64,000 nucleotides of DNA from Gemmatirosa kalamazoonensis (GTDB lineage Bacteria > Gemmatimonadota > Gemmatimonadetes > Gemmatimonadales > Gemmatimonadaceae), in the NCBI RefSeq assembly GCF_000522985.1, contig NZ_CP007129.1:372001-436000 (forward strand). The letters are read 5' to 3'. How positions within the stretch are numbered: the stretch's first letter is position 1; each line of letters begins with the position of its first letter. The notes below the pieces were generated by a model. That model did not search any database. It had not been told where the DNA came from and worked only from the letters and a program-made list of their open reading frames with translations. Made by a program: the position numbers and the translations under genes. Shown here in pieces: positions 1-64,000 of the stretch.

Positions 1-2652
1 GCGCGACGCGCGCAGCGCCGGCACGAGCCCCGCCACGAGCGCGACGAGTGCGAGCACCGCCGCCGCCCCCGCGAGCACCGCCGGCTCGACCGGCCGGGTG
101 TGGAACAGGAGCGACGCCATCTCTCGTCCCACGAGCGCCGCCGCCGCCGTCCCGACGAGCGCGCCCACCAGCACGACCCGCCCGACGTCGCCGAGCACCA
201 TGCGCACGACACGCACACGGTCGGCGCCCAGCGCCTGCCGCACGCCGATCTCCGTCGTGCGCCGCGCGACCGAGTACGCCATCACCCCATAGAGCCCGAG
301 CATCGCGAGCGCGAGCGCCACGGCGCCGAACACCGCCGAGAGCACCGCGAGCAGCCGCTCGCGGCTCACCGACGCCGCGAGCTGGTCGGAGAGCGTGGTG
401 AGCTCGACGACGATGCGCGGATCGAGCCGTGCGATCGCCGCGCGCACCGCGGGGACCAGCGACGCCGGATCGCCGGTCGTCCGCAGCTCGGCGTTCATCG
501 TGACGCCCGGCTCGCCCTGGGCCATCGCGACGTAGACGATCGGGCCGGGCTCCTCGCGCAGCGTCTGATACTTCGCGTTCTCCACGACGCCGACCACGGT
601 GAGCGGTGCCGACAGCGTGTCGCCGACGCGGGTTCGGAGCTGGCGGCCCAGCGGGCGCGGGGTGCGGAAGAACCGTCGCGCGAACGCCTCGTTCACGATC
701 GCCGCGCGAGGCGCCGTCGGCGCGTCGGTCGCGTCGAAGTCGCGTCCGGCGAGAAGCCGGGTGCCTAACGTGGCGAAGAAGCGCGGCGCGACGCGGTTGA
801 ACAGGATCTGCGCGTTGTCCGGATCGCGCGGCGTGTAGCCGTCGACGACGACCACGTCGTTCCACCGGTCGCCGCTCACCGGCGTGACGTGCGACTGGCT
901 CGCGTCCGCCACGCCGGGCACCGCGCGCAGCGCCTCGAGCAGCGCGTCGCGGTAGGCGCCGAGCTGGCCCGGCGGCGCGCCGCCTCGCCGCAGGTCGGCG
1001 GTGACGAGGAGCACGCCGTCGGGCCGGAAGCCGGGGTCCTCGGTCGCGAGCCGCCGCAGCGATCCGACGAGCAGCCCTGCCGCGACGAGCAGCACGAGCG
1101 ACAGCGCGACCTGCGCGCCGACGAGCGCCTTGCCGAGCGTGAAGCGCGAGTGCCCCTCGGCCACCGTACGCCCCGCGCGCTGCATCGCCGTCTGCGGCGC
1201 GACGCGCGTCGCACGGCGCGCGGGGAGCACGCCGAACAGCGCGACGGTCCCCGCGGCGACGAGCGCGGTGACGGCGAGCAGCCGCAGGTCGAGCGGCAGG
1301 TCGAGCTCCACGCGGCCGCCCGGTATCGTGATCATCCCGACGAGCGCGGACGCGCCCCACCGCGCGAGCAGCAGCCCGCCCGCGGCGCCCAACGCGGCGA
1401 GCAGCGCGCTCTCGGTGAGCAGCTGCCGCGCGAGCCGCCCGCGTCCGGCGCCGAGCGCGGCACGCACCGCGAGCTCGCGCCGGCGGCCGGCGCCGCGCGC
1501 GAGCAGCAGGTTCGCCACGTTCGCGCACGCGATCAGCAGCACGAGCGCGACGAACGTCATCAGCGCGACGAGCGCGCGGCCGAAGCGATCGTGCAGGCTG
1601 GAGAGGCCGCGCGGGAGCGCGCCGAGGCTGAACGTGTGCGTCAGATAGCTCTGCCGCTGCGCCGTCCCCGCGCCGCGCGGCAGCGTGGCGGCATACGATG
1701 CGGGCGCCATCGCCACGAGACGCGCCGCGATCTGCCGCGGGTCGACGTCGTGCGGGCGCCTCCCGATGACGTAGAGCCACCAGTCGCTCCGTGCGTCGAG
1801 CCGCGAGCGCTCGCCGCGCACCACGGCCTCGGCGCACAGCGGCACGAGGAACTGCGGCATGCGCCCGACCTCCGGGCCGCTGAACGGCCCGCGCGCCACG
1901 CCGACGATCTCGAACCGCTTGCCGTCGAGCGACAGTGTGCGACCGACGACGCGCGGGTCGCGCGCATACTCGCGCTCCCAGAACCGGTCGCTCAGCACCG
2001 CCACCGGGCGGCAGCCGCGCACGTCGTCGCGTGCGCCCAACAGGCGCCCGAGCGCCGGCACGACGCCGAACAGCCGGAAGTAGTCGCCGCTCACGACCGC
2101 GCCGAGCGCGTAGCGTGCCTCGCCTTCCTCGGCGAGGTTCACGCGAAGGTTGCCGTACGCGGCCACGGCGGCGAAGCCGTTAGGCCGATCGCGCAGCTGC
2201 TCCCACAGCGGGTTGCTGAAGCGCTCGTCGTCCGGCTGCACGCCGACGAAGCCGCCCTCGCCGACGTGCGCGACGCCGACCTGCAGCAGCTCCTCGGGAT
2301 GCGGTACGGGAAGCGCGCGCAGCGACACGGCATCGACGAGCGAGAAGATCGCGGTGTTCGCGCCGGTGCCGAGCGCCAGCGAGCCGACCGCGACGACGGC
2401 GAAGACCGGCGACCGACGCAGCGCGCGCACCGTGTATCGGAGGTCGTCGGCCGCCGAATCGAGCCACGTGCCGAGGCTCGTCGGCGGCATCGGATTGCCG
2501 AAGCGGCGCCGCGCCTCGGCCGCCGCGTCCCGCTCCGCCAGCCCCGCCGCGCGCAGCTCGTCGGCGCGCTCGGCGAGGTGGAACGCGCGCTCGCGCTCGA
2601 ACTCCGCCGAGCGGCGGCGGACGACGCGGAGCAGCCGACGGAGCCAGGTCAT
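1..2652 (-). CDS. ADOP-type ABC transporter permease (MacB/FtsX fold), 3' end outside window
   Basis: Large permease of the duplicated orphan type: an N-terminal cytoplasmic helical segment rich in Arg and Glu, then a transmembrane helix, a MacB-like periplasmic domain, three FtsX helices, and a second periplasmic/FtsX copy. The ATG lies 6 bases after the stop of the upstream paralogue (2659-5367), so both are probably one transcript under the PadR gene. 884 residues are visible. Aligned with the paralogue, only about the last ten residues are missing off the left edge. The N-terminus (MTWLRRLL, then an AFHLAERADEL stretch) is nearly identical to the paralogue, which indicates tandem duplication. 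Family knowledge: such permeases are often encoded without an adjacent ATPase, and their substrates are unknown. Inference: export of an envelope-active compound or a MacB-like mechanotransmission role. Confidence 0.85.
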   Translation of the reverse strand, partial: MTWLRRLLRVVRRRSAEFERERAFHLAERADELRAAGLAERDAAAEARRRFGNPMPPTSLGTWLDSAADDLRYTVRALRRSPVFAVVAVGSLALGTGANTAIFSLVDAVSLRALPVPHPEELLQVGVAHVGEGGFVGVQPDDERFSNPLWEQLRDRPNGFAAVAAYGNLRVNLAEEGEARYALGAVVSGDYFRLFGVVPALGRLLGARDDVRGCRPVAVLSDRFWEREYARDPRVVGRTLSLDGKRFEIVGVARGPFSGPEVGRMPQFLVPLCAEAVVRGERSRLDARSDWWLYVIGRRPHDVDPRQIAARLVAMAPASYAATLPRGAGTAQRQSYLTHTFSLGALPRGLSSLHDRFGRALVALMTFVALVLLIACANVANLLLARGAGRRRELAVRAALGAGRGRLARQLLTESALLAALGAAGGLLLARWGASALVGMITIPGGRVELDLPLDLRLLAVTALVAAGTVALFGVLPARRATRVAPQTAMQRAGRTVAEGHSRFTLGKALVGAQVALSLVLLVAAGLLVGSLRRLATEDPGFRPDGVLLVTADLRRGGAPPGQLGAYRDALLEALRAVPGVADASQSHVTPVSGDRWNDVVVVDGYTPRDPDNAQILFNRVAPRFFATLGTRLLAGRDFDATDAPTAPRAAIVNEAFARRFFRTPRPLGRQLRTRVGDTLSAPLTVVGVVENAKYQTLREEPGPIVYVAMAQGEPGVTMNAELRTTGDPASLVPAVRAAIARLDPRIVVELTTLSDQLAASVSRERLLAVLSAVFGAVALALAMLGLYGVMAYSVARRTTEIGVRQALGADRVRVVRMVLGDVGRVVLVGALVGTAAAALVGREMASLLFHTRPVEPAVLAGAAAVLALVALVAGLVPALRASR

Positions 2653-2658
2653 GCGCTC

Positions 2659-5367
2659 TCACTCCTCGCGCAGCGCGGTCATCGGCGCGACGCGCGACGC
2701 CCGGCGCGCCGGCACGAGCCCCGCCACGAGCGCGACGAGCGCGAGCAGCGCCGCCGCGCCGGCGATCACGAGCGGCTCCACGGGGCGCGTGCGGAAGAGC
2801 AGCGACTCCATGAACCGCCCGACGGGCGCCGCCGCCGCCGCGCCGACGATCGCGCCCACGACCACCACGCGGCCGACGTCGGCGAGGACCATGCGCACCA
2901 CGCGCGCGCGGTCGGCGCCTAACGCCTGCCGCACGCCGATCTCCGTCGTCCGCCGCGTCACGGAATACGCCATCACCCCATAGAGCCCGAGCGTCGCGAG
3001 CGCGAGCGCCACGGCGCCGAAGACGGCCGAGAGCACGGCGAGCAGCCGCTCGCGGCTGATCGACGACGCCACCTGCCCCGAGAGCGTCCGGAACTCGACG
3101 ACGACGCGCGGGTCGACGCGCGCGACCGCCGCCCGCGCCGCCGGGGCGAGCGCCGCCGCGTCGGCCCCGTCGCCCGCAGCGCGCAGCTCCGCCGTCAGCA
3201 CGGCGCTCGAGAGATGCTCCTGCGTCATCGCGACGTACACCGTGGGGCTGGGGTCCTCGCGCAGCGTGCGGTACTTCGCGTTCTCCACCACGCCCACGAT
3301 GGTGAATGGCGCCGACATCGTGTCCCCCATCCGCCGGCCGAGGTGGCGCCCGAGCGGGCTCGCCGCGCCGAAGAACTTCCGCACGAACGCCTCGTTCACG
3401 ATCACCACGCGCGGCGCGCCCTGGCGGTCGGTCGCGTCGAAGTCGCGGCCGAGCAGCAGCCGCGTGCGCATCGTCGCGAAGTAGTGCGGGGTCACGCTGT
3501 TGAACCACACCAGCGCGTCCTCCGGGCTCTTCGGCGTGTAGCCGTCGATGACCAGATCCTCGTTCCACGCGCTGTCGCCGATCGGCGTCATCTCCGACGC
3601 GCTTGCGTCGGCCGCGCCCGGGACCGCGCGCAGCGCCGCAAGCAGCGCCTCGCGCAGCGCGCCGAGCCGCTCCTCCGGCAGACCGGTCTGCCGGAGGTCG
3701 CTCCTGACGATCAGCACGCCGTCGGGGCGGAAGCCCGGGTCCTCGGTCGCCAGCTTGCGCAGCGACCCGACGAGCAGGCCAGCGGCGACGAGCAGCACGA
3801 GCGAGAGCGCGACCTGCGCCGCGACGAGCATCTTCGCGGTGGTGAAGCGCGAATGCCCCTCGGCGACGCCGCGTCCCGCGCCCCGCATCGCCGACTGGGG
3901 CGCGACGCGCGACCCGCGCCACGCGGGGAGCACGCCGAAGATCACGAGAGTCGCCGTCGCCGCGAGCGCGGCGAAGGCGAGGAGCCGGCCGTTCAGCGCG
4001 AGGTCCAGCTCCACCGTGTCGCGCGGCGTCGAGATCATCGCGACGAGCGCCGCCGCGCCCCAGCGCGCGACGAGCAGACCCGTCGCCGCGCCGGAGACGG
4101 CGAGCAGCACGCTCTCGGCGAGCAGCTGGCGCACGAGCCGCGCGCGCTCGGCGCCGATGGCCAGGCGCACCGCGAGCTCGTGACGCCGCGCCGCGGTGCG
4201 GGCGAGCAACAGGTTCGCGACGTTCACGCACGCGATGACCATCACGAGCGCGACGAACGCCATGAGCGCGGCGAGCGCGCGGCCGAAGCGCGAGCGGAGC
4301 TCCGACAGGCCACGCGGCACCGGCGCGACGGCGAACGTGCGCGACGCGTACTCGCGCTGCTGCGATACGCCCCACTGCGACGGCACGGTAGTCCCGTAGA
4401 CGTCGGCGGCGATCGCCTGCAGCCGCGCAGCGACGGTGGTGGGGCTCACGTCGGACGCACGGCGTCCGATGATGGCGAGCCACCACGTGCTCCGCGCGTC
4501 GAGCCACGACTGGTCGCGGCGCATCGCCGCCTCGGCGCACAGCGGTACGAGCACCTGCGGCACGCGTCCCACCTCGGGGCCCGTGAACCCGGCGCGCGTC
4601 ACGCCCACGATCTCGAACGGCGTGCCGTCGAGCGAGATCGTGCGGCCGACGACGTGGCGATCGCCGGCGTACGTGCGCTGCCAGAACGCGTGCCCGAGCA
4701 CCGCCACCGCGGGGCAGCCGCGTACGTCGTCGCGCTTCGAGAACAGGCGGCCGACCTCCGGCGCGACGCCGAACAGGCGGAAGTAGTCGCCGCTCACGAA
4801 CGCGAGCGTGGCCCACCGCGCCTCGCCGGCGGGGGCGAGGTTCACGCGGCCGGTGCCGTACGCGGCGACCGACGCGAACCCGTTGGGCCGGTCGCGCAGC
4901 GCCTCCCACAACGGGTTCGTGAAGAACTGGTTGCCGAACGGGACCTCGCGGACGCCGCCCCGGGAGCGGTCGGCGGTGCCCACCTGCAGCAGCTCGTCGG
5001 GGTGCGGTACGGGGAGCGCGCGCAGCGACACGGCGTCGAGCAGCGAGTAGATCGCCGTCGTGGCGCCCATGCCTAACGCGATGGAGCCGACGGCGACGAG
5101 CGCGAACAGCGGCGAGCGGCGGAGCGAGCGGGCGGCGCGCCGCGCGTCGCCGGCCGCCGACTCGAGCCACGTCGCGACGCTCGGCCCGCGGGGAACCGCG
5201 GGGTTGCCGAAGCGTCGCCGCGCCTCGGCCGCGGCGGCGTGCGGCGCGAGGCCGGCGGCGCGCAGCTCGTCGGCACGCTCGGCCAGGTGGAACGCGCGCT
5301 CGCGCTCGAACTCGCGCGCGCGTCGTCCGGCGCGCGCGACGGTGAACAGCCGACGATACCAGGCCAT
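2659..5367 (-). CDS. ADOP-type ABC transporter permease (MacB/FtsX fold)
   Basis: 902-residue permease that starts at the ATG giving MAWYRRLFTVAR. The N-terminal about 75 residues form a charged helical domain typical of ADOP proteins. A membrane helix follows (SPLFALVAVGSIALGMGATT), then a MacB-type periplasmic domain ending near the FtsX block that contains ACVNVANLLLARTAARRHEL. A second periplasmic module and a C-terminal FtsX block (GLYGVMAYSVTRRTTEIGVR) end in TALREE. It lies 17 bases downstream of the PadR gene and 6 bases upstream of its paralogue, so it is the first permease of a PadR-ADOP-ADOP operon. No ATPase gene is adjacent. PadR-linked permeases of this type are typical of Acidobacteria and Gemmatimonadota; the transported molecule cannot be read from sequence. 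Confidence 0.9.
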   Translation of the reverse strand: MAWYRRLFTVARAGRRAREFERERAFHLAERADELRAAGLAPHAAAAEARRRFGNPAVPRGPSVATWLESAAGDARRAARSLRRSPLFALVAVGSIALGMGATTAIYSLLDAVSLRALPVPHPDELLQVGTADRSRGGVREVPFGNQFFTNPLWEALRDRPNGFASVAAYGTGRVNLAPAGEARWATLAFVSGDYFRLFGVAPEVGRLFSKRDDVRGCPAVAVLGHAFWQRTYAGDRHVVGRTISLDGTPFEIVGVTRAGFTGPEVGRVPQVLVPLCAEAAMRRDQSWLDARSTWWLAIIGRRASDVSPTTVAARLQAIAADVYGTTVPSQWGVSQQREYASRTFAVAPVPRGLSELRSRFGRALAALMAFVALVMVIACVNVANLLLARTAARRHELAVRLAIGAERARLVRQLLAESVLLAVSGAATGLLVARWGAAALVAMISTPRDTVELDLALNGRLLAFAALAATATLVIFGVLPAWRGSRVAPQSAMRGAGRGVAEGHSRFTTAKMLVAAQVALSLVLLVAAGLLVGSLRKLATEDPGFRPDGVLIVRSDLRQTGLPEERLGALREALLAALRAVPGAADASASEMTPIGDSAWNEDLVIDGYTPKSPEDALVWFNSVTPHYFATMRTRLLLGRDFDATDRQGAPRVVIVNEAFVRKFFGAASPLGRHLGRRMGDTMSAPFTIVGVVENAKYRTLREDPSPTVYVAMTQEHLSSAVLTAELRAAGDGADAAALAPAARAAVARVDPRVVVEFRTLSGQVASSISRERLLAVLSAVFGAVALALATLGLYGVMAYSVTRRTTEIGVRQALGADRARVVRMVLADVGRVVVVGAIVGAAAAAPVGRFMESLLFRTRPVEPLVIAGAAALLALVALVAGLVPARRASRVAPMTALREE

Positions 5368-5384
5368 GGCGGTGTCCTCGTCCG

Positions 5385-5720
5385 TCAGGTGTAGCGGAGC
5401 GCCCGGCCGACGCCCTCGGTGAGCCGCTCCCAGCTCTCGCGCTCCGCGTCGAGCTGCCGGCGCCCCTTCGGCGTGAGCGCGTAGAACCGCGCCTGGCGGT
5501 TCTTCTCCGTCGTGCCCCACGACGAGCGCACCCATCCCTCGTCCTCCATGCGGTGGAGGGCGGGGTAGAGCGAGCCTTCCTCGACGCGCAGCAGGTCCGC
5601 GGAGACGCGCTGGATGTGCTGGGTGATGGCGTAGCCGTGCAGCGGCCCCGCCGCCTCGAGCGCGCGGAGGACGAGGAGCGTCAGCGTCCCCTGGAGGATG
5701 TCGTTCTTCTGTCGTGGCAC
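5385..5720 (-). CDS. PadR family transcriptional regulator
   Basis: 111-residue PadR-type winged-helix repressor. The N-terminus has the family pattern: ILQGTLTLLVLRALE, then LHGYAI, EEGSLYPALHRMEDEGW and the YALTPKGRRQL wing. The short C-terminal helix is of the dimerisation type found in small PadR proteins. Translation starts at GTG (5720), with an AGGTAGGT Shine-Dalgarno just upstream. That ribosome site is part of a 14-bp palindrome at 5729-5742, so the protein probably represses its own operon by binding there. It is the first gene of an operon with two ADOP permeases (5367-1). Family knowledge: PadR repressors are often released by small aromatic or antimicrobial ligands. The ligand here is unknown. 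Confidence 0.92.
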   Translation of the reverse strand: MPRQKNDILQGTLTLLVLRALEAAGPLHGYAITQHIQRVSADLLRVEEGSLYPALHRMEDEGWVRSSWGTTEKNRQARFYALTPKGRRQLDAERESWERLTEGVGRALRYT

Positions 5721-5728
5721 GCGATACC

Positions 5729-5742
5729 TACCTAGCTAGGTA
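5729..5742. promoter_or_regulatory. Probable PadR operator (palindrome TACCTAGCTAGGTA)
   Basis: This is a perfect 14-bp palindrome, followed at once by an AGCTAGCT palindrome (5743-5750). It lies 8 bases upstream of the GTG start of the PadR gene and supplies its Shine-Dalgarno bases. A regulator bound here would block both transcription and ribosome access. The position and symmetry are seen; binding is inferred from PadR family autoregulation. Confidence 0.6.
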
Positions 5743-5848
5743 AGCTAGCTAGGGATATGCGGCGCGCCGGCTCGGTCGTCAAGCGCTCCGCCGCGGCGAC
5801 GTGACGAACCGCACGAAACCGCGGGCCGCGACCGGCGCGCGCGGCGGG

Positions 5849-5893
5849 TGATATGGATTGCCCATACTCGCCGATATGGGTAGTATGCATACC
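5849..5893 (+). promoter_or_regulatory. vapBC promoter and operator, probably leaderless
   Basis: A TTGCCC box (5858-5863) and a TAGTAT box (5881-5886) are separated by exactly 17 bases, a good sigma-70 arrangement. Transcription would start about at the antitoxin ATG (5894), so the mRNA would have almost no leader. Two symmetric elements overlap the promoter: CCCATA-N8-TATGGG (5861-5880) and the perfect palindrome GTATGCATAC (5884-5893). They are probably bound by the antitoxin-toxin complex. Confidence 0.55.
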
Positions 5894-6139
5894 ATGAAGA
5901 CGACGGTGGACATCTCGGACGCCCTGTTGGCTCGGGCCAAACGCCACGCGCAGAAGGTCGGCAAGCCGCTCCGTGCGATCATCGAGGACGGTTTGCGTCG
6001 GGTGCTCCACGAAGAGTCGGCTGCCGTCCGCTACCGGCTTCCCGACCGGAGCGTGGGCCGCGCGGGCGGCGAGAATCCGTTGGACGCACTGTCCTGGCAG
6101 GATCTGCGCGCCGAGATCTACGGCGAGCCGCGCGCGTGA
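5894..6139 (+). CDS. vapB: VapB-type antitoxin
   Basis: 81-residue protein starting MKTTVDISDALLARAKRHA, typical of ribbon-helix-helix antitoxins (VapB/MazE-like DUF2191 group). An N-terminal beta strand for DNA binding is followed by two helices, and the C-terminal half is Arg-rich and probably disordered, wrapping the toxin. It overlaps the toxin gene at GTGA (6136-6139), the usual coupled arrangement. An in-frame ATG at 5885 would add three residues, but it lies inside the probable -10 and palindrome, so 5894 is preferred. Expected role: neutralise the PIN-domain RNase encoded next and repress the operon through the palindromes just upstream. Confidence 0.85.
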   Translation: MKTTVDISDALLARAKRHAQKVGKPLRAIIEDGLRRVLHEESAAVRYRLPDRSVGRAGGENPLDALSWQDLRAEIYGEPRA

Positions 6140-6570
6140 TCGCCGTCGACACCAACGTGCTCGTCTACGCGCACCGGCGAGAGACCGCCGAGCACGCCGC
6201 CGCGTTTGCGCTGCTGCGCGACCTCGCCGAGGGCGCCCAGCCGTGGGGGATCCCGTGGCCGTGCGTGTACGAGTTCTTCAGCGTCGTCACCAATCCGCGC
6301 ATCTGGAAGGAAAGCGCGAGCACTCCGAACGAGGCATGGGCACAGGTCGAGGCGTGGCTCGGCTCTCCCTCGGTGCGGCTGCTCGGTGAGACCTCCGACT
6401 TCGTGCAGCTGCTCGGCGGATTCGCCCGCCGCCCACGCGTACGAGGTCCCATCATCCATGACGCGCGCGTCGCCGCGATCTGTGTCGCGCACGGCGCGGA
6501 GACGCTGCTCACGCGCGACCGCGACTTCTCCCTCTTTCCGGAGCTCTCGATCGGGAATCCGTTCTCGTGA
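6136..6570 (+). CDS. vapC: VapC-type PIN-domain ribonuclease toxin
   Basis: 144-residue PIN-domain protein. The acidic metal-binding set is present: Asp5 in IAVDTN, Glu46 in CVYEFF, Asp109 in IIHDARVAA, and Asp128/Asp130 in LLTRDRDF. It starts at GTG overlapping the antitoxin stop. Family knowledge: VapC toxins are Mg-dependent endoribonucleases that cleave tRNA or rRNA and arrest growth when the antitoxin is lost. The catalytic set is complete, so the toxin should be active. Its RNA target cannot be predicted. A role in plasmid or island maintenance is possible, but nothing nearby looks mobile. Confidence 0.9.
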   Translation: MIAVDTNVLVYAHRRETAEHAAAFALLRDLAEGAQPWGIPWPCVYEFFSVVTNPRIWKESASTPNEAWAQVEAWLGSPSVRLLGETSDFVQLLGGFARRPRVRGPIIHDARVAAICVAHGAETLLTRDRDFSLFPELSIGNPFS

Positions 6571-6594
6571 CGACGCGCTGCGCGTCACGCGGCT

Positions 6595-7413
6595 TCACGG
6601 CTCGCGCGCGAGCTCCTGATCGATCCGCACCGAGCTGCCGTCGGAGTTGAGGATCGTCCACCGCACGAGCTTCGGCGCGCCGTCCACGATCCACATGCGG
6701 CCGAGCAGCGCGCCGTCGGCACCGTGGTCCTCGACGACCCAGGCCCGCGCCTGGGTGCGCCCGAACACCTCCACGTCCTCGCGCGCGGCGAACGTGTAGA
6801 GGTGCGTCTCCTCGCGCAGCGTCGGGCCGTCGGGGCCCGGCGCCGGCTGCCAGAGGCGCAGCCGGTACGTGCGCCCGAGCACGTGCGGCAGCTCCTCGAC
6901 GACGAAGTCGGACCATGGCGCGTAGAACCCCGGCGTCGAGAGCACGAGGCGCGCCGAGCGGGGACCGGCCGGCGTCGGCATCGTCACGTCGACCGCATCC
7001 GACTCGGCGCGCAGCCGCATCTCGCCGCGCGGCGACGTGGAGCGCATCTCGCGCAGCGCGAGCGAGCGGCGGTCGAACGCGAAGTCCACGCGCACGTCGG
7101 CCGGGCCGTTAGGCGTCGTGACGCGCGAGAGGCTCCGCACGCGCACGAGCCGCACGCCCCCGGAGTCCGCGAACGAGATGGCGTTCGTCCCGTCCTGCTG
7201 CGGCGCCTCGCCGGTCGCGGTCACGCGCGTGACGGCGAGGTGCGTCGTGAACGCCGACATGTGCTCCCCGGAGACCAGCGGGGAGCCGAGCGGCACGTCG
7301 ACGGTGTCGGCCGCCGCGGCACGGCATTCCGGCAGGCGCGCCGATGCGGGCGGCGGCGTGGGTGTCGCGCTGAAGAGGGGCATGGCGCACAGGCACAGGA
7401 CGGTGGCGCGCAT
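6595..7413 (-). CDS. Hypothetical secreted protein
   Basis: 272-residue protein with an N-terminal signal peptide (MRATVLCLCAMPLFSATPTP, then an Ala/Pro-rich stretch). ATG 7413 is preferred over upstream candidates because GGAGG sits at the right distance. The mature part looks all-beta, with alternating hydrophobic residues. It resembles the loose group of periplasmic or outer-membrane-associated beta proteins that includes DUF3108, but I cannot place it in a named family. There are no catalytic motifs and no other Cys after the signal region apart from one near residue 30. It lies divergent from the LytS-type kinase gene (7617) across a 203-bp gap. Confidence 0.7.
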   Translation of the reverse strand: MRATVLCLCAMPLFSATPTPPPASARLPECRAAAADTVDVPLGSPLVSGEHMSAFTTHLAVTRVTATGEAPQQDGTNAISFADSGGVRLVRVRSLSRVTTPNGPADVRVDFAFDRRSLALREMRSTSPRGEMRLRAESDAVDVTMPTPAGPRSARLVLSTPGFYAPWSDFVVEELPHVLGRTYRLRLWQPAPGPDGPTLREETHLYTFAAREDVEVFGRTQARAWVVEDHGADGALLGRMWIVDGAPKLVRWTILNSDGSSVRIDQELAREP

Positions 7414-7616
7414 CCGTGGACCTCCGGTCGGGAAGGGGTCGTCGCGTGGTCGTGTCGCGTGCAATACGCGGCGTCGACACCGCGCTCGCCACGACGCCGG
7501 CGCGAACCCGCGCATCGCGAGCGCCAAGCGGACCGAGAGCGGCGCGAAGATCCGGCGCGCGAATCGACGAGGCGATCGCGTTGCGTCGGCCCGTCGCGTC
7601 GTGAAGATTCGGCGAC

Positions 7617-8738
7617 ATGAGCGACACGCGTCTCTCGTCGCGCCGCGGGATCGCGCGGCTCATGCTGCTCGTCGCGCCGATCGCCGTCGTGCTCACGGTG
7701 CTGGCGACGGCGCAGGAGGTGGTGCGCAGCGGCGGCGCGTACGGCGTCCGCGGCGTGGGGCGCGCGCTCGCGCTGAACGCGCTCGACTGGTTCGCGTGGG
7801 GACCGTTCGTGCCGCTGATCGTGTTCGTCGGCGAGCGGCATCGGCTCGACGTCCCCGCGCATCGGCTGCGCCGCGTGGCGGTGTGGCTGGCGCTCGGGCT
7901 GGCGTGCTGCGTGGGGGTCGGCCTCGTCACGGCGACCGTCGTGCTCAACGTGCCGCTCATGCCGCGCGGCGCGATCCCGGCGCACGTGCCGCTGCCGCGC
8001 TTCCTGCCGATGTGGATCCTCAACACCGCGCCGTTCAACCTGCTGCTGTTCTGCACGATCGGCGGCGCGCTGCACGCCGTGCTCGCGTACGACGACCTGC
8101 GCCGCCGGCAGCTCCGCGAGGCCGAGCTGGAGGCCCGCGCGACGCGCGCGGAGCTCAACGTGCTGCGCATGCAGCTGCAGCCGCACTTCTTCTTCAACGC
8201 GCTGCATACCGTGTCGTCGCTCATGATGACGGACGTCGCCGCCGCGCAGCGCGTGATCGCATCGCTCGGAGAGCTCGTGCGCGCGTCCATCGACCACACC
8301 GCGGCGCAGGAGGTGCGTCTGGGCGAGGAGCTGCAGTTCGTCGAGCGCTACCTCGAGATCCAGCGCGCGCGCTTCCGCAGCCGGTTGCGCGTCGAGGTGC
8401 GCGTGCCCGACGAGACGCTCGACGCGGTGGTGCCGAGCCTCATCCTGCAGCCGCTGGTGGAGAACGCGATCCGCCACGGCGTGGAGCGCACCCCGGGCGG
8501 CGGCGCCATCAGCATCGACGCGGCGCGCGAGCCGTCGCACCTGCGCCTGTCGGTGCGCAACGACTGCGATGCAGCGACGATGGCGGTGCAGCGACCGGGC
8601 TCCGGCATCGGGCTCGCGAACCTGGAGGCGCGGCTCTCGCAGCTGTACGGCGCGGACCACTCGTTCCATGCAGGCGCGGGCACCGACGGCGCGTTCGTCG
8701 TCGTGCTGCGCGTGCCCTATCGCCGCTGGGCCGCGTGA
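7617..8738 (+). CDS. LytS/YehU-type sensor histidine kinase
   Basis: 373-residue membrane kinase. Four hydrophobic segments lie in residues 14-155, followed by a short coiled-coil (RRRQLREAELEARATRAELN) and the His_kinase domain with the phospho-acceptor His190 in MQLQPHFFFNAL. An HATPase domain follows (PLVENAIRHG N-box near residue 285; GSGIGLANLEARL G-box). This is the five- or four-TM LytS family without PAS or HAMP domains. Its stop overlaps the GTG of the following LytTR regulator, so the two are made together. Family knowledge: such pairs respond to envelope state or extracellular metabolites. The ligand is not apparent. Confidence 0.92.
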   Translation: MSDTRLSSRRGIARLMLLVAPIAVVLTVLATAQEVVRSGGAYGVRGVGRALALNALDWFAWGPFVPLIVFVGERHRLDVPAHRLRRVAVWLALGLACCVGVGLVTATVVLNVPLMPRGAIPAHVPLPRFLPMWILNTAPFNLLLFCTIGGALHAVLAYDDLRRRQLREAELEARATRAELNVLRMQLQPHFFFNALHTVSSLMMTDVAAAQRVIASLGELVRASIDHTAAQEVRLGEELQFVERYLEIQRARFRSRLRVEVRVPDETLDAVVPSLILQPLVENAIRHGVERTPGGGAISIDAAREPSHLRLSVRNDCDAATMAVQRPGSGIGLANLEARLSQLYGADHSFHAGAGTDGAFVVVLRVPYRRWAA

Positions 8739-9514
8739 GCGCCGCCGTCGTGCGCGCCGTCGTCGTGGACGACGAGGAGCCCGCGCGCGAGCTGCTGCGC
8801 GCGCTGCTCGGCGAGCGCGGTGGTGTGGACGTCGTGGGGGAGGCCGGCGACGGCGCGGAGGCGGTGCGCACGATCGACGCGACGCGCCCCGACGTCGTGT
8901 TCCTCGACGTGCAGATGCCCGGCATGAGCGGCCTGGAGGTGGCCGCCGCGCTGGGGCGCGCGGCGTCGCCGCCGCTCGTCGTGTTCGTCACCGCGTACGA
9001 CCGCTACGCCATCCAGGCGTTCGAGGTGAGCGCGTGCGACTACCTGCTGAAGCCGTTCGACGCCGCGCGCCTCGACGCCACGGTGCGACGCGTCGCGGCG
9101 CGGCTGCGCGACGCGGGCGCCACGAGCGCCGCGCAGCTGCGTGAGCTGCTGCGGCTCGTGGCGGCCGATCCCGCGCCGCTCGCGTTGAAGGTCGACGACC
9201 GCCACGTGTTCGTGGACCCGCGCGACGTCGAGTGGATCGAGATGGACGGCAAGGAGGCGCGCGTGCACCTCGTCGCCGGGCGCGGCGCGCCGCTCGTCGT
9301 CCGCGAGTCGATGCGCAGCCTGGAAGCGCGCCTCGACGCGGCGACGTTCCTCCGCGTGCACCGCTCGGCCATCGTGAACCGGCACCACGTGCGCGAGATG
9401 CAGCCGTGGTTCAAGGGCGAGCAGGTGCTGGTGCTGCGCGGCGGCGCGCGCGTGATCACCGGGCCGACGTACAGCGACGCCGTGACGCGCCTCCTGGTCG
9501 GGAAGGGGCGCTGA
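8735..9514 (+). CDS. LytTR-family response regulator
   Basis: 259-residue regulator. The receiver domain (about residues 5-120) has the acidic pair DDE near residue 12, phospho-acceptor Asp58 in VVFLDVQMPG, and Lys in YLLKPFD. The C-terminal LytTR DNA-binding domain spans about residues 150-255 (VEWIEMDGKEARVHL, FLRVHRSAIVN, IQPWFKGEQ-like MQPWFKGEQVLVL). It starts at GTG overlapping the kinase stop at GTGA. Family knowledge: LytTR domains bind paired direct repeats upstream of target promoters. I could not identify a target site in the window. A closely similar pair lies at 24070-25860. Confidence 0.93.
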   Translation: MSAAVVRAVVVDDEEPARELLRALLGERGGVDVVGEAGDGAEAVRTIDATRPDVVFLDVQMPGMSGLEVAAALGRAASPPLVVFVTAYDRYAIQAFEVSACDYLLKPFDAARLDATVRRVAARLRDAGATSAAQLRELLRLVAADPAPLALKVDDRHVFVDPRDVEWIEMDGKEARVHLVAGRGAPLVVRESMRSLEARLDAATFLRVHRSAIVNRHHVREMQPWFKGEQVLVLRGGARVITGPTYSDAVTRLLVGKGR

Positions 9515-9530
9515 CGGCCTCGCCGTCTCG

Positions 9531-9710
9531 AACCGCAGAGGGCCGCAGAGGGCCGCAGAGCCTTTCATCTGAACCACAGAGGACACGGAGGACACGGAGG
9601 AAAACCAACGAGTGACGTGGTTCTCCTCCGTGTCCTCCGTGTCCTCCGTGTCCTCCGTGGTTTCAATGCAAAGAGGCAGTCCTCTGCGGCCCTCTGCGTC
9701 CTCCGCGGTC
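9531..9710. repeat. Nested inverted repeat of short tandem units, copy A
   Basis: The outer left arm (9531-9560) is made of CCGCAGAGGG units. The inner left arm (9571-9600) is made of ACACGGAGG units and begins GAACCACAGAGG. The inner right arm (9623-9663) is made of TCCTCCGTG units, and the outer right arm (9681-9710) of CCTCTGCGG units. The two pairs of arms are complementary, so a long two-stage hairpin can form. It lies between converging genes. The same arrangement recurs at 17494-17676. Confidence 0.9.
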
Positions 9711-9749
9711 CATTCGCGGAGCACCGGGCTCTCTGCGGCTGCCTCTTGC

Positions 9750-11195
9750 TCACCCGCGCGCGTCGCGCAGGGCGTCGCGCAGGGCGTCGCGCAGCGCGGC
9801 GCGCGCCGCGTGGTAGCCGCACATGCCGTGCACCCCGCCGCCCGGCGGCGTCGACGCGGAGCAGAGATAGAGCCCGCGCACCGGCGTGGCGTAGGGCGTG
9901 AGGCCCAACGTCGGCCGCGCGAAGACCTGGCGCAGCGTGTTCGCGCCGGCGCCGATGTCGCCGCCGACGAGGTTCGCGTCGTAGCCCTCCAGCGCGCGCG
10001 TGTCGCGCGTGGCGCGCGCGAGCACGCAGTCGCGGAAGCCCGGCGCGAACCGCTCGATCTGCGCCTCGATGCGCGCCGTCATGTCCTCCGTCGAGCCGTG
10101 CGGCACGTGGCAGTACGCCCACAGGGTGTGCCGGCCCGCCGGCGCGCGCGTGCCGTCGCAGAGGCTCTGCTGCGCGACGAGCACGAATGGCCGCTCCGCG
10201 TGCTCGCCGCGCCATGGCGCCGCCTCCGACGCCTCGATCTCCTCGAGCGTGCCGCCGAGGTGCACGGTGCCGGCGCGGCGGCACGCCTCGGCGCGCCACG
10301 GCACCGGCTCCGATAGCGCCCAGTCCACCTTGAACACGCCGGGCCCGTAGCGGAAGCGGTCCAGCGCGCGCGCGTATCGCGCGGGAAGTCGGTCGCCTGC
10401 GATGCGCACGATCTGCCGCGGCGTGAGGTCGAGGATCGTCGCGCGCGCGTCCAGCTCACGGAGCGACGTCACCGGCGCGTCGGTCACGATCTCCCCGCCC
10501 AACGATCGCAGGTACGCCGCCATCGACGCCGCGATGCCCGCCGAGCCGCCGCGCGCCACCGGCCATCCGATCGCGTGCGCGAGCGCGCCGAGCACGAGGC
10601 CGAACGCCGCGGTGCCCGCGTGGTCGAGCGGCACCATCGCGTGCGCGCAGAGCCCCGCGAACATCCCGCGTGTGCGCGCCGTCGTGAACGTGGCGCGCGC
10701 GAGCCCGCCCGCCGAGCGCAGCGCGCGCATGCCGAACCGCGCGAGCAGCCACGGATGGTGCGGCCGGTGCAGCAGCGGCCCGAGGATCTCCGGCGCGAGC
10801 GCATCCCACCGCTCGGCGAACGGCCCGACGAGCGCGCGCCACGCGTCGCCGTCGACGTCGAGCGATGCCGCGCTCTCGTCGATCGAGCGCACGAGCACCG
10901 CGGCCGATCCGTCGTCGAGTGGATGCGCGAGCTGGACCTCGGGCTCGACCCACCCGAGCCCGTGCTCGTGCAGCGGTACGCCGCGGAAGAACGGGGAGCC
11001 GAGGCCGAGGGGGTGCACCGCCGAGCAGACGTCGTGCGCGAAGCCGGGGAGCGTCAGCTCCGCGGTGCGCGTGCCGCCGCCGACGACCGACGCGCTCTCG
11101 CGCACGAGCACGGAGCGTCCGGCGCGGGCCAGCGTGATGGCGGCCGCGAGACCGTTAGGCCCCGAGCCGACGACGATCGCGTCGCGCGCCGTCAA
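9750..11195 (-). CDS. NAD(P)/FAD-dependent oxidoreductase (phytoene desaturase/PYROXD2-like)
   Basis: 481-residue flavoprotein. The N-terminal Rossmann motif VVGSGPNGLAAA (about residues 9-20) and the following GRSVLVRESASVVGGG segment bind FAD. The C-terminal motif LYLCSASTPPGGGVHGMCGYHAA is typical of the CrtI/PYROXD2 branch. The start is a TTG (11195) that overlaps the stop of the LuxR gene as TTGA. No better start exists without running back into that gene. It is probably an oxidase or desaturase of a hydrophobic substrate. No other carotenoid genes are near, so pigment synthesis is not supported. The C-terminus ends in a three-fold RDAL repeat encoded by a 12-bp tandem repeat. Confidence 0.8.
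   Translation of the reverse strand: MTARDAIVVGSGPNGLAAAITLARAGRSVLVRESASVVGGGTRTAELTLPGFAHDVCSAVHPLGLGSPFFRGVPLHEHGLGWVEPEVQLAHPLDDGSAAVLVRSIDESAASLDVDGDAWRALVGPFAERWDALAPEILGPLLHRPHHPWLLARFGMRALRSAGGLARATFTTARTRGMFAGLCAHAMVPLDHAGTAAFGLVLGALAHAIGWPVARGGSAGIAASMAAYLRSLGGEIVTDAPVTSLRELDARATILDLTPRQIVRIAGDRLPARYARALDRFRYGPGVFKVDWALSEPVPWRAEACRRAGTVHLGGTLEEIEASEAAPWRGEHAERPFVLVAQQSLCDGTRAPAGRHTLWAYCHVPHGSTEDMTARIEAQIERFAPGFRDCVLARATRDTRALEGYDANLVGGDIGAGANTLRQVFARPTLGLTPYATPVRGLYLCSASTPPGGGVHGMCGYHAARAALRDALRDALRDARG
9759..9794 (-). repeat. 12-bp tandem repeat in 3' end of oxidoreductase gene
   Basis: Three consecutive 12-bp units (ggcgtcgcgcag, the first with one change) encode Leu-Arg-Asp-Ala repeats at the extreme C-terminus of the flavoprotein. 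The unit is a multiple of three, so changes in copy number would keep the frame. Confidence 0.75.
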
Positions 11196-11992
11196 TCGCG
11201 GATGGATCGACGCGAGTGAATGCCGAGCTTCGCGAAGATGTTCTCGACGTGGTGGCGCACCGTGTGCGGGCTCACGTCGAGCCGCTCGGCGATCTCGCGG
11301 TTGGTGGCTCGCCGCGCGAGCAGCCGCGCGATCTCCGCCTCGCGCCTCGTCAGGCCGAAGCGTCCGAGCGACAGCTCCGCCGCCGCCGTCGCGCGGTCGT
11401 GCGCGAGGCGCATGGTCACGCCGACCTTGAGCGCGGGGAGCAGCAGCTTGAGCACCGCGCCCGCCGCGTGACGTGGCGTCGAGCGCCGCGGCCGCACCGA
11501 CGACTCGGCGTTGCCGTACGAGATGCACAGCGCCACGTGCCCGCCGTCGACGGACCAGTCGATGTTCTCGCTGTCGGCCATGCGACCGGGCGTGACGACC
11601 TCGCCGAGGAACGCGGAGCGGCGCCGCGCGGAGGGCTGGCCGGCGGCGGCACGCCAGAACGCGCGGAGCCGGCTCCACACCTCCGCGCCCGAGCGCAGTC
11701 GCTCATGCTCGGCGGCCTGCAGCCACGGATCCGTCGGCAGGTCCGGCAGTCGGCCGAAGAGCGTCTGGATCGCCCGCTGCGGCTGCGTGCCAACGTTCAT
11801 CGAGTGGACGTGCATCGGCATGCCGGCGCGCGGCATCCCGAACACGACGTGGTCGCCGTCGAGCAGCACCGCGACCGCCGACTCGACGGCGAGGCGCCAG
11901 TCGTCGCACCGCTGATGTGCCAGCGGCGACAGGATCGTGGTCAGCGTGCGGTCGAGCCGATCGAGATCCACGCGTCGCAACGCGAGACTCAT
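11192..11992 (-). CDS. LuxR-type transcriptional regulator
   Basis: 266-residue regulator with a C-terminal GerE/LuxR helix-turn-helix: LTRREAEIARLLARRATN followed by REIAERLDVSPHTVRHHVE and FAKLGIHSR (residues about 205-260). The N-terminal about 190 residues are not a receiver domain and have no phospho-acceptor Asp pattern. I do not recognise the fold; it may be a ligand-binding or GAF-like sensor. The start at 11992 has GGAGG upstream. The stop overlaps the TTG start of the FAD oxidoreductase, so the two are coupled. It is divergent from the alpha/beta hydrolase gene, with symmetric DNA elements in between that are candidate binding sites. Confidence 0.85.
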   Translation of the reverse strand: MSLALRRVDLDRLDRTLTTILSPLAHQRCDDWRLAVESAVAVLLDGDHVVFGMPRAGMPMHVHSMNVGTQPQRAIQTLFGRLPDLPTDPWLQAAEHERLRSGAEVWSRLRAFWRAAAGQPSARRRSAFLGEVVTPGRMADSENIDWSVDGGHVALCISYGNAESSVRPRRSTPRHAAGAVLKLLLPALKVGVTMRLAHDRATAAAELSLGRFGLTRREAEIARLLARRATNREIAERLDVSPHTVRHHVENIFAKLGIHSRRSIRD

Positions 11993-12009
11993 GGCGTCGC
12001 ATCCTCCGC

Positions 12010-12082
12010 GCATCGGACGATGTCTCCCGACGCGAACGTAGCGGCGCGCGTGCCGCCGCGCATGGGACGAATCGTCCGATGC
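12010..12082. promoter_or_regulatory. Candidate LuxR-type operator elements in divergent promoter region
   Basis: GCATCGGACGAT (12010-12021) is inverted as ATCGTCCGATGC (12071-12082). The second copy overlaps the near-perfect palindrome GGACGAATCGTCC (12065-12077). The segments CCGACGCGAACGTA and CCGATGCGAACATA also form a direct repeat. They lie between the LuxR gene and the hydrolase gene, which suggests shared control by the LuxR protein. Confidence 0.45.
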
Positions 12083-12141
12083 GAACATACCGCGGGTCGC
12101 CCACCATCTCAATGCGGCGCGACCATCCACGGAGGCATCCC

Positions 12142-12984
12142 ATGACGCACCACACCATCTCGGGCGGCGGCGGTACCCGGCTCCACGTCGTCGAGGCGGG
12201 GAACCCGACAGGCCCGTCCATCCTGTTCGTGCACGGCATGTCGCAGTCCTGGCTCACCTGGCAGCGACAGCTCGATTCCGAGCTCGCCCGCCGGTATCGG
12301 CTCGTCGCGATGGATCTGCGCGGGCACGGCGCGTCGGAGGCGCCGCGCGACGGCTACGACGACTCGCGGCTGTGGGCGGCCGACGTCGACGCCGTCGTCG
12401 GCACGCTCGGCCTCGATCGGCCGGTCCTCTGCGGCTGGTCGTACGGGCCGCTCGTCATGCTCGACTACGTGCGGCACTACGGCGAGGAGCGGGTAGGCGG
12501 GCTCCACCTCGTCGGCGCGGTCACGAAGCTCGGCAGCGCGGCGGCGCTCGCCGTGCTCACGCCGGAGTTCCTCGAATGTCTGCCCGGCCTGTTCTCGACC
12601 GACGTGACGGAGAGCGTGGGCGGGCTCCGCGCGCTGCTGCGCCTCTGCTTCTTCCGCCCCCCAGAGCAGTCGGATCTGTACACGATGCTCGGCTTCGGCT
12701 CGTCGGTGTCCCCGTCCGTGCGCCACGCGATGCTGACGCGCGTGGTCGACAACGACGACCTGCTGCCGACCATCACGCGCCCCGTGCTCGTCACGCACGG
12801 CGTCGCGGACGCGATCGTGCGCGCGGAGGTGGTCGAGCAGCACCGCGCCGCGATGCCGCACGCGCAGATCGACGTGATGCGCGGCGCGGGCCACGCCGCG
12901 TTCTGGGACGATGCCGCGTCGTTCAACCGGCGCCTCGCCGCGTTCCGGGATGCGATCGCGGCCGACGCGCTCGCGACGCGATGA
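12142..12984 (+). CDS. Alpha/beta hydrolase
   Basis: 280-residue alpha/beta-hydrolase-fold enzyme. The oxyanion segment is LFVHGMSQSW. The nucleophile elbow is CGWSYG with Ser100, Asp223 lies in HGVADAIV and His251 in GAGHAAFW, giving a complete triad. The LRGHGASEAP segment is typical of the peroxidase/epoxide-hydrolase-like branch. GGAGG precedes the ATG. There is no signal peptide, so it is cytoplasmic. It lies divergent from the LuxR regulator and FAD oxidoreductase, probably regulated with them. The substrate cannot be assigned; an ester, lactone or peracid is possible. Confidence 0.9.
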   Translation: MTHHTISGGGGTRLHVVEAGNPTGPSILFVHGMSQSWLTWQRQLDSELARRYRLVAMDLRGHGASEAPRDGYDDSRLWAADVDAVVGTLGLDRPVLCGWSYGPLVMLDYVRHYGEERVGGLHLVGAVTKLGSAAALAVLTPEFLECLPGLFSTDVTESVGGLRALLRLCFFRPPEQSDLYTMLGFGSSVSPSVRHAMLTRVVDNDDLLPTITRPVLVTHGVADAIVRAEVVEQHRAAMPHAQIDVMRGAGHAAFWDDAASFNRRLAAFRDAIAADALATR

Positions 12985-12996
12985 CCCGGCGACGGC

Positions 12997-13593
12997 CTAT
13001 TCCGCGTGCCGCGCGAGCCGCGAGGCGAGATGCCGCTTCACGTCCGGCCACTCGCCGCGCAGGATGCTGAACATCACGCTGTCGCGCACCGTGCCGTCGC
13101 GGCGCGGCCAGTGATGGCGGATGACGCCGTCCTTGTGCGCGCCGAGGGCGGCGATGGCGCGCTGCGACGCGAAGTTGAAGTTGTCGGTGCGCAGTCCCAC
13201 TACCGCGCAGCCGAGCGTGTCGAACGCGTGCGTGAGCAGCAGGAGCTTGCACGCGGTGTTCACGTGCGTGCGCTGCGCCCGCGACGCGTACCAGGTCCAC
13301 CCGATCTCGACGCGGTCGATGTTCGGCACGATGTCGTGGTAGCGCGTGGTGCCGACGATCGTGTCGGTGCCGAGGTCGCGCACTGCCCACGGCAGCATGT
13401 GCCCCGCGGCCTGACCGTCGAGCGCCTGCGCGACGTAGGCGGCGGTCTGGGCCGGCTCGGGGACGGAGGTGAACCACAGCTCCCACAGACGGCCGTCGGC
13501 CGCGGCGGCGGCGAGCGGGTCGACGTGCGCGGTCGCGAGCGGCTCCAGGCGGACGCCGTGGCCTTCGAGCGTGACGGGGGCGAGAGAGATCAC
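12997..13593 (-). CDS. GNAT family N-acetyltransferase (RimJ/RimL-like)
   Basis: 198-residue acetyltransferase of the RimJ/RimL type. It opens with a VTLEGHGVRLEPL strand, and the IVGTTRYHDI and EIGWTWYASRAQRTHVN segments form the acetyl-CoA-binding core. It ends with NFASQRAIAALGAHKDGVIR, the usual helix and strand before the C-terminus. It starts at GTG. It converges with the hydrolase gene across 12 bases. Family members acetylate N-termini of proteins or small amines and can give antibiotic tolerance. No specific substrate is indicated. Confidence 0.9.
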   Translation of the reverse strand: MISLAPVTLEGHGVRLEPLATAHVDPLAAAAADGRLWELWFTSVPEPAQTAAYVAQALDGQAAGHMLPWAVRDLGTDTIVGTTRYHDIVPNIDRVEIGWTWYASRAQRTHVNTACKLLLLTHAFDTLGCAVVGLRTDNFNFASQRAIAALGAHKDGVIRHHWPRRDGTVRDSVMFSILRGEWPDVKRHLASRLARHAE

Positions 13594-13765
13594 GGGCGGA
13601 TGGGTGATGGGGCGGGACGCGGTGCCGCGTCGAAAGGAACGCCGCCCGGCCGCGGCCCGCCGTCAAGAAGCTGCACCCTCGCGCCGCGCCGGCGACGATC
13701 GCGATCGGCGCCTGCGGCTCGCGCTCGGGCGCCTGGACCGGCGCTGAACGGCGGCTCGCGCATCG

Positions 13766-16141
13766 TCAGTCCGCGCGCAGGCACTCGGCGGGATGCACGC
13801 GCGCCGCGCGCCGCGCGGGTGCGAGGCTCGCCACGAGCGTGACCGCCGCGAGCAGCGCCGCCGCGCCGGCGAACGTCATCACGTCGCTCGCCCGAACGCC
13901 GTAGAGCAGCGTCGCGAGCGCGCGTGCGAGCACCGCGGCGACGACGAGTCCCGCCACGATCCCCGTCGCGGCGAGCGCCGCTCCCTGCCGCAGCACGAGC
14001 GTCGCGATCTCGCGCGCCGTCGCGCCGAGCGCGGCACGGATGCCCATCTCGCGCGTGCGCCGCGCCGCCGCGTACGCCACCACGCCGTACACGCCGACCG
14101 CGGCGAGCGTCGTCGCGGCGAGCGCGAAGCCGCCGAGCAGCACGAGCAGCGAGCGGCGCACGTAGACCGCCGGCGTGCTCGCGACCTGCGTCGCCATCGT
14201 CGCGGCCCCGTAGACGGGGAGCGTCGGATCCACCTCGCGCGCCGCGCGCCGCATCGCGGCGACGAGCGCTGCCGGGTCCGCGCTCGCGCGCAGCACGACG
14301 GTCATGCGGTTCTCCGGTGCCTGCAGGTGCGAGCGGTAGACGATCGCCGGCGCGGCCGCGTCGAGGCTCGTGGCGCGCACGTCGGCCACCACACCGACGA
14401 CGGTCCATGCCGTTTCGGGAGCCGCGTCGAAGCGAATGCGCCGGCCCACCGCCGTACCGGGCGCGAACAGGCGCCGCGGGAGCCCCTCGCTGACGACGAC
14501 CACGCGCGGCGCGTCGGCGTCGTCGCGCGCGCCTAACGGCCGCCCGTCGAGCACGCGGATCCCCATCGCGCGGAAGTAGTCGCCGGCCACGCCGCGCAGC
14601 ATCGCCGTGGGGCGCGCATCCGATGCCGGCTCCGGCGCGCCCTCCACGCGGAACGCGGCGGCGCCCGAGCCGGCGAGCGGCACGTTGCTGACCGCGCCCG
14701 CCGCTCGCACGCCCGGCAGCTCGCGCGCCCGCGCGACGAACGCCTCGAAGAACCGCTGTTGCGCGACCGGTGCGTCGTAGCGCGCGCCGGCGAGCGCGAT
14801 ACGGGTGGTGACGACGTCCTCCGTCGCGAACCCGGGATCGACGCGGAGCAGCGCGACGACGCTCCGGGTCATGAGCCCGGCCCCGACGAGCAGCACGGTC
14901 GTGAGCGCGATCTCGCCGACGACGAGCGCGCGACGCGCGCGTCCGGCGAGCACGGACCCGTCGCCGTCGCGCCGGCCGAGCGACGCGGTCGACAGGCGTC
15001 CCGCCTGCAGCGCGGGCACGAGCCCGAACGCCACGCCCGTCGCGAGCACGACGACGAGCGTGGCGCCGAGCACCGCGGGATCCATCGTCAGCGTGCGTAG
15101 GAACGGCATGCGGTCGACGACGTACGCCGGGGCCGCGGCGGCGAGCCACCACACGCCGAGCGCGGCGAGCGCCGCCCCGGCCGCGCCGCCTAACGCTGCG
15201 ACGAGCAGGCTCTCCGTGAGGAGCTGTCGCGCGATGCGGGCGCGTCCCGCGCCGAGCGCGGTGCGCACCGCCATCTCGCGCGCGCGGCCGAGCGCGCGGG
15301 CGAGGAACAGGCTCGCGACGTTCGCGCACGCGACGAGCAGCACGAGGGCCACGCCGCCACCGAGCGCGACGAGCAGCGGGCGCGTGGGCCCGACGACCGC
15401 CTCGCGCAGCGGGACCACGAGCGCCGAGCGGCCGGCCGGCGTGTCCGCCGAGCGCGTGGCAAGCCGGCGCTCGATCGTCGCGAGCTCGGTCGACGCTCCG
15501 CGCACCGTCGCGCCGTCGCGCAGCCGCCCCACGACCGACAGCACGCGGTCGTCGTGCACCGGCAGCCACACCTCGGCGTCGCCGGCGGGCGCGAACAGGA
15601 CGTCGCGCGGCAGCACCCCGATCACCGTCGCCGCGCGGCCGTCGAGCGTGAGCGTGCTCCCGACCGCGGCACCGAGCCGCCGCGCGAGCCCATCGCTCAG
15701 CACGGCCACCTCGGCGCCGGAGTCGGCCGGCACGAACGCGCGGCCGACCGCCGGCCGCACGCGCAGCATGGCGAGGAAGCCCGGCGTCGCGCGGATGCCC
15801 TGCAGCCGCTCGGGCGCGTCGCGGCCGGTGAGCGTGAGGTTCGTGCCGTCGAAGCCTTCGAGCATGGCGAACGCGCGGGCCCCGTCGCGCCACGCGCGCA
15901 GCTCGGCGGCCGTCGCCCTCGCCCGCACGGTGGGATCGCGCGCGTCGGTGGCCGATACCTGCACGAGGCGATCGGCCGCGTCGAACGGCACCGCGCGCAC
16001 GAGCGCCGCGCGCGCGACCGTGAGCATCGCGGTGGTGGCGCCGATGCCTAACGCGAGCGTGAGCAGCGCCGCGGCGGCGAACGCCGGCTGGCGGCGCAGG
16101 GTCCGCGCGGCGTACGACAGGTCGGCCACGAGGCGTCGCAT
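13766..16141 (-). CDS. ADOP-type ABC transporter permease (MacB/FtsX fold), short N-terminus
   Basis: 791-residue permease that begins MRRLVADLSYAARTLRRQP and goes straight into the first membrane helix, so it lacks the charged N-terminal domain of the two permeases at 1-5367. A MacB-like periplasmic domain, an FtsX block (VACANVASLFLARALGRARE), a second periplasmic domain, and a final FtsX block (GVYGVVAYAAARRTREMGIR) follow, ending VHPAECLRAD. No ATPase or regulator is adjacent. The divergent neighbour, a secreted amidohydrolase, shares a 60-bp promoter gap (16142-16201). The substrate is unknown. Confidence 0.9.
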   Translation of the reverse strand: MRRLVADLSYAARTLRRQPAFAAAALLTLALGIGATTAMLTVARAALVRAVPFDAADRLVQVSATDARDPTVRARATAAELRAWRDGARAFAMLEGFDGTNLTLTGRDAPERLQGIRATPGFLAMLRVRPAVGRAFVPADSGAEVAVLSDGLARRLGAAVGSTLTLDGRAATVIGVLPRDVLFAPAGDAEVWLPVHDDRVLSVVGRLRDGATVRGASTELATIERRLATRSADTPAGRSALVVPLREAVVGPTRPLLVALGGGVALVLLVACANVASLFLARALGRAREMAVRTALGAGRARIARQLLTESLLVAALGGAAGAALAALGVWWLAAAAPAYVVDRMPFLRTLTMDPAVLGATLVVVLATGVAFGLVPALQAGRLSTASLGRRDGDGSVLAGRARRALVVGEIALTTVLLVGAGLMTRSVVALLRVDPGFATEDVVTTRIALAGARYDAPVAQQRFFEAFVARARELPGVRAAGAVSNVPLAGSGAAAFRVEGAPEPASDARPTAMLRGVAGDYFRAMGIRVLDGRPLGARDDADAPRVVVVSEGLPRRLFAPGTAVGRRIRFDAAPETAWTVVGVVADVRATSLDAAAPAIVYRSHLQAPENRMTVVLRASADPAALVAAMRRAAREVDPTLPVYGAATMATQVASTPAVYVRRSLLVLLGGFALAATTLAAVGVYGVVAYAAARRTREMGIRAALGATAREIATLVLRQGAALAATGIVAGLVVAAVLARALATLLYGVRASDVMTFAGAAALLAAVTLVASLAPARRAARVHPAECLRAD

Positions 16142-16201
16142 GGTTCCCCCTCGAAGGGACGATCGGCATAATACCGTCGCCTTCCAGCCCCTGCATCCGC
16201 C

Positions 16202-17422
16202 ATGCGATTCCGCGCGCTCGCGCCGCTCCTGCTCGCCGTGTCCACCGCGCACGCCCAGACGCGCGCGTTCACCGGTCTCACGCTGATCGACGGCACCGAC
16301 CGCGCGCCGGTGCGCGATGCGACCATCGTCGTGCGGGACGGCCGCGTGGTGGACGCCGGCGCCGCATCGCGCGTGGCGATCCCCGCGGGCGCCGAGCGCG
16401 TCTCGCTCGCCGGCAAGACGGTGATCCCGGGCATCGTGAACGCGCACGGCCACGTCACCGACGCCGACCGCGATCTCCGCACGTACGCCGCGTACGGCGT
16501 GACGACGGTGTTCAGCCTCGGCGACGAGCCGCCGGCGGTGTTCGCGGCGCGCGCGGCGCAGAACGTCCCCACGCTCGACCGCACACGCGTGTACCTCGCC
16601 GGCCCGGTGCTCGCGCCGAAGACGCCGGAGGAGGCGCGCGCGCTCGTGGCGCGCGACGACAGCCTGCACGTCGACGTCGTGAAGATCCGCGTCGACGACA
16701 ACCTCGGCACGACGGCGAAGATGGCGCCGGAGATCTGGCGCGCGGTGATCGACGAGGCGCACCGGCGCGGGCTCCGCGTGGCGGTGCATCTCTTCTACCT
16801 CGCCGACGCGAAGGCGGTGCTCGACGCGGGCGCGGACTTCGTCGCGCACAGCGTGCGCGACGCCGACGTGGACGCGGAGCTGATCGCGAAGCTGAAGGCG
16901 CGCGGCGTGTGCGTGAGCCCCACGCTCATGCGCGAGGTGTCGACGTTCGTGTACGGGTCGACGCCGGAGTTCTTCTCCGATCCGTTCTTCCTCGCGCACG
17001 CGAACCCCGCGTGGGTCGCGACGCTCCGCGACACGGCGCGGCAGGCCTCGGTGCGCGCGAGCCCCGCGGCGCGCCGCTATCGCACCGCGCTGGAGGTCGC
17101 GAGCCGCAACGTGAAGGCGCTGTCGGACGCGGGCGTGCCGCTCGCCATGGGGACGGACACGGGCCCGGTGGGGCGCTTCCAGGGCTACTTCGAGCTCATG
17201 GAGCTGGAGTACATGGTGCGCGCCGGGCTCACGCCGTCGCAGGCACTGCGCGCCGCGACGCGCGACGCCGCGCGGTGCATGCATCTCGCCCGCGACGTCG
17301 GCACGATCGAGCCGGGGAAGTGGGCCGACTTCGTCGCGCTCGACGCGGATCCGCTGCAGGACATCCGCAACGTGCGACGCATCTCGTCCGTGTGGATCGC
17401 GGGGAACCGCGTCGCGCGATGA
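16202..17422 (+). CDS. Secreted amidohydrolase family metal-dependent hydrolase
   Basis: 406-residue enzyme with a signal peptide (MRFRALAPLLLAVSTAHAQT). It has the amidohydrolase metal-binding set: HxH His82/His84 in NAHGH, carboxylated Lys161 in DVVKIRV, His196 in VAVHLF, His216 in FVAHS, and Asp319 in GTDTGP. N- and C-terminal beta-sandwich strands are present (VVRDGRVVDAG; GKWADFVALDADPLQDI). This resembles imidazolonepropionase/prolidase-like periplasmic amidohydrolases, which act on cyclic amides or dipeptides. All metal ligands are present, so it should be active. It is probably periplasmic. A repeat element with two-stage hairpins follows the stop. Confidence 0.9.
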   Translation: MRFRALAPLLLAVSTAHAQTRAFTGLTLIDGTDRAPVRDATIVVRDGRVVDAGAASRVAIPAGAERVSLAGKTVIPGIVNAHGHVTDADRDLRTYAAYGVTTVFSLGDEPPAVFAARAAQNVPTLDRTRVYLAGPVLAPKTPEEARALVARDDSLHVDVVKIRVDDNLGTTAKMAPEIWRAVIDEAHRRGLRVAVHLFYLADAKAVLDAGADFVAHSVRDADVDAELIAKLKARGVCVSPTLMREVSTFVYGSTPEFFSDPFFLAHANPAWVATLRDTARQASVRASPAARRYRTALEVASRNVKALSDAGVPLAMGTDTGPVGRFQGYFELMELEYMVRAGLTPSQALRAATRDAARCMHLARDVGTIEPGKWADFVALDADPLQDIRNVRRISSVWIAGNRVAR

Positions 17423-17732
17423 GGGATCGTTGGTTGTCGTTCGTGCTCACGCGGAGGCGCGGAGAACGCGGCGGGCGCTGGCGCTGCATACTTGAACCGC
17501 AGAGGGCCGCAGAGGGCCGCAGAGGACTGCCCTTTTGACTTGAACCACAGAGGACACGGAGGACACGGAGGAAATCAACTGCTTCGCTTGAAGGGTTGTC
17601 CTCTGTGTCCTCCGTGTCCTCCGTGGTTAGAAAAGCAGTTGTCGTTCTCTGCGGCCCTCTGCGGCCCTCTGCGGTCAATAAAGGGTGTTCCCCACATCTC
17701 CGCGCGAGACAGTCGAGTCAATCGGAGGATGG
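17423..17732. repeat. Intergenic region with nested inverted repeat, copy B (17494-17676)
   Basis: This gene-free stretch of 310 bp holds a second copy of the element seen at 9531. The outer arms lie at 17494-17525 (GCAGAGGGCC units) and 17645-17676 (CTCTGCGGCC units). The inner arms lie at 17541-17573 (GGACACGGA units) and 17598-17629 (TCCTCCGTG units). A lone unit of the third element type (CACGCGGAGGCGCGGAG) sits near 17450. The downstream part carries the ribosome site of the GH3 gene (ATCGGAGG). Confidence 0.88.
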
Positions 17733-19718
17733 ATGCTCTTCTCACGACGCTTCATGGCCGCCGCCGTCATCGCGGTCGCGCCGCTTGGCACCGGTGCGCA
17801 ACCCGCGCAGCCCGTGCTCGGATCACGCTCGGCGCCGATCCTCACGATCGGCGGGCTCCGCTTCCGCGACCTGAATCGCAACGGCGCGCTCGACCCGTAC
17901 GAGGACTGGCGGCTCACGCCCGCGGCGCGCGCGCGGGACCTCGTCGCCCGCATGACGCTCGAGGAGAAGGCGGGGACGATGATGCACGGCACCGCGCGCA
18001 GCGGCGGCCCAGGAGGCGCGTCCGGCGCGGGCACGGGCTACGACACCGCCGCCACGCGCGCGCTCATCGACGGCGCGAAGGTCACCAGCATGATCACGCG
18101 ACTCGGCGGCGCGCCGGCGACGCTCGCGGCGCAGAACGATCTGCTGCAGGAGATCGCCGAGTCGACGCGGTTGGGCGTGCCGCTCACCATCAGCACCGAC
18201 CCGCGGCACCACTTCCAGTACGTGCTCGGCGCGAGCGTCACCGCCGGACAGTTCTCGCAGTGGCCCGAGCCGTTGGGGCTCGCCGCGATCGGCGACTCGG
18301 CGCTCGTGCATCGGTTCGGCGACATCGCGCGGCAGGAGTACCGCGCCGTCGGGATCCACATGGCGCTGTCGCCGCAGGCCGACCTCTCCACCGAGCCACG
18401 CTGGAGCCGCATCAACGGCACGTTCGGCGAGGACGCCGCGCTCGCCGAGCGGCTCGTGCGCGCGTACGTCGAGGGGTTCCAGCACGGGGGCGCGGGCGTC
18501 GACAGCGTCGGCGTCGCCACCGTCGTGAAGCACTGGGTGGGCTACGGCGCGCAGAAGGAGGGGCTCGACAGCCACTCGTACTACGGCCGCTACGCCGAGA
18601 TGTCGCCGTCGGCGCTGGAGTACCACATCCGGCCGTTCCTCGGCGCGTTCGCCGCGCACGTCGCCGGCGTGATGCCGACGTACTCCATCCTCGAGGGCGC
18701 CGCGTGGAACGGCAAGCCGCTCGAGCAGGTGGGCGCCGGGTTCAACGCGCAGCTCCTCACCGACGCGCTGCGCGGCCGCTACGGCTTCCGCGGCCTCGTC
18801 ATCACCGACTGGGGCGTCACGAACGACTGCTCGGCGCGGTGCCGCGAGGGGGTGCCTAACGGCGAGCGGCCGTCGTTCGCCGACGTCGCGATGCCGTGGG
18901 GCGTCGAGGCGCTGCCGATGCGCGAGCGGTTCGTGAAGGCGGTGCGCGCGGGCGTCGACCAGTTCGGCGGGACCGAGCGCGCCGACGCGCTCGCGGCGGC
19001 GGTGCGCGCGGGCGAGCTGCCGGAGGCGCGCCTGGACACATCGGCGGCGCGGGTGCTGGAGCAGAAGTTCGCGTTAGGCCTGTTCGAGAACCCGTACGTG
19101 GACCCGGACGCCGCCACGCGGCGCGTCGGCACCGACGACTTCCGCGAGGCCGGGCTCGACGCGCAGCGCCACGCGCTCGTGCTGCTCGAGAACAAGCGCG
19201 GGATCCTTCCGCTGCGGCCGGACCCGCGGAGGCGGATGCTGCGCGTCTACGTGCGCGGGCTGTCGCCGGAGGTGGTGGCGCGCGAGGGATGGGAGGTGGT
19301 CCCGGATCCGGCGATGGCCGACATCGCGATCGTGCGGCTGTCGGCGCCGTTCGAGCGGCTGCACCCGGGCTACGTGTTCGGCGCGATGCAGCACGAGGGC
19401 AGCCTGGAGTTCCGTCCGGGCGACGCCGACTACGAGGCGTTCCGGCGCGCGAGCGCCGTGGTGCCGACGATCGTCACCGTGTACCTCGACCGGCCGGCGA
19501 TCCTCGAGCCGGTCAGGGTGCGCGCGCGCGCACTGCTCGCGAACTTCGGCGTGAGCGACGCCGCGCTGCTCGACGTGCTCACCGGGCGCGCGCGGCCCGA
19601 GGGCAAGCTGCCGTTCGAGCTGCCGTCGTCGATGAACGCGGTGCGCGCGCAGCGCTCGGACCTGCCGCACGACAGCGCGAAGCCGCTGTACCCGATCGGG
19701 TACGGACGCCGCTACTGA
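17733..19718 (+). CDS. Glycoside hydrolase family 3 (beta-glucosidase-like)
   Basis: 661-residue secreted GH3 enzyme. The signal peptide is MLFSRRFMAAAVIAVAPLGT, cut near GAQ. A Ca-binding-like loop (DLNRNGALDPYEDW, residues 46-59) precedes the TIM-barrel domain. The barrel has DPRHHF, VKHWVGYG and the nucleophile Asp359 in GLVITDWGV. The alpha/beta-sandwich second domain follows (ALVLLENKRGILPL) and ends GKLPFELPSS, then YPIGYGRRY. There is no fibronectin-type third domain, so it is shorter than BglX. It probably acts on plant or microbial beta-glucosides in the periplasm. Its stop overlaps the stop of the opposing kinase gene by 7 bases. Confidence 0.92.
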   Translation: MLFSRRFMAAAVIAVAPLGTGAQPAQPVLGSRSAPILTIGGLRFRDLNRNGALDPYEDWRLTPAARARDLVARMTLEEKAGTMMHGTARSGGPGGASGAGTGYDTAATRALIDGAKVTSMITRLGGAPATLAAQNDLLQEIAESTRLGVPLTISTDPRHHFQYVLGASVTAGQFSQWPEPLGLAAIGDSALVHRFGDIARQEYRAVGIHMALSPQADLSTEPRWSRINGTFGEDAALAERLVRAYVEGFQHGGAGVDSVGVATVVKHWVGYGAQKEGLDSHSYYGRYAEMSPSALEYHIRPFLGAFAAHVAGVMPTYSILEGAAWNGKPLEQVGAGFNAQLLTDALRGRYGFRGLVITDWGVTNDCSARCREGVPNGERPSFADVAMPWGVEALPMRERFVKAVRAGVDQFGGTERADALAAAVRAGELPEARLDTSAARVLEQKFALGLFENPYVDPDAATRRVGTDDFREAGLDAQRHALVLLENKRGILPLRPDPRRRMLRVYVRGLSPEVVAREGWEVVPDPAMADIAIVRLSAPFERLHPGYVFGAMQHEGSLEFRPGDADYEAFRRASAVVPTIVTVYLDRPAILEPVRVRARALLANFGVSDAALLDVLTGRARPEGKLPFELPSSMNAVRAQRSDLPHDSAKPLYPIGYGRRY

Positions 19719-21115
19719 TCGGGGCCGGCGGCAGGGGCGCTGCGGCCGGCGCGGCCGCGTGGGAGCGTGAGCGTGAACACGCTGCCGACGCCGAGCGTGC
19801 TCTCCACCGTGATGTCGCCGCCCATGCGACGCGCGAGGTCGCGGCTCGTCGCCAGCCCCAGGCCGACGCCGTCGGTGTACGACGCGCCCGACCCCACGCG
19901 CACGAACGGCTGGAAGATCGCCTCGTGCTGCGAGGCGAGGATGCCGCATCCGGTGTCGCACACGCGCACGTGCACGGCGGGCCCGCCCCCCGCCGCGTCC
20001 ACGGTCACGGTGCCCGCGCGCGGCGAGAACTTGATCGCGTTGCCGACGAGGTTCACGAGGATCTGCAGCACGCGCTCGGCGTCGGCGTACACGACGAGCG
20101 GACCCGTCCCGTCGTCGTCGTGCGCGTGCGCGTCGGCGCCGCCGATGCGGCAGTCGTAGCGCAGCGCCTTGCTCGCGACGTGCGGGGCGATGAGCATGCC
20201 GAGGATGTCGCACAGCGGATCCAGCCGCACGTCGGAGAGCGTGAGCGGCACGTCGGCCACCGCCTCGGCGCGCGCGGCATGCACGATGTCGGTGGTGAGC
20301 GCGAGCAGGACCGCCTGGGCGATGTCGATCCGCTCGAGCGCCTCGCGCTGCGCTTCGGTGATCGGGCCCATGACGCCGTCGGCGAGCAGCTCCACGTAGC
20401 CGGCGATGGCGGCGAGCGGCGCCCGGAGGTCGTGCGACGCGGCGGCGAGCACGCGCCCCTTCGCCGCGGTCGCCGCTTCGGCCGCCGCGCGCGCGGCCTG
20501 GGCCTCGGTGAGCGCCGTGTGCGCCGCGGCCTCGGCGGCCACGAGGTCGGTGATGTCGATGTTCGCGCCGACCCACTCGCACACCGCGCCGTCGGCGCCG
20601 CGCACGGGGACCATGCGCACGAGCGTGTGGCGCCACTCGTGCCCGCCCCCGCGGTCGGCGCGGCGGATGCGCGCCCGGTGCTCGTAGCGCGCCGCGCCGC
20701 GCCCGATGGCCTCGCGGCAGGTGCGGAGCGCCTCGGCGCGGTCGTCGGGGTGGATCGCGTCGGCCCAGCCATAGCCGTCGCGGCCGCGCGCGTCGGTGAA
20801 CGACTGCCCGGTGAACGCCTGCCACGCGGGCTGCGGCGCGACGATCCGGGCCTGCGCGTCGAGCACCCACGTCACGTGGCCGGCGACCTCGACGAGGGCA
20901 CGGAAGCGCGCCTCGCTCGTCTGCAGTCGGGCGGCGAACTCGGTCGTGGCGGCGCGGTCCGCGGCGCGGCTCTCCGTCAGCGCGCGGCTGTGCGCGACGG
21001 CGTCGGTGGCCCGGGCGATGTTCGTCCGCACCTCGTGCTGCACGCGCTCGAGGTCCGCCGGCCGGTCGGACGCGCGGCGGCGGGGCACGCTCTCGGACCC
21101 CTGTGACAGTTCCAT
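19712..21115 (-). CDS. PAS-domain sensor histidine kinase
   Basis: Soluble kinase of 467 residues from ATG 21115. An in-frame ATG at 21157 would add 14 residues, and neither has a strong ribosome site. After an N-terminal coiled-coil region comes one PAS domain (ARFRALVEVAGHVTWVLDAQ, then a PAC motif RMVPVRGADGAVCEWVGANI). A HisKA domain follows with His in LAAASHDLRAPLAAI, then HATPase_c with VGNAIKFSPR, DTGCGI and GVGLGLATSRDLA boxes. There is no membrane segment and no receiver. Acidic/His-rich residues (GADAHAHDDDGTG) sit within the ATPase lid region. It is an orphan kinase; no response regulator gene is adjacent. Confidence 0.9.
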   Translation of the reverse strand: MELSQGSESVPRRRASDRPADLERVQHEVRTNIARATDAVAHSRALTESRAADRAATTEFAARLQTSEARFRALVEVAGHVTWVLDAQARIVAPQPAWQAFTGQSFTDARGRDGYGWADAIHPDDRAEALRTCREAIGRGAARYEHRARIRRADRGGGHEWRHTLVRMVPVRGADGAVCEWVGANIDITDLVAAEAAAHTALTEAQAARAAAEAATAAKGRVLAAASHDLRAPLAAIAGYVELLADGVMGPITEAQREALERIDIAQAVLLALTTDIVHAARAEAVADVPLTLSDVRLDPLCDILGMLIAPHVASKALRYDCRIGGADAHAHDDDGTGPLVVYADAERVLQILVNLVGNAIKFSPRAGTVTVDAAGGGPAVHVRVCDTGCGILASQHEAIFQPFVRVGSGASYTDGVGLGLATSRDLARRMGGDITVESTLGVGSVFTLTLPRGRAGRSAPAAGPDQ

Positions 21116-21254
21116 GACTCGACCGGATCGGGCACCGTGGAACGACTGACCTACCATGCGCGTCCATCGGGAGTCCCGCAACGCTCGGCCGCTCCGTACC
21201 GTATCCTTTAGCTGCCGTCGATTCGTCGCGGCCCCGGATCGCCCTCCGTCGCAG

Positions 21255-23224
21255 ATGACCCGTCCCGCTCCCACGCCCGACCGCCAGCGCCTCGTGCGTC
21301 GCCTCGTCCACCGCCTGCTGCTGCTGCCGGTGGTGCTGCCGGCGGCCGCGACGGCGCTCGCCACGCCCGCGCTGGCGCAGAAGAAGCCGCCGATGGAGTT
21401 CACCCGGCAGGGGCTGCTCGTCCTGAACTTCACCCCGGGGCCGGGGGTGGACGTGAAGGTCGGCCGCAAGGCGGGCGACCGGGTGCGCGATCGGGCGGGG
21501 GACCTCGTGAACTCGCGCGAGGTGGACGTCGTCTCCGCGGCGCGAGCGCGCGAGCGGCTCGAGCGCGACGGCTTCCCGTCGGACATCGGCCTCGAGCCGG
21601 CGGTGTTCAACCAGGTGTCGCGCGCGCTCCGCGCCGACGAGTACGTGATGGGCACCGTGACCCGGCGCGGCGACGCGTACCGGATCGACGGCGAGCTGCG
21701 GCTCGTGCGCAGCGCCGGGACCAGGCAGCCGCTGGAGCCCGGCGTGAACGCCGACCTCGATCTCGCCGGCGACGTGGTCGCGAGGTCGCTCGTCGCCATG
21801 CGCGCGCAGCTCGTCCACGAGCGGCGGTGCATGAACGCGCTGCGCGAGGGGCGCGGCGCGCAGGCCCTCGACGCGGCGAAGCAGGGGATCACCGCGGTGC
21901 CGCGCGGCGCGTTCGTGCGCGCGTGCGAGGTCGGGGCGCTCATCGCCACGAGCGCGCCGGCGGCGCGCGTGCTCGCGGCCGCGGAGTCGCTGCTCGCCAT
22001 CGACTCGACGAGCCGCGAGGGGCTCGACGGGGCCGGCCGCGCGCTGAACGCGCTGCAGCGGCGCGACGCCGCGGGCACGATGTGGCTGCGGCTCGCCGCC
22101 ACCGACACGGAGAGCGTGGACCTCACGCTGCGCGCCGCCGGCGGGCTGCTGGAGGGCGGCAACGCGAAGCGCGCGCTGCCGCTGCTGAAGAAGGCGATCG
22201 AGCTGCACCCCGAGGACGTCACGCTGGTGCGCCTGGAGTGGCAGGCGGCGTTCAACGCGAAGGAATGGGCGCTCGCGGCGGAGGTCGGCGACTCGCTCCT
22301 CACGCGCGACGAGCCGTCGGCGTCGGACACGACGTTCCGGCTGCGGCACGCCGCGGCGCACCGCGCGGCGGGGCACACGCTGAAGGCGATGGAGCTGGCC
22401 GCGCGCGGCGTGCAGCAGTTCCCGAAGCACGCGCCGCTCTACGTGCTGTACACGGAGCTCGTGCAGGCCGAGCGCGACTCGGTCGTGCCGCGCGGGCTCG
22501 CCACGTTCCCGAAGAGCGCCGAGCTGCACGCGCTCGCAGCGAAGGATCTGAAGACGCGCGGCAAGGCGGAGGAGGCGCTCGCCGCCATGCAGCAGGCCGT
22601 GGCGCTCGACTCCACGCTGCCGCAGGGCGTGCTCGCGATCGCGCAGGCGGAGTTCGACCTCGGACGGCCGGACAGCGCGTTCCTGTCGCTGTCGCGCGCG
22701 CTGAAGCGCGGCGAGGACACGGCGGCGGTCGCGCAGTTCGCGCTCGCGAAAGGGAACGTGCTGCTGCGCGCCGCCGGCCAGACGCAGGTGCGCGACGACT
22801 ACGCGCGCGCGCGCTCCGCTTCTTCGCGCTCGCCGACTCGGCCCGCTCGACGCCGCAGTCGAAGTTCCTGCTCGGCACCGCGGCGCTGAACGTGTCGAAG
22901 GCCGCGCTCACCGAGGCGCCGAAGCTCACCGACAAGCCGGCGAGCTGCACGCTCGCGCGGCTCGGCGGCGAGACGCTCGCGGCGGCGCGCGCGGGGCTCG
23001 AGGCGGGACAGATGGTCGCCCCCGAAGTGGCGAAGCAGTACCTCGACTACGTGGGCCAGCTCGCGCCGTTCGCCGAGAAGCAGCTCACCGTGTACTGCGA
23101 CGGCACGCCCGCCGCGGTGGGCGGCAACGGCTCGGCCACGCCCGCGCCGCGCGACACGCTGCCGGCCGCCGCCGCCGCACCGACGCCGACCGCGACGACG
23201 ACGCCGGCGACGAAGGTGCCGTGA
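21255..23224 (+). CDS. Secreted TPR-repeat protein, frame disrupted at a CG tract
   Basis: Protein of about 655 residues with a long signal peptide ending TPALAQ, from ATG 21255. An N-terminal alpha/beta domain (FTRQGLLVLNFTPGPGVDVK onward) resembles the FlgT/TolB-N-like stress proteins. A long array of TPR-like helices follows (ALPLLKKAIELHPEDVTLVR; EEALAAMQQAVALDSTLPQG) and a Pro/Thr/Ala-rich C-terminus. Reading is open to about 22812 in one frame and continues from there to 23224 in another. The tract at 22802-22812 is (CG)5C, and removing one CG restores one frame (YARALRFFALADSAR). The stop overlaps the GTG of the next gene. It is either a sequencing error or a switchable gene. Confidence 0.75.
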
Positions 23225-24054
23225 GGCGCCGCGCGGCGCTCGCGTTAGGCGCGGCGCTCGTCGCGTCGTGCCGCGGTCCGCACCCGGCGGCACCGGTCTA
23301 CGACGTCGACGCGGTGCGCTACGCGACCATCGTCGGATTCCCGGCGCGCGCGCTCGTCGCCGGCGCCGACTCCGCGCGGCGGCAGGACATCGCGATGATG
23401 GTGTGGCTGCTCCGCGCGCCCGGACGCACGGTGCTCGTCGACGCCGGGTTCCACCGCGACAAGTTCGTGCGCCAGTGGAAGCCCGCGGACTACCGCACAC
23501 CCGCCACCGCGCTCGCCGCGCTCGGCGTCGACTCGGCCGCGGTGACCGACGTCGTGCTGTCGCACGTGCACTGGGACCACGCCGACGGGCTCGATCTCTT
23601 CCCGAACGCGCGCGTCTGGATCCAGCGTGCGGAGTACGAGTACTACGTCGCCCCCGACGGCACGCCCGCGCACCCGGGGATCGACGCCGACGACGCGGCG
23701 ATGCTGCACGCGCTGCGCGGCGCCGGGCGCGTGATGCTCGTCGACGGCGACGCGCGCGAGATCCTGCCGGGGATCGCGGTCTACACCGGCGGGCGTCACA
23801 CGTACGCGTCGCAGTACGCGACGGTGCGCACGCACGCCGGGACGGCGGTGATCGCGTCGGACAACTGCTACCTCTACGAGAACCTCGACCGCCGCCGGCC
23901 GATCGCGCAGACGTTCGACTCGCTGTCGAACCTCGCGGCGCAGGACCGCATGAAGACGCTCGCGAGCTCGGCGCGGCTCATCGTGCCGGGACACGATCCG
24001 GCGGTGTTCGCGCGATTTCCCTCGCCGGGGAACGGAGTGGCGCGGATCAGGTGA
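23221..24054 (+). CDS. Metallo-beta-lactamase-fold hydrolase, probable lipoprotein
   Basis: 277-residue MBL-fold protein. It has a short signal sequence with a lipobox (LVASC, Cys17). Zinc ligands are in VLSHVHWDHADG, His in GGRHTYASQY, Asp in IASDNCYLYE and His in LIVPGHDPAVF, so both zinc sites can form. The pattern resembles N-acyl homoserine lactonase-like (AiiA/AttM) enzymes, but the family is broad and the substrate is not certain. It starts at GTG overlapping the stop of the TPR gene, so it is co-translated with it. Probably anchored in a membrane, facing the periplasm. Confidence 0.88.
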   Translation: MRRRAALALGAALVASCRGPHPAAPVYDVDAVRYATIVGFPARALVAGADSARRQDIAMMVWLLRAPGRTVLVDAGFHRDKFVRQWKPADYRTPATALAALGVDSAAVTDVVLSHVHWDHADGLDLFPNARVWIQRAEYEYYVAPDGTPAHPGIDADDAAMLHALRGAGRVMLVDGDAREILPGIAVYTGGRHTYASQYATVRTHAGTAVIASDNCYLYENLDRRRPIAQTFDSLSNLAAQDRMKTLASSARLIVPGHDPAVFARFPSPGNGVARIR

Positions 24055-24069
24055 GGTTCGTGAGCCCAC

Positions 24070-24786
24070 TCAGCCGCCGAGCCGCTTCAGGAACTCCTCG
24101 CGGTAGCTCGGCCCCACGGTCACCCGCGTCCCGTCCGCGAGAATCAGCAGCTGCTCGCCGCGGAACCACGGCTGGATCTCGCGCACGCGCGACAGGTTGA
24201 CCACGGCCGAGCGATGCACGCGCGCGAAGCGCGACGGGTCGAGGCGCGCGGCGAGCCCGCCGAGGGTGCTGCGCATCGTGCACGTGCGCCGGCCCGCGTG
24301 CACGGCGACGTAGTTGTCGCGCGCCTCGAGCCAGTCCACCTCGTCGAGATCGAGCACCACGGTGCGCTCGCCGGCGCGCGCCACGAGGCGGCGGAGGAAC
24401 GGCTCGGCCGGTGCGAGCGCGGCGGCGCGGCGCGCGTGCACGCGCGCGACCGCCTCGGCCAGCTCGGTCGGGCTCACCGGCTTCACGAGGTAGTCCACCG
24501 CGCCGCTGCGCAGCGCGGCGATCGCGTGGGCGTCGTACGCCGTCACGAAGACGATCGGTGGCGCGTCGGCGCCGAGCGCGCTCGCGACGCCGAGGCCGTC
24601 GAGCCGCGGCATCTGCACGTCGAGGAAGAGGACGTCGGGGGCGAGCGCGCGCACGGCGCGGATCGTCTCGTCCCCCGCCGCGCACTCCCCGACGATCTCC
24701 ACGCCAGGGACTGCAGCGAGCAGGCGGCGGAGCTGCTGCCGCGCGAGCGGCTCGTCATCGGCGACGACGGCGCGGAGCGCGGTCAC
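24070..24786 (-). CDS. LytTR-family response regulator
   Basis: 238-residue regulator from GTG 24786. Receiver: VVADDEP acidic pair, phospho-acceptor Asp in VLFLDVQMPR, Lys in YLVKPVS. LytTR DNA-binding domain: VDWLEARDNYVAVHAG, FARVHRSAVVNLSRV and IQPWFRGEQLLILADGT. As the sequence stands, the reading frame runs straight in from the kinase upstream, giving one 600-residue protein. I take this as a result of one extra CG unit at 24829-24839 in the kinase gene. The next gene converges from the other side 15 bases away. Confidence 0.85.
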   Translation of the reverse strand: MTALRAVVADDEPLARQQLRRLLAAVPGVEIVGECAAGDETIRAVRALAPDVLFLDVQMPRLDGLGVASALGADAPPIVFVTAYDAHAIAALRSGAVDYLVKPVSPTELAEAVARVHARRAAALAPAEPFLRRLVARAGERTVVLDLDEVDWLEARDNYVAVHAGRRTCTMRSTLGGLAARLDPSRFARVHRSAVVNLSRVREIQPWFRGEQLLILADGTRVTVGPSYREEFLKRLGG

Positions 24787-24793
24787 GGCACTC

Positions 24794-25860
24794 TCATGTC
24801 GGATACGCGCGCGGCAGCGTGAGCACGACGCGCGCGCGCCGCGCGGCGTGTTGGGCAGGCAGGCGAGCGTGTGGTCGTCGCCGTAGAGCGAGGCGAGCCG
24901 CGCGCGCACGTTAGGCAGGCCGAGCCCGGCGCCCGCGCCCTCCGCGGCGCCGAAGCCGACGCCGTCGTCGCTCACCGAGAGCCGCAGCGCGCCGCCGGCG
25001 ACCGCCGCCTCCACGCGCACCGCGCCCTCGCCCCGCGCGCCGACGGAGTACTTGATCGCGTTCTCCACGAGCGGCTGCAGGATGAGCGGCGGCACGAGCG
25101 CGCCGCGCGCCGCCGGCTCGGCGTCGAGCGTCACGGCGAGCGTCGGGAAGCGCACGCGCTGGATCGCGACGTAGCGCTCGAGCGTCGCCAGCTCGTCGTC
25201 GAGCGTGGTGACCGTCCCCCGCAAGCCGGTGAGCGAGCGGCGCAGAAGCTCCGACAGGCTGCGCACCATGCGCGCGGCCGCCCGCGGGTCGCTCTCGATC
25301 AGCTCCACCGTGGCGTTCAGCGCGTTGAACAGGAAGTGCGGCTGGAGCTGCGCGGTGAGCAGCCCGAGCTCGGCGCGCGCACCGCGCGCGTCGGATTCGG
25401 CGCGGGCGAGCGCGTGGCGCTGCGCCTGCACCGCGGCGACGAGCGCGACGTAGACGAGCAGGTTCACCACGAACGCTCCCGCGACGCGCTCGCGGAACAC
25501 GTCGCGCAGCGCGGCCGCCGACGGCGCGTAGTAGAACAGCGGGTACACCGCCGCCACGAGCAGGCTGTGCGCGACGCTCACCGCCGCGCCGGCCGCGGCG
25601 TGCACCGTCAGGCCGCGGGCGAGCGCGCCGCGACGCAGCGGGACGCGCCGCGCCAGCTGCACGACGATCGGCGCGAGCGCGGCCCACGCGAGCCAGCTCA
25701 CCGTCTGCCGCAGGAGCAGCGAGCGCCAGCCGCGCGTGCCGCCGTACCACCGCACGGCGAACAGCTCGTGCGCGGTGAACAGCGCGACGACGAGCGTCCA
25801 TGCGGCGGCCCACGCGAGCGCGCGGCGGCGCGCCGACGGCGCGGGAAGGAGTGACGTCAT
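24794..25860 (-). CDS. LytS/YehU-type sensor histidine kinase, frame disrupted near its end
   Basis: Membrane kinase of about 355 residues starting MTSLLPAPSARRRAL. Four or five hydrophobic segments (residues about 20-140) are followed by a coiled-coil and His in TAQLQPHFLFNALNA, then PLVENAIKYSV and GLGLPNVRARLASLYG ATPase boxes. The sister kinase ends soon after this point. Here the literal frame goes through a (CG)5C tract (24829-24839) and continues into the regulator. Removing one CG gives GARVVLTLPRAYPT and a stop at 24796-24794, 7 bases before the regulator GTG. That matches normal kinase length, so the fused reading is probably not real. Divergent from the YceI-like gene across 136 bp. 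Confidence 0.8.
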
Positions 25861-25996
25861 CGCGGCTAGCGTACGTGTCGCCACCGCCGACGGCAAGCAT
25901 CGCGCGCTCGCCCCACGACGCGCGCCTTCGCCCCTGCACGTGCGCCCTTCGCCCCCGCGCCGTGGCGCCGCCGCGCGCCGTGCCTACCGTGGCCGC

Positions 25997-27000
25997 ATGC
26001 GCACCACACTCCGAGTACTGGCCGCGCTCCTCGTCGCGCCGCCGCTCGACGCGCGGCTCGACGCGCAGAGCGACCTACCCGCGCGCTACGGCATCGACGC
26101 CGCGCACTCCAGCGTCGGCTTCTCGATCGGGTTCATGGGGATGTCCACCGTGCACGGCGCGTTCACGTCGTACGACGGGACGATCCTGTACGACGAGCGC
26201 GACCCGACACGCTCGTCAGTGAGCGTCGCGATCGACGTGGCGAGCATCAGCACGAACTCGCGCGATCGCGACCGGCACCTGCGCAGCCCCGACTTCTTCG
26301 ACGCCGCGCGCTACCCCCGCATCACGTTCCGCTCCACGAGCGTCGCGCGCGCGCGCCGCGCGGCTTCGTGCTGCGCGGCGTGCTCGCGATGCACGGCCAG
26401 CGCCGCGAGGTCGAGATCCCGTTCGAGCGGCTGAACGGTCCGATGCCCGACGCGTGGGGGAATCGACGCATGACGCTGCGCGGCACGCTCTCGGTGAGCC
26501 GCAAGGCGTGGGGGATCGAGGGCACGGCGTTCTGGAACTCGGAGTTCGATCCCGGCCGCATGGCGGTGAGCGACCGCGCCGACATCGAGCTGCTCGTCTC
26601 GGCCACGATCCCGAATGTCGACCGGTGGGCGCATCCGGTCGGCGACTCGCTCCTCGCGAGCGTCGAGCGCGACGGGGTGAACGAGGCCACCCGCCGCTTC
26701 CGCGCGGCGTATGCGGGCAGCACGCGCGCCGACTCGATCCCGGAGTTCGCGTTCGTCGACGCGGGGCAGAAGCTCGTCGCGCGCGGCCGCGCGGCGGACG
26801 CGATCGCGTTCTACCGCGCCGTGCTCGACGTGCGCCCCACGGCGACGACGACGCGCTTCCTGCTCGGCGAGGCATACCTCAGGTCGGGGCAGACCGCGGC
26901 GGCGCGCGAGGAGTTCGCGCGCGTGGTGCGCGAGGATCCGGATGCGACCGGGGCGGCGGAGTGGCTGCGCGTGCTCGACGAGCGAGCGGGCAGCGGCTAG
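25997..27000 (+). CDS. YceI-like domain protein with C-terminal TPR region, frame disrupted at a CG tract
   Basis: Signal peptide at 1-25, then a YceI-like lipocalin-fold domain: YGIDAAHSSVGFSIGFMGMS, DVASISTNSRDRDRHLRSPD, FFDAARYPRITFRSTSV. The frame breaks in a (CG)6C tract at 26344-26356. Removing one CG joins it to APRGFVLRGVLAMHGQRRE, the expected next YceI strand, and the gene runs to 27000. The C-terminal third carries a TPR-like pair (AIAFYRAVLDVRPTATTTRF; AAAREEFARVVREDP). YceI proteins are usually about 190 residues; this would be about 334. Family knowledge: YceI binds isoprenoid-type lipids in the periplasm. The TPR tail suggests a partner-binding function. Confidence 0.75.
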
Positions 27001-27026
27001 CCAACGGCGACCACCGGCTACGCCAC

Positions 27027-27560
27027 CTACGACTCGCCACTCGCGGCCCGCGTCCAGAACGCGAAGGTCCGCTCACCGATGGTCGAGCGACGCTCACGGT
27101 ACAGCGCTTCGAGGCACGCGTAGAGCGCGCCGGCGCGCGGCGCCTCTCCAAGCAGGTGGAGCGAGCGCAGGATGCGCGTCAGGCGCAGGAAGTTGTGGTT
27201 CTGCCGCGTCAGCCAGTTCTCGGCGTGCCGTCCGAAGTCCTCCGCCCGAACGACCGTCAGGCCCTCGGCGCCGACGACGAGCCGCAGCCCGTAGAACGTG
27301 AGCATCCGATCGAACGCGCGGTGCAGCGTGGCACGCAGGCGCGGGTCGGCGGCGAACGCATCGCCGCAGTCGCCGTCGACCAGCGGCGCGTGCGGCATCA
27401 CGCCACTCGGCACGTCGAGCGGGAAGAGCCACTGGATGTAGTCGTGCACGTCTTCCAGCGCCGAGTCGTCGAACGCGAGCACGTCGTCGATGCGACGTCC
27501 GCGGTCGTCGACGCCCGTCCCCGCGTAGAAGGCGAGGACACGTGTGCAGTCCGAGCTCAC
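27027..27560 (-). CDS. OGFr-domain (opioid growth factor receptor-like) protein
   Basis: 177-residue cytoplasmic protein. The first half matches the conserved region of the OGFr_N family: VLAFYAGTGVDDRGRRIDDV, then LEDVHDYIQWLFPLDVPSG with the Pro-His-Ala-Pro-Leu that follows. The second half is helical (HAENWLTRQNHNFLRLTRIL; ALYACLEALYRE). Family knowledge: OGFr_N was first defined in animal proteins, and bacterial homologues have no known function. Start is GTG 27560 with AGGAGG upstream. It converges with the YceI-TPR gene across 26 bases. I can name the domain but not a function. Confidence 0.8.
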   Translation of the reverse strand: MSSDCTRVLAFYAGTGVDDRGRRIDDVLAFDDSALEDVHDYIQWLFPLDVPSGVMPHAPLVDGDCGDAFAADPRLRATLHRAFDRMLTFYGLRLVVGAEGLTVVRAEDFGRHAENWLTRQNHNFLRLTRILRSLHLLGEAPRAGALYACLEALYRERRSTIGERTFAFWTRAASGES

Positions 27561-27690
27561 GGCGGCCTCCTCATGTGGCGTACAGGGCGAGCACGCGAGC
27601 CATCGTCCGGCGCACGAGCCGTGTGTTGATCTCGGGAGGGTCCTTCGGGCCGCGCTGATAGGTCGGGGGTGATCGCTCGCGCGACGCCTG

Positions 27691-28653
27691 TCAGCCCGCC
27701 AGCTCCCGATACCACGCCGCGAACGCGCGCTCGTAGAACACCGGATTCAGCAACACCCAGTCGCCTAACGCCGCCGGCAGCGTGAAGGCGGCGGCGCCCT
27801 CGGCGGCGGTCTTGCCGGCGGCGTGCGCCGCGCGCGCCGCCCGCTCCACCTCGCCCAGCATCGACATGTACCGGTCGAGGTCCGCGAGCCGGCCTAACGG
27901 CCCGTGGCCCGGCACGTACACCGTGTCGCGCGCGCGTCGCAGCGCGGCCACCGAGCGCGCGAGCCGGCTCGGCGTCGCGTCCACGTAGTTCGGGAACATC
28001 GCGTTCCACACGAGGTCCCCGGCGAACACCACGCTCGGCTCCTCCAGCTCGAGCGACGCGTCGCTCGGCGTGTGCCCGTCGCGCGGCACGAAGCGCACGA
28101 CGCGGCCGCCGAGGTCGAACGTCGACGCCTCGGTGGCGGAGAGCAGCACGGCGTCGGCGAGCGCCGCGGTGCGCGCCGCGTCGGCGGGGAGGTTGCGCTC
28201 GTGCACGAGCGTGTGCGTGCGCTCCGTCGCCGACACCTGCGGCCGCGCCTCGCCGAAGTAGCCGGCGACGCCGCTCGTGTGGTCGGCGTGGAAGTGCGTG
28301 AGCGCGACGTGCGTCGGCCAGCGGCCGGTGAGCTCCTTCGCGCGGGCGGCGAGCCACGCCGCACCCGCCGGCTGGAAGAATCCCTCGACCGCGAGCACCC
28401 GCTCGCGGCCCACGACGATGCCGCCGTTGCACAGCGTCGTGCGATCGCCGCCGAGCGGCGTGGAGACGAGCGCCCACACGCCGTCGGCCACGCGCTCGAG
28501 CGTGCCGAACGGCTCGCGCGCGACCACGGCGCCGAGCGGGCGCTGCGCCCACGCCGCGCGGAGCGGGGCGGGGAGCGCCGCCGCGGCGAGCGCGAGGTGC
28601 GCGGCGCACGAGCCGGTGTGCGCGAGGAAGTCGCGACGTGAGATGCGAGACAT
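27691..28653 (-). CDS. Tat-exported metallo-beta-lactamase-fold hydrolase
   Basis: 320-residue MBL-fold protein with a Tat-type signal (MSRISRRDFLAHTG, then a hydrophobic stretch to AWAQ). The zinc motif is VALTHFHADHTSGV, with later His in RDGHTPSD, Asp in VFAGDLVWN and His in VYVPGHGPLG. The twin-arginine signal suggests it folds, with metals, in the cytoplasm before export. The domain pattern is of the quinoprotein relay system or SoxH-like type of MBL, rather than a classic beta-lactamase. ATG 28653 is chosen because it begins the Tat motif. Confidence 0.87.
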   Translation of the reverse strand: MSRISRRDFLAHTGSCAAHLALAAAALPAPLRAAWAQRPLGAVVAREPFGTLERVADGVWALVSTPLGGDRTTLCNGGIVVGRERVLAVEGFFQPAGAAWLAARAKELTGRWPTHVALTHFHADHTSGVAGYFGEARPQVSATERTHTLVHERNLPADAARTAALADAVLLSATEASTFDLGGRVVRFVPRDGHTPSDASLELEEPSVVFAGDLVWNAMFPNYVDATPSRLARSVAALRRARDTVYVPGHGPLGRLADLDRYMSMLGEVERAARAAHAAGKTAAEGAAAFTLPAALGDWVLLNPVFYERAFAAWYRELAG

Positions 28654-28678
28654 GGGAGCGAGTGACTCTGTGGTCGTC

Positions 28679-28754
28679 TCACGCGGAGGCGCGGAGGACG
28701 CGGAGAACACCAATGCCGCTGGTCGTTCTCCGCGTCCTCCGCGCCTCCGCGTGA
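28679..28754. repeat. Inverted repeat of GCGGAGGAC-type units, copy C
   Basis: The left arm (28679-28708) begins TCACGCGGAGGCGCGGAGG and the right arm (28725-28754) ends CCTCCGCGCCTCCGCGTGA. They are perfect complements around a 16-base loop. It is located between divergently transcribed genes, so it is not a normal terminator. The theme of short GGAG-centred units is shared with the elements at 9531 and 17494. Confidence 0.88.
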
Positions 28755-28839
28755 CCAACGCGAGGGCTGGCGAGGATGTTCACCTTGCCTCACCTTGCGA
28801 CGTCGCTCCCCGTTCCGCCACCCCGCCGCGAGTCGCTGC

Positions 28840-30429
28840 ATGCGTCGCACGCTCCTCCCCGTCGCTCTCCTCCTCGCCGCCACGCCGGTCGCCGCCCAGA
28901 GCGGCGCGGGGCTCGATTCGATCTTCCGCGCCTACGCGCGCACCGACGGCCCGGGCTGCGCCGTCGGCGTGTCGCGCAAGGGCGAGCCGCTCGTCGAGCG
29001 CGCGTACGGCATGGCGGACCTCGAGCACGACGTGCCCAACACACCGCGCACGGTGTTCGAGGCCGGGTCGGTGTCGAAGCAGTTCACCGCGGGCGCCGTG
29101 GTGCTGCTCGCGCTCGACGGCAAGCTGTCGCTCGACGACGACGTGCGGAGATGGCTCCCCGAGCTGCCCGACTACGGCACGCCGATCACCATCCGCCACC
29201 TGCTGAACCACACGAGCGGGCTGCGCGACTGGGGGAGCGTCGCGGAGCTCGGCGGATGGCCACGCGGCACGCGCGCGTACACGAACGACCTCGTGCTCGA
29301 CATCGCGCGGCACCAGCGCGCGCTGAACTACACGCCGGGGCAGTACTACTCGTACACCAACACCGGCTACAACCTGCTCGCGCTCATCGTCGGGCGCGTG
29401 TCGGGCAAGCCGCTGGCCGAGTTCACGCGCGAGCGGATCTTCCAGCCGTTAGGCATGACGCAGACGTCGTGGCGCGACGACTTCACGCGCGTCGTGAAGG
29501 GGCGGGCGATCGCGTACGCGCGCGCCGGCGCGGGCGGCTATCGCATGGACATGCCGTTCGAGAACGCGCACGGCAACGGCGGCCTGCTGACGACGCCCGC
29601 CGACCTGCTGAAGTGGACCGCGAACCTGGAGACCGGCGCGCTCGGCGGCCCGCGCTTCCTCGAGGAGATGCACCGCCAGGCCCGCCTCAACGGGGGACGC
29701 ACGCTCGAGTACGCGAGTGGGCTGGTCGTGACGCGCTTCCGCGGCGTGCCGGAGGTCGACCACTCGGGCGCGACGGCCGGCTACCGCGCGTTCCTCACCC
29801 GCTTCCCGACGCAGGGGCTCGCGATCGCGGTGCTCTGCAACGACGGCACGGCCAACCCGACGGCGCTCGCGCACGCCACGGCGGCCGCGTACCTCGGCGA
29901 CGCGCTGCAGCCGGTGACGCCGGCCGTGCGCGCCACGCTGGTCGCCGCGAGCGTCGACGGGGCGGGGCCTGCCGCGTTCGTCGGGACGTACCGCAGCACG
30001 CGCGACGGCGCGCCGCTCCGTCTCGTGGTGACGAACGGTCAGCTCCGCCTGTCGACGGGCGCCGTCGTCACGCTCGACTCGTCGGCGCACGCGCCGACGA
30101 CGCTCCGCCTCGTCACCGCCGACGGCGACACGCTGCGCTACGAGGCGACGGCGCCGTTCACCCCGACCGCCGCGCGGCTCGCCGAGTACGCCGGCACCTA
30201 CGAGAGCGACGAAGTGGACGGCACGATCGTCGTCACCGTCGACGGCACGGGGCTGCGGCTCGCCGACCGCTACGGCCGCGTGCAGCGCACCGCGCCGCCG
30301 CTCTACACCGACACGTTCGGCGACGCGAGCGGACACGTGCGCTTCGTGCGCGACGGCCGCGGGCGCGTCACCGGGCTCAGTGTGCGCGAGTCGCGCGCCT
30401 GGGACGTACGGTTCCGTCGGACGCGGTAG
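28840..30429 (+). CDS. Secreted serine hydrolase, beta-lactamase class C/PBP family
   Basis: 529-residue protein from ATG 28840. Signal peptide ends ATPVAAQ. The penicillin-binding core has Ser77-x-x-Lys80 in AGSVSKQF, Tyr172-x-Asn174 in YSYTNTGYN and His-Ser-Gly in VDHSGATAG, so the catalytic set is complete. The C-terminal about 150 residues form a beta domain like the C-terminal lipocalin-type domain of EstB/PbpE-like proteins (AAFVGTYRST; AEYAGTYESDEVDGTIVV; two related segments). Members are D-amino peptidases, esterases or PBPs. It probably acts in the periplasm on peptides or esters. It converges with the FN3 lipoprotein gene across 37 bases. Confidence 0.9.
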   Translation: MRRTLLPVALLLAATPVAAQSGAGLDSIFRAYARTDGPGCAVGVSRKGEPLVERAYGMADLEHDVPNTPRTVFEAGSVSKQFTAGAVVLLALDGKLSLDDDVRRWLPELPDYGTPITIRHLLNHTSGLRDWGSVAELGGWPRGTRAYTNDLVLDIARHQRALNYTPGQYYSYTNTGYNLLALIVGRVSGKPLAEFTRERIFQPLGMTQTSWRDDFTRVVKGRAIAYARAGAGGYRMDMPFENAHGNGGLLTTPADLLKWTANLETGALGGPRFLEEMHRQARLNGGRTLEYASGLVVTRFRGVPEVDHSGATAGYRAFLTRFPTQGLAIAVLCNDGTANPTALAHATAAAYLGDALQPVTPAVRATLVAASVDGAGPAAFVGTYRSTRDGAPLRLVVTNGQLRLSTGAVVTLDSSAHAPTTLRLVTADGDTLRYEATAPFTPTAARLAEYAGTYESDEVDGTIVVTVDGTGLRLADRYGRVQRTAPPLYTDTFGDASGHVRFVRDGRGRVTGLSVRESRAWDVRFRRTR

Positions 30430-30466
30430 CGCGCCGCGCCGCGCGCTGCCGTCAGGCATCCCCGTC

Positions 30467-33319
30467 TCACCGCACCTCGAAGCGCCGCGCCGCGGACCAG
30501 GGACCCGCGCCGCCGCTCGCCGAGTTGGCGCGGACGCGATACCACATCGTCCGCGCCGGCAGCGCCGCCGTCGTGAGTTGCGACGCGGTGACCGTCTGGC
30601 TCAGCACCGCCGGCGCCGGGAACTTGTCGTCGTCGTCGATCTCGATCGTGTAGCTCGCCGCGCCCGACACGTCGCTCCAATCGAAGGTGATCGACTGGCC
30701 GAGCGTGAACCGCTGGTCGGCCGCGGGGCTCACGAGGCTCGGCGCCGTCAGCGCGGTGCCGGGCGGGTTCACGGTGAGTGTCGCGGTGCGCGTGACGCCG
30801 CCTGCCGTGGCCGTGATCGTGACACTGGTCGCACCCGCGACCGCGGACGTCGAGATGGCGAACGTCGCCGACGTCGCGCCGGCGGGGACCGTCACGCTCG
30901 TCGGCACGCTGGCGGCCGCACTGTTGTCCGAGAGCGTGACGACGATCCCGCCGCTCGGCGCGGCGGCGGTCAGCGCGACCGTGCCGTTAGGCGTGCCCCC
31001 GCCCGTGACGCTCGTCGGGCTCACGGCGACCGACGCGAGCGCAGCCGTGGTCGTCGTCGTCGCGGCCAGCGGCGTGAACCGGCGCGCGGCGGCGTACGGC
31101 CCGAACGTGCCGGCCGAGTTCTGCGCGCGCACGCGCCACCAGAGCCGCCGCGCCGGGAGGCCGCCTAACGTCGCCGCCGACGTCGTCACCGTGGCGCTCG
31201 TGACCAGCGGCGCGGCGAACGTGTTCTCGTCGTCGATCTCGATCACGTAGCGTGCGGCGCCCGTCACGTCGCTCCAGTCGAACCGGACCGGCTGCGCCGG
31301 CGTCGCATCGACGGCCGGGGAGAGCAAGGTCGGCGCGGTCGGCGTCGGCGGCGGTGTGGTGGCCGCGGGGGTGACGGTCAGCGCGGCCGAGCGGGTCACG
31401 CCGCCGCCGGTCACGGAGATCGTCACGACGGTGGTCGTGGACACCGCCGCCGGCAGCACGAGGATGCTCCCGCGCGTCGTTCCGGCGGGGATCACCGTCG
31501 CCGACGAGAGGAACGGGAGCACCGTCGGGTTGTCGCTCGTGACGCGCAGCGTCTGATCGAACGGCGAGGCGGCCGCGATGGTCACGAGGCCGTCGACCGA
31601 GCCCGGGCCACCGCCGACGAACGACGTCGGCGTGAGCGTGAGCGACGTCGGTGCGGGCGAGGGGCTCACCGTGAGCTGCGTGTGCACCGAGGTACCGTTC
31701 CAGCTCGCGGTGATCGTCGCGGGCGTGCTCGTCGCGACGTCGCTCGTCGGGATGCTGACCGGCACCGAGGCGCTGCCCGCCGGGACGGTCACCGTCGACG
31801 GGGGCAGGGCCGCGGCGGTGCTGCTCGTCAGCGCCACCACCGCCCCGCCCGTGGGCGCCACCCCGTTCAGGAGCAGCGTGGCCCCGGCCGGCATGCCGCC
31901 GCTCACGTTAGGCGACGAGACCGTGAGCGACTGGAGCGACGGCGGGAGCACGGTGACCGCGTTGCTCGTCGACACGCCGTTCAGCGTCGCGGTGAGCGTC
32001 ACCGGCGTCGGTGCCGTCACCTGACCCGCCGTCGTCTGGAACTGCACGAGCCCGAACGTGCCCGGCACGGCGAGCGTCGCCGGCACGGGAAGCACCGCCG
32101 GGTTCGAGCTCGCGAGCGTGAGCGTCGCGCCGCCCGCGGGCACGCCCGCGCTGAGCTGCACCTGCACGAACGTGACGTCGCCGCTGTAGAGCGGCGTCTT
32201 CACCGGCGTGATCGACACCGGCGTCGCCGGCGCCGTGGAGAGGGTGAACGTACGCACGGTGGACCACGCGGTCATCGCGACCGTGGTCGACGACGCCATC
32301 CCCTGCGCGGAGCGCACGCGCCAGAACTTCTTGCCGGCCGTCAGCGACAGGACGTCGAACCGCGGGTTGGTGAGCTGCGCGCCGAGCACCGCCTCGTTCA
32401 CGGCGAACGATGGGTCGGCGGCGATCTGCACCTCGTAGCCCGACGGCTGCGGGTTGGGCACGTCGGCCCACGTCAGCGTGAACGGGAGCGTGACCGCGGC
32501 GCCGTCGGCGGGCGCGGTCAGCACGGGCGGCGGTCCGATCGGGTTCGTGTAGGAGACGGTGAAGTCGATCGTGTTCGACGGGAGGCTGCGGACGCCGGTC
32601 TGCGGGTTGTCGGCGCTGACGGCGAACACGCGCGCGAAGAAGCGACCCTGGCCGAGGCTCGTGCCCCACTGGAATCCGTAGGTCGTGTCGGGGACGTTGT
32701 CGATCGCGAACGACACCGCGCCCGCGGTGACCGTCGCTGGGAACGTCGCGTCGCTCGACACCTCGAGCCGGTAGGTGACCGCGCCCGTCGCGGGCCGCCA
32801 GTGGAAGCGGATCACCTCCTCCGGGTGGAACGTCGAGTAGCCCTGCGTCGGCAGCAGCGTCGGCGTCGCCGGAGCGCCCGCGCCGGTGCCGGTCACGATG
32901 AAGCTCCGCGTCGCCGACCACGCCGACACCCCGTCGGTGAAGACGGGGCTCGCCGCGTCGACGCGCCAGTAGTACGTGCCGTTAGGCAGCCCGCTCACGA
33001 CGGCCTGCGTCGTCTGCGGGTTGGTCGAGTTGGCCGCGGCGATCGTGGCGAACGTCGGCGACGTGCTGACCTGCCAGTTGTAGCCGCCGTTCGTCGCCGC
33101 GGGATCGATCGTCGCCGACCACGAGATGGTGAGCGGTGCGGTGACGCCGGCCCCGTCCGCGGGTGAGAGCGGCGTCGGTGCGGCAGGCGCCGACGTGGAG
33201 AACGACGGCAAGCCCGGCAGGTGGGCGGGCGACGTCGTCGGCGCCGCGTCGGGGCCGCAGGCGACGGCGAGGACAGCGAGTGCCGGAGCGAGCGCGAGGA
33301 GTCGGGTGCTCTGCTGCAT
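30467..33319 (-). CDS. Large lipoprotein with FN3-like and Ig-like repeats
   Basis: 950-residue protein with an N-terminal lipoprotein signal (LALAPALAVLAVACG, Cys near residue 21). A Pro/Ser-rich linker leads to about three FN3-like domains (FHWRPATGAVTYRLEVSSDA; WADVPNPQPSGYEVQIAAD). Several Ig-like/Calx-like domains follow with the repeated theme SVTVPAGATSATFAI and VTVPAGSASVPVSIPTSD. Two further FN3 domains follow (WSDVTGAARYVIEIDDENTF; WSDVSGAASYTIEIDDDDKF). It ends PWSAARRFEVR. It has no enzymatic domain. Probable surface scaffold or adhesin anchored in the outer membrane. The repeated domains probably expanded by duplication. No partner enzyme is adjacent. Confidence 0.85.
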   Translation of the reverse strand: MQQSTRLLALAPALAVLAVACGPDAAPTTSPAHLPGLPSFSTSAPAAPTPLSPADGAGVTAPLTISWSATIDPAATNGGYNWQVSTSPTFATIAAANSTNPQTTQAVVSGLPNGTYYWRVDAASPVFTDGVSAWSATRSFIVTGTGAGAPATPTLLPTQGYSTFHPEEVIRFHWRPATGAVTYRLEVSSDATFPATVTAGAVSFAIDNVPDTTYGFQWGTSLGQGRFFARVFAVSADNPQTGVRSLPSNTIDFTVSYTNPIGPPPVLTAPADGAAVTLPFTLTWADVPNPQPSGYEVQIAADPSFAVNEAVLGAQLTNPRFDVLSLTAGKKFWRVRSAQGMASSTTVAMTAWSTVRTFTLSTAPATPVSITPVKTPLYSGDVTFVQVQLSAGVPAGGATLTLASSNPAVLPVPATLAVPGTFGLVQFQTTAGQVTAPTPVTLTATLNGVSTSNAVTVLPPSLQSLTVSSPNVSGGMPAGATLLLNGVAPTGGAVVALTSSTAAALPPSTVTVPAGSASVPVSIPTSDVATSTPATITASWNGTSVHTQLTVSPSPAPTSLTLTPTSFVGGGPGSVDGLVTIAAASPFDQTLRVTSDNPTVLPFLSSATVIPAGTTRGSILVLPAAVSTTTVVTISVTGGGVTRSAALTVTPAATTPPPTPTAPTLLSPAVDATPAQPVRFDWSDVTGAARYVIEIDDENTFAAPLVTSATVTTSAATLGGLPARRLWWRVRAQNSAGTFGPYAAARRFTPLAATTTTTAALASVAVSPTSVTGGGTPNGTVALTAAAPSGGIVVTLSDNSAAASVPTSVTVPAGATSATFAISTSAVAGATSVTITATAGGVTRTATLTVNPPGTALTAPSLVSPAADQRFTLGQSITFDWSDVSGAASYTIEIDDDDKFPAPAVLSQTVTASQLTTAALPARTMWYRVRANSASGGAGPWSAARRFEVR

Positions 33320-33417
33320 CGTGAGTCTCGGGAACCGGGCCAGTCCGGGAAGGCCGACCGGTCCTCCCGCACCGAGCGACGCTGCGGCGGTGCGGATTTA
33401 TTCCGGAGCGCCGGGCG

Positions 33418-34797
33418 CTAGTGCTGGAGCGTGTCCAGCCGCGCGACGACGGCCTCGATGCGGTGGGCGAGCGCCGCCTGTCGCGCGCGCAGCTCGGCCA
33501 CCCGATCGGCGCGGCGGCGCAGCGTGAGGAAGCGGCGCGCATCGCGCCACGCGGCGCCCGTCGCCTCGTTCGTCATGAGCGCGACGACGAGCAGCGGCGG
33601 CACGAGCACGAGCGTCGCCAGCGCCGCCCACCAGCCGATGCGCCACCACGCCACGACGGCGAGCAGCACGATCCACGCGAGGAACACCGCGCCGCCGATC
33701 AGCGCCTTCGCCGTCGCGCGCACGTCGACCTCCGACGCGCCGGGGAACCGCGCGGCGATCGGAGCGGTCAGCCGGTAGGGGATCCAGCCGAGCACCGAGC
33801 CGACCGCGGCGAGCGCCGCGAGCAGCAGCAGATACGCTCGTCGACCCGCCCAGTGCAGCGCGGTCGCCGCGTCGGTCCGGAGCGCGAGGTCGCGCGGCCG
33901 CAGCCGCAGCGCGTGCAGCAGCCGCGCGTGGCGCCGCAGCTCGCCGCCTAACGCCGCGACCTCGGCGCGCAGCTCGCCGTGCGGCGCATCGTCGCCGTCC
34001 GCGCGGAGCCGCGCGAGCACCGTCGCGCCGAGCCGGCGCCGCTCGAGCCGCTCGCCGCCCGCGACGTGGGGCGTGTCGGACGGCGCCGTGGACGCGAGCT
34101 GCACCTCGTCAGCGAGCGCGATGAGCCGCGCGTCCTCCCACGACTCGTAGCTCACCGTGACGGCGGCGATCGCGCGCTCGATGCGCGCCGTCAGCTCGCG
34201 CACGCGCGTCGCCTCCACGGGGTCCGCGCCGTCGCGCGCCGCCGCGGTCGCGAGGTCGTCCCACGACACCGCGTCGCCGAGCGCGACGAGGCCGCGCGAG
34301 CGGAACGTGGCGCGGTCGTCGAGCGTGATGCCGACCGGCACGATGGGGAACGCGCCGCCGAGTCGCGCGGCGACGCCTAACGCGAGGCGCGCCGCGCCGG
34401 TCTTCAGCGGCGCGAGGCCGGGGCTCGCATGGCTGATCCCCTCGGGGAACAGCGCGATCGCGTCGCCCGCCACGAGCGCCGACTCGGCGGCGCGCAGCGA
34501 GTCGTCGTTCGCGCCGCTCGGCACCGCGCCATCCTGCCGGCGATACACCGGGATCGCGCCGCTCGCGCGCACGAGCCAGCCGACGCTCGCGTCGGTGAAC
34601 AGCGGCGCCTTCGCGAGAAAGCGCACCGGCCGGCCGACGGCGAGCGTCACGAGCGCCGGATCGAGCAGCGAGTTGGGATGGTTCGCGACGGCGAGCAGCG
34701 GGCCGCGTGCGGGCGGCCGTTCACCGGCGAGCTCCAGGCGGTAGAACAGCCGCGCGACGAGCGTGGCGAGCCGGGACACGTGCACGTGCGGGGACAT
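33418..34797 (-). CDS. PlsC-type phospholipid/glycerol acyltransferase
   Basis: 459-residue membrane protein. The N-terminal acyltransferase domain has the motif NHPNSLLDPALV (His in motif I), then SGAIPVYRRQ, ALFPEGISH (motif III) and PIVPVGITL (motif IV). A long helical region follows (residues about 200-310), then two or three C-terminal membrane helices (LLLLAALAAVGSVLGWIPY; AVFLAWIVLLAVVAWWRIGWW) and a coiled C-terminus. The spacing between the motif I His and Asp is five residues, one more than usual, as in some Gpat-like proteins. It is the second gene of an operon with the ArsR repressor (9-base gap). Role: transfer of acyl chains to glycerol-phosphate or lysolipid; the exact acceptor is unknown. 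Confidence 0.85.
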   Translation of the reverse strand: MSPHVHVSRLATLVARLFYRLELAGERPPARGPLLAVANHPNSLLDPALVTLAVGRPVRFLAKAPLFTDASVGWLVRASGAIPVYRRQDGAVPSGANDDSLRAAESALVAGDAIALFPEGISHASPGLAPLKTGAARLALGVAARLGGAFPIVPVGITLDDRATFRSRGLVALGDAVSWDDLATAAARDGADPVEATRVRELTARIERAIAAVTVSYESWEDARLIALADEVQLASTAPSDTPHVAGGERLERRRLGATVLARLRADGDDAPHGELRAEVAALGGELRRHARLLHALRLRPRDLALRTDAATALHWAGRRAYLLLLAALAAVGSVLGWIPYRLTAPIAARFPGASEVDVRATAKALIGGAVFLAWIVLLAVVAWWRIGWWAALATLVLVPPLLVVALMTNEATGAAWRDARRFLTLRRRADRVAELRARQAALAHRIEAVVARLDTLQH

Positions 34798-34806
34798 GCC
34801 GCGTGC

Positions 34807-35088
34807 CTAACGCATCCAGAAGCGCCGGTACGGCTCGGCCCACTCGGCCACCTGCCGCAGCGGCGCCGCGTCCAGCGTGCACGGACGCCACTGCGCGTCG
34901 CGGCCACGGCAGATGAGGCCCGCGCGCTCGAGCACCTTGAGGTGCTTCGACACCGCCGGCCCGGTCATCGCGAACGGCGCGGAGAGCTCCTTCACCGTCG
35001 CGGGGCCGTCGGCGAGACGCGCGAGGATGGCGCGCCGCGTGGGGTCGGCGAGGGCGGCGAACGTGAGGCTCAATGGGTCGGTGGCCAT
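34807..35088 (-). CDS. ArsR-family transcriptional regulator
   Basis: 93-residue winged-helix repressor. MATDPLSLTFAALADPTRRAIL and LADGPATVKELSAPFAMTGP are followed by the recognition helix AVSKHLKVLERAGLICRG. There is no CxC metal site and no other metal ligand pair, so it is of the non-metal group (SdpR/YczG-like). The stop TAG is made by the heptamer CGTTAGGC. It is separated from the acyltransferase gene by 9 bases. Two 12-bp palindromes lie just upstream of the ATG, so it very probably represses this operon. That makes the acyltransferase inducible; the signal is unknown. Confidence 0.92.
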   Translation of the reverse strand: MATDPLSLTFAALADPTRRAILARLADGPATVKELSAPFAMTGPAVSKHLKVLERAGLICRGRDAQWRPCTLDAAPLRQVAEWAEPYRRFWMR

Positions 35089-35092
35089 CGGC

Positions 35093-35120
35093 GGTTACCT
35101 AACCGGGCGGTTACGTAACC
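35093..35120. promoter_or_regulatory. Two ArsR-type operator palindromes
   Basis: GGTTACCTAACC (35093-35104; one mismatch pair) and GGTTACGTAACC (35109-35120; perfect) are repeated with a 16-bp centre-to-centre distance, four bases upstream of the ArsR ATG. The spacing of about one and a half helical turns would allow two dimers to bind. They are the most AT-rich part of the region and probably overlap the promoter. Confidence 0.7.
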
Positions 35121-35127
35121 TGGCAAC

Positions 35128-35170
35128 GTGCGCGCGGGCCGGCGACCCCCCCGGTCGTCGGCCCGCGCAC
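35128..35170. terminator. GC-rich hairpin, possible terminator of the sulfur operon
   Basis: GTGCGCGCGGGCCGGCGAC pairs with GTCGTCGGCCCGCGCAC (one bulge, one mismatch) around a C-rich loop. No T run follows on either strand. It lies 155 bases downstream of the sulfur operon's last gene and upstream of the ArsR promoter. I see nothing else in the 35121-35324 gap except a GATCGATCG palindrome near 35281. Confidence 0.3.
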
Positions 35171-35324
35171 TGGCTTCCACACATCGGCTGCTGCGTCCGT
35201 TGCTGCTTCCGTCTGGCACCGGAGCGCCCCCGTGACGGGTGCCCGGCGATCGGTGGACAGCGTCACCCCCGTGCGCTGACCGATCGATCGGCGACGAGTC
35301 TAGAGGGGGCCCGTCAACCGTTCG

Positions 35325-36689
35325 TCACCCGATCGTCATCCCGTCCACCACCGCCACGAGGCGCTCGAGATCGGCCGCGTTCGTCGGCACGCCGGTCGAC
35401 GCGCGCACCGCGCCCACCGGGCGATCGCCGAGGCACGCCGCGAACCGGTCGAGCGACCAGCCCGTGCGCCGCGCCGCATCGAGGCAGGCGACGGTGGCGT
35501 CGCGCGGGAAGCCGAACGCCGCGGCCGCCGCGCCCGGGTTGCAGAAGCAGCCGCCGCGCACGGAGACGCGTGCCGCTCGTGCTCGCTCTTCGACGCGACA
35601 GTACGGCACCACGCGCCCCGCCGTATCGAGCACGTTGAACGACAGCGTCGCGCCGCGGCCCACGTCGTCGGCCGGCCCGTAGAGCGTGACCGACGGGTTC
35701 CCGTTGCGGTGCCGCAGCGCGCGCAGCTCGGCGGCGAGCGCGCCCGTCAGCTCGCCGGTGCGCTTGCGGATGCGCTCCATCCCCACGCCGTCGAGGAAGT
35801 CGAGCCCCGCGCACACGGCGGCGATGGCGAGAAAGCTCGGCGTGCCGTCCTCGAACGCCTCGACGCCGTCCTTCAGCAGGTGCGCGTCGTGGTGCACCGA
35901 CACGAACTCCACGGTGCCGCCCGAGAACCATGGCCGCTTCAGCGCGTCGAGCGCGTCGATGCGCGCAACGAGCGCGCCGAGCCCCGTGGGGTAGCCGAAC
36001 ATCTTGTAGAACGAGAGCGCCACGAAGTCGGCGGGGACGTCGCGCAGGCTGAGGGGGCTCGTGGGCACGTACGCCGCCGCGTCGAGCAGCACGCTGTAGC
36101 CGAGCGCGCGCGCCTGGCGCACGAGCGACAGCGGATGCCGCACGCCGGAGAAGTTGGACTGCGCGGGGAACGCGAACAGCCCGCCGGTGCCTAACGCCTC
36201 CAGCTCCTCGGCCGCGCCGACGAGCCGCAGCTCCTCGTCGAGCGGCAGGTAGAGCACCGGTGCGCCGGCGCGCCGCGCGTACTCGCGCATGCCGTTCACC
36301 GAGTTGTGGTCGTCCTGCGCGAGGACGAGCGGCGCGCGCGGCGCGAACCGGAACCCTTCGGCCACGAGCCGGATCGCGCCGGTGGTGTTCGCGGTGAACA
36401 CGACGCCGTAGCGCGCCGGGTCGGCGTCGAGGAAGCGGAGCACGCGCGACCGCGCCTCGGCCAGCAGCGCCGAGCTGGCGAGCGACGCGGGGCTCTCGGA
36501 GTGCGGGTTGCCGAGCACCGCCTCGCGCAGCATCGCCGCGTGCTCCGCGACGAGCGACTCGGGGTACAGCGCGCTCCCCGTGAAGTCGAGGTACGCGTGC
36601 GCGCCGGCGTCGAGCCGCGAGAACTCGCGCGCGCGCAGCTCGGCGAAGTCGACGATCGCGCGTGGCCGCTCGACGCGCTCGGTCAGCAC
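35325..36689 (-). CDS. Class V aminotransferase, cysteine-desulfurase/MOCOS-like
   Basis: 454-residue PLP enzyme. PLP Lys229 is in LSFYKMFGYPTGLGAL, and His128 in AQDDHNSVNGM stacks on the cofactor. The motif RGGCFCNPGA near residue 390 carries the probable persulfide Cys and matches the desulfurase domain of Mo-cofactor sulfurases rather than NifS or IscS. There is no C-terminal MOSC domain, so it is the desulfurase half only. Start GTG 36689 overlaps the end of the rhodanese gene by 7 bases. In this operon it probably moves sulfur from cysteine to, or with, the neighbouring sulfurtransferases. Confidence 0.85.
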   Translation of the reverse strand: MLTERVERPRAIVDFAELRAREFSRLDAGAHAYLDFTGSALYPESLVAEHAAMLREAVLGNPHSESPASLASSALLAEARSRVLRFLDADPARYGVVFTANTTGAIRLVAEGFRFAPRAPLVLAQDDHNSVNGMREYARRAGAPVLYLPLDEELRLVGAAEELEALGTGGLFAFPAQSNFSGVRHPLSLVRQARALGYSVLLDAAAYVPTSPLSLRDVPADFVALSFYKMFGYPTGLGALVARIDALDALKRPWFSGGTVEFVSVHHDAHLLKDGVEAFEDGTPSFLAIAAVCAGLDFLDGVGMERIRKRTGELTGALAAELRALRHRNGNPSVTLYGPADDVGRGATLSFNVLDTAGRVVPYCRVEERARAARVSVRGGCFCNPGAAAAAFGFPRDATVACLDAARRTGWSLDRFAACLGDRPVGAVRASTGVPTNAADLERLVAVVDGMTIG

Positions 36690-37258
36690 CCGCGCCTCCG
36701 CAGCCGCGCCACCGCCGCGGCCGACGACGATTCGTCAGGCACGTCCGCGCCCGACCGCGGCGTGCCGCCGAAGTAGCGGCTGAGCGCCGCGACGCGCTCG
36801 GCGTCGGGCCCCGCGGCCACGGCGGGGCGCATGACGTCCTCCATCCAATCGAGCAGCCCGCCGGCGAGGAAGTACACGTCGCGGAAGCCGAGCGCGCGGA
36901 GCAGCACCCACGCCTGCCCGGCATGCGCACCGCCCTCGGAGTAGAGCACCAGCGTCTCCCCGGCGCGCGGTCGCATCGCCGCGAGCGTGGCGAGCGGCAC
37001 GTGCTCGGCGGACGGGATGTGATACGTCTCGAACTCCGCCGCCGAGCGCACGTCGAGCACGCGCAGGCCGGGGCGGCGGTCGCGGATCCACCCCGCGAGC
37101 TCCAGCGCGCTCACGTGGTCGGTCTGGCCGTCGATCTCGCGCGCGAGCGCGGCGACGTCGATCGTGGTCGGCGCGTTCGGCGACGGCCGGCCGGCGATCG
37201 CTGCCAGCGCGCCGAGCACGCCGGCGGAGGTGCCGAGAACTCGTCTCGTGGTGATCAT
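36683..37258 (-). CDS. Rhodanese-like domain protein lacking the active-site cysteine
   Basis: 191-residue protein. An N-terminal hydrophobic segment (MITTRRVLGTSAGVLGALAA) is a signal or anchor. One rhodanese domain follows: LRVLDVRSAAEFETYHIPSA and VPLATLAAM. The active-site loop reads LVLYSEGGAHAGQA, where a catalytic Cys would be expected at the first Ser. The final segment is Arg-rich and ends RRRGC, where a C-terminal Cys is present. It starts with ATGA overlap on the YeeE gene upstream and overlaps the desulfurase gene by 7 bases. It may be a binding scaffold or a redox-inactive carrier; loss of the Cys is seen, function is inference. Confidence 0.85.
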   Translation of the reverse strand: MITTRRVLGTSAGVLGALAAIAGRPSPNAPTTIDVAALAREIDGQTDHVSALELAGWIRDRRPGLRVLDVRSAAEFETYHIPSAEHVPLATLAAMRPRAGETLVLYSEGGAHAGQAWVLLRALGFRDVYFLAGGLLDWMEDVMRPAVAAGPDAERVAALSRYFGGTPRSGADVPDESSSAAAVARLRRRGC

Positions 37259-37857
37259 CGGTGCGTCGGCTCGTTGAAGGGCAGACGCTTCTCGATTCGC
37301 TCGGCCACCGCGAACCCGCCTAACGCGAGCAGCGCGATGCCGAACGCGACGAGGCCGTACGGCAGGTGCAGCGCGTCGGGGATCGTGTACGCGCCGCGCG
37401 GCGTGCTCGCGAAGAAGCGCGACATCGACGGCACCGCGGCGCCGGCGCCCAGCACGCCGAGGAACACGCCGAGCACCACCGCGAGCCCGTCGAGCCGCCC
37501 GGTGACGGCGGCGACGCACGACGTGCCGGGGCAGAGGCCCGCGAGCGGGAAGCCGACGCCGAACACCAGCCCACCGACGAGCTGCGGCGCGACGAACGTC
37601 TCCGGCACGTAGACGCGGCCGAGATCCAGCAGTCCGAGCCGGCCGAGCCAGAACGCGCCGAGCATCGCGGTGACGATCGCGCTGAACATGACCTTGAACA
37701 CGGTGAGGTCGGTGAGATAGAACTGGCCGATCAGCTTGCGCGCGCTGCCGAGCCCCGCGCGCTCGAGGCACCAGCCGAACGCGACGCCGATGGCGAGCGC
37801 CGCGGCGAGCGCGCCGCCGGTGCCTAACGCGCCGTACTCCGTGAGCGGGGCGGTCAC
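37255..37857 (-). CDS. YeeE/YedE-type sulfur transporter, second half-size subunit
   Basis: 200-residue membrane protein with five or six helices. The core motif GFPLAGLCPGTSCVAAVTGR has the conserved Cys of the YeeE/YedE (TsuA) thiosulfate channel. It starts at GTG 37857 overlapping the stop of the first subunit gene, and its own stop overlaps the rhodanese ATG. Full-length YeeE is about 350 residues with two such repeats. Here the repeats are two separate genes, as in PmpA/PmpB-type systems. Role: import of thiosulfate or a related sulfur compound in complex with the first subunit. Confidence 0.87.
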   Translation of the reverse strand: MTAPLTEYGALGTGGALAAALAIGVAFGWCLERAGLGSARKLIGQFYLTDLTVFKVMFSAIVTAMLGAFWLGRLGLLDLGRVYVPETFVAPQLVGGLVFGVGFPLAGLCPGTSCVAAVTGRLDGLAVVLGVFLGVLGAGAAVPSMSRFFASTPRGAYTIPDALHLPYGLVAFGIALLALGGFAVAERIEKRLPFNEPTHR

Positions 37858-38369
37858 GTCCACACCCTCCGTGCGGCCCACGCGGCCGCGTACGCGGCGC
37901 CGAACGCGCCGGCGACGAACGTCCAACTCCCGACGCTGAGCAGTGCGCCGCCGGTGAGCGCCTGCCCGCTCGTGCAGCCGCGGGCGAGCACCGCGCCGGC
38001 ACCCATGAACGCGCCCCCCGCGATCGCGAACGCGAGGCGCGCGCCGACGCCGGTGCGCGGGCCGCGCTCGACGTCGAGCCGCAGGCGCCGCGCGAGCGCC
38101 GCGGACAGGAAGCCGCCGAGCAGTACGCCGAGCATCTCCACCACGAGCCAGCCGCGCAGCAGCGGCCCGCCGAGGTGCTCGGCGAAGAACGCGTTGCCGC
38201 GCGCGCGAGCGAGCGACGCGACCTCCGCCGCCGTCGCCGCCACGCTCGCGAACGCGCCCGACGCGCCGAGCCCGCGTCCCACGATCACGTAGGCCGACAG
38301 CAGCACGAGGCCGAGCGCGACGCCGGTGACGTACGGGTCGGCGTACGGGCGAGCACGCGTGTCGCGCAT
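37854..38369 (-). CDS. YeeE/YedE-type sulfur transporter, first half-size subunit
   Basis: 171-residue membrane protein with four helices. The conserved pore motif is VLARGCTSGQALTGGALLS, with the essential Cys of the family. It starts at ATG 38369, sharing one base with the stop of the sulfurtransferase gene (TGATG), and is followed by its sister at GTGA. The Cys in the motif can carry transient S-S contact with thiosulfate in YeeE of known structure. The pair probably forms one channel. The gap-free order with two rhodanese-type genes supports sulfur import. Confidence 0.88.
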   Translation of the reverse strand: MRDTRARPYADPYVTGVALGLVLLSAYVIVGRGLGASGAFASVAATAAEVASLARARGNAFFAEHLGGPLLRGWLVVEMLGVLLGGFLSAALARRLRLDVERGPRTGVGARLAFAIAGGAFMGAGAVLARGCTSGQALTGGALLSVGSWTFVAGAFGAAYAAAWAARRVWT

Positions 38370-39307
38370 CACCGCTTGCCCTCGGCCGGGTTCTCGACCG
38401 GGAGATCCGTGCGGCGCGACCACTCCTGGAACGAGCCGTCGTACAGCCGCACCGGGTGCCCCAACGTCCGCGCCGCGAACAGCACCGCCGTGCCCTGCTG
38501 CCCGATGTGGCAGTACGCGACGACGGTGTCCTTCGGGCCCACACCGGCCTTCGTGAACAGCGCCTCGAGCTCGGCGGCGCTCTTCAGCCGTCCCTTGTCG
38601 TCGGTGACCTCGGTGAACGGCACGCTCGCCGCGCCGGCGATGTGGCCCTTGCGCGGGCCGCCCGCCTCGACGCCGTCGTAGAACACCGCCGCGCGGCCGT
38701 CGACGACGCGCACGCCCGGCGCGGCGAGGTGCGCCTTCACCCACGCCGCATCGACGACGAGCGGCTTGATCTTCAGCGGAGCGAGCGTGCCCACCGTGCG
38801 CGCGGGCACCTCGCTCGTCGTCGGACGTCCCTCGGCCACCCACGCCGTGAGGCCGCCGTCGAGCCACACGGTGCGCGCGCCGAGCCCCGCGGCGTCGAGC
38901 GCGAAGACGACGCGCGTCGACGGCGACACCCACTCGTTCGCGTGGTAGACGACGATCCGCGAGCGGTCGGAGATGCCTAACGCCTGGAGCTGCTGGCGCA
39001 GCGAGTCGGGGGACGGCAGCTCGAGCATGAGCCCCTTCTCCATGTCGTGCCCGTGCTCGGGGACGGAGACGTCCTGCAGGCTGACGAAGCGTGCGCCGGC
39101 GATGTGCGTCGCCGGATACTCCTTGGGGTCGCCGACGTGCAGCAGCACGAGGTCGGGGTCGTGCAGGTGCTGGGCGAGCCACGCGGTGGAGACGGCGATC
39201 TGCGCGCGCGGGTCGGTGGTCTGGGCGCCGGCGAAGTGGACGCACGGCGAGTGCGCATAGAGGAGCAGCGAGACGACGGCCGGCACGACGCGACGAGTCC
39301 TACACAT
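38369..39307 (-). CDS. Periplasmic thiosulfate/3-mercaptopyruvate sulfurtransferase (two rhodanese domains)
   Basis: 312-residue protein with a signal peptide (MCRTRRVVPAVVSLLLYAHS, cut near GAQ). The first rhodanese domain lacks Cys (VVYHANEWVS), as is normal. The second has the catalytic Cys in TVVAYCHIGQQGTAVLF. The linker is short. AGGAGAG precedes the ATG. It is the first gene of a five-gene coupled operon with two YeeE subunits, a second rhodanese and a desulfurase. Role: splits or transfers sulfane sulfur from thiosulfate in the periplasm, next to the channel. Confidence 0.9.
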   Translation of the reverse strand: MCRTRRVVPAVVSLLLYAHSPCVHFAGAQTTDPRAQIAVSTAWLAQHLHDPDLVLLHVGDPKEYPATHIAGARFVSLQDVSVPEHGHDMEKGLMLELPSPDSLRQQLQALGISDRSRIVVYHANEWVSPSTRVVFALDAAGLGARTVWLDGGLTAWVAEGRPTTSEVPARTVGTLAPLKIKPLVVDAAWVKAHLAAPGVRVVDGRAAVFYDGVEAGGPRKGHIAGAASVPFTEVTDDKGRLKSAAELEALFTKAGVGPKDTVVAYCHIGQQGTAVLFAARTLGHPVRLYDGSFQEWSRRTDLPVENPAEGKR

Positions 39308-39475
39308 CGATTCCTCTCCTGTTGGGGGGTGCGGCGACAGGATGCGGGATCGGCCGGCCGAGTGGATGTGCGCGCCGTGGAGAGGTTGTGCAGGAGTTGT
39401 GACGTCCAGCGGCCCGTCCTCTTGATTTCTACAAGAAGCCGCCCAATGTTGACCGCGCATCCGAGGGAGGCCCGC

Positions 39476-42118
39476 ATGAGCCGAGTGCAGGGGATCGCCG
39501 CCCGACTCCGCGCCGCGCTGTTCCGGCGCGCCGCGGACCGCCGCGCGCGGGAGGAGTTCGCGTTCCACCTGGAGATGGAGACCGCGGCCAACGTGCGTCG
39601 CGGCCTCCCCCCCGACGAGGCCCGGCGCCGCGCCCTCGCCGCGTTCGGCGGCGTGGAGCGCCACCGCGACGACCTGCGCGACCTGCGCGCCGCGCTCCCC
39701 GACGATCTCGGACGCGACGTGCGCATCGCGTGGCGCTCGCTGCGCGCGACTCCCGCGTTCATGCTCGCCACCGTCGCGTCGCTCGCCTTCGGCCTCGCGC
39801 TCGCCGCGTCTGCGGCGGCGGTCGTGCACGCGTACCTCGGCCGCACGGCGCTGCCGTACGCGCACGCCGACCGGCTCTACCACGTGATGTACGCGCCGCC
39901 GGGACCGGTCGAGCCGCACGGCATGTCGACGCTCGACTGGTCCACCCTGCGCGACGTGGTGCGCGACGCCGTCACCTCGCAGGGCGTGAGCTACACGCTC
40001 GGCGAGGGCGCCGACGCGCAGGCGCTCGCCGCGCTCCGCGTGTCGTTCGGCTTCGTGCGCGGGCTCGGCGTGCGCGCGACGATCGGCCGGCCGCTCGTCG
40101 CCGACGACTACGCGTCGGACGCCGACGGACGCGCGGCGCTCATCAGCGACGCGCTCTGGCGCGGGCGCTTCGGCGCCGACTCGCGCGTGCTCGGCCGCCG
40201 CCTGCGCGTCGAGGTCGAGGGGCACCCGGGCACGTTCGAGACGCTGCACGTCGTCGGCGTGATGGCGCCCGGCTTCTGGTACGGGCGCACGAGCGACACG
40301 CAGGTCGACGTGCTCACGCCGCTGCGCACGCACGCCACGACGTACGTCGTACGGCTGCGCGACGACGTGACGGCCGAGCGCGCGGCGCGGCGCCTAACGG
40401 AAGCGGTGCGCGCCGCCGCGACGTGGATCCCGCCGGACTGGCCCGGCGTCACCGTCGAGGGGATGCAGGAGCGCTACGTGCGCGAGATGCGTCCGCGGCT
40501 CGTCGCGATCGCGGTGGCGGCGGGGCTCGTGCTCGCCATCACGTGCGTCAACGTCGCCGTGCTCACTCTGCTGCGCACCATGCGGCGCGGCCGCGACGTC
40601 GCGGTGCGCGTGATGCTCGGCGCCGGCCGCGCGTCGCTGCTGCGACTGCATCTGGTGGAGATCGGCATGCTGTGCGGCGCCGCGCTCGCCGGCGGCGTCG
40701 CGCTCACCGCCGCCGCGCTGCGCGCGCTCGCGCCGCGCATCGAGGCCGAGCTGGGGAAGCCCGCGCCGGCCGGCCCGTCGGCGATCGGCGTCGACTGGAC
40801 GGTGCTCGCGCTCGTCGGCGGCGTGAGCGTGCTCATCGCGCTGCTGCTGGCGTGCGTCCCCGCGCTGCTGCCCTGGCAGCGGCGGCTCGCCGAGTCGCTC
40901 CGCCGCGCCGGACGCGCCGGCAGCGACGGACCCGTGATGCGGCGCGCGCGCTCCACGCTCGTCGCGCTCGAGATCGCGGGCTCGCTCGCGCTCGTCGCGG
41001 GCTGCGGGCTGATGATCCGCAGCGCCGTGGCGATGATCGGCACGGACCTCGGCTACGACACGGCGGGGATCGTGCGCGTGCGCGTGCGGCTGCGACAGGA
41101 GACGTACCCCGACGCGGCCGCGTTCCAGCGCTTCTACGCGCGGCTGGCCGAGCGGATGGCCGCCGCGGGCGGCCCGCGTCCCGCGTACGCGAGCTGGCCG
41201 CCCTACGCTGACGTGCCGACGCAGACGGTGGACGTGGACGGGCGCGCCGGTGAAGGCGTCGCCGGCGGCGTCGTGGCCGTCGGCGACGGCTACTTCGCGA
41301 CGCTCGGCATCGCGCTGCGGAAGGGCCGCGCGCTCACCGACGCCGACCGCGTCGAGAGCGAGCCCGTCGCCGTCGTGAGCGAGACGCTCGCGCGGCGGCT
41401 GTGGCCTAACGGCGACGCGCTCGGCCGGCGCATCCGGCCGCACGAGACGATGCAGCCCGGCGCCGCGCCCGCGCCGTGGCGCACCGTGGTCGGCGTCGTC
41501 GCCGACGTGCGGCAGACCTACGTCGACGCCGACGCGAACGACGTCTACATCCCGTACTATCAGAACCCGCAGCTCGGCCGCTACGGCTCGTTCTACCTGC
41601 GCGCACGCGGCACGTCGCCCGGCGCCGCCGCGCGGATGGCCCGGGCCGCCGTCGCCGAGGTCGACCCGCGCGCGATCGTGCGCGACGTGCTCACGGTCGA
41701 CGACGAGGATCGGGAGCTGGCGAGCGCGCGGTTCATGACGTCGCTGCTGACGGGCTTCGCGGCGTTCGCGGCGCTGCTCGCGACGCTGGGCATCTACGGC
41801 GTGGTCGCCTACGCGGCGCAGCAGCGGCAGCGCGAGCTCGCGATTCGCATGGCGGTCGGCGCGACGCGTCCTGCGGTGGTCGGGCTGTTCGTGCGCGACA
41901 GCGGCGCGGTGGTCGGCGCCGGGCTCGCGCTCGGCGTGCTCGCGGCGCTCGCGGTGGCGCGCGTGCTGGCGCACCAGCTCTACGGCGTGGGCCCGTTCGA
42001 CGCCGCCACGCTCGCCGCATCGTGCGCGGTGATGGCCGTCGTCGCGCTCGTGGCGGTGTGGTGGCCGGCGAGCCGCGCGACGGCGCGGAGCCCGGTGACC
42101 GTCCTCAGCGAGCCGTGA
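39476..42118 (+). CDS. ADOP-type ABC transporter permease (MacB/FtsX fold)
   Basis: 880-residue permease starting MSRVQGIAARLRAALFRRAA, with GAGGGAGG upstream. The N-terminal charged domain (EEFAFHLEMETAANVRRGL) is of the ADOP type. After helix one, a periplasmic domain, FtsX block (AITCVNVAVLTLLRTMRRGR), second periplasmic domain and final FtsX block (GIYGVVAYAAQQRQRELAIR) follow. It is more distant from the permeases at 1-5367 than they are from each other. No PadR gene is adjacent. The stop overlaps the start of the sialidase-like gene at GTGA, so the two are co-translated. It may help export or assemble that secreted protein. Confidence 0.9.
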   Translation: MSRVQGIAARLRAALFRRAADRRAREEFAFHLEMETAANVRRGLPPDEARRRALAAFGGVERHRDDLRDLRAALPDDLGRDVRIAWRSLRATPAFMLATVASLAFGLALAASAAAVVHAYLGRTALPYAHADRLYHVMYAPPGPVEPHGMSTLDWSTLRDVVRDAVTSQGVSYTLGEGADAQALAALRVSFGFVRGLGVRATIGRPLVADDYASDADGRAALISDALWRGRFGADSRVLGRRLRVEVEGHPGTFETLHVVGVMAPGFWYGRTSDTQVDVLTPLRTHATTYVVRLRDDVTAERAARRLTEAVRAAATWIPPDWPGVTVEGMQERYVREMRPRLVAIAVAAGLVLAITCVNVAVLTLLRTMRRGRDVAVRVMLGAGRASLLRLHLVEIGMLCGAALAGGVALTAAALRALAPRIEAELGKPAPAGPSAIGVDWTVLALVGGVSVLIALLLACVPALLPWQRRLAESLRRAGRAGSDGPVMRRARSTLVALEIAGSLALVAGCGLMIRSAVAMIGTDLGYDTAGIVRVRVRLRQETYPDAAAFQRFYARLAERMAAAGGPRPAYASWPPYADVPTQTVDVDGRAGEGVAGGVVAVGDGYFATLGIALRKGRALTDADRVESEPVAVVSETLARRLWPNGDALGRRIRPHETMQPGAAPAPWRTVVGVVADVRQTYVDADANDVYIPYYQNPQLGRYGSFYLRARGTSPGAAARMARAAVAEVDPRAIVRDVLTVDDEDRELASARFMTSLLTGFAAFAALLATLGIYGVVAYAAQQRQRELAIRMAVGATRPAVVGLFVRDSGAVVGAGLALGVLAALAVARVLAHQLYGVGPFDAATLAASCAVMAVVALVAVWWPASRATARSPVTVLSEP

Positions 42119-44091
42119 CGCGACGTCTTCTCCGCGCGTGTCTCGCGCTCGGTCTTCTGGTGCCTGACACGGTCCATTCGCAGCGCGTCGTGCGCGCGGA
42201 ATTCGTCTACGAGTCCGCGCCGTTCCCATCGGCGCACGCGTCGACGATCGTGGAGACGCGCGACGGGCTCGCCGCGGCGTGGTTCGGCGGTACGCGCGAG
42301 CGGGCGCCGGACGTCGGGATCTGGCTGTCGCGCTACGCGCACGGCGCGTGGACCGCGCCCGTCGAGGTGGCCACCGGCGTGGAGACCGACGGCACGCGCT
42401 ACCCGTGCTGGAACCCGGTGCTGTTCCGCATGCCCGACGGCACGCTCTCGCTGTTCTACAAGGTGGGTCCGAGCCCCGCGGAGTGGTGGGGCATGGTGCG
42501 CACGTCGCGCGACGAGGGGCGCACGTGGAGCGCGGCGCAGCGGCTGCCCGACGGGATACTCGGCCCGATCAAGAACAAGCCGGTGCGTCTCCCGTCGGGA
42601 ACGATCCTCGCCCCGAGCAGCACCGAGTCGAGCGACGCGCCGAGCGTGTGGCGCGCGCACGTGGAGCGCTCGACCGACGGCGGCCGGAGCTGGACCGCGG
42701 TCCCGCTGCCCGAGCCGCGCGACGGCGCCGCGATCGAGGCGATCCAGCCGAGCCTCCTGCTGCACGCGGGCGGGCGCGTGCAGGCGTTAGGCCGCACACG
42801 GTCGGGGCGCATCTTCGAGAGCTGGTCGGACGATGGCGGTCGGTCGTGGAGCCCGGTCGCGCTCACAAGCCTCCCCAACCCGAACGCCGGCATCGACGCG
42901 GTGACGCTCGGCGACGGCCGCCAGCTCCTCGTGTACAACCGGTCCACCGACGCGCGCACGCCGCTGAACGTCGCGCTCTCCACCGACGGCGCGTCGTGGA
43001 CCGACGCGCTCGTGCTCGAGCGCGACCCGGGCGAGTACTCGTACCCGGCCGTGATCCAGACGTCGGACGGGCTGGTGCACGTGACGTACACGTGGAAGCG
43101 CGAGCGCATCAAGCACGTCGTCATCGATCCCGCCGCGCGATCGTCCGAGGACGCGCCGCGCGTCGCGTTCGCCTCGAAGCGCGACGGCAACTGGGAGATC
43201 TACCTCGCCGACGCCGACGGCCGCATGTCGACGAGGCTCACGACGCGCGCGGACCAGGACCGCTTCCCACTCCCGTCGCCCGACGGCTCGCGCATCGCGT
43301 TCGCCTCGCAGGTGAGCGGCACGCACTGGGAGCTCTGGGTGATGGACGCCGACGGCCGCGGCGCACGGCCGCTGTTCTCACCGATCGTCGCGAAGAGCAC
43401 GCGCGAGTGGTCGCCGGACGGCACGCGCATCCTCGTCACGTCGCAGCGCGACGGCGACGCCGAGGTCTACGTGGTACGCGCCGACGGGTCGGGCGCCGAG
43501 CGCCTGACGCGTTCACCCGGCGACGACCGCGACCCGTCGTGGTCGCCCGACGGCTCACGCATCGTGCTCTCGTCGACGCGCGACGGGAACGCGGAGATCT
43601 ACGTCATGAACGCCGACGGCAGCGGCGGGACGCGTCTCACGACGAACGCCGCGCAGGACGCCGAGCCCACGTGGTCGCCCGACGGCGCGTGGATCGCGTT
43701 CGTGTCGAACCGCGACGGCAACCGGGAGCTCTACCGCGTGCGCCCCAACGGACGCGACCTGGAGCGGCTGACGAACGATGCCGCCGAGGACGACGTGCCC
43801 GTGTGGTCGCCGGACGGCACGCGGCTCGCCTTCCAGGCCACGCGCGGCACGAACTACGACATCGAGGTCGTGCGCGTCGCGGACCACCGGCGCACGCGCC
43901 TAACGGTCGACGCGGCATACGACGGGCAGCTCGCCTGGTCGCCCGACGGCGAGCGGCTCGCGTTCATCTCCGCGCGCGGCGGCGCCGACGCGCTCTACGT
44001 GATGAACGCCGATGGGACGGGCGTGCGAGTGGTCTCCGCGGATCCGGCGCTCGACCCGCGGTGGGTGCGCGCTCAGCGCTCGAATCGATAG
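42115..44091 (+). CDS. Secreted sialidase-like (BNR) protein fused to TolB-like propeller
   Basis: 658-residue secreted protein from GTG 42115, signal peptide about 1-25. Residues about 25-345 form a BNR_2-type propeller with FGGTRERAPDVG near the start and Asp boxes in SRDEGRTW, STDGGRSW and SDDGGRSW. From about 350 to the end, seven PD40/TolB-like repeats follow (VAFASKRDGNWEIYLADADG; SWSPDGSRIVLSSTRDGNAE; TWSPDGAWIAFVSNRDGNRE). The two propellers are a single unbroken frame. Family knowledge: BNR_2 proteins include exo-sialidases and other glycan hydrolases; TolB-like propellers bind partners. The fused arrangement is unusual. The stop overlaps the opposing regulator gene by 19 bases. Confidence 0.85.
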   Translation: MTRRLLRACLALGLLVPDTVHSQRVVRAEFVYESAPFPSAHASTIVETRDGLAAAWFGGTRERAPDVGIWLSRYAHGAWTAPVEVATGVETDGTRYPCWNPVLFRMPDGTLSLFYKVGPSPAEWWGMVRTSRDEGRTWSAAQRLPDGILGPIKNKPVRLPSGTILAPSSTESSDAPSVWRAHVERSTDGGRSWTAVPLPEPRDGAAIEAIQPSLLLHAGGRVQALGRTRSGRIFESWSDDGGRSWSPVALTSLPNPNAGIDAVTLGDGRQLLVYNRSTDARTPLNVALSTDGASWTDALVLERDPGEYSYPAVIQTSDGLVHVTYTWKRERIKHVVIDPAARSSEDAPRVAFASKRDGNWEIYLADADGRMSTRLTTRADQDRFPLPSPDGSRIAFASQVSGTHWELWVMDADGRGARPLFSPIVAKSTREWSPDGTRILVTSQRDGDAEVYVVRADGSGAERLTRSPGDDRDPSWSPDGSRIVLSSTRDGNAEIYVMNADGSGGTRLTTNAAQDAEPTWSPDGAWIAFVSNRDGNRELYRVRPNGRDLERLTNDAAEDDVPVWSPDGTRLAFQATRGTNYDIEVVRVADHRRTRLTVDAAYDGQLAWSPDGERLAFISARGGADALYVMNADGTGVRVVSADPALDPRWVRAQRSNR

Positions 44092-44759
44092 CCGACCTTC
44101 CACACCGTGACGACGTGGCGCGGCGCGGCGGGGTCGTCCTCGAGCTTGCGCCGCAGCTCCGCGACGTGCGAGTCGACGGTGCGCGACAGCACGAACGCGC
44201 CGTATCCCCACACCTCGCTCAGCAGCTCGGCGCGCGTGGCGACGGAGCCGTTGCGGCGCACGAGCGCGAGCAGCAGGTCGTACGCCTTCGGCGACAGCGT
44301 GCACGCGTGGCCGCCCTTCGTCACGGTGCGCGCCGCGGTGTCGACGACGATGTCGCCGAAGCGGATCTCGGCGCTCGGCACACCGGCACGCGCGGCGGAG
44401 CGGCGGAGCAGCGAGCCGACCCGCTCGAGCAGCTCCAGCACGCCGAACGGCTTCGTCACGTACTGGTCCGCGTCGAGCCGGAAGCCGCGCACCTTGTCCG
44501 CCTCCTCGCCGCGCGCGGTGAGGATGATGACCGGCACCTGGTTGCGGTCCTGCCGGATCGCCTGCAGCACCTGGTAGCCGTCCATCTGTGGCAGCGTGAG
44601 GTCGAGGATCACGAGGTCGGGTCCCCATGCGCGCACCTCGGCGAGCCCCGCGCGTCCGTCCTCGGCGATGCGCGCCTCGTGCCCCTCGTGCCGCAGGTTG
44701 TACGCGATCCCCTCGGCCAGCGGCAGGTTGTCCTCGACCACGAGCACGCGGCCCATCAT
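44073..44759 (-). CDS. OmpR/PhoB-family response regulator
   Basis: 228-residue regulator. Receiver: VVEDN acidic pair, Asp in LVILDLTLPQMDG, Lys in YVTKPFG. The winged-helix output domain contains LSPKAYDLLLALVRRNGSV, SRTVDSHVAELRRKL and VWKVGYRFER. It starts at tandem ATG codons (44759). The upstream histidine kinase gene ends 121 bases away, with a palindromic repeat between them. It probably is the partner of that kinase and controls the multicopper oxidase locus. The 3' end overlaps the sialidase-like gene (44073-44091) in opposing orientation. Confidence 0.93.
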   Translation of the reverse strand: MMGRVLVVEDNLPLAEGIAYNLRHEGHEARIAEDGRAGLAEVRAWGPDLVILDLTLPQMDGYQVLQAIRQDRNQVPVIILTARGEEADKVRGFRLDADQYVTKPFGVLELLERVGSLLRRSAARAGVPSAEIRFGDIVVDTAARTVTKGGHACTLSPKAYDLLLALVRRNGSVATRAELLSEVWGYGAFVLSRTVDSHVAELRRKLEDDPAAPRHVVTVWKVGYRFER

Positions 44760-44771
44760 GACAGCAGCCGT

Positions 44772-44890
44772 TGCCTTTCGTGCTCGACAGGATGCACAGG
44801 ACGGACAGGATGAACTGCACCACCAACACCAAAGACATTGCCTTTGTTGTCGGTGTCGAAAGGCATCCTGTCCGTCCTGTTCATCCTGTC
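44772..44890. repeat. Nested inverted repeat of CAGGACGGA-type units, copy D
   Basis: Outer arms TGCCTTTCG (44772-44780) and CGAAAGGCA (44858-44866) enclose a left arm with ACAGGATG and ACAGGACGG units (44786-44814). The right arm carries CATCCTGTCC units (44864-44890). Its right end contains the stop codon of the kinase gene. The element separates two genes of one two-component operon. Confidence 0.88.
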
Positions 44891-46691
44891 ACAACGCCAC
44901 GCGGCACGTCCTGTCGTTCGTGCACGCGCGCGGCGGCCGAGGGCGCGTCCATCCTGTCCGCCGGCAGCTCGACGACGAACGTGGCGCCGGCGCGGCCATC
45001 GTCGTCGGCGACCCACGCGCGTCCGCCATGCTGCGACACGACGTCGTGCACGATTGCGAGCCCGATGCCGCTTCCCGACGTGTGCCCCGCCGTGCGGCCG
45101 CGCTGGTACGGACGCCAGATCGCCTGCCGGTCGGCGGCGGGCACGCCGGGGCCCTCGTCGTGCACCTCGAGTCGCACCCGGTCGCCCGTCGATCGCACGC
45201 GCACGTGCACCGTCTGGCCGGTGGGGCCGTACTTCACCGCGTTGTCGAGGAGGTTGAGCAGCACGTGGCGGAGCGCGCCCTCCTGCAGGCGCAGCGTGGG
45301 CGTCGGCTCGGCGTCGCACGTCACCGTCGCGCGCCGCGCCGCGGCGAGCGGACGGAACTCGTCGACGATGCGCGCCGTCTCCGCGGACACGTCCTCCGGC
45401 GCGCGCGACACGTCGCCGCCGAGCCGACGGCCGACGCCGGAGAAGCGGAGCACGCGCTCCACGAGGTGGCCCAGGCGCGTCGTCTCGCGCTCCACGTTGT
45501 CGAGCGACCAGCGGCGCTGCTCCTCGGTGGTGAAGCGGCCGAGGCGCAGCGTCTCGAGGTAGACGCGCATCTGCGCGAGCGGCGTGCGCAGCTCGTGCGA
45601 GATGGAGCTCACGAAGTCGGCCCGCATGCGCGCGAGCTCGCCCTCGCGGCGGATCTGCCCGAGCGCGACGAGCGCGAGCGCCGCGGACAGGCCGAGGATG
45701 CCTAACAGGAACGGGAGGCGCGACTTCGGCAGGCCGCCGATGACGAGCGTGCCCGCGAGCTCGGGGCGGATCTGCGCGCGCACGAGCACCGAACCGTAGG
45801 TCTTCGGCAGCCGCGTCGTGTCGTCGAGCGTCCATCGCCCGGACCCCGGGTCGGAGTCGAACAGCGGCGTGCCGTGCGCGTCGCTCACCTGGAGACGCAA
45901 CACCTCGCGCGGCCGGCGCCCGCGCGCGAACGTCTCGGGGAGCAGCGCGCGCTCGTTCATCACCTCGCGGAACAGCGCCTCGAGCGACGACCGCGGGTAC
46001 TCGGCGCCGTACACCAGCGTGTCGCCCCACGACGTCGGCATGACGGTGTACACGAGCAGCCGCGGCACGCCGTCGTACGAAGCGAGCACGACCGGGAAGT
46101 AGCCGAGCCGTCCGGCGCCGCGCACCTGGCGCGAGATCGTGTCGTTGATCCACCGCCGCTCGCCGGCCGTGTAATCGACGAGGCGCCCATGCATCATGTG
46201 GTCGGCCATCATGTGGCCCATCATGCGCGGCGAGTGCGCGACGAACTCCTGCGGCAGCGGGCGGTCCACCTCCCATCCCTCGGTCGGATCGGGGTGCGTG
46301 TTCACGCCGAGTCCGAGCGTGTCGCTGCCGAGCTGCCAGCCGAAGAAGATGAGCGGGCTGCCGCCGTAGCGCGGGCGGTGGCAGTAGCAGCGCGGGTCCC
46401 ATGGCAGGTAGTGCGCGAGGTCCGCCGCGGGGGGATGCGGTGGCTCGTGTGCACGCCCTCGCCGTGGTTCACCGCGCCGAGCGCCTCGCTCGTCGCGCGG
46501 CCGATCGCGTCCTGCACGTGCTGCGCGTAGCTCCACGCCGCGAACCCCGCGTAGTCGCGGAGCGCGTGCTCGGCGACCTCGCGCTGCCGCCGCACGGCGC
46601 GCGTCGCCTCGAGCAGGCCGAGCGCGGTGAGGCCGATGCTCGCGAGCAGCAGCAGCGTCGGCCAGCGGACGGCGGGGAGGCGGGGGGGCAT
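44881..46691 (-). CDS. Sensor histidine kinase with Met/His-rich periplasmic domain, frame disrupted at G6
   Basis: Kinase of about 600 residues. Helix one is at residues 11-27 (PTLLLLASIGLTALGLL). A periplasmic domain follows with CYCHRP (102-107) and a cluster HSPRMMGHMMADHMMHG (about 153-169), both typical of copper sites. Helix two is near LPFLLGILGLSAALALVALG, then HisKA (His in SSISHELRTPLAQM) and HATPase (LLDNAVKYGP; GSGIGLAIVHDVV). The N-terminal 88 residues and the rest are in different frames. The break is at a G6 run on the + strand (46429-46434), and one extra base restores the frame. The gene stops inside repeat D. The divergent gene is a multicopper oxidase, which supports copper sensing. 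Confidence 0.78.
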
Positions 46692-46852
46692 GGGTCCACG
46701 ATGCGCGTGCCCGCGCCGTCGAGGCAATGCCGGACGTGTGGAGAAGTTGTGAAGCGCGGCGTTCCGCGCCGGCACGCCGAGCCGTACGTTCGCCCGGCAC
46801 GTCCCCGCGAGCAGCGGACCCGGACGCTCGAGACAACGAAGGGGAGGCGAGG

Positions 46853-48739
46853 ATGTGGAGCTCGTTCGTCGCGGCCGGCGTCGTCGCGCTCGGCGCTCGC
46901 CACCCGGCTTCCGGAACACCCGCCGCCGACTGCGCGGGGCTGCCACGCGTCGAGGCGCCCGCGGCGGCGCCCAACGACAACCGTGTCGCCGCGGGCCGGC
47001 TGCGGGAGGGCGTGCTGACGGTGCACCTCGTCGCGCGCGGGGTCAGCTGGCGTCCGGACGGACCGCGCGGCTGCGCGTTAGGCGTACGCGCGTTCGCGGA
47101 GGAAGGGAAGACGGCACGCATCCCCGGTCCGCTCGTCCGCGTCCGCGCCGGCACCGAGGTGCGCGCGACCGTGCGCAACGCGCTCGCGTCGCCGCTGTGG
47201 GTGCGGGGGCTGCGGGATCGCGCCGACAGCACGTTAGACTCGGTGCTCGTGGCGCCCGGCGCGACGCGCGAGTTCCGCTTCCGCGCGACTGCGCTCGGCG
47301 CGTGGTACTACTGGGCCGGCGCCGTCGATGCGCGCGTCCCCGTGTCCGACGTGAACGGCCAGCTGGTCGGCGCGCTCGTCGTCGATCCGGCGAATGGGCC
47401 GCGGCTCGGCGACCGCGTGTTCGTGATGACACGCTGGACGCCCGACGGGCAGATCGGCACGGCGACGTTCCAGCTCAACGCGCTCAATGGGCTGTCGTGG
47501 CCGCACACGGAGCGTCTCGCGTACGCGGTCGGTGACTCGGTGCGCTGGCACGTGATCAACGCGTCGGACGAGCTGCACATGATGCACCTGCACGGCTTCT
47601 ACTACCGCGTGATCGCGCGCGGCGACGCGGCGCACGACAGCGCGCTCACGAGCACGATCAAGCCGATGGCGGTGACGATCGCGACGCGGCGCGGCGAGTG
47701 GATGTCGATCGTGTGGTCGCCGGACCGGGCGGGCAACTGGCTCTTCCACTGTCACATCCTCGCCCACATGAGCGCCGCGCAGCGGCTCGGCGCCACGGAC
47801 GGCCATGAGGCGCACGACATGGCGGGCCTGCTGCTCGGCATCACCGTGCGCCCGCCACCGGGTGCGCACACGGCCGCGGCGACGGCGCGGCCGGCGCGCG
47901 TGCTGCAACTCTACGCGGACACGCGGCCGCGCGTGTTCGGCGAGCGGCCGGGCTTCGGCTTCGTGCTGCAGGACGGGGCGCGCACACCGGCGCCGGACTC
48001 AATCCGTATCCCCGGCATGCCGCTCGTCCTCACGCGCGGGGAGCCCGTGCAGATCACGGTGCACAACCGACTGCCGACGCCGATCGGCGTGCACTGGCAC
48101 GGGATAGAGCTGGAGAGCTACTACGACGGCGTCGGCGGATTCAGCGGTGCGGCGGGACGCATCGCACCCATGATCGCGCCCGGGGACTCGTTCATCGCCC
48201 GCATGACGCCGCCCCGCGCGGGGACGTTCATCTACCACGTGCACAGCGAGCGTGGCGACGAGCTGGTGTCGGGTCTCTACGGGCCGCTGCTCGTGCTGGA
48301 GCCCGGGGCGCCGCTCGACGCGCGCGTGGAGCGGCTGCTCGTGATCGCCACCGGCGGGCCGGGCGCCGACGCGCCGACCTTCGTCAACGGGAAGGCGACG
48401 CCCGACACGCTGTCGCTGGTCGCCGGCACGCGCTATCGCCTGCGCGTGATCGACATCTCGGCGAACGACGCGCACGCGCTCGCGCTGCGCGAGCCGGGCG
48501 GGGCGCTCGCGACGTGGCGAGTGATTGGGCGCGACGGGCGCGACGTGCCCGCCGCCCAGGCCGTCCCGCAACCCGCGCGGGAGAACACGGCGGCAGGCGT
48601 GACGCGCGACTTCGAGCTCACCCCCACCGCACCGGGCGACTACGCGCTGAGTATCGCGCTCATCGTCGCCGGGCGACCGACGGCGCACACGACCGTCGTG
48701 CCCGTGCGGGTCAGAGCGTCGCCGTCAGGGGATCGCTAG
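46853..48739 (+). CDS. Four-domain multicopper oxidase with permuted copper-domain order
   Basis: 628-residue protein; GGGGAGG precedes ATG 46853. There are four cupredoxin-like domains. Domain 1 (about 85-180) is a copper-free first-domain type: LWVRG where HWHG would be, YYWAG where YHSH would be. Domain 2 (about 215-335) has last-domain ligands His242, His245, His247 and His299-Cys300-His301, His305. Domain 3 (about 365-485) has first-domain ligands His414/His416 (HWHG) and His462/His464 (YHVH). Domain 4 (490 to end) has none. So the full type 1 plus trinuclear set exists, but the last-domain motifs come before the first-domain motifs. The N-terminal hydrophobic segment suggests export. 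The substrate is unknown; Cu(I) detoxification is plausible. Confidence 0.85.
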   Translation: MWSSFVAAGVVALGARHPASGTPAADCAGLPRVEAPAAAPNDNRVAAGRLREGVLTVHLVARGVSWRPDGPRGCALGVRAFAEEGKTARIPGPLVRVRAGTEVRATVRNALASPLWVRGLRDRADSTLDSVLVAPGATREFRFRATALGAWYYWAGAVDARVPVSDVNGQLVGALVVDPANGPRLGDRVFVMTRWTPDGQIGTATFQLNALNGLSWPHTERLAYAVGDSVRWHVINASDELHMMHLHGFYYRVIARGDAAHDSALTSTIKPMAVTIATRRGEWMSIVWSPDRAGNWLFHCHILAHMSAAQRLGATDGHEAHDMAGLLLGITVRPPPGAHTAAATARPARVLQLYADTRPRVFGERPGFGFVLQDGARTPAPDSIRIPGMPLVLTRGEPVQITVHNRLPTPIGVHWHGIELESYYDGVGGFSGAAGRIAPMIAPGDSFIARMTPPRAGTFIYHVHSERGDELVSGLYGPLLVLEPGAPLDARVERLLVIATGGPGADAPTFVNGKATPDTLSLVAGTRYRLRVIDISANDAHALALREPGGALATWRVIGRDGRDVPAAQAVPQPARENTAAGVTRDFELTPTAPGDYALSIALIVAGRPTAHTTVVPVRVRASPSGDR

Positions 48740-48803
48740 GCACACCGCGCCATGCTCACGGCTCGGGGGAGGACCAGTGAGACGGCGCGCGGGCATCCGC
48801 CTC

Positions 48804-49733
48804 TCAGGGCGTCGCCACCCCCGGCTCGTTAGGCACCGGCGCCGGCTGGCCGAGCGCCTCGCTCGCCTCGCGCTTGCGCGCCGCGAGCAGCAGCGTCGTC
48901 GCCGTGTAGAGCACGACGACCACGACGATCCACTTCACGACGGTGAGCGGGAGCGACTTCACGATGAGCCCCGCGATGAGCACCGCCGGCACGCCGCCGA
49001 TGAGCAGGCCGAGCGCCGCGCGCACGTCGAACGCCTGCTCGCGCACGAACCGCGCGCTCGCCACCGGCATGAGGAACGCGCACGATCCCATCATGATCGG
49101 GAACGCCGCCTTCGGGTTCATGCCGAGCAGGCTGACGAGGATCATGCACGGCGCGTAGAGGCCGATGCCCAACGTCATCAGCATGCCGAGGAAGAAGTTC
49201 CCGGCGAGCGCGAGGACGAGGAGCGCGCCGTCGAGCTCCAGCAGGTTGCCGCCCGTCGGATCGCCGACGCCGGTACGCCACGCCATGATGAGCGCCATCG
49301 CGATGAGCGCGATCCCCATCCCGATCTGCACGCGCCGCCGCGACCAGCTCGCGACGACGCCGGCGCCGAGCCACGCGCCGAGGATCGCGGCGGCGATCAT
49401 GCCGATGAGCGTCTTCGCACCGACCGGCACGAGCGTCGTGAAGATGAACGCCTGCGCGATGGTGGGGAGCGTGTGCCCAACGTTCAGCGTGCCCGGGATG
49501 CGCTCGTCGCGCACCATGCGCCACTGCCGGAAGATCGCCGTCGTCGTGGCGAACGAGCCGATGCCGAGCGTGTCGAAGAAGTTCGTCACGAAGCCCGTGG
49601 CGACGCCGGCCGGCGTCGCGGTGCCGCGGTCGCCGGTGCGCTGCCGCGCCTGACGGGCGCCGCGCACGAGCACGGCGAGGTAGAACGCAGCGAACAGTCC
49701 GAGCGCGACGAGGAGAGCGAGCTTGGCACTCAT
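48804..49733 (-). CDS. Sulfite/organosulfonate-type exporter of the TSUP (TauE/SafE) family
   Basis: 309-residue membrane protein with about eight helices. Two similar halves start with VATGFVTNFFDTLGIGSFAT and FFLGMLMTLGIGLYAPCMIL, the repeated TauE/SafE signature with conserved Gly-Ile-Gly. N-terminus MSAKLALLVALGLFAAFYL is a first helix. The family moves sulfur-containing anions or small organic acids across the inner membrane; the exact substrate is unknown. It lies divergent from the large Asp-box gene and converges with the multicopper oxidase gene. It is not in the sulfur operon at 35-39 kb, though a shared pathway is possible. Confidence 0.88.
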   Translation of the reverse strand: MSAKLALLVALGLFAAFYLAVLVRGARQARQRTGDRGTATPAGVATGFVTNFFDTLGIGSFATTTAIFRQWRMVRDERIPGTLNVGHTLPTIAQAFIFTTLVPVGAKTLIGMIAAAILGAWLGAGVVASWSRRRVQIGMGIALIAMALIMAWRTGVGDPTGGNLLELDGALLVLALAGNFFLGMLMTLGIGLYAPCMILVSLLGMNPKAAFPIMMGSCAFLMPVASARFVREQAFDVRAALGLLIGGVPAVLIAGLIVKSLPLTVVKWIVVVVVLYTATTLLLAARKREASEALGQPAPVPNEPGVATP

Positions 49734-49871
49734 GAGTCGGGTGGGCCGGGGGGAGGGGCGCGCCTGTCCACACCATACCGCGCGCCTCTCTACTACGCAG
49801 GGGGGCCGTCGCTTGCTGCGGGGGGAGCCGCCGAATAGCGTTTCCGGCCTTCCCCCCAGGAGCGAGCCCTC

Positions 49872-52800
49872 GTGCGTCCGTTCTACCGCCTCACTTTCGC
49901 CCTCCTTCTCGCCCTCCCGTCCGCGGCCGCGGTCGCCCAGGCGCCGGTCGCGCCGGCCGACGTGTGGTCCGCGCTCCGCTGGCGGCAGATCGGCCCCACC
50001 CGCGCCGGCCGGGCCCGCGCCGCCGCCGGCGTGCCGAGCCAGCCGAACGTGTTCTACGCGGGGTTCGACAACGGCGGCGTGTGGCGCTCCACCGACTACG
50101 GCGCGAACTGGGTGCCGATCTTCGACGACCAGCCGACGGGCTCCATCGGCGCGATCGCGGTGGCGCCGAGCGACCCGAACGTGATCTACGTCGGCACCGG
50201 CGCGGGCATCATCCGCCCCGACCTCTCGACCGGCAACGGCGTCTACAAGTCCACCGACGGCGGGCGCACGTGGACGCACCTCGGCCTCGACGACACGCGG
50301 ATGATCGCGATGATCGACGTCGACCCGCGGAACCCGGACCGCCTGTTCGTCGCCGCGTTAGGCCACCCGTACGGGCCGAACGCCGAGCGCGGGATCTACC
50401 GGTCCACCGACGGCGGGCGCTCGTTCCAGAAGGTGCTCTACAAGGACGAGTACACGAGCGCGAACGACGTGCGCGTGGACCCGCGCGACCCGAACGTCGT
50501 CTACGCGACGCTCTGGCAGCAGCAGCAGAGCTTCATCGAGGGCCAGGGCTTCGGCGGCGCGGGGAACGGCGTCTTCAAGTCGACCGACGGCGGCACGACG
50601 TGGAAGCAGCTCACCGAGGGGCTGCCCGCCGTCATCCAGGCGAACATCGCGCTCGCGCCGAGCAACCCGAGCGTCGTGTACGCGATGATCGCCGGCAATG
50701 CGCCCGGCGCGCAGGGGCCGCAGGCCGTCACCGGCATCGTCGGCTTCTACCGGTCGAACGACGGCGGCGAGCACTGGACGCTCGCCACGCCGAACACGCG
50801 CGACCCGCGGCCGCTCGCGCGCATCGGCGGCGGCGACCTGCCGACGGTGGCGGTGGATCCGAAGAACGAGAACGTCGTCTACAGCGCGTCGGTGGTGATG
50901 TGGCGCACCGAGGACGGGGGCGCGACGTGGAGCGCGGTGCGCGGCGCGCCGGGCGGCGACGACTACCAGCGCGTCTGGATCAACCCGAACGACACGAACA
51001 TCCTCCTCGCCGTCTCCGACCAGGGCGCGGTGGTGAGCGGCAACCGCGGGCTGTCGTGGAGCGACTGGTACAACCAGCCGACCGCGGCGATGTACCACGT
51101 GACGACCGACAACGCGTTCCCGTACAACGTCTGCGCGGGCCAGCAGGACTCCGGCTCGGCGTGCGTCGCGAGCCGCGCGACGCTCGGCGAGATCACGTTC
51201 CGCGACTGGTTCCCGGTCAACATCCAGGAGTACGGCATCGCGGCGCCCGACCCGCGGGATCCGAACGTCATCTTCGGATCCGCGCGCACGAACGTGTCGC
51301 GCTACGACCGTCGCACGGGGCAGACGGCGCAGGTGGGGCCGAGCGCGGAGGCGCGCGGCACGCAGTTCTCGCGCAACGTGCGCACGATGCCGATCGCGTT
51401 CTCGCCGGCGAATCCCGACGTGCTGTTCTACACGTCGAACGCGGTGTGGAAGTCGACCGACCGCGCGCACAGCTGGACGCGCATCAGCCCCGACCTCGCG
51501 CGCCCGACGTGGGCCGTGCCGGCGAACACGGGCAAGTACGCGAGCCAGGTGACGCCGGCACCGTTGGGCAGCATCACCGCGCTCGGGCCCTCGCCGCGCG
51601 ACGTGAAGGTGCTGTGGGCCGGCACCGACGATGGCAACGTCCAGGTGACGTTCGACGGCGGCACGACGTGGTCGAACGTGACGCCGCCGGCGATCACGCC
51701 GTGGACGCGCATCTTCAACATCGACGCCGGGCACTTCGACACGCGCACGGCGTACGCGGCGGCGAACACGTTCCGCGTCGACGACGACAACCCGCACTTC
51801 TGGCGCACGCACGACGGCGGCAGGACGTGGACGGAGATCAACACCGGCATCGCCGGCGGCGCGGTGGCGAACGCGATCCGCGAGGACCCGCGCAAGCCCG
51901 GGCTGCTGTACGCGTCCACCGAGACGCAGGTGTGGGTGTCGTTCGACGACGGCGACCACTGGCAGTCGCTCCGGCGCAACATGCCGGCGGTCTCCGTGCG
52001 CGACCTGCAGGTGAAGGACGACAGCACGTGCCTGTGCGCGGACCTCATCGCCGGCACGCACGGACGCGGCTTCTGGATCATGGACGACATCACGCCGCTG
52101 CGGCAGGAAGCCGAGCGTCGCGCGGCGACGACGTCCGGAGGCGCGTTCCTGTTCACGCCGGCGACGGCGGTGCGCGTGCGCTTCGCGACGGTGGACCCGA
52201 CGCCGCTGCCGCCCGAGGTGACGGCCGGCGAGAACCCGCCGCCGGGCGGCATCATCGACTACGCGTTAGGCGCCGACGCGACGGGGCCGGTGACGATCGA
52301 GATCCTCGACGGCGCGCGGGTGATCCGCCACTACACGAGCGCCGACAACCGCACCGGCCCCGATCCCGCCGTCGACCCGCTGGCGTACGATCAGATCTGC
52401 CGCCGCACGCCGACCGCGCCCGACTGCGGCCTGCCGCTCTACTGGCCGGCGCCGCGCATGACCATCGGCACGAGCGCGGGGCTGCACCGCGTCAGCTGGG
52501 ACCTGCGCTACGACCCGGTGTCCGAGGCGGACGTGCCGGCGGGGAGCGACGACGACGCGACGGGCGCGGTGCCGCGGCGCACGTTCCCGCAGGTGTACGC
52601 GCCGTGGGCGCCGCCGGGTCGGTACACGGTGCGCCTAACGGTCGGCGGGCGAAGCTACACGAAGCCGCTCACGCTGCGCCTCGACCCGCGCGTGAAGACG
52701 CCGGCGGCCGAGCTGACGCGGGTCGCGACGCTCACGCGCACGCTCTACGACGCGGCGGTCGCCGCGCACGCCGCGGCGGCCCGTGCGGCGACGCTGCGCC

Positions 52801-53162
52801 AGCGGCTCGATTCGGCCGGCGCCGACGCCGAGGCGTTCCGCGCGCAGGTGGAGTCGCTGGCACCCGCGCCGCAGCGGCCGGCGGGCGGCCGGCTGCCGGC
52901 CCGCTTCCGCCGCGGCGCGGCCGCGAACGCGCCGCCGACGCTCGAGTCGGCCAGCTCGGCGCTCGTCGCCGCGGCGATGGCGATGCAGAACGCCGAGGTG
53001 CCGCCGACGGCCGACCAGCTCGCGGCCGCCACCCGCGCCCAGCAGCGGGCAGCCAGCGTCATGGCCCGGTGGCGCGTACTGGAGACGACGGGGCTCCCGG
53101 CGCTGAACGCTCGCCGCCGAGCCGCGGGCCAGCCGCCGATCGCGGTGCCCGAGTCGCGTTAG
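49872..53162 (+). CDS. Secreted Asp-box (VPS10/sortilin-like) beta-propeller protein
   Basis: 1096-residue secreted protein. GTG 49872 has AGGAG upstream; the signal peptide ends AAAVAQ. It has two large propellers, about residues 30-400 and 400-740, with many Asp boxes (STDYGANW, STDGGRTW, STDGGRSF, STDGGTTW, SNDGGEHW, TEDGGATW). A beta-sandwich region follows (about 780-930), then a helical, Ala-rich C-terminus from about 945. There is no active-site pattern for a glycosidase, though databases often name this family glycosyl hydrolase. Such proteins are abundant in Gemmatimonadota and Bacteroidota; function is probably binding or processing of peptides. It is followed by an M28 peptidase gene, which would fit that. 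Confidence 0.88.
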   Translation: MRPFYRLTFALLLALPSAAAVAQAPVAPADVWSALRWRQIGPTRAGRARAAAGVPSQPNVFYAGFDNGGVWRSTDYGANWVPIFDDQPTGSIGAIAVAPSDPNVIYVGTGAGIIRPDLSTGNGVYKSTDGGRTWTHLGLDDTRMIAMIDVDPRNPDRLFVAALGHPYGPNAERGIYRSTDGGRSFQKVLYKDEYTSANDVRVDPRDPNVVYATLWQQQQSFIEGQGFGGAGNGVFKSTDGGTTWKQLTEGLPAVIQANIALAPSNPSVVYAMIAGNAPGAQGPQAVTGIVGFYRSNDGGEHWTLATPNTRDPRPLARIGGGDLPTVAVDPKNENVVYSASVVMWRTEDGGATWSAVRGAPGGDDYQRVWINPNDTNILLAVSDQGAVVSGNRGLSWSDWYNQPTAAMYHVTTDNAFPYNVCAGQQDSGSACVASRATLGEITFRDWFPVNIQEYGIAAPDPRDPNVIFGSARTNVSRYDRRTGQTAQVGPSAEARGTQFSRNVRTMPIAFSPANPDVLFYTSNAVWKSTDRAHSWTRISPDLARPTWAVPANTGKYASQVTPAPLGSITALGPSPRDVKVLWAGTDDGNVQVTFDGGTTWSNVTPPAITPWTRIFNIDAGHFDTRTAYAAANTFRVDDDNPHFWRTHDGGRTWTEINTGIAGGAVANAIREDPRKPGLLYASTETQVWVSFDDGDHWQSLRRNMPAVSVRDLQVKDDSTCLCADLIAGTHGRGFWIMDDITPLRQEAERRAATTSGGAFLFTPATAVRVRFATVDPTPLPPEVTAGENPPPGGIIDYALGADATGPVTIEILDGARVIRHYTSADNRTGPDPAVDPLAYDQICRRTPTAPDCGLPLYWPAPRMTIGTSAGLHRVSWDLRYDPVSEADVPAGSDDDATGAVPRRTFPQVYAPWAPPGRYTVRLTVGGRSYTKPLTLRLDPRVKTPAAELTRVATLTRTLYDAAVAAHAAAARAATLRQRLDSAGADAEAFRAQVESLAPAPQRPAGGRLPARFRRGAAANAPPTLESASSALVAAAMAMQNAEVPPTADQLAAATRAQQRAASVMARWRVLETTGLPALNARRRAAGQPPIAVPESR

Positions 53163-53173
53163 AAGGTCGCGTT

Positions 53174-53238
53174 GGAACGCGCCCGGCACGGTTCCACGTT
53201 CTGGTTCTTCGATTCAGTGAATTCGTGGAATTCATTGA
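53174..53238. repeat. Nested inverted repeat with GAATTC units, copy G
   Basis: An outer pair TGGAAC/GTTCCA (about 53174-53196) is followed by TCAGTGAATTC (53214-53224), loop GTG, then GAATTCATTGA (53228-53238). This AT-richer hairpin stands out from its surroundings. It is located between the stop of the Asp-box gene and the M28 peptidase gene. It may be a terminator for the first gene or a further member of the repeat group. Confidence 0.65.
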
Positions 53239-53305
53239 GTTGCGATCCTTCTCCGTGGAGTCGTGCGTGGCGCGAGAGGTCGAACCACGAGGAGCCAGCA
53301 TCTAC

Positions 53306-54547
53306 ATGAAGACTCGCATCATCGCCGCGTCGCTCGTGCTGCTCGCCGCCGAGGCGGGCGCGCAGCAGGCGCAGGTCGTCCCGCTGCCGCCGGCGACGGT
53401 CGACACCACCGACCCCGCGTCCGTGCTCGTGGGTCGGCTCGACCTCGAGCACTACAAGGCGACGGTCAAGGGGCTCACGCAGTTCGGCGACCGGCGGCAG
53501 GGGACGAAGCGCAACCGCGACGCGGTCGACTGGATCGAGGCGCAGCTGAAGAGCTACGGCTGCACGAACACGGAGCGCATCAAGTACACGTACGAGCCGC
53601 CGCCGCCGCGCACGGTGGACAGTGCGACGCGGGCGCGCGCGGCCGCGGCGGGACGCAGCGCGCAGGCGCAGGGCGGCGGCCGGCTGCGCGGCGTGCGCAC
53701 GCGCACCGGCGTGAACACCGACTCGCTCCGGCAGCCCGACCCGCGCATCCGCGCGCTCGACGCCGAGCCGACGACGCCGGGGCCGCGCGAGGAGGTCTAC
53801 TGCACGAAGATCGGCGAGACGCATCCGGAGGAGATGTACATCGTCGGCGGCCACATGGACGGCCACGGCTGGAACGAGGCGGCGAACGACGACGGCTCCG
53901 GGACCGCGGTCGTGATGGAGCTCGCGCGCGTCTTCAGCATGCCCGACGTGCACACCGACCGCTCGATCCGCTTCATCCTCTGGAACAACGAGGAGACGGG
54001 GCTGAACGGCGCGCACGCGTACGTCGACCAGCGCGCGGCGCTGCAGGGGAAGGAGAGCCCGGCGGGATCCGGCAAGTACCCGGAGCCGAAGTGGCTCGGC
54101 ATGATCCAGCACGACATGATGATGTTCGACCACGGCATGCCGCGCCCCGACGGCACGATCAGCCCCGAGCAGCGTCCGGAGGCCGACGTCAACATCGAGT
54201 TCCAGTCGAACTCGAAGATGGCCGACTCGTCGCAGAAGCTCGCGTGGATCTTCCACCGCGCGAACGAGAAGTACGCGACCGACTACCCGGCGCAGGTCGG
54301 GCCGCACATGACGAACACCGACAGCGACCCGTTCAAGGATCTCGTCGCGGCGATCAGCCTGCGCGAGAACGAGCGCGGCCGCGAGGTCGGCGCAGGTTGG
54401 GACCCGCACTGGCACCAGCCGACGGACGTGTTCGCGACGTTCAGCGACAAGGACTTCCGCCTCGGCCTGAACGCGGCGCAGACGACGTTGGGCGCCGTCG
54501 CGACGCTCACCGGCGCGAAGCTCGGCGGGATCCCGGTCAGGAAGTAG
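53306..54547 (+). CDS. Secreted M28-family metallopeptidase
   Basis: 413-residue enzyme with signal peptide (MKTRIIAASLVLLAAEAGAQ). Two-zinc M28 ligands are present: His-x-Asp in VGGHMDGHGWN, bridging Asp in AANDDGSGTA, Glu-Glu in WNNEETGLNG, Asp in IQHDMMMFDH, and His in DPHWHQPTDV. The insert around residues 100-170 is rich in Arg/Gln and low in complexity (ATRARAAAAGRSAQAQGGGR) and probably a flexible loop. Family members are aminopeptidases or glutaminyl cyclases. It follows the Asp-box protein by 143 bp. The last 11 bases overlap the opposing ABM gene. Confidence 0.9.
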   Translation: MKTRIIAASLVLLAAEAGAQQAQVVPLPPATVDTTDPASVLVGRLDLEHYKATVKGLTQFGDRRQGTKRNRDAVDWIEAQLKSYGCTNTERIKYTYEPPPPRTVDSATRARAAAAGRSAQAQGGGRLRGVRTRTGVNTDSLRQPDPRIRALDAEPTTPGPREEVYCTKIGETHPEEMYIVGGHMDGHGWNEAANDDGSGTAVVMELARVFSMPDVHTDRSIRFILWNNEETGLNGAHAYVDQRAALQGKESPAGSGKYPEPKWLGMIQHDMMMFDHGMPRPDGTISPEQRPEADVNIEFQSNSKMADSSQKLAWIFHRANEKYATDYPAQVGPHMTNTDSDPFKDLVAAISLRENERGREVGAGWDPHWHQPTDVFATFSDKDFRLGLNAAQTTLGAVATLTGAKLGGIPVRK

Positions 54548-54875
54548 CGCGCATCTGCTCGCGCACCTGCTCCGGCGAGAGCACGGTGTCGTAGTGCACC
54601 GAGCGCTCGTCGAAGCGGGTGAGCAGGGCGCGGGCAGGCGGGTGGATGACGGCGCGCGTGTAGTCCTCGCCGGCGAACGCGCGCACCGCGTCGAGGTCGT
54701 CGAACAGCGTGATGGTCACGAACTCCACCTCCGCGCCGTCGTCGCGGCGCAGGAGGTGGGCCCCGCGGTAGCCGCGCACGCGGCCGATGCCCGGCAGCAC
54801 CTCGGCGCGCAGCATCGCCTCGTACGCGTCGGCGTCGGCGCGCTGCGTCCAGCCGTGCCAGATGCGACTGATCAT
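54537..54875 (-). CDS. Antibiotic biosynthesis monooxygenase (ABM) domain protein
   Basis: 112-residue dimeric ferredoxin-like fold protein of the ABM superfamily: SRIWHGWTQRADADAYEAML, then GIGRVRGYRGAHLLRRDDG and EVEFVTITLFDDLDAVRAFA. The last strand carries VIHPPARALLTRFDE. There is no signal peptide. Small ABM proteins include monooxygenases, heme-binding and stress-related proteins, and many of unknown function. Its stop overlaps the M28 gene end by 11 bases. Divergent from the phosphoesterase gene across 27 bases, so the promoters must overlap. Confidence 0.88.
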   Translation of the reverse strand: MISRIWHGWTQRADADAYEAMLRAEVLPGIGRVRGYRGAHLLRRDDGAEVEFVTITLFDDLDAVRAFAGEDYTRAVIHPPARALLTRFDERSVHYDTVLSPEQVREQMRATS

Positions 54876-54902
54876 GGCGGCAGTCTAACCAGGAAGCCTC
54901 CG

Positions 54903-57308
54903 GTGGCGCACACCTCGACCGCGCCGGGCATCGCGTCGTGGGTCCGGCGACTGGCGGCAGTGGTCGCCGTCGCGGCCGCGTGCCGCGGCGAGACGCACGA
55001 GCTGAACGCCGGCGTCGGCGGCACGCCGCGGCGCCTTCCCACGGGGCACACGCTCGACCCGGCCGGCCGCACGATCGACGTCGGGAACATGCCGCTCGCC
55101 ATCGCGGTCGCGCCCGACCGCCGGCACGCGGTGCTGCTGCTCAGCGGCTGGCGGGAGGTCGGGCTCCAGGTCGTCGATCTCGACGCGGGTCAGGTGATGC
55201 AGACGCTCCCCCAGCCGGGCGCGTTCCTCGGCCTCGCGTTCAGCCCCGACGGCCGGTGGATCTACGCGTCGGGGGCGGGGCGCGACGTGGTGTACCGCTA
55301 CGCGTGGAGCGGCGCGCGCGCCGAGCTGCGCGACAGCATCGCCCTCGGCCCGTTAGGCACCGCGGGCGAGCCCCGATTCGTCGCCGGCCTCGCGACGTCG
55401 CGCGACGGGCGCACGTTGTACGTGGCCGAGAACCTCGCCGACTCGCTCGCCGTCGTCGACCTCGTGACGACGCGCGTGGTGCAGCGCGTGGCGGCGGGCC
55501 ACTACCCGTACGGCGTGATCGTCGCGCCGGGCGGCGACGTGTTCGTGTCGGCGTGGGGCGGCTCGACGGTCGCGCGCTACGCCGTGGGCGCCGACGGCCG
55601 GCTCGTCGAGCGCGCGCGCATCGACGTCGGGCGCCACCCGTCGGCGATGGCGCTCGACGCGGCGGGCACGCGGCTCTACGTCACGTCGTCGAGCACCGAC
55701 CGCGTGGTGGTGGTCGACGCGCGCGCCGATCGCGTGCTGGCGAGCGTGTCCGATTCCGCGCCGGGCGCGCCGTCGGAGGGCAGCACGCCGAACGCGCTCG
55801 CGCTGTCGCCCGACGGCGGCCGGCTGTTCGTCGCCGAGGCGGACAACGACGCCGTCGCGGTGCTCGACGTGCGCGGCGACCGCCCAACGGTGTTAGGCCG
55901 AGTGCCGTCGCTGTGGTATCCGGATGCGCTGGCGCTGGCCGGCGACTCGCTCGTCGTGGTGAGCGGCAAGGGACGCGGGACCGGCCCGAATCCCGCGGGC
56001 CCGCGCAACGGCCTCGCCGGCATCGATCCGCGCACGTACACGCTCGGCCAGCTCACCGGCACGCTCTCCGTGCTGCCGACGACGTGGAGCGATGCCGAGC
56101 TCGCGGCGCTCACGCGGCGTGTGGCGCGGAGCAACGGCTGGGACGCGGCGGCGGCGCGGCCGCGCTATCCGCCGCTCGAGCACGCGGTGCTCATCATCAA
56201 GGAGAACCGCACCTACGACCAGGTGCTCGGCGACCTGCGCGGCGGCGACGGCGACACGTCGCTGCTGTTCTTCCCGCGCGCCGCCTCGCCGAACCACCAC
56301 GCGCTGGCCGAGCGGTTCGGCATCTACGATCGCTTCTTCACGAACGCCGAGGTGAGCGCGCAGGGGCATCCGTGGTCGACGTCGGCGTACGTCACGGAGT
56401 ACGGGGAGAAGACGGTGCCGTCGGTCTACGCCGACCGTCGCCCCGACCGCGACGAGGGCGACGCCGACGAGCCGTCGACGGGATTCCTGTGGACCGCCGC
56501 GGCGCGCAGGGGCCTCACGGTGCGCAACTACGGCGAGTACGCCGAGCCGGCGCCGGCGGGGGGCGGCGTGCGCTATCGCGCGGCGAAGCCGAGCCTCGCG
56601 CCGTACACGAGCCCCGACTATCCGCCGTTCGACGTCACGATTCCCGACGCGCGCCGCGCGGACGTGTGGATCGGCGAGCTGGGGACGTTCGTGCGGCAGG
56701 GACGCATGCCGGCGCTCGAGATCCTGCACCTGCCGATGGATCACACCGCCGGGACGCGCCCCGGCGCGTGCGCGCCGCGCGCGTGCATGGCCGACAACGA
56801 CCTCGCGCTGGGGCGCATCGTCGAGGCGCTGTCGCGCTCCCCGTTCTGGCGGAGCACCGCGGTGTTCGTGCTCGAGGACGACGCGCAGGCGGGACCCGAC
56901 CACGTCGACTCGCACCGCTCGGTGCTGCTCGTGATCTCGCCGTGGTCGCGCGCGCGCACCGTGCACCGCTTCGTGAACACGACCGACGTGCTGGCGACGA
57001 TCGAGGAGATCCTGGGGCTCGCGCCGCTGTCGCAGTTCGACCGGTTCGGCCGTCCGCTGCGCGACGTGTGGAGCGAGGAGCCGGACCTCACGCCGTACGT
57101 GGCGCTCGCGCCGACGCAGCCGCTCGACGAGAAGAACCCGCCCGCTCGCACCGGCGCGCGCCCCGCGCCGCGACTCGACCTCGCCGCCGCCGACCGCATC
57201 GACGACATGACGTTCAACCGGATCCTGTGGCGCGCGATCAAGGGCGCCGACGTGCCGTACCCCGCGGGGCGGCGCGGCTCGACGCTGGATCTCGTGCGGG
57301 AGCGGTGA
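54903..57308 (+). CDS. YVTN beta-propeller and phosphoesterase-domain lipoprotein
   Basis: 801-residue protein, GTG 54903 with AGGAAG upstream. A signal peptide with Cys near residue 25 (AVAAACRG) suggests a lipoprotein. Residues about 35-400 are a YVTN/cytochrome-cd1-like propeller (NMPLAIAVAPDRRHAVLLLS; FVAGLATSRDGRTLYVAENL). From about 420, a phosphoesterase (PF04185-like) domain: HAVLIIKENRTYDQVLGDLR, DRFFTNAEVSAQGHPWSTSA, and VFVLEDDAQAGPDHVDSHRS, with Asp/His metal ligands. This is a recognised fusion. It probably acts on phosphodiesters outside the cytoplasm. A nested repeat follows the stop. Confidence 0.88.
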   Translation: MAHTSTAPGIASWVRRLAAVVAVAAACRGETHELNAGVGGTPRRLPTGHTLDPAGRTIDVGNMPLAIAVAPDRRHAVLLLSGWREVGLQVVDLDAGQVMQTLPQPGAFLGLAFSPDGRWIYASGAGRDVVYRYAWSGARAELRDSIALGPLGTAGEPRFVAGLATSRDGRTLYVAENLADSLAVVDLVTTRVVQRVAAGHYPYGVIVAPGGDVFVSAWGGSTVARYAVGADGRLVERARIDVGRHPSAMALDAAGTRLYVTSSSTDRVVVVDARADRVLASVSDSAPGAPSEGSTPNALALSPDGGRLFVAEADNDAVAVLDVRGDRPTVLGRVPSLWYPDALALAGDSLVVVSGKGRGTGPNPAGPRNGLAGIDPRTYTLGQLTGTLSVLPTTWSDAELAALTRRVARSNGWDAAAARPRYPPLEHAVLIIKENRTYDQVLGDLRGGDGDTSLLFFPRAASPNHHALAERFGIYDRFFTNAEVSAQGHPWSTSAYVTEYGEKTVPSVYADRRPDRDEGDADEPSTGFLWTAAARRGLTVRNYGEYAEPAPAGGGVRYRAAKPSLAPYTSPDYPPFDVTIPDARRADVWIGELGTFVRQGRMPALEILHLPMDHTAGTRPGACAPRACMADNDLALGRIVEALSRSPFWRSTAVFVLEDDAQAGPDHVDSHRSVLLVISPWSRARTVHRFVNTTDVLATIEEILGLAPLSQFDRFGRPLRDVWSEEPDLTPYVALAPTQPLDEKNPPARTGARPAPRLDLAAADRIDDMTFNRILWRAIKGADVPYPAGRRGSTLDLVRER

Positions 57309-57324
57309 CCGTCGTCTGGCGTTC

Positions 57325-57454
57325 AGGGCTCCACGTACGAAATTTTCTGGGGGACTGAAGAGGGACTGAAGAAGGAAACACCAACAAAGTGTTGGTCCGT
57401 CTTCAGTCCTCGTTCAGTCCGCCGTGGTCCAACGAACACTCGTACGTGGAGCCC
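57325..57454. repeat. Nested inverted repeat with GGGACTGAAGA units, copy E
   Basis: Outer arms AGGGCTCCACGTACGA (57325-57340) and TCGTACGTGGAGCCC (57440-57454) enclose an inner left arm with GGGACTGAAGA units (57351-57376), a core hairpin ACCAAC-AAAG-TGTTGGT (57380-57396), and an inner right arm TTCAGTCC units (57399-57420). Three nested levels are perfect or nearly so. It ends 20 bases before the ATG of the flavoprotein. Confidence 0.9.
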
Positions 57455-57474
57455 ATGCGCGACGCGAGCGGATC

Positions 57475-58767
57475 ATGACCGGATCGGAGCCCATCGTCAT
57501 CGTCGGCGCCGGCCTCGCGGGTGTGGCGGCCGCGTACCACCTCGCCGCGCGCCGCGGCGTGCCTAACGTCGTGCTCGTCGACGAGCGCGAGCCGCTGACG
57601 CTGACGAGCGCCGTCGGCACGATGGGCTACCGCAACTGGTGGCCCGGCCCGGACGACACGATGTGCCGCTTCGTGTCGCGCAGCATCGATCTCCTGGAGG
57701 AGATGGCCGACGAGAGCGCGAACGCGTTCCGGCTGTCCGCGCGCGGCTATCTGTTCGCGACGGCACGCGCCGAGGAGGCGGCGCGCCTGCGGGCGACCGC
57801 GCGCGAGGTCTCGGCGTACGGCATGGGCGAGCTGCGCGAGCACGCCGACGTCGCCGGCTACGAGCCCGCGCGCGCCGAGGGCTACCGCGGCGCGCCGACC
57901 GGCGCCGACCTGCTGCTCGGCGAGGCCGCACGCGCAGCGTTCCCGTATCTCGCGCCGGACACGGTGGCCGCGCTGCACGTGCGGCGCGCGGGCTGGATGA
58001 ACGCCGTGGCCCTCGGCGCGTGGATGCTGCGCCGCGCGTTAGGCGCCGGCGCCACGTTCGTGCGCGGCCGCGTCGACGCGGTGGACACGGCGGGCGGCCG
58101 CGTGCGCGGCGTGCGGCTCGACTCCGGCGCGACACTCGGCTGCGACCGGGTCGTGCTCGCGGCGGGGCCCGGGCTCCCCCGCGCGCTCCGGCTGCTCGAC
58201 GCGGACGTCCCGCTGCTGCTCGAGCTGCACGCGAAGATGCTGTTCCGCGATCCGTTAGGCGCGGTGCCGCGCGGCGCGCCGTTCCTCATCTGGAACGACC
58301 CGGTCGACGAGCTGCCGCCCGGGATCCACGTGCGCCCGGTGGACGGCCCGCACGGCGACGAGACGTGGCTCATCTGGACGTACGACATCGAGCCGCGGGC
58401 CGAGCCGGTGTGGCCGCCGACGTTCGACCCGCGGCACGGCGAGTTCCTGCTCCGCGGCGCGGCGGCGCTGATTCCCGGGTTCGCGGCCTACGCCGGACGC
58501 GCGGGGGTCGTCGACGGCGGCTACTACTGCAAGACGCCGGAGAACCGTCCCGTGATCGGGCCGCTCGGCGCGGAGGGCGCATTCGTGTTAGGCGGGCTGT
58601 CGGGCTACGGCATCATGGCATCGCACGCGGCGGCGGAGCTGGCCGCGGCGCACGTCACGGGCGACGTGCTGCCGGCGTATGCGGGGGCGCTCTCGCCGGC
58701 GCGATACGAGGACGCGGGGTACCGGGCGCGGGTGGTGGCGGGAGAGGCGGGGGTGGGGCAGCTGTGA
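57475..58767 (+). CDS. FAD-dependent oxidoreductase (DAO family)
   Basis: 430-residue flavoprotein. The Rossmann motif IVGAGLAGVAAAYHLAARRG is at residues 8-27. A DAO-type substrate domain follows with GFAAYAGRAGVVDGGYYCKT and NRPVIGPLGAEGAFVLGGLS, with the C-terminal GYGIMASHAAAELAA FAD contacts. ATG 57475 is preferred because it directly precedes the FAD motif. An upstream GTG lies inside repeat E. The family includes glycine/sarcosine oxidases and amino acid dehydrogenases. It has no signal peptide. The substrate is an amine or amino acid, not identified further. Confidence 0.88.
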   Translation: MTGSEPIVIVGAGLAGVAAAYHLAARRGVPNVVLVDEREPLTLTSAVGTMGYRNWWPGPDDTMCRFVSRSIDLLEEMADESANAFRLSARGYLFATARAEEAARLRATAREVSAYGMGELREHADVAGYEPARAEGYRGAPTGADLLLGEAARAAFPYLAPDTVAALHVRRAGWMNAVALGAWMLRRALGAGATFVRGRVDAVDTAGGRVRGVRLDSGATLGCDRVVLAAGPGLPRALRLLDADVPLLLELHAKMLFRDPLGAVPRGAPFLIWNDPVDELPPGIHVRPVDGPHGDETWLIWTYDIEPRAEPVWPPTFDPRHGEFLLRGAAALIPGFAAYAGRAGVVDGGYYCKTPENRPVIGPLGAEGAFVLGGLSGYGIMASHAAAELAAAHVTGDVLPAYAGALSPARYEDAGYRARVVAGEAGVGQL

Positions 58768-58964
58768 GCCTGATAGGGCGGGACGATCGACGGCGGGACG
58801 ATCGACGGCGGGACGATCGACGGCGGGACGATCGACGGCGGGAAGGCTGCGCGTTCAGAGGGTTCCGATCGGCGTCGGATTGGTCCCGCGGCGCTTCGCG
58901 CGCATACCACCTTGGGCGAAGGGGGGGGAGCCCCCCTGGGACCTAGGTACGCGCCCGCAGTGGA
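58768..58964. repeat. Left array of 15-bp repeats (58779-58838) and spacer
   Basis: Four exact copies of CGGGACGATCGACGG lie at 58779-58838, with a partial fifth. A spacer follows without genes, holding a GGGGGGGG-AG-CCCCCC hairpin near 58920-58936 and a CCTAGG site at 58942. The unit is the reverse complement of the first units in the right array (58965 onward). The whole gene-free stretch is 58768-59210. Confidence 0.92.
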
Positions 58965-59210
58965 TCGTCCCGCAGTGGATCGTCCCGCCGTCGATCGTCC
59001 CGCAGTGAATCGTCCCGCAGTGAATCGTCCCGCGGTTGATCGTCCCGCCGTCAGGCGTCCCGCCGTCAGGCGTCCCGCCGTCAGGCGTCCCGCCGTCAGG
59101 CGTCCCGCCGTCAGGCGTCCCGCCGTCAGGCGTCCCGCCGTCAGGCGTCCCGCCGTCAGGCGTCCCGCCGTCAGGCGTCCCGCCGTCAGGCGTCCCGCCG
59201 TTCCAGCCTT
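58965..59210. repeat. Right array of 15-bp repeats (16 CGTCCCG units)
   Basis: Sixteen units sharing CGTCCCG recur exactly every 15 bases. The first six vary (CAGTGGAT, CCGTCGAT, CAGTGAAT, CGGTTGAT linkers). From 59041 to 59190 there are ten perfect copies of CGTCCCGCCGTCAGG. The last unit breaks down at 59205, directly before the stop of the hypothetical gene at 59211. There are no spacers, so this is not a CRISPR array. Confidence 0.95.
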
Positions 59211-59711
59211 TCAGTGCCACGCCCGCCCGTCGAGATCCTCCCGCGCCTGCTCCCCCGGCGGCCGGTCCGCCACCCCCGGCTCCAGCGCCACCGTCCCGCC
59301 GAGCGCCAGCTCCGCGAGCGGGATCGCGTCCCGGAACGGCGCGTACAGCACCCCCAGCACCACCCCCGGCAGCACGTCCGCCACGAGCAGCGCCACCACC
59401 GCCGTCGTCGCGAGGTACTGCGCCGCCATCTCCGATGGCGCCACCGGCGTCCCCGGCGGCCGCTGCTCGTACCACGTGCTGCCGCGGAACACCTCGTAGA
59501 TCCGGTCCTGCACCGTCCACATCACGCCGTCGCGCCGAGCGCGCGCGACCGCGTCGCCGACTGCGTCCTCCGCCGCGTACCACGCGTCGCTGTCCCGCAG
59601 CGTGGCGCGCCAGCGACGCACCACGGCTTCGAAGTCCTCGAGGCGGAACTGCGCCAGGCGATCGAGGAAACGTTCGACGAAGCGGCCGCTCGGACCGTAT
59701 GGGGATGTCAC
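59211..59711 (-). CDS. Hypothetical membrane-associated protein
   Basis: 166-residue protein starting at GTG 59711. The first about 100 residues are soluble, helical and charged (FVERFLDRLAQFRLEDFEAV; YAAEDAVGDAVARARRDGVM). One hydrophobic helix follows (ATTAVVALLVADVLPGVVLG) and the C-terminus is charged again. I recognise no family. The 3' end abuts the 15-bp repeat array. It begins 34 bases after the stop of the ABC permease-peptidase gene and is probably in that operon, downstream. Codon and base use look like the neighbours. Confidence 0.6.
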   Translation of the reverse strand: MTSPYGPSGRFVERFLDRLAQFRLEDFEAVVRRWRATLRDSDAWYAAEDAVGDAVARARRDGVMWTVQDRIYEVFRGSTWYEQRPPGTPVAPSEMAAQYLATTAVVALLVADVLPGVVLGVLYAPFRDAIPLAELALGGTVALEPGVADRPPGEQAREDLDGRAWH

Positions 59712-59745
59712 GGCCGGCGACGGAGCAAGCGCCGCGCCGCATCGC

Positions 59746-62700
59746 TCACCGAACGGCCACCCGCCGCCGGTCGTTCGTCCGGTCGCGGTCGATCCGCGTC
59801 ACCGACGGGTCCGCGACCACCCACGCCGGACGCCCCGGCAGATCGAGCGTCAGATCGAACCGGCCGCCGCGCGCGCGTCCCGCGCCCGTCCACAGCACCC
59901 GCCCCACCTCCGGACGATCGTCGTAGACCGCGACGCCGATCGACTCGCCGTCCGCCGAGCGGGGCGTCTCGCCTGAGACGCCGCGCGCCCACTTGCCGAC
60001 CGTGACGTGCGCCGCGAGCCGCCACCGGCCGCCGCCTAACGGGACCGCCGACGCGGTGTCGACGCGCAGGTCGTACACCGTGCGGTCGCCGAGCCACTCG
60101 CCGACCAGCGCGCTGTCCGCTGCCGTTAGGCACTCGGCCCACAGCGCCGCGCGCAGGTCGAGCGTCGTCGCCATGCCGGTGGGGCCGGCGTGCGCGTGCA
60201 GCAGCGCGGCGAGCGCGCGGTCCACGGCGGCGGGGCCGAGCAGGTCGCGCAGGCCGCGCATCACCACCGCGCCCTTGCCGTAGTACAGCCACGCCTCGTC
60301 CGCTGCCTCCAGCAGCGTCGGCTCGCCGCGCCGCGCCGCCGCGCTGCCGGCCAGGTAGCGGTCCTCGTCGAACGCGAGCATCGGCGCCAGCGCGCCGTCG
60401 CCGTACGCCGCGCCCACGACGAGCTGCTCCGAGTGCTTCGCGAGCGTCTCGGTCAGCGTCGACGCGCCGGCCATCGGCGCCGGGTCGAGCGTGTGCGCCC
60501 ACCACTGGTGCGACACCTCGTGCGCGACGCGCCGCGTCACCAGATCCACGTCTGCATCGCGCGCGTCGGAGAGGAAGCCGCGGTCCTCGGGGAAGAAGAT
60601 CATCCCCGGCAGCGACAGCGCGCCGAACGACGACCACAGCGGGATCTCGGCCACGCGCAGCTGCGGCAGCGCGTACGCACCGTACCGCGCGCCCAACAGG
60701 TCCAGCGTGCGCGTCGCCGATGCCAGCATGCGGTCGACGTTCACCGCGTGCGCGGGATGATACCACACCTCCACGTCCACGCCGGCGTGCCGCGTGCGGC
60801 GCACCGCGTAGCGCGCCGACACGATGCCGAAGCGCGGCGTCATCGGCCGATCGGCGACGTAGTGGAACCACCGTCGTCCGTCGGCGCGCCACGTGCGCAC
60901 CAGCCGTCCGGGCGCGAGCGCGGTCTGGTCGTCGTCGGTGGCGACGGTCGCGTCGAGCGTGAGCCACGCCGCGTCGCGCGGCGCGCGGCGCACCGAGTCG
61001 GCGGCGGCGAGCGGCGCCTCGCGCGTCGGCTCGCTCGCGAGGCCGTGGCGACGACGCGCGGCGGGCTCGTCGAGCTCCCATCCGGCGCGGTAGCCGAGCG
61101 ACGGTAGCGCATCGACGCTCGTGAGGAACGTGCCGTTCGCCGCGACGTCGCCGGAGAAATCGTCGGCCCGCACGCCGCCGCGATCGAGCGTGCCCGCGTA
61201 GCGCAGCACCACGCGCTCGCCGGGCGCGAGCGGGCGCGCGAGCGCGAACACGTGCACCGGGAAGCGCGTGTCGCGGGTCGCGGTGCGCGTGCCCGCGAGC
61301 GACACGCGGGCGCCGGTCACGCCGCGCGGCACGACCGCCCACACCGTGTCGATCGGCCGCGTCCACCGGTTCTCGAGCACGAGCGTCGCCTCCACCGTCG
61401 CCCGACGCGCGGCCGGAACGAGCTGCGTCGTCATCGCGACGTGCACGACGCTCGGCTGCGGCTGGCCCTCGAGGCGTCGGTAGGCGCGCTCGTAGTCGGC
61501 GCGCCACTGCTCGCGGGTCGCGCTCCCCGCCCACGCGTGCGCGGCCTGCGTGCGCGCGAACAGCAGCGCCGCCGCGGCGACGAACGCGACGACGCTGACC
61601 GCGAACGCACGGCGCCCGCCGCGGCCCCAGTGCGACGGCAGCTGCGCGAGCCGCGCGCGCAGCCCCACGTTCGCACCGCGCCGCCACAGCCCCCAGCTCA
61701 CGCACGCGAGCACCACCGCGGCGAGCGTCCAGTAGCCCATGAACGCCGCGAACGACGCGGCTGCCGGCCCGAAGCCGTCGAGATCCGAGTGCTGCACCGA
61801 CGGGCCGGCGCCGAAGTGCAGCATGGGGTGCTCGAGGCCCACCGTGTCGCCGCGCCGCGCGACGAGCGCGAGCGCGAGCCCGCCTAACAGCCCGAGCCAC
61901 CGGTTCGGCGCCACCGCCTGCACGGCGAGCGCGCCGATCGCGAACAGCGCGAGCGGCACGCCGCCGAACCAGAGCAGCGACAGCCACAGCGCGGGCTCGA
62001 CCTGCGTGTAGCCGTTCGCGAGCTGCACCACGATGCCGACGAGCACCGCGGCGAGCGCGAGGATCGCGGGCAGCGCACACAGCGCGGCGGCCTTCGCGAG
62101 GTAGAGCACCGCGCTCGACGCCGGCGTCGCGTCGACGAGCGGGTCGAACCCGACCACGCGCTCGCGCCACGCGACCTCCGCGGCGTAGTAGACGATCGTG
62201 ATCGTGCCGACGAGCAGCAGCGGGAGCTGCATCGCGTCGAGCAGCAGCCCGGTGGTTGGCAGCACGTGCGAGCCGTACTCGCCGCCGAGCTGCGCGACCG
62301 CCTCCATGCCGGCGACGAACACCCAGAGCGCGAGCAGCGCGAGGAACGTCCAGCCGCGCAGCACGTGGCGCAGCTCGAGCCGCGCCGCGGAGCCTAACGC
62401 GGGCCGGAACGCGCCGCGCGTCGCGGGAGCCACCACGTGGTACGTGGCGACGGCCATGACGTCGACGGCGGTCGCGCCACGTCGGCGTGGCGCGCGCCGC
62501 GTGACCACCTCGAAGCGGAAGCGCGCGTACGTCCACGCGAGCACCGTCGCCGCGACGCCCATCCACAGCAGCCGGTTGAGCAGCATCCGTCCGCTCAGCG
62601 CCACCATGCGCACGTCGCGCTCCGCCGGCGTCCAGTAGCGCGTCTGCTCGAAGAACGCCGACAGCCCGAACGGATCGAGCAGCGCGGCGCGCGCGAGTCC

Positions 62701-63315
62701 TTCCGGCGTCGGCGGCGCGGCGCCGGCCATGAGCGGCGAGTCGACGAGCAGCGCGGTCACGAGGTACAGCGCGTAGATCGCCACCGCGCCGACGTACGTC
62801 GCGAGCGTCGAGCGCGTCAGCGTCGCGACGGCGTACAGCACCGCGCCGACGAGCAGCAGGTTCGGGAGCACGAGCACGACGAGCGCCCACAGATACGCGA
62901 CCGGCCGCACGGCGCCGAGCCGGTCGGGCTCCACCTGGAGCACGAGTGGCGCGAGCATCAGCACGAGCGCCGCGAGCGTCATCGCCGTGAGTGCGGCGAG
63001 CAGCGCCCCGGCGAACCGGCCGAGCAGGTAGCGCGGCTTCCCGATCGGCCGCGAGAACACGAGCTCCGTCATGCCGTGCTCGGTGTCGCGCAGCGCCGCG
63101 TTCGCGCAGAAGATCGTGAGCACGAACACGGAGAACAGCGACAGGAGGCCGAGCGACTGCGCGATCGTGTAGGGCGCGTTCACGTCGACGCTCTTCGGCC
63201 CGTAGCCGGTGCCGACGAGCGTCGCGGCGCCGCCGGCGAGGGCGAGCGCGGCGGCCGCGAACGTGAGCCGGCGCGTGTGGTAGCGCCACTCGAAGCGGAG
63301 GATGCCTCCCAGCAT
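59746..63315 (-). CDS. ABC transporter permease fused to M1-family aminopeptidase
   Basis: 1189-residue protein. The first about 570 residues are membrane-spanning: two ABC-2-like blocks of six helices each (MLGGILRFEWRYHTRRLTFA; later RLELRHVLRGWTFLALLAL). From about 600 comes an M1 peptidase domain: beta region with ENRWTRPIDTVWAVVPRGV, then the zinc site HEVSHQWWAH (His932, His936) with Glu955 in TETLAKHSE. The expected 18-residue spacing is kept. The start ATG overlaps the ATPase stop as TGATG. Family knowledge: such permease-peptidase fusions occur in Bacteroidota and Gemmatimonadota, with no defined substrate. It probably forms the transporter with the ATPase at 63315-64000. Confidence 0.92.
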   Translation of the reverse strand: MLGGILRFEWRYHTRRLTFAAAALALAGGAATLVGTGYGPKSVDVNAPYTIAQSLGLLSLFSVFVLTIFCANAALRDTEHGMTELVFSRPIGKPRYLLGRFAGALLAALTAMTLAALVLMLAPLVLQVEPDRLGAVRPVAYLWALVVLVLPNLLLVGAVLYAVATLTRSTLATYVGAVAIYALYLVTALLVDSPLMAGAAPPTPEGLARAALLDPFGLSAFFEQTRYWTPAERDVRMVALSGRMLLNRLLWMGVAATVLAWTYARFRFEVVTRRAPRRRGATAVDVMAVATYHVVAPATRGAFRPALGSAARLELRHVLRGWTFLALLALWVFVAGMEAVAQLGGEYGSHVLPTTGLLLDAMQLPLLLVGTITIVYYAAEVAWRERVVGFDPLVDATPASSAVLYLAKAAALCALPAILALAAVLVGIVVQLANGYTQVEPALWLSLLWFGGVPLALFAIGALAVQAVAPNRWLGLLGGLALALVARRGDTVGLEHPMLHFGAGPSVQHSDLDGFGPAAASFAAFMGYWTLAAVVLACVSWGLWRRGANVGLRARLAQLPSHWGRGGRRAFAVSVVAFVAAAALLFARTQAAHAWAGSATREQWRADYERAYRRLEGQPQPSVVHVAMTTQLVPAARRATVEATLVLENRWTRPIDTVWAVVPRGVTGARVSLAGTRTATRDTRFPVHVFALARPLAPGERVVLRYAGTLDRGGVRADDFSGDVAANGTFLTSVDALPSLGYRAGWELDEPAARRRHGLASEPTREAPLAAADSVRRAPRDAAWLTLDATVATDDDQTALAPGRLVRTWRADGRRWFHYVADRPMTPRFGIVSARYAVRRTRHAGVDVEVWYHPAHAVNVDRMLASATRTLDLLGARYGAYALPQLRVAEIPLWSSFGALSLPGMIFFPEDRGFLSDARDADVDLVTRRVAHEVSHQWWAHTLDPAPMAGASTLTETLAKHSEQLVVGAAYGDGALAPMLAFDEDRYLAGSAAARRGEPTLLEAADEAWLYYGKGAVVMRGLRDLLGPAAVDRALAALLHAHAGPTGMATTLDLRAALWAECLTAADSALVGEWLGDRTVYDLRVDTASAVPLGGGRWRLAAHVTVGKWARGVSGETPRSADGESIGVAVYDDRPEVGRVLWTGAGRARGGRFDLTLDLPGRPAWVVADPSVTRIDRDRTNDRRRVAVR

Positions 63316-64000
63316 CACGCCGCTCCCGCGGTGCCTAACGCGGCGAAGTACACGTCCTCGAGGTCCGGCGCGAGCGGCTCGAACCCGTCGTCGGGCGCCG
63401 CGTCGGCGAGCACGCGCAGCCGCGTGCGCCCCGCGTGGAGCTGGGCCGAGAGCACGCGGAGCCGCGCGGCGTACGATGCGACGTCGGACTTCGCGACGGT
63501 CCTCCCCCACACGCGCCCGTGCAGCTCGTCGACGAGCGCGTCCGGCACGCCCTCGCGCACCACGGCGCCGCCGGCGAGGATCGCCATGCGCGGGCAGAGC
63601 TGCCGAACGTCCTCCACGATGTGCGTGGAGAGGATGACGACGACGTTCTCGCCGATCTCGCTCAGCAGGTTGTGGAACCGGTTGCGCTCCTCGGGGTCGA
63701 GCCCCGCCGTCGGCTCGTCGACGATGACGAGCCTCGGGTCGCCGAGCAGCGCCTGCGCGATGCCGAAGCGCTGCCGCATGCCGCCGGAGAAGCCGCTCAC
63801 CGCGTGCTTGCGATGCGCCCACAGGTTCGTCTGCGCGAGCAGCGCGTCGACCTGCGTCCGTCGCGCGCGCCGATCGGTGATCCCCTTCAGCAGCGCGAGG
63901 TGATCGAGCAGCTCCAGCGCCGACACGCCGGGATACACCCCGAAGTCCTGCGGCAGGTAGCCCAGCGCTCGGCGGTGCGCCTGCGGGTCGTCGAGCACCG
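63315..64000 (-). CDS. ABC transporter ATP-binding protein, 5' end outside window
   Basis: About 228 residues visible. The Q-loop is in LGYLPQDFGVYPG, the signature is VSGFSGGMRQRFGIAQAL, Walker B is LVIVDEPTAGLDP, and the H-loop is VVILSTHIVEDV. The Walker A region lies beyond the right edge. A C-terminal extension (VLADAAPDDGFEPLAPDLED) of the ABC-2/DrrA type is present. The stop TGA shares a base with the ATG of the permease-peptidase gene, so the two are coupled and form one transporter. Confidence 0.92.
   Translation of the reverse strand, partial: VLDDPQAHRRALGYLPQDFGVYPGVSALELLDHLALLKGITDRRARRTQVDALLAQTNLWAHRKHAVSGFSGGMRQRFGIAQALLGDPRLVIVDEPTAGLDPEERNRFHNLLSEIGENVVVILSTHIVEDVRQLCPRMAILAGGAVVREGVPDALVDELHGRVWGRTVAKSDVASYAARLRVLSAQLHAGRTRLRVLADAAPDDGFEPLAPDLEDVYFAALGTAGAA

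What the first reader, a model, noticed from the sequence alone, without database searches (positions are those of the whole stretch)
22802..26356. Three gene disruptions all show one CG unit too many in a (CG)5-6 tract
The TPR gene (22802-22812), the LytS kinase gene (24829-24839) and the YceI-TPR gene (26344-26356) each change frame exactly at a (CG)nC tract. In each, removing a single CG restores a sensible protein. Same tract type, same direction and same size in three genes within 4 kb is not random decay. It is either a systematic consensus error or slippage-based switching. Other tracts of equal length, for example at 19510-19521 in the GH3 gene, are intact.
Basis: seen in the sequence. 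Interest (0 to 1): 0.65.

Follow-up and report, generated by a model that had tools for sequence, protein, structure and literature searches.

The report
Extra CG units from assembly errors
Three neighbouring genes look broken because the published genome sequence most likely carries one CG pair too many in each of three CG-repeat tracts, a sequencing error found all over this genome rather than a genetic switch.

Summary
A TPR gene (tract 22802-22814), a LytS-type kinase gene (24829-24839) and a YceI-TPR gene (26344-26356) each change frame at a (CG)5-6C tract, each by one surplus CG. In the nearest relative the TPR tract is 11 nt instead of 13, and the protein around it is the same. Contig sizes identify the genome as Gemmatirosa kalamazoonensis KBS708, assembled from PacBio RS reads alone with HGAP and Quiver.

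The surplus is not local. In about 1.41 Mb of this genome, 45 of 124 callable CG tracts of 12 nt or more shift the reading frame by +2 and 3 by +1; the rate is about 2% at 4-10 nt. In three relatives of the same family it is 0 of 63. Broken genes lie on all three large replicons and include hisC inside an otherwise intact his operon. mutS and mutL are intact; CG tracts are not over-represented.

Best reading: a systematic +CG consensus error that depends on tract length, roughly 120 cases genome-wide. Slippage-based switching is unlikely. Raw reads were not available, so the error is inferred, not shown.

The parts
21255..22801 (+). TPR protein gene, part before the tract (start at 21255 is my reading; ORF 21156-22889)
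   Evidence: Pfam TPR_14; 65% identical over 100 aa to L002
22802..22814 (+). 13-nt (CG)6C tract, one CG more than the 11-nt tract of the G015 orthologue
   Evidence: frame shift of class d2
22815..23224 (+). TPR protein gene, part after the tract, in the shifted frame
   Evidence: 62% identical over 100 aa to L002, same frame there as the first part
24840..25860 (-). LytS-type histidine kinase gene, part before the tract (start at 25860 is my reading; ORF 24070-25896)
   Evidence: Pfam His_kinase and HATPase_c
24829..24839 (-). 11-nt CG tract near the kinase 3' end; as printed it fuses the kinase in frame to the response regulator
   Evidence: frame test 'unclear' at this tract because the gene ends just after it
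24070..24786 (-). LytTR response regulator gene (start at 24786 is my reading)
   Evidence: Pfam Response_reg and LytTR
25997..26343 (+). YceI-TPR gene, part before the tract (start at 25997 is my reading)
   Evidence: Pfam YceI profile positions 1-85 of 150
26344..26356 (+). 13-nt (CG)6C tract with one CG too many
   Evidence: frame shift of class d2
26357..27000 (+). YceI-TPR gene, part after the tract, in the shifted frame
   Evidence: Pfam YceI profile positions 90-148 of 150, then TPR
19520..19531 (+). 12-nt CG tract in the GH3 gene, frame intact (internal control)

Best explanation
The three 'broken' genes are most likely intact in the living cell. The deposited sequence carries a systematic consensus error: long alternating CG tracts (true length about 9-12 nt) sometimes gained one CG unit during PacBio-only assembly (HGAP, then Quiver). 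Inferred mechanism: insertion-prone raw reads gave a draft with one unit too many; Quiver then improved the consensus by single-base edits and could not remove it, because losing only C or only G makes the fit worse before the second loss makes it better. That polishing limit is recalled from the documentation of PacBio's GenomicConsensus software; no call shows it. Shown here: the surplus CG, its genome-wide spread, its one direction, its dependence on tract length, its absence in three relatives, and the assembly method. Inferred: that reads would show the shorter tracts.
For: Genome identity and method: G000 has 7,479,215 bases in 4 contigs of 5,311,527, 1,106,233, 1,040,503 and 20,952. The KBS708 paper, read whole, reports 5,312, 1,106, 1,041 and 21 kb from PacBio RS data only, HGAP plus Quiver. 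Frame test in 128 own stretches (1,405,685 bases): +2 shift at 5 of 18 callable 12-nt tracts, 31 of 76 at 13 nt, 9 of 30 at 14 nt or more, against 5 of 107 at 11 nt, 14 of 587 at 9-10 nt and 721 of 37,414 at 4-8 nt; +1 shift at 3 of 124 tracts of 12 nt or more. Relatives G030, G014 and G015: 0 of 63 callable tracts of 12 nt or more; Fisher p = 6.6e-10. Spread: 37 on the chromosome, 5 and 3 on the two large plasmids. hisC is cut at a 14-nt tract between intact hisD and hisH, with hisB nearby, and no other stretch of the genome scores as well for hisC. TPR orthologue: 11 nt against 13, same protein around it. mutS and mutL are in single open frames, so a mismatch-repair mutator is not indicated. 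A kinase gene in the window is also shifted at a G6 run (46429-46434), an ordinary indel-error context.
Against: No raw read or second assembly of the strain was available. None of the broken genes looked at is strictly essential for life in rich medium; hisC is conditional. In-vivo slippage would also rise with tract length. Two 13-nt tracts and one 18-nt tract shift by +1, which may be gene boundaries, two surplus units or a lost unit; not resolved. The callable set leaves out 42 of 166 own tracts of 12 nt or more as unclear. I found no paper that documents this error type (listings).
Confidence: 0.88

Rival explanations
1. Slippage-based switching: CG tracts act as reversible on/off switches of the three genes (phase variation), and the sequenced culture happened to be in the off state.
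For: CG repeats can slip in principle; tract-length dependence fits slippage; the LytS tract would toggle between a separate kinase and a kinase-regulator fusion.
Against: About 120 loci genome-wide would be in the same +1-unit state at once; direction is 45 to 3; CG tracts are rarer than in shuffles (91 against 169 expected); genes hit are of mixed kinds, hisC included; no shift in 63 tracts of relatives.
Confidence: 0.05
2. Fixed mutations: the strain has really gained CG units in many genes, for example after a spell without mismatch repair, and the genes are true pseudogenes.
For: The genome sequence as deposited; no other damage is needed to explain the three genes.
Against: mutS and mutL in single open frames; almost no contractions; a his operon with one broken gene; strong coding signal persists on both sides of the tracts.
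Confidence: 0.05
3. Recoding: ribosomes or RNA polymerase slip by two bases on alternating CG and restore the frame, so the surplus CG is tolerated.
For: Re-pairing after a 2-nt slip is possible on an alternating repeat (reasoning, no call).
Against: Relatives with equal tracts keep the frame in 63 of 63 callable cases; 76 of 124 own callable tracts of 12 nt or more are read straight through.
Confidence: 0.02

Closest known systems
Systematic indel errors in long-read-only bacterial assemblies
   Same: Frameshifts at simple repeats, repeated in many genes, absent from relatives; long-read-only consensus.
   Different: Here the unit is a CG pair gained in alternating CG tracts, not mainly a homopolymer loss; I found no paper that describes this form (listings).
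Phase-variable simple-repeat (contingency) loci, such as coding CT repeats of Helicobacter pylori outer-membrane genes (recalled)
   Same: Dinucleotide repeat inside a coding frame; one unit toggles the frame.
   Different: No enrichment of tracts, nearly one direction only, mixed gene classes, no sign in relatives.

Membership tests
Long-read consensus error | Assembly made from long reads only | tested here: met
   KBS708 paper: PacBio RS, HGAP, Quiver; contig sizes match
Long-read consensus error | Many unrelated genes hit in the same sequence context | tested here: met
   45 of 124 callable tracts of 12 nt or more, three replicons
Long-read consensus error | Absent at equal tracts in relatives | tested here: met
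   0 of 63 in G030, G014, G015; their sequencing methods are not known
Long-read consensus error | Reads or another technology disagree with the consensus | not testable with these tools
   No reads and no second assembly of the strain held
Phase-variable contingency locus | Repeat tracts kept longer or more frequent than expected | tested here: not met
   91 matches of the 9-nt pattern against 169 expected in shuffles
Phase-variable contingency locus | Both gains and losses of units seen | tested here: not met
   45 shifts of +2 and 3 of +1 at 12 nt or more
Phase-variable contingency locus | Concentrated in surface or variable-trait genes | tested here: inconclusive
   Mixed list; hisC among them; no enrichment test done
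Phase-variable contingency locus | Mixed tract lengths in a clonal population | not testable with these tools
   Needs reads or amplicons

The most novel reading that the evidence does not exclude
A genome-wide CG-dinucleotide slippage switch in Gemmatirosa: about a hundred genes, including a kinase that toggles between a free form and a kinase-regulator fusion, vary by one CG unit within the population.
Probability: 0.05. Interest if true: 0.7.

Novelty: not a real feature. Interest (0 to 1): 0.2.

Why it matters
If right, roughly 120 genes of a genome that stands for a rarely cultured phylum are wrongly split or fused, and studies that infer lost pathways, pseudogenes or a fused LytS-LytTR regulator from it would be misled. 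It also gives a simple screen, the frame test at CG tracts, for other high-G+C long-read-only genomes of that era.

Tried and rejected
Local cluster as something special: rejected, because pairs of 13-nt tracts within 3.5 kb occur seven times (the window's own pair included) among the 94 listed on C2 and C3, and a triple of broken tracts is not very unlikely.

First version of the frame test needed clear coding on each side separately; it left many tracts unclear, and it called the LytS tract 'same', because the fused regulator frame follows. The joint test replaced it; it calls that tract unclear, so LytS rests on homology alone.

Homopolymers and other dinucleotide repeats as a contrast: too few callable cases. 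For runs of 7 or more, 8 same and 2 shifted; for other dinucleotide repeats of 9 nt, 1 same and 1 shifted. No conclusion. Essential-gene test: no strictly essential gene among those looked at; hisC is the best case.

Dropped rows: G019 (8 tracts, all unclear) and six of seven early G015 loci were left out, which used 30 new G015 loci plus one early one. Duplicate tracts were counted once. Own regions were partly chosen because they hold 13-nt or longer tracts; the unbiased set is the window plus L078-L097. The scan for other frame changes in the window stopped on a script error after the 46428 entry and was not repeated. No plasmid record matched the window's stretch. Genes called mutM or IlvD-like in my reading are named by eye, not by a search.

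Full report
What was checked. The window is G000:C3:372001-436000. The three tracts are real: 22802-22814 (13 nt), 24829-24839 (11 nt), 26344-26356 (13 nt). They are three of the eight CG tracts of 11 nt or more in the window, and the two 13-nt tracts are the longest. The three-frame translations show the coding frame jump at each.

Each gene. In the TPR gene the parts before and after the tract match L002 (from G015) at 65% and 62% over 100 aa each, in one frame there, with 12 nt between them against 14 here; L018 shows 15 against 17. The L002 site reads GACTA, an 11-nt CG tract, then TGCGCTTCTTC, against GACTA, 13 nt, TCCGCTTCTTC here; with one CG fewer the two would code for the same residues around the site (DYARALRFF, my reading). 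In the YceI gene the Pfam profile is split at the tract, positions 1-85 and 90-148; L033 and L026 have 24 nt where the window has 26, and L032 has 36 against 35 with the same frame offset. L033 and L026 have no long CG tract there. In the LytS gene the printed tract fuses the kinase to the LytTR regulator as a 608-aa ORF with His_kinase, HATPase_c, Response_reg and LytTR domains. The alternative frame ends in VVLTLPRAYPT-stop, the shape seen in relatives such as VEVELPYRT-stop (L012) and VTLRLPLTPAP-stop (L014); of 16 loci printed, 13 have a stop within the printed stretch after this motif and 3 read on.

Which genome. The contigs are 5,311,527, 1,106,233, 1,040,503 and 20,952 bases. The genome announcement of Gemmatirosa kalamazoonensis KBS708 (PMC3974934, whole text read) gives 5,312, 1,106, 1,041 and 21 kb. 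Its data were PacBio RS reads, assembled by HGAP and polished with Quiver; no short reads are mentioned. The identification rests on these sizes; the genome itself is unnamed in the tools. That paper reports only N6-methyladenine motifs, none of them a CG-repeat motif.

Genome-wide test. I used 128 stretches of this genome (1,405,685 bases): the window, 57 stretches chosen because they hold 13-nt or longer tracts or by even spacing, and 70 around 13-nt tracts. A codon model was trained on long ORFs, and the coding frame was compared over 150 nt on each side of each alternating CG tract. A shift of +2 is what one surplus CG gives. Result: 4-8 nt 721 of 37,414 callable (1.9%, the level of gene overlaps; random positions give 394 of 13,883); 9-10 nt 14 of 587; 11 nt 5 of 107; 12 nt 5 of 18; 13 nt 31 of 76; 14 nt or more 9 of 30. 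For 12 nt or more: 45 of 124 are +2, 3 are +1, 76 are intact, and 42 further tracts were unclear. By replicon the +2 cases number 37, 5 and 3 on C2, C3 and C4. Controls of the same family: G030 0 of 24, G014 0 of 13, G015 0 of 26, in all 0 of 63 with 35 unclear; Fisher p = 6.6e-10. The sequencing methods of the controls are unknown, and G014's codon model was trained on only 7 ORFs.

Scale. There are 111 tracts of exactly 13 nt in the genome. Scaling the unbiased tract spectrum gives a rough 0.8%, 3.3% and 5.5% of true 9-, 10- and 11-nt tracts with one unit too many, and about 120 cases in all. These are extrapolations.

Error or biology. (1) Direction is 45 to 3; slippage in cells would be expected to lose units too. 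(2) hisC is cut at a 14-nt tract (C2:1440244-1440257) between a good hisD and hisH, with hisB nearby; the first part fits hisC positions 30-254 of 349 and the second part fits the ends of related aminotransferase models. No other place scores as high for hisC, though nine weaker hits exist. (3) mutS is one open frame over positions 2-839 of 840, and mutL is in one open frame. (4) CG tracts are rarer than in shuffled sequence. (5) A kinase gene in the window is also shifted at a G6 run. Taken together these favour a consensus error. The polishing trap at dinucleotide repeats is recalled from PacBio software documentation; five literature searches did not turn up a paper that states it, judged from their listings. 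PMC10228379 and PMC5694780 were searched for terms only and add nothing on this.

Against. No reads. No strictly essential gene was found broken. Length dependence fits both error and slippage. The LytS tract is outside the range where the excess is strong (11 nt: 5 of 107) and rests on homology. Three +1 shifts are unexplained.

Verdict. It is probably not a switch, and it is not special to these three genes.

Noticed in passing
window 46429-46434: A histidine kinase gene on the minus strand changes frame at a run of six G; looks like a one-base indel, probably another consensus error.
   Followed up: partly
L242:2756-5480 (G000:C2, near 1440244): hisD-hisC-hisH operon, hisB further on, in which only hisC is cut, at a 14-nt CG tract.
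   Followed up: yes
L096:19610-19621: A gene that looks by eye like mutM is shifted at a 12-nt CG tract.
   Followed up: no
L077:5270-5282: A gene that looks by eye like an IlvD/Edd dehydratase is shifted at a 13-nt CG tract.
   Followed up: no
L207:805-822, L219:3016-3028, L077:11928-11940: Three tracts with a +1 frame shift: two surplus units, one lost unit or gene boundaries; not resolved.
   Followed up: no
G000 genome-wide sample: Tract counts fall unevenly with length: 47 of 11 nt but only 10 of 12 nt in the unbiased sample of 464 kb.
   Followed up: no

Follow-up and report, generated by a model that had tools for sequence, protein, structure and literature searches.

Within the window examined here, a stretch of 64,000 nucleotides of the Gemmatirosa kalamazoonensis genome (7.48 Mb in four contigs), one gene encodes a 628-aa multicopper oxidase whose copper motifs raise the question of how the chain is built and where its copper sites would form. 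Three-domain laccases, CueO, CotA, and ascorbate oxidase carry identical ligand motifs, but in three domains and in the opposite order (HWHG/YHxH before HxxHxH/HCHxxxH). The reading favored here, with a probability of about 0.86, is that the protein is a blue multicopper oxidase of four domains, derived from a two-domain oxidase by tandem duplication, with one chain forming one complete site and the trinuclear cluster lying across its second and third domains (d2 and d3).

Copper-ligand motifs and their order

The motifs follow one another along the chain as HMMHLHG, HCHILAH, HWHG, and YHVH (Table 1), and the initial annotation, which had reported last-domain motifs ahead of first-domain motifs, placed all four exactly as they stand in the 628-aa translation. 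The permuted order is real because Pfam likewise puts the last-domain-type Cu-oxidase_2 (best at residues 207–308) ahead of the first-domain-type Cu-oxidase_3 (best at 386–483); a further Cu-oxidase_3 match was located in d1 by the genome search. The full ligand set of the superfamily (HxH, HxH, HxxHxH, and HCHxxxH) is present, and with several cupredoxin domains found by both Pfam and the structure model, the protein has the features of a multicopper oxidase. The ATG at 46853 is a plausible start, since the stretch before it, GGGGAGGCGAGG, is rich in purines. The N-terminus is hydrophobic (WSSFVAAGVVALGA), and residues 1–20 have a pLDDT below 50 in the whole-protein AlphaFold2 model; from this N-terminus, the oxidase is probably secreted.

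Table 1. Features of the four-domain oxidase gene and its product, in window coordinates.
Feature	Residues	Position	Strand	Description or basis
Four-domain multicopper oxidase gene	628 aa	46853..48739	+	Translation, motifs, Pfam, genome search
Probable signal peptide	~1–25	46853..46927	+	Hydrophobic N-terminus, by inspection only
d1	41–186	46973..47410	+	Degenerate first-domain-type cupredoxin, without copper ligands here; pairs best with d3
d2	187–336	47411..47860	+	Predicted type 1 copper and half of trinuclear site
HMMHLHG	242–248	47576..47596	+	Three His in 80/80 aligned sequences
HCHILAH	299–305	47747..47767	+	Invariant, 80/80 aligned sequences
M323	323	47819..47821	+	Candidate axial type 1 copper ligand after extended loop (alternative L326); M in 79/80
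d3	345–492	47885..48328	+	First-domain type; predicted other half of trinuclear site
HWHG	414–417	48092..48103	+	Invariant, 80/80 aligned sequences
YHVH	461–464	48233..48244	+	H462 in 80/80, H464 in 79/80
d4	493–622	48329..48718	+	Ligand-free d2-type copy; pairs best with d2

Conservation was read from an alignment of 80 sequences, consisting of the window protein and 79 loci from the best 80 of 550 relatives; locus L042, which has an internal stop, was omitted. All ten ligand histidines and C300 are invariant in this alignment of the best 80 of 550, with the sole exception of H464 (79/80), which is replaced by arginine in relative L089, and no non-ligand His or Cys reaches an occupancy of 50% or more. 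By analogy with laccases, H242 would be a type 1 copper ligand and H245 and H247 trinuclear ligands, while C300 and H305 would serve the type 1 copper and H299 and H301 the trinuclear site. The axial position of the type 1 copper could be either M323 or L326, each of which occurs in 79 of the 80 aligned sequences (best 80 of 550 relatives). The loop from HCHxxxH to M323 (window positions 47747–47821) differs in length (9–41 residues) among the best 80 of 550 relatives, and its tail, M-x-G-L, resembles the M-F-G-M of the two-domain paralogue L002.

Distribution of the family

Five places in the host genome match most of the query, namely the window gene and four paralogues on contig C2, all four of which have the same permuted order. 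The order, with all ligands intact, was found in 28/28 rows of an alignment of the window protein and 27 relatives (the four paralogues, the rest from same-order genomes). Across 84,980 species genomes, 550 relatives of the query were confirmed, and the order recurs in all 80 rows of a second alignment, for which the best 80 of the 550 were retained. The search for the same order that the initial annotation had proposed thus returned it in the four paralogues and in 80 loci elsewhere (best 80 of 550), and its recurrence in both alignments excludes a chance origin. An assembly or frame artefact was also ruled out, as the order recurs across many genomes. A strict motif pattern missed 5 of the 80 loci, although the alignment showed their ligands to be intact save for the H464 replacement in L089.

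As labelled in their records, the best 80 of the 550 relatives are mostly from Gemmatimonadota, with 15 from Acidobacteriota and two from Balneolaceae (Balneolota), and single loci among these 80 come from Steroidobacter, Rokuibacteriota, Opitutaceae, and the isolate Flavihumibacter profundi. The Opitutaceae member (L106, 7368–9824) has an 818-aa frame with additional N-terminal sequence. Within the phylum of the window genome, 88 of 298 genomes have a match to d2-d3 at an E value of 1e-40 or better; complete matches in these 298 genomes exceed 300 bits, and the family frames that contain them mostly run to 600–740 aa. Among 200 genomes of the Steroidobacter family, one contiguous d2-d3 match was found, in a MAG (L074), the other matches, to ordinary oxidases, being pieces of at most 92 bits. 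The L074 match is on a 6.3-kb MAG contig, and a binning error is possible. The family tree has long branches and groups sequences by phylum with some mixing, from which horizontal transfer is not claimed because MAG bins can be contaminated. In a search of plasmid proteins, all matches were below 60% identity, and six records cover at least 80% of the query in one place, joined from separate pieces among the matches listed.

Domain relationships and structure models

The AlphaFold2 model of the whole protein, a monomer prediction that the initial annotation had called for, is confident (pLDDT 88.9, pTM 0.90) and contains four cupredoxin (beta) domains per chain. Profile-profile comparison by hhalign paired these domains alternately, with scores of 70 for d1-d3 and 58 for d2-d4, followed by 55 for d2-d3, 39 for d1-d4, 35 for d1-d2, and 29 for d3-d4. 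In the d1-d3 alignment, the invariant G119 lies opposite G417 and Y153 opposite Y461, with the histidines lost in d1. A His occurs at residue 118, beside G119, in 39% of relatives in the 80-sequence alignment (best 80 of 550), and it may be a relic.

Two-domain oxidases (for example 2zwn, 3gdc, 7rab, and paralogue L002) have the normal motif order within the chain and build their cluster between subunits. Each half of the window protein aligns end to end with such enzymes, although they have two domains per chain and the window protein has four. By sequence, d1d2 and d3d4 each align in a single stretch, with 100–124 bits for L002 and L037; d1 falls on the first domain of the two-domain enzymes, and d4 matches their second domain weakly (up to 26 bits). 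Against each of the nine ordinary oxidases scored, d2d3 instead gave two separate stretches whose order was reversed. VIA structural comparison of the separate halves gave matches to two-domain enzymes, to nitrite reductases, and to 6vow in its N-terminal part, with d1-d2 superposing on solved two-domain oxidases at Z ~25. The alternating domain pairs, together with the match of each half to whole two-domain oxidases, support an AB-AB tandem in which the two copies of a two-domain oxidase lost complementary ligands. This bears out the earlier proposal of two tandem two-domain units with complementary halves, including a degenerate first-domain copy at the N-terminus and a ligand-free domain at the C-terminus, as both d1 and d4 lack copper ligands in the window protein.

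In three-domain oxidases, the trinuclear site lies between the first and third domains. AlphaFold2 modeled d2-d3 alone with a pLDDT of 86.7 and a pTM of 0.84, and VIA superposed this model on three-domain oxidases at Z ~14–17.5 over 219–249 residues (3.6–4.6 Å), including CueO 1kv7 (Z 16.6, 231 residues, 3.9 Å, chain range 44–516) and 6vow (226 residues, 3.6 Å, range 4–423). The d2-d3 model thus spans domains 1–3 of these enzymes and agrees with their catalytic domain pair, and from the outer limits of the ranges, we infer that d2 and d3 would correspond to the first and third domains. The initial annotation had left the trinuclear site either between d2 and d3 or between subunits; the superposition favors d2-d3 of one chain, and nothing requires the second option. 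A site formed by d2 of one chain and d3 of another, in a domain-swapped or higher oligomer, would follow the two-domain oxidases in placing the cluster between subunits, but it is very unlikely, since d2 and d3 modeled in one chain already pack as laccase domains 1 and 3 do, without need of a partner chain.

The d3-d4 half also superposes on the first 268 residues of three-domain 6vow (Z 24.6, 245 residues, 2.7 Å), and laccases are among the Foldseek matches, as would be expected if the protein had come from a three-domain laccase by circular permutation and gain of a domain, with the same catalytic site and no two-domain tandem. This origin is less probable still: both halves give an unbroken alignment with two-domain enzymes, the d1d2 alignment splits on three-domain ones, and the best profile scores join d1 to d3 and d2 to d4.

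The best Foldseek matches of the full-length model are factor V, factor VIII, and ceruloplasmin, with MnxG (9bxa) at rank 17; the query TM-score (TMq) is 0.5–0.6 for six-domain proteins (0.62 for 9bxa) versus ~0.33 for three-domain laccases. The last domain of ceruloplasmin also matches d2 by sequence. Factor V, factor VIII, and ceruloplasmin have six domains, however, and the matches to six-domain proteins have an rmsd of 6.4–9, so the window protein as a whole is not arranged as a plain run of four neighboring domains from the six-domain ring. A viral structure library yielded nothing useful.

Proposed active site and relation to known oxidases

Under the favored four-domain reading, tandem duplication of a two-domain oxidase would have given A-B and A'-B', with ligands retained only in B (d2) of the first unit and only in A' (d3) of the second. 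The type 1 copper would be held in d2 by H242, C300, and H305 with M323 or L326 as the axial residue, and the trinuclear cluster would sit at the d2-d3 interface, bound by H245, H247, H299, and H301 from d2 and H414, H416, H462, and H464 from d3. Substrate would be oxidized at the type 1 copper, from which electrons would travel over the bridge formed by C300 and H299/H301 to the cluster, where O2 would be reduced to water; d1 and d4 may be structural or substrate-side domains. Copper binding, the electron path, and oxidase activity are each predicted here from the ligand set and the models. The usual substrate candidates in the superfamily are a metal ion or a phenol.

The genomic context gives no substrate, as crude GC-frame gene calls at eight loci brought out no evident conserved operon or partner. 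The opposite strand upstream encodes a response regulator and a histidine kinase; downstream are a TauE/SafE protein and a Sortilin-Vps10 protein, the latter on the + strand. The histidine kinase gene (44881–46691, − strand) lies in two frames, with its N-terminal part reaching to ~46451 and the rest starting from 46419, and could be either a broken gene or the product of a sequencing error. A BNR_2 (sialidase-like) domain and PD40 beta-propeller repeats share a single frame at 41476–44091 (+ strand). The lack of an evident conserved neighbor in these eight loci would fit a protein with a role in copper binding or structure, its ligands retained for something other than oxidation, but this is the least probable alternative, as the ligand set is complete, its ten His and single Cys being invariant across deep divergence (H464 in 79/80).

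The permuted motif order has a precedent in MnxG-like proteins and Fox1, which share the ligand placement: the trinuclear ligands are in domains 2 and 3 in green-algal ferroxidases (Fox1) and in all bacterial six-domain oxidases analyzed, and the bacterial six-domain (MnxG-like) oxidases have a mononuclear site only in domain 2 (PMC3600357). Set against this published description, the window protein likewise has its predicted mononuclear site in d2 and its predicted trinuclear ligands in d2 and d3, but it has four domains and ~630 aa, whereas MnxG and Fox1 have six domains and >1200 aa. In ceruloplasmin, the cluster sits between domains 1 and 6 (PMC3600357). It is conceivable, though rather doubtful, that the family represents a four-domain stage between two- and six-domain oxidases, packed unlike the six-domain ring, and that the ligand-free contact of d4 with d1 is what remains of a second cluster since lost.

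Multicopper blue proteins have been classed as two-, three-, or six-domain (PMC3600357). In the open literature searched (5.39 million PMC papers), no description of a four-domain multicopper oxidase class, no biochemical work on any family member, and no MnxG structure paper were found. The four-domain format is therefore considered new, with the ligand placement already known from MnxG-like proteins and Fox1. A straw-soil study, in which hits were sorted solely by models of two- and three-domain laccases, found Gemmatimonadales to be the richest in laccase genes (PMC12045287); members of the four-domain family could be among those Gemmatimonadales laccases. As a widespread four-domain class, the family would offer a natural test case for the origin of multi-domain oxidases from two-domain ones.
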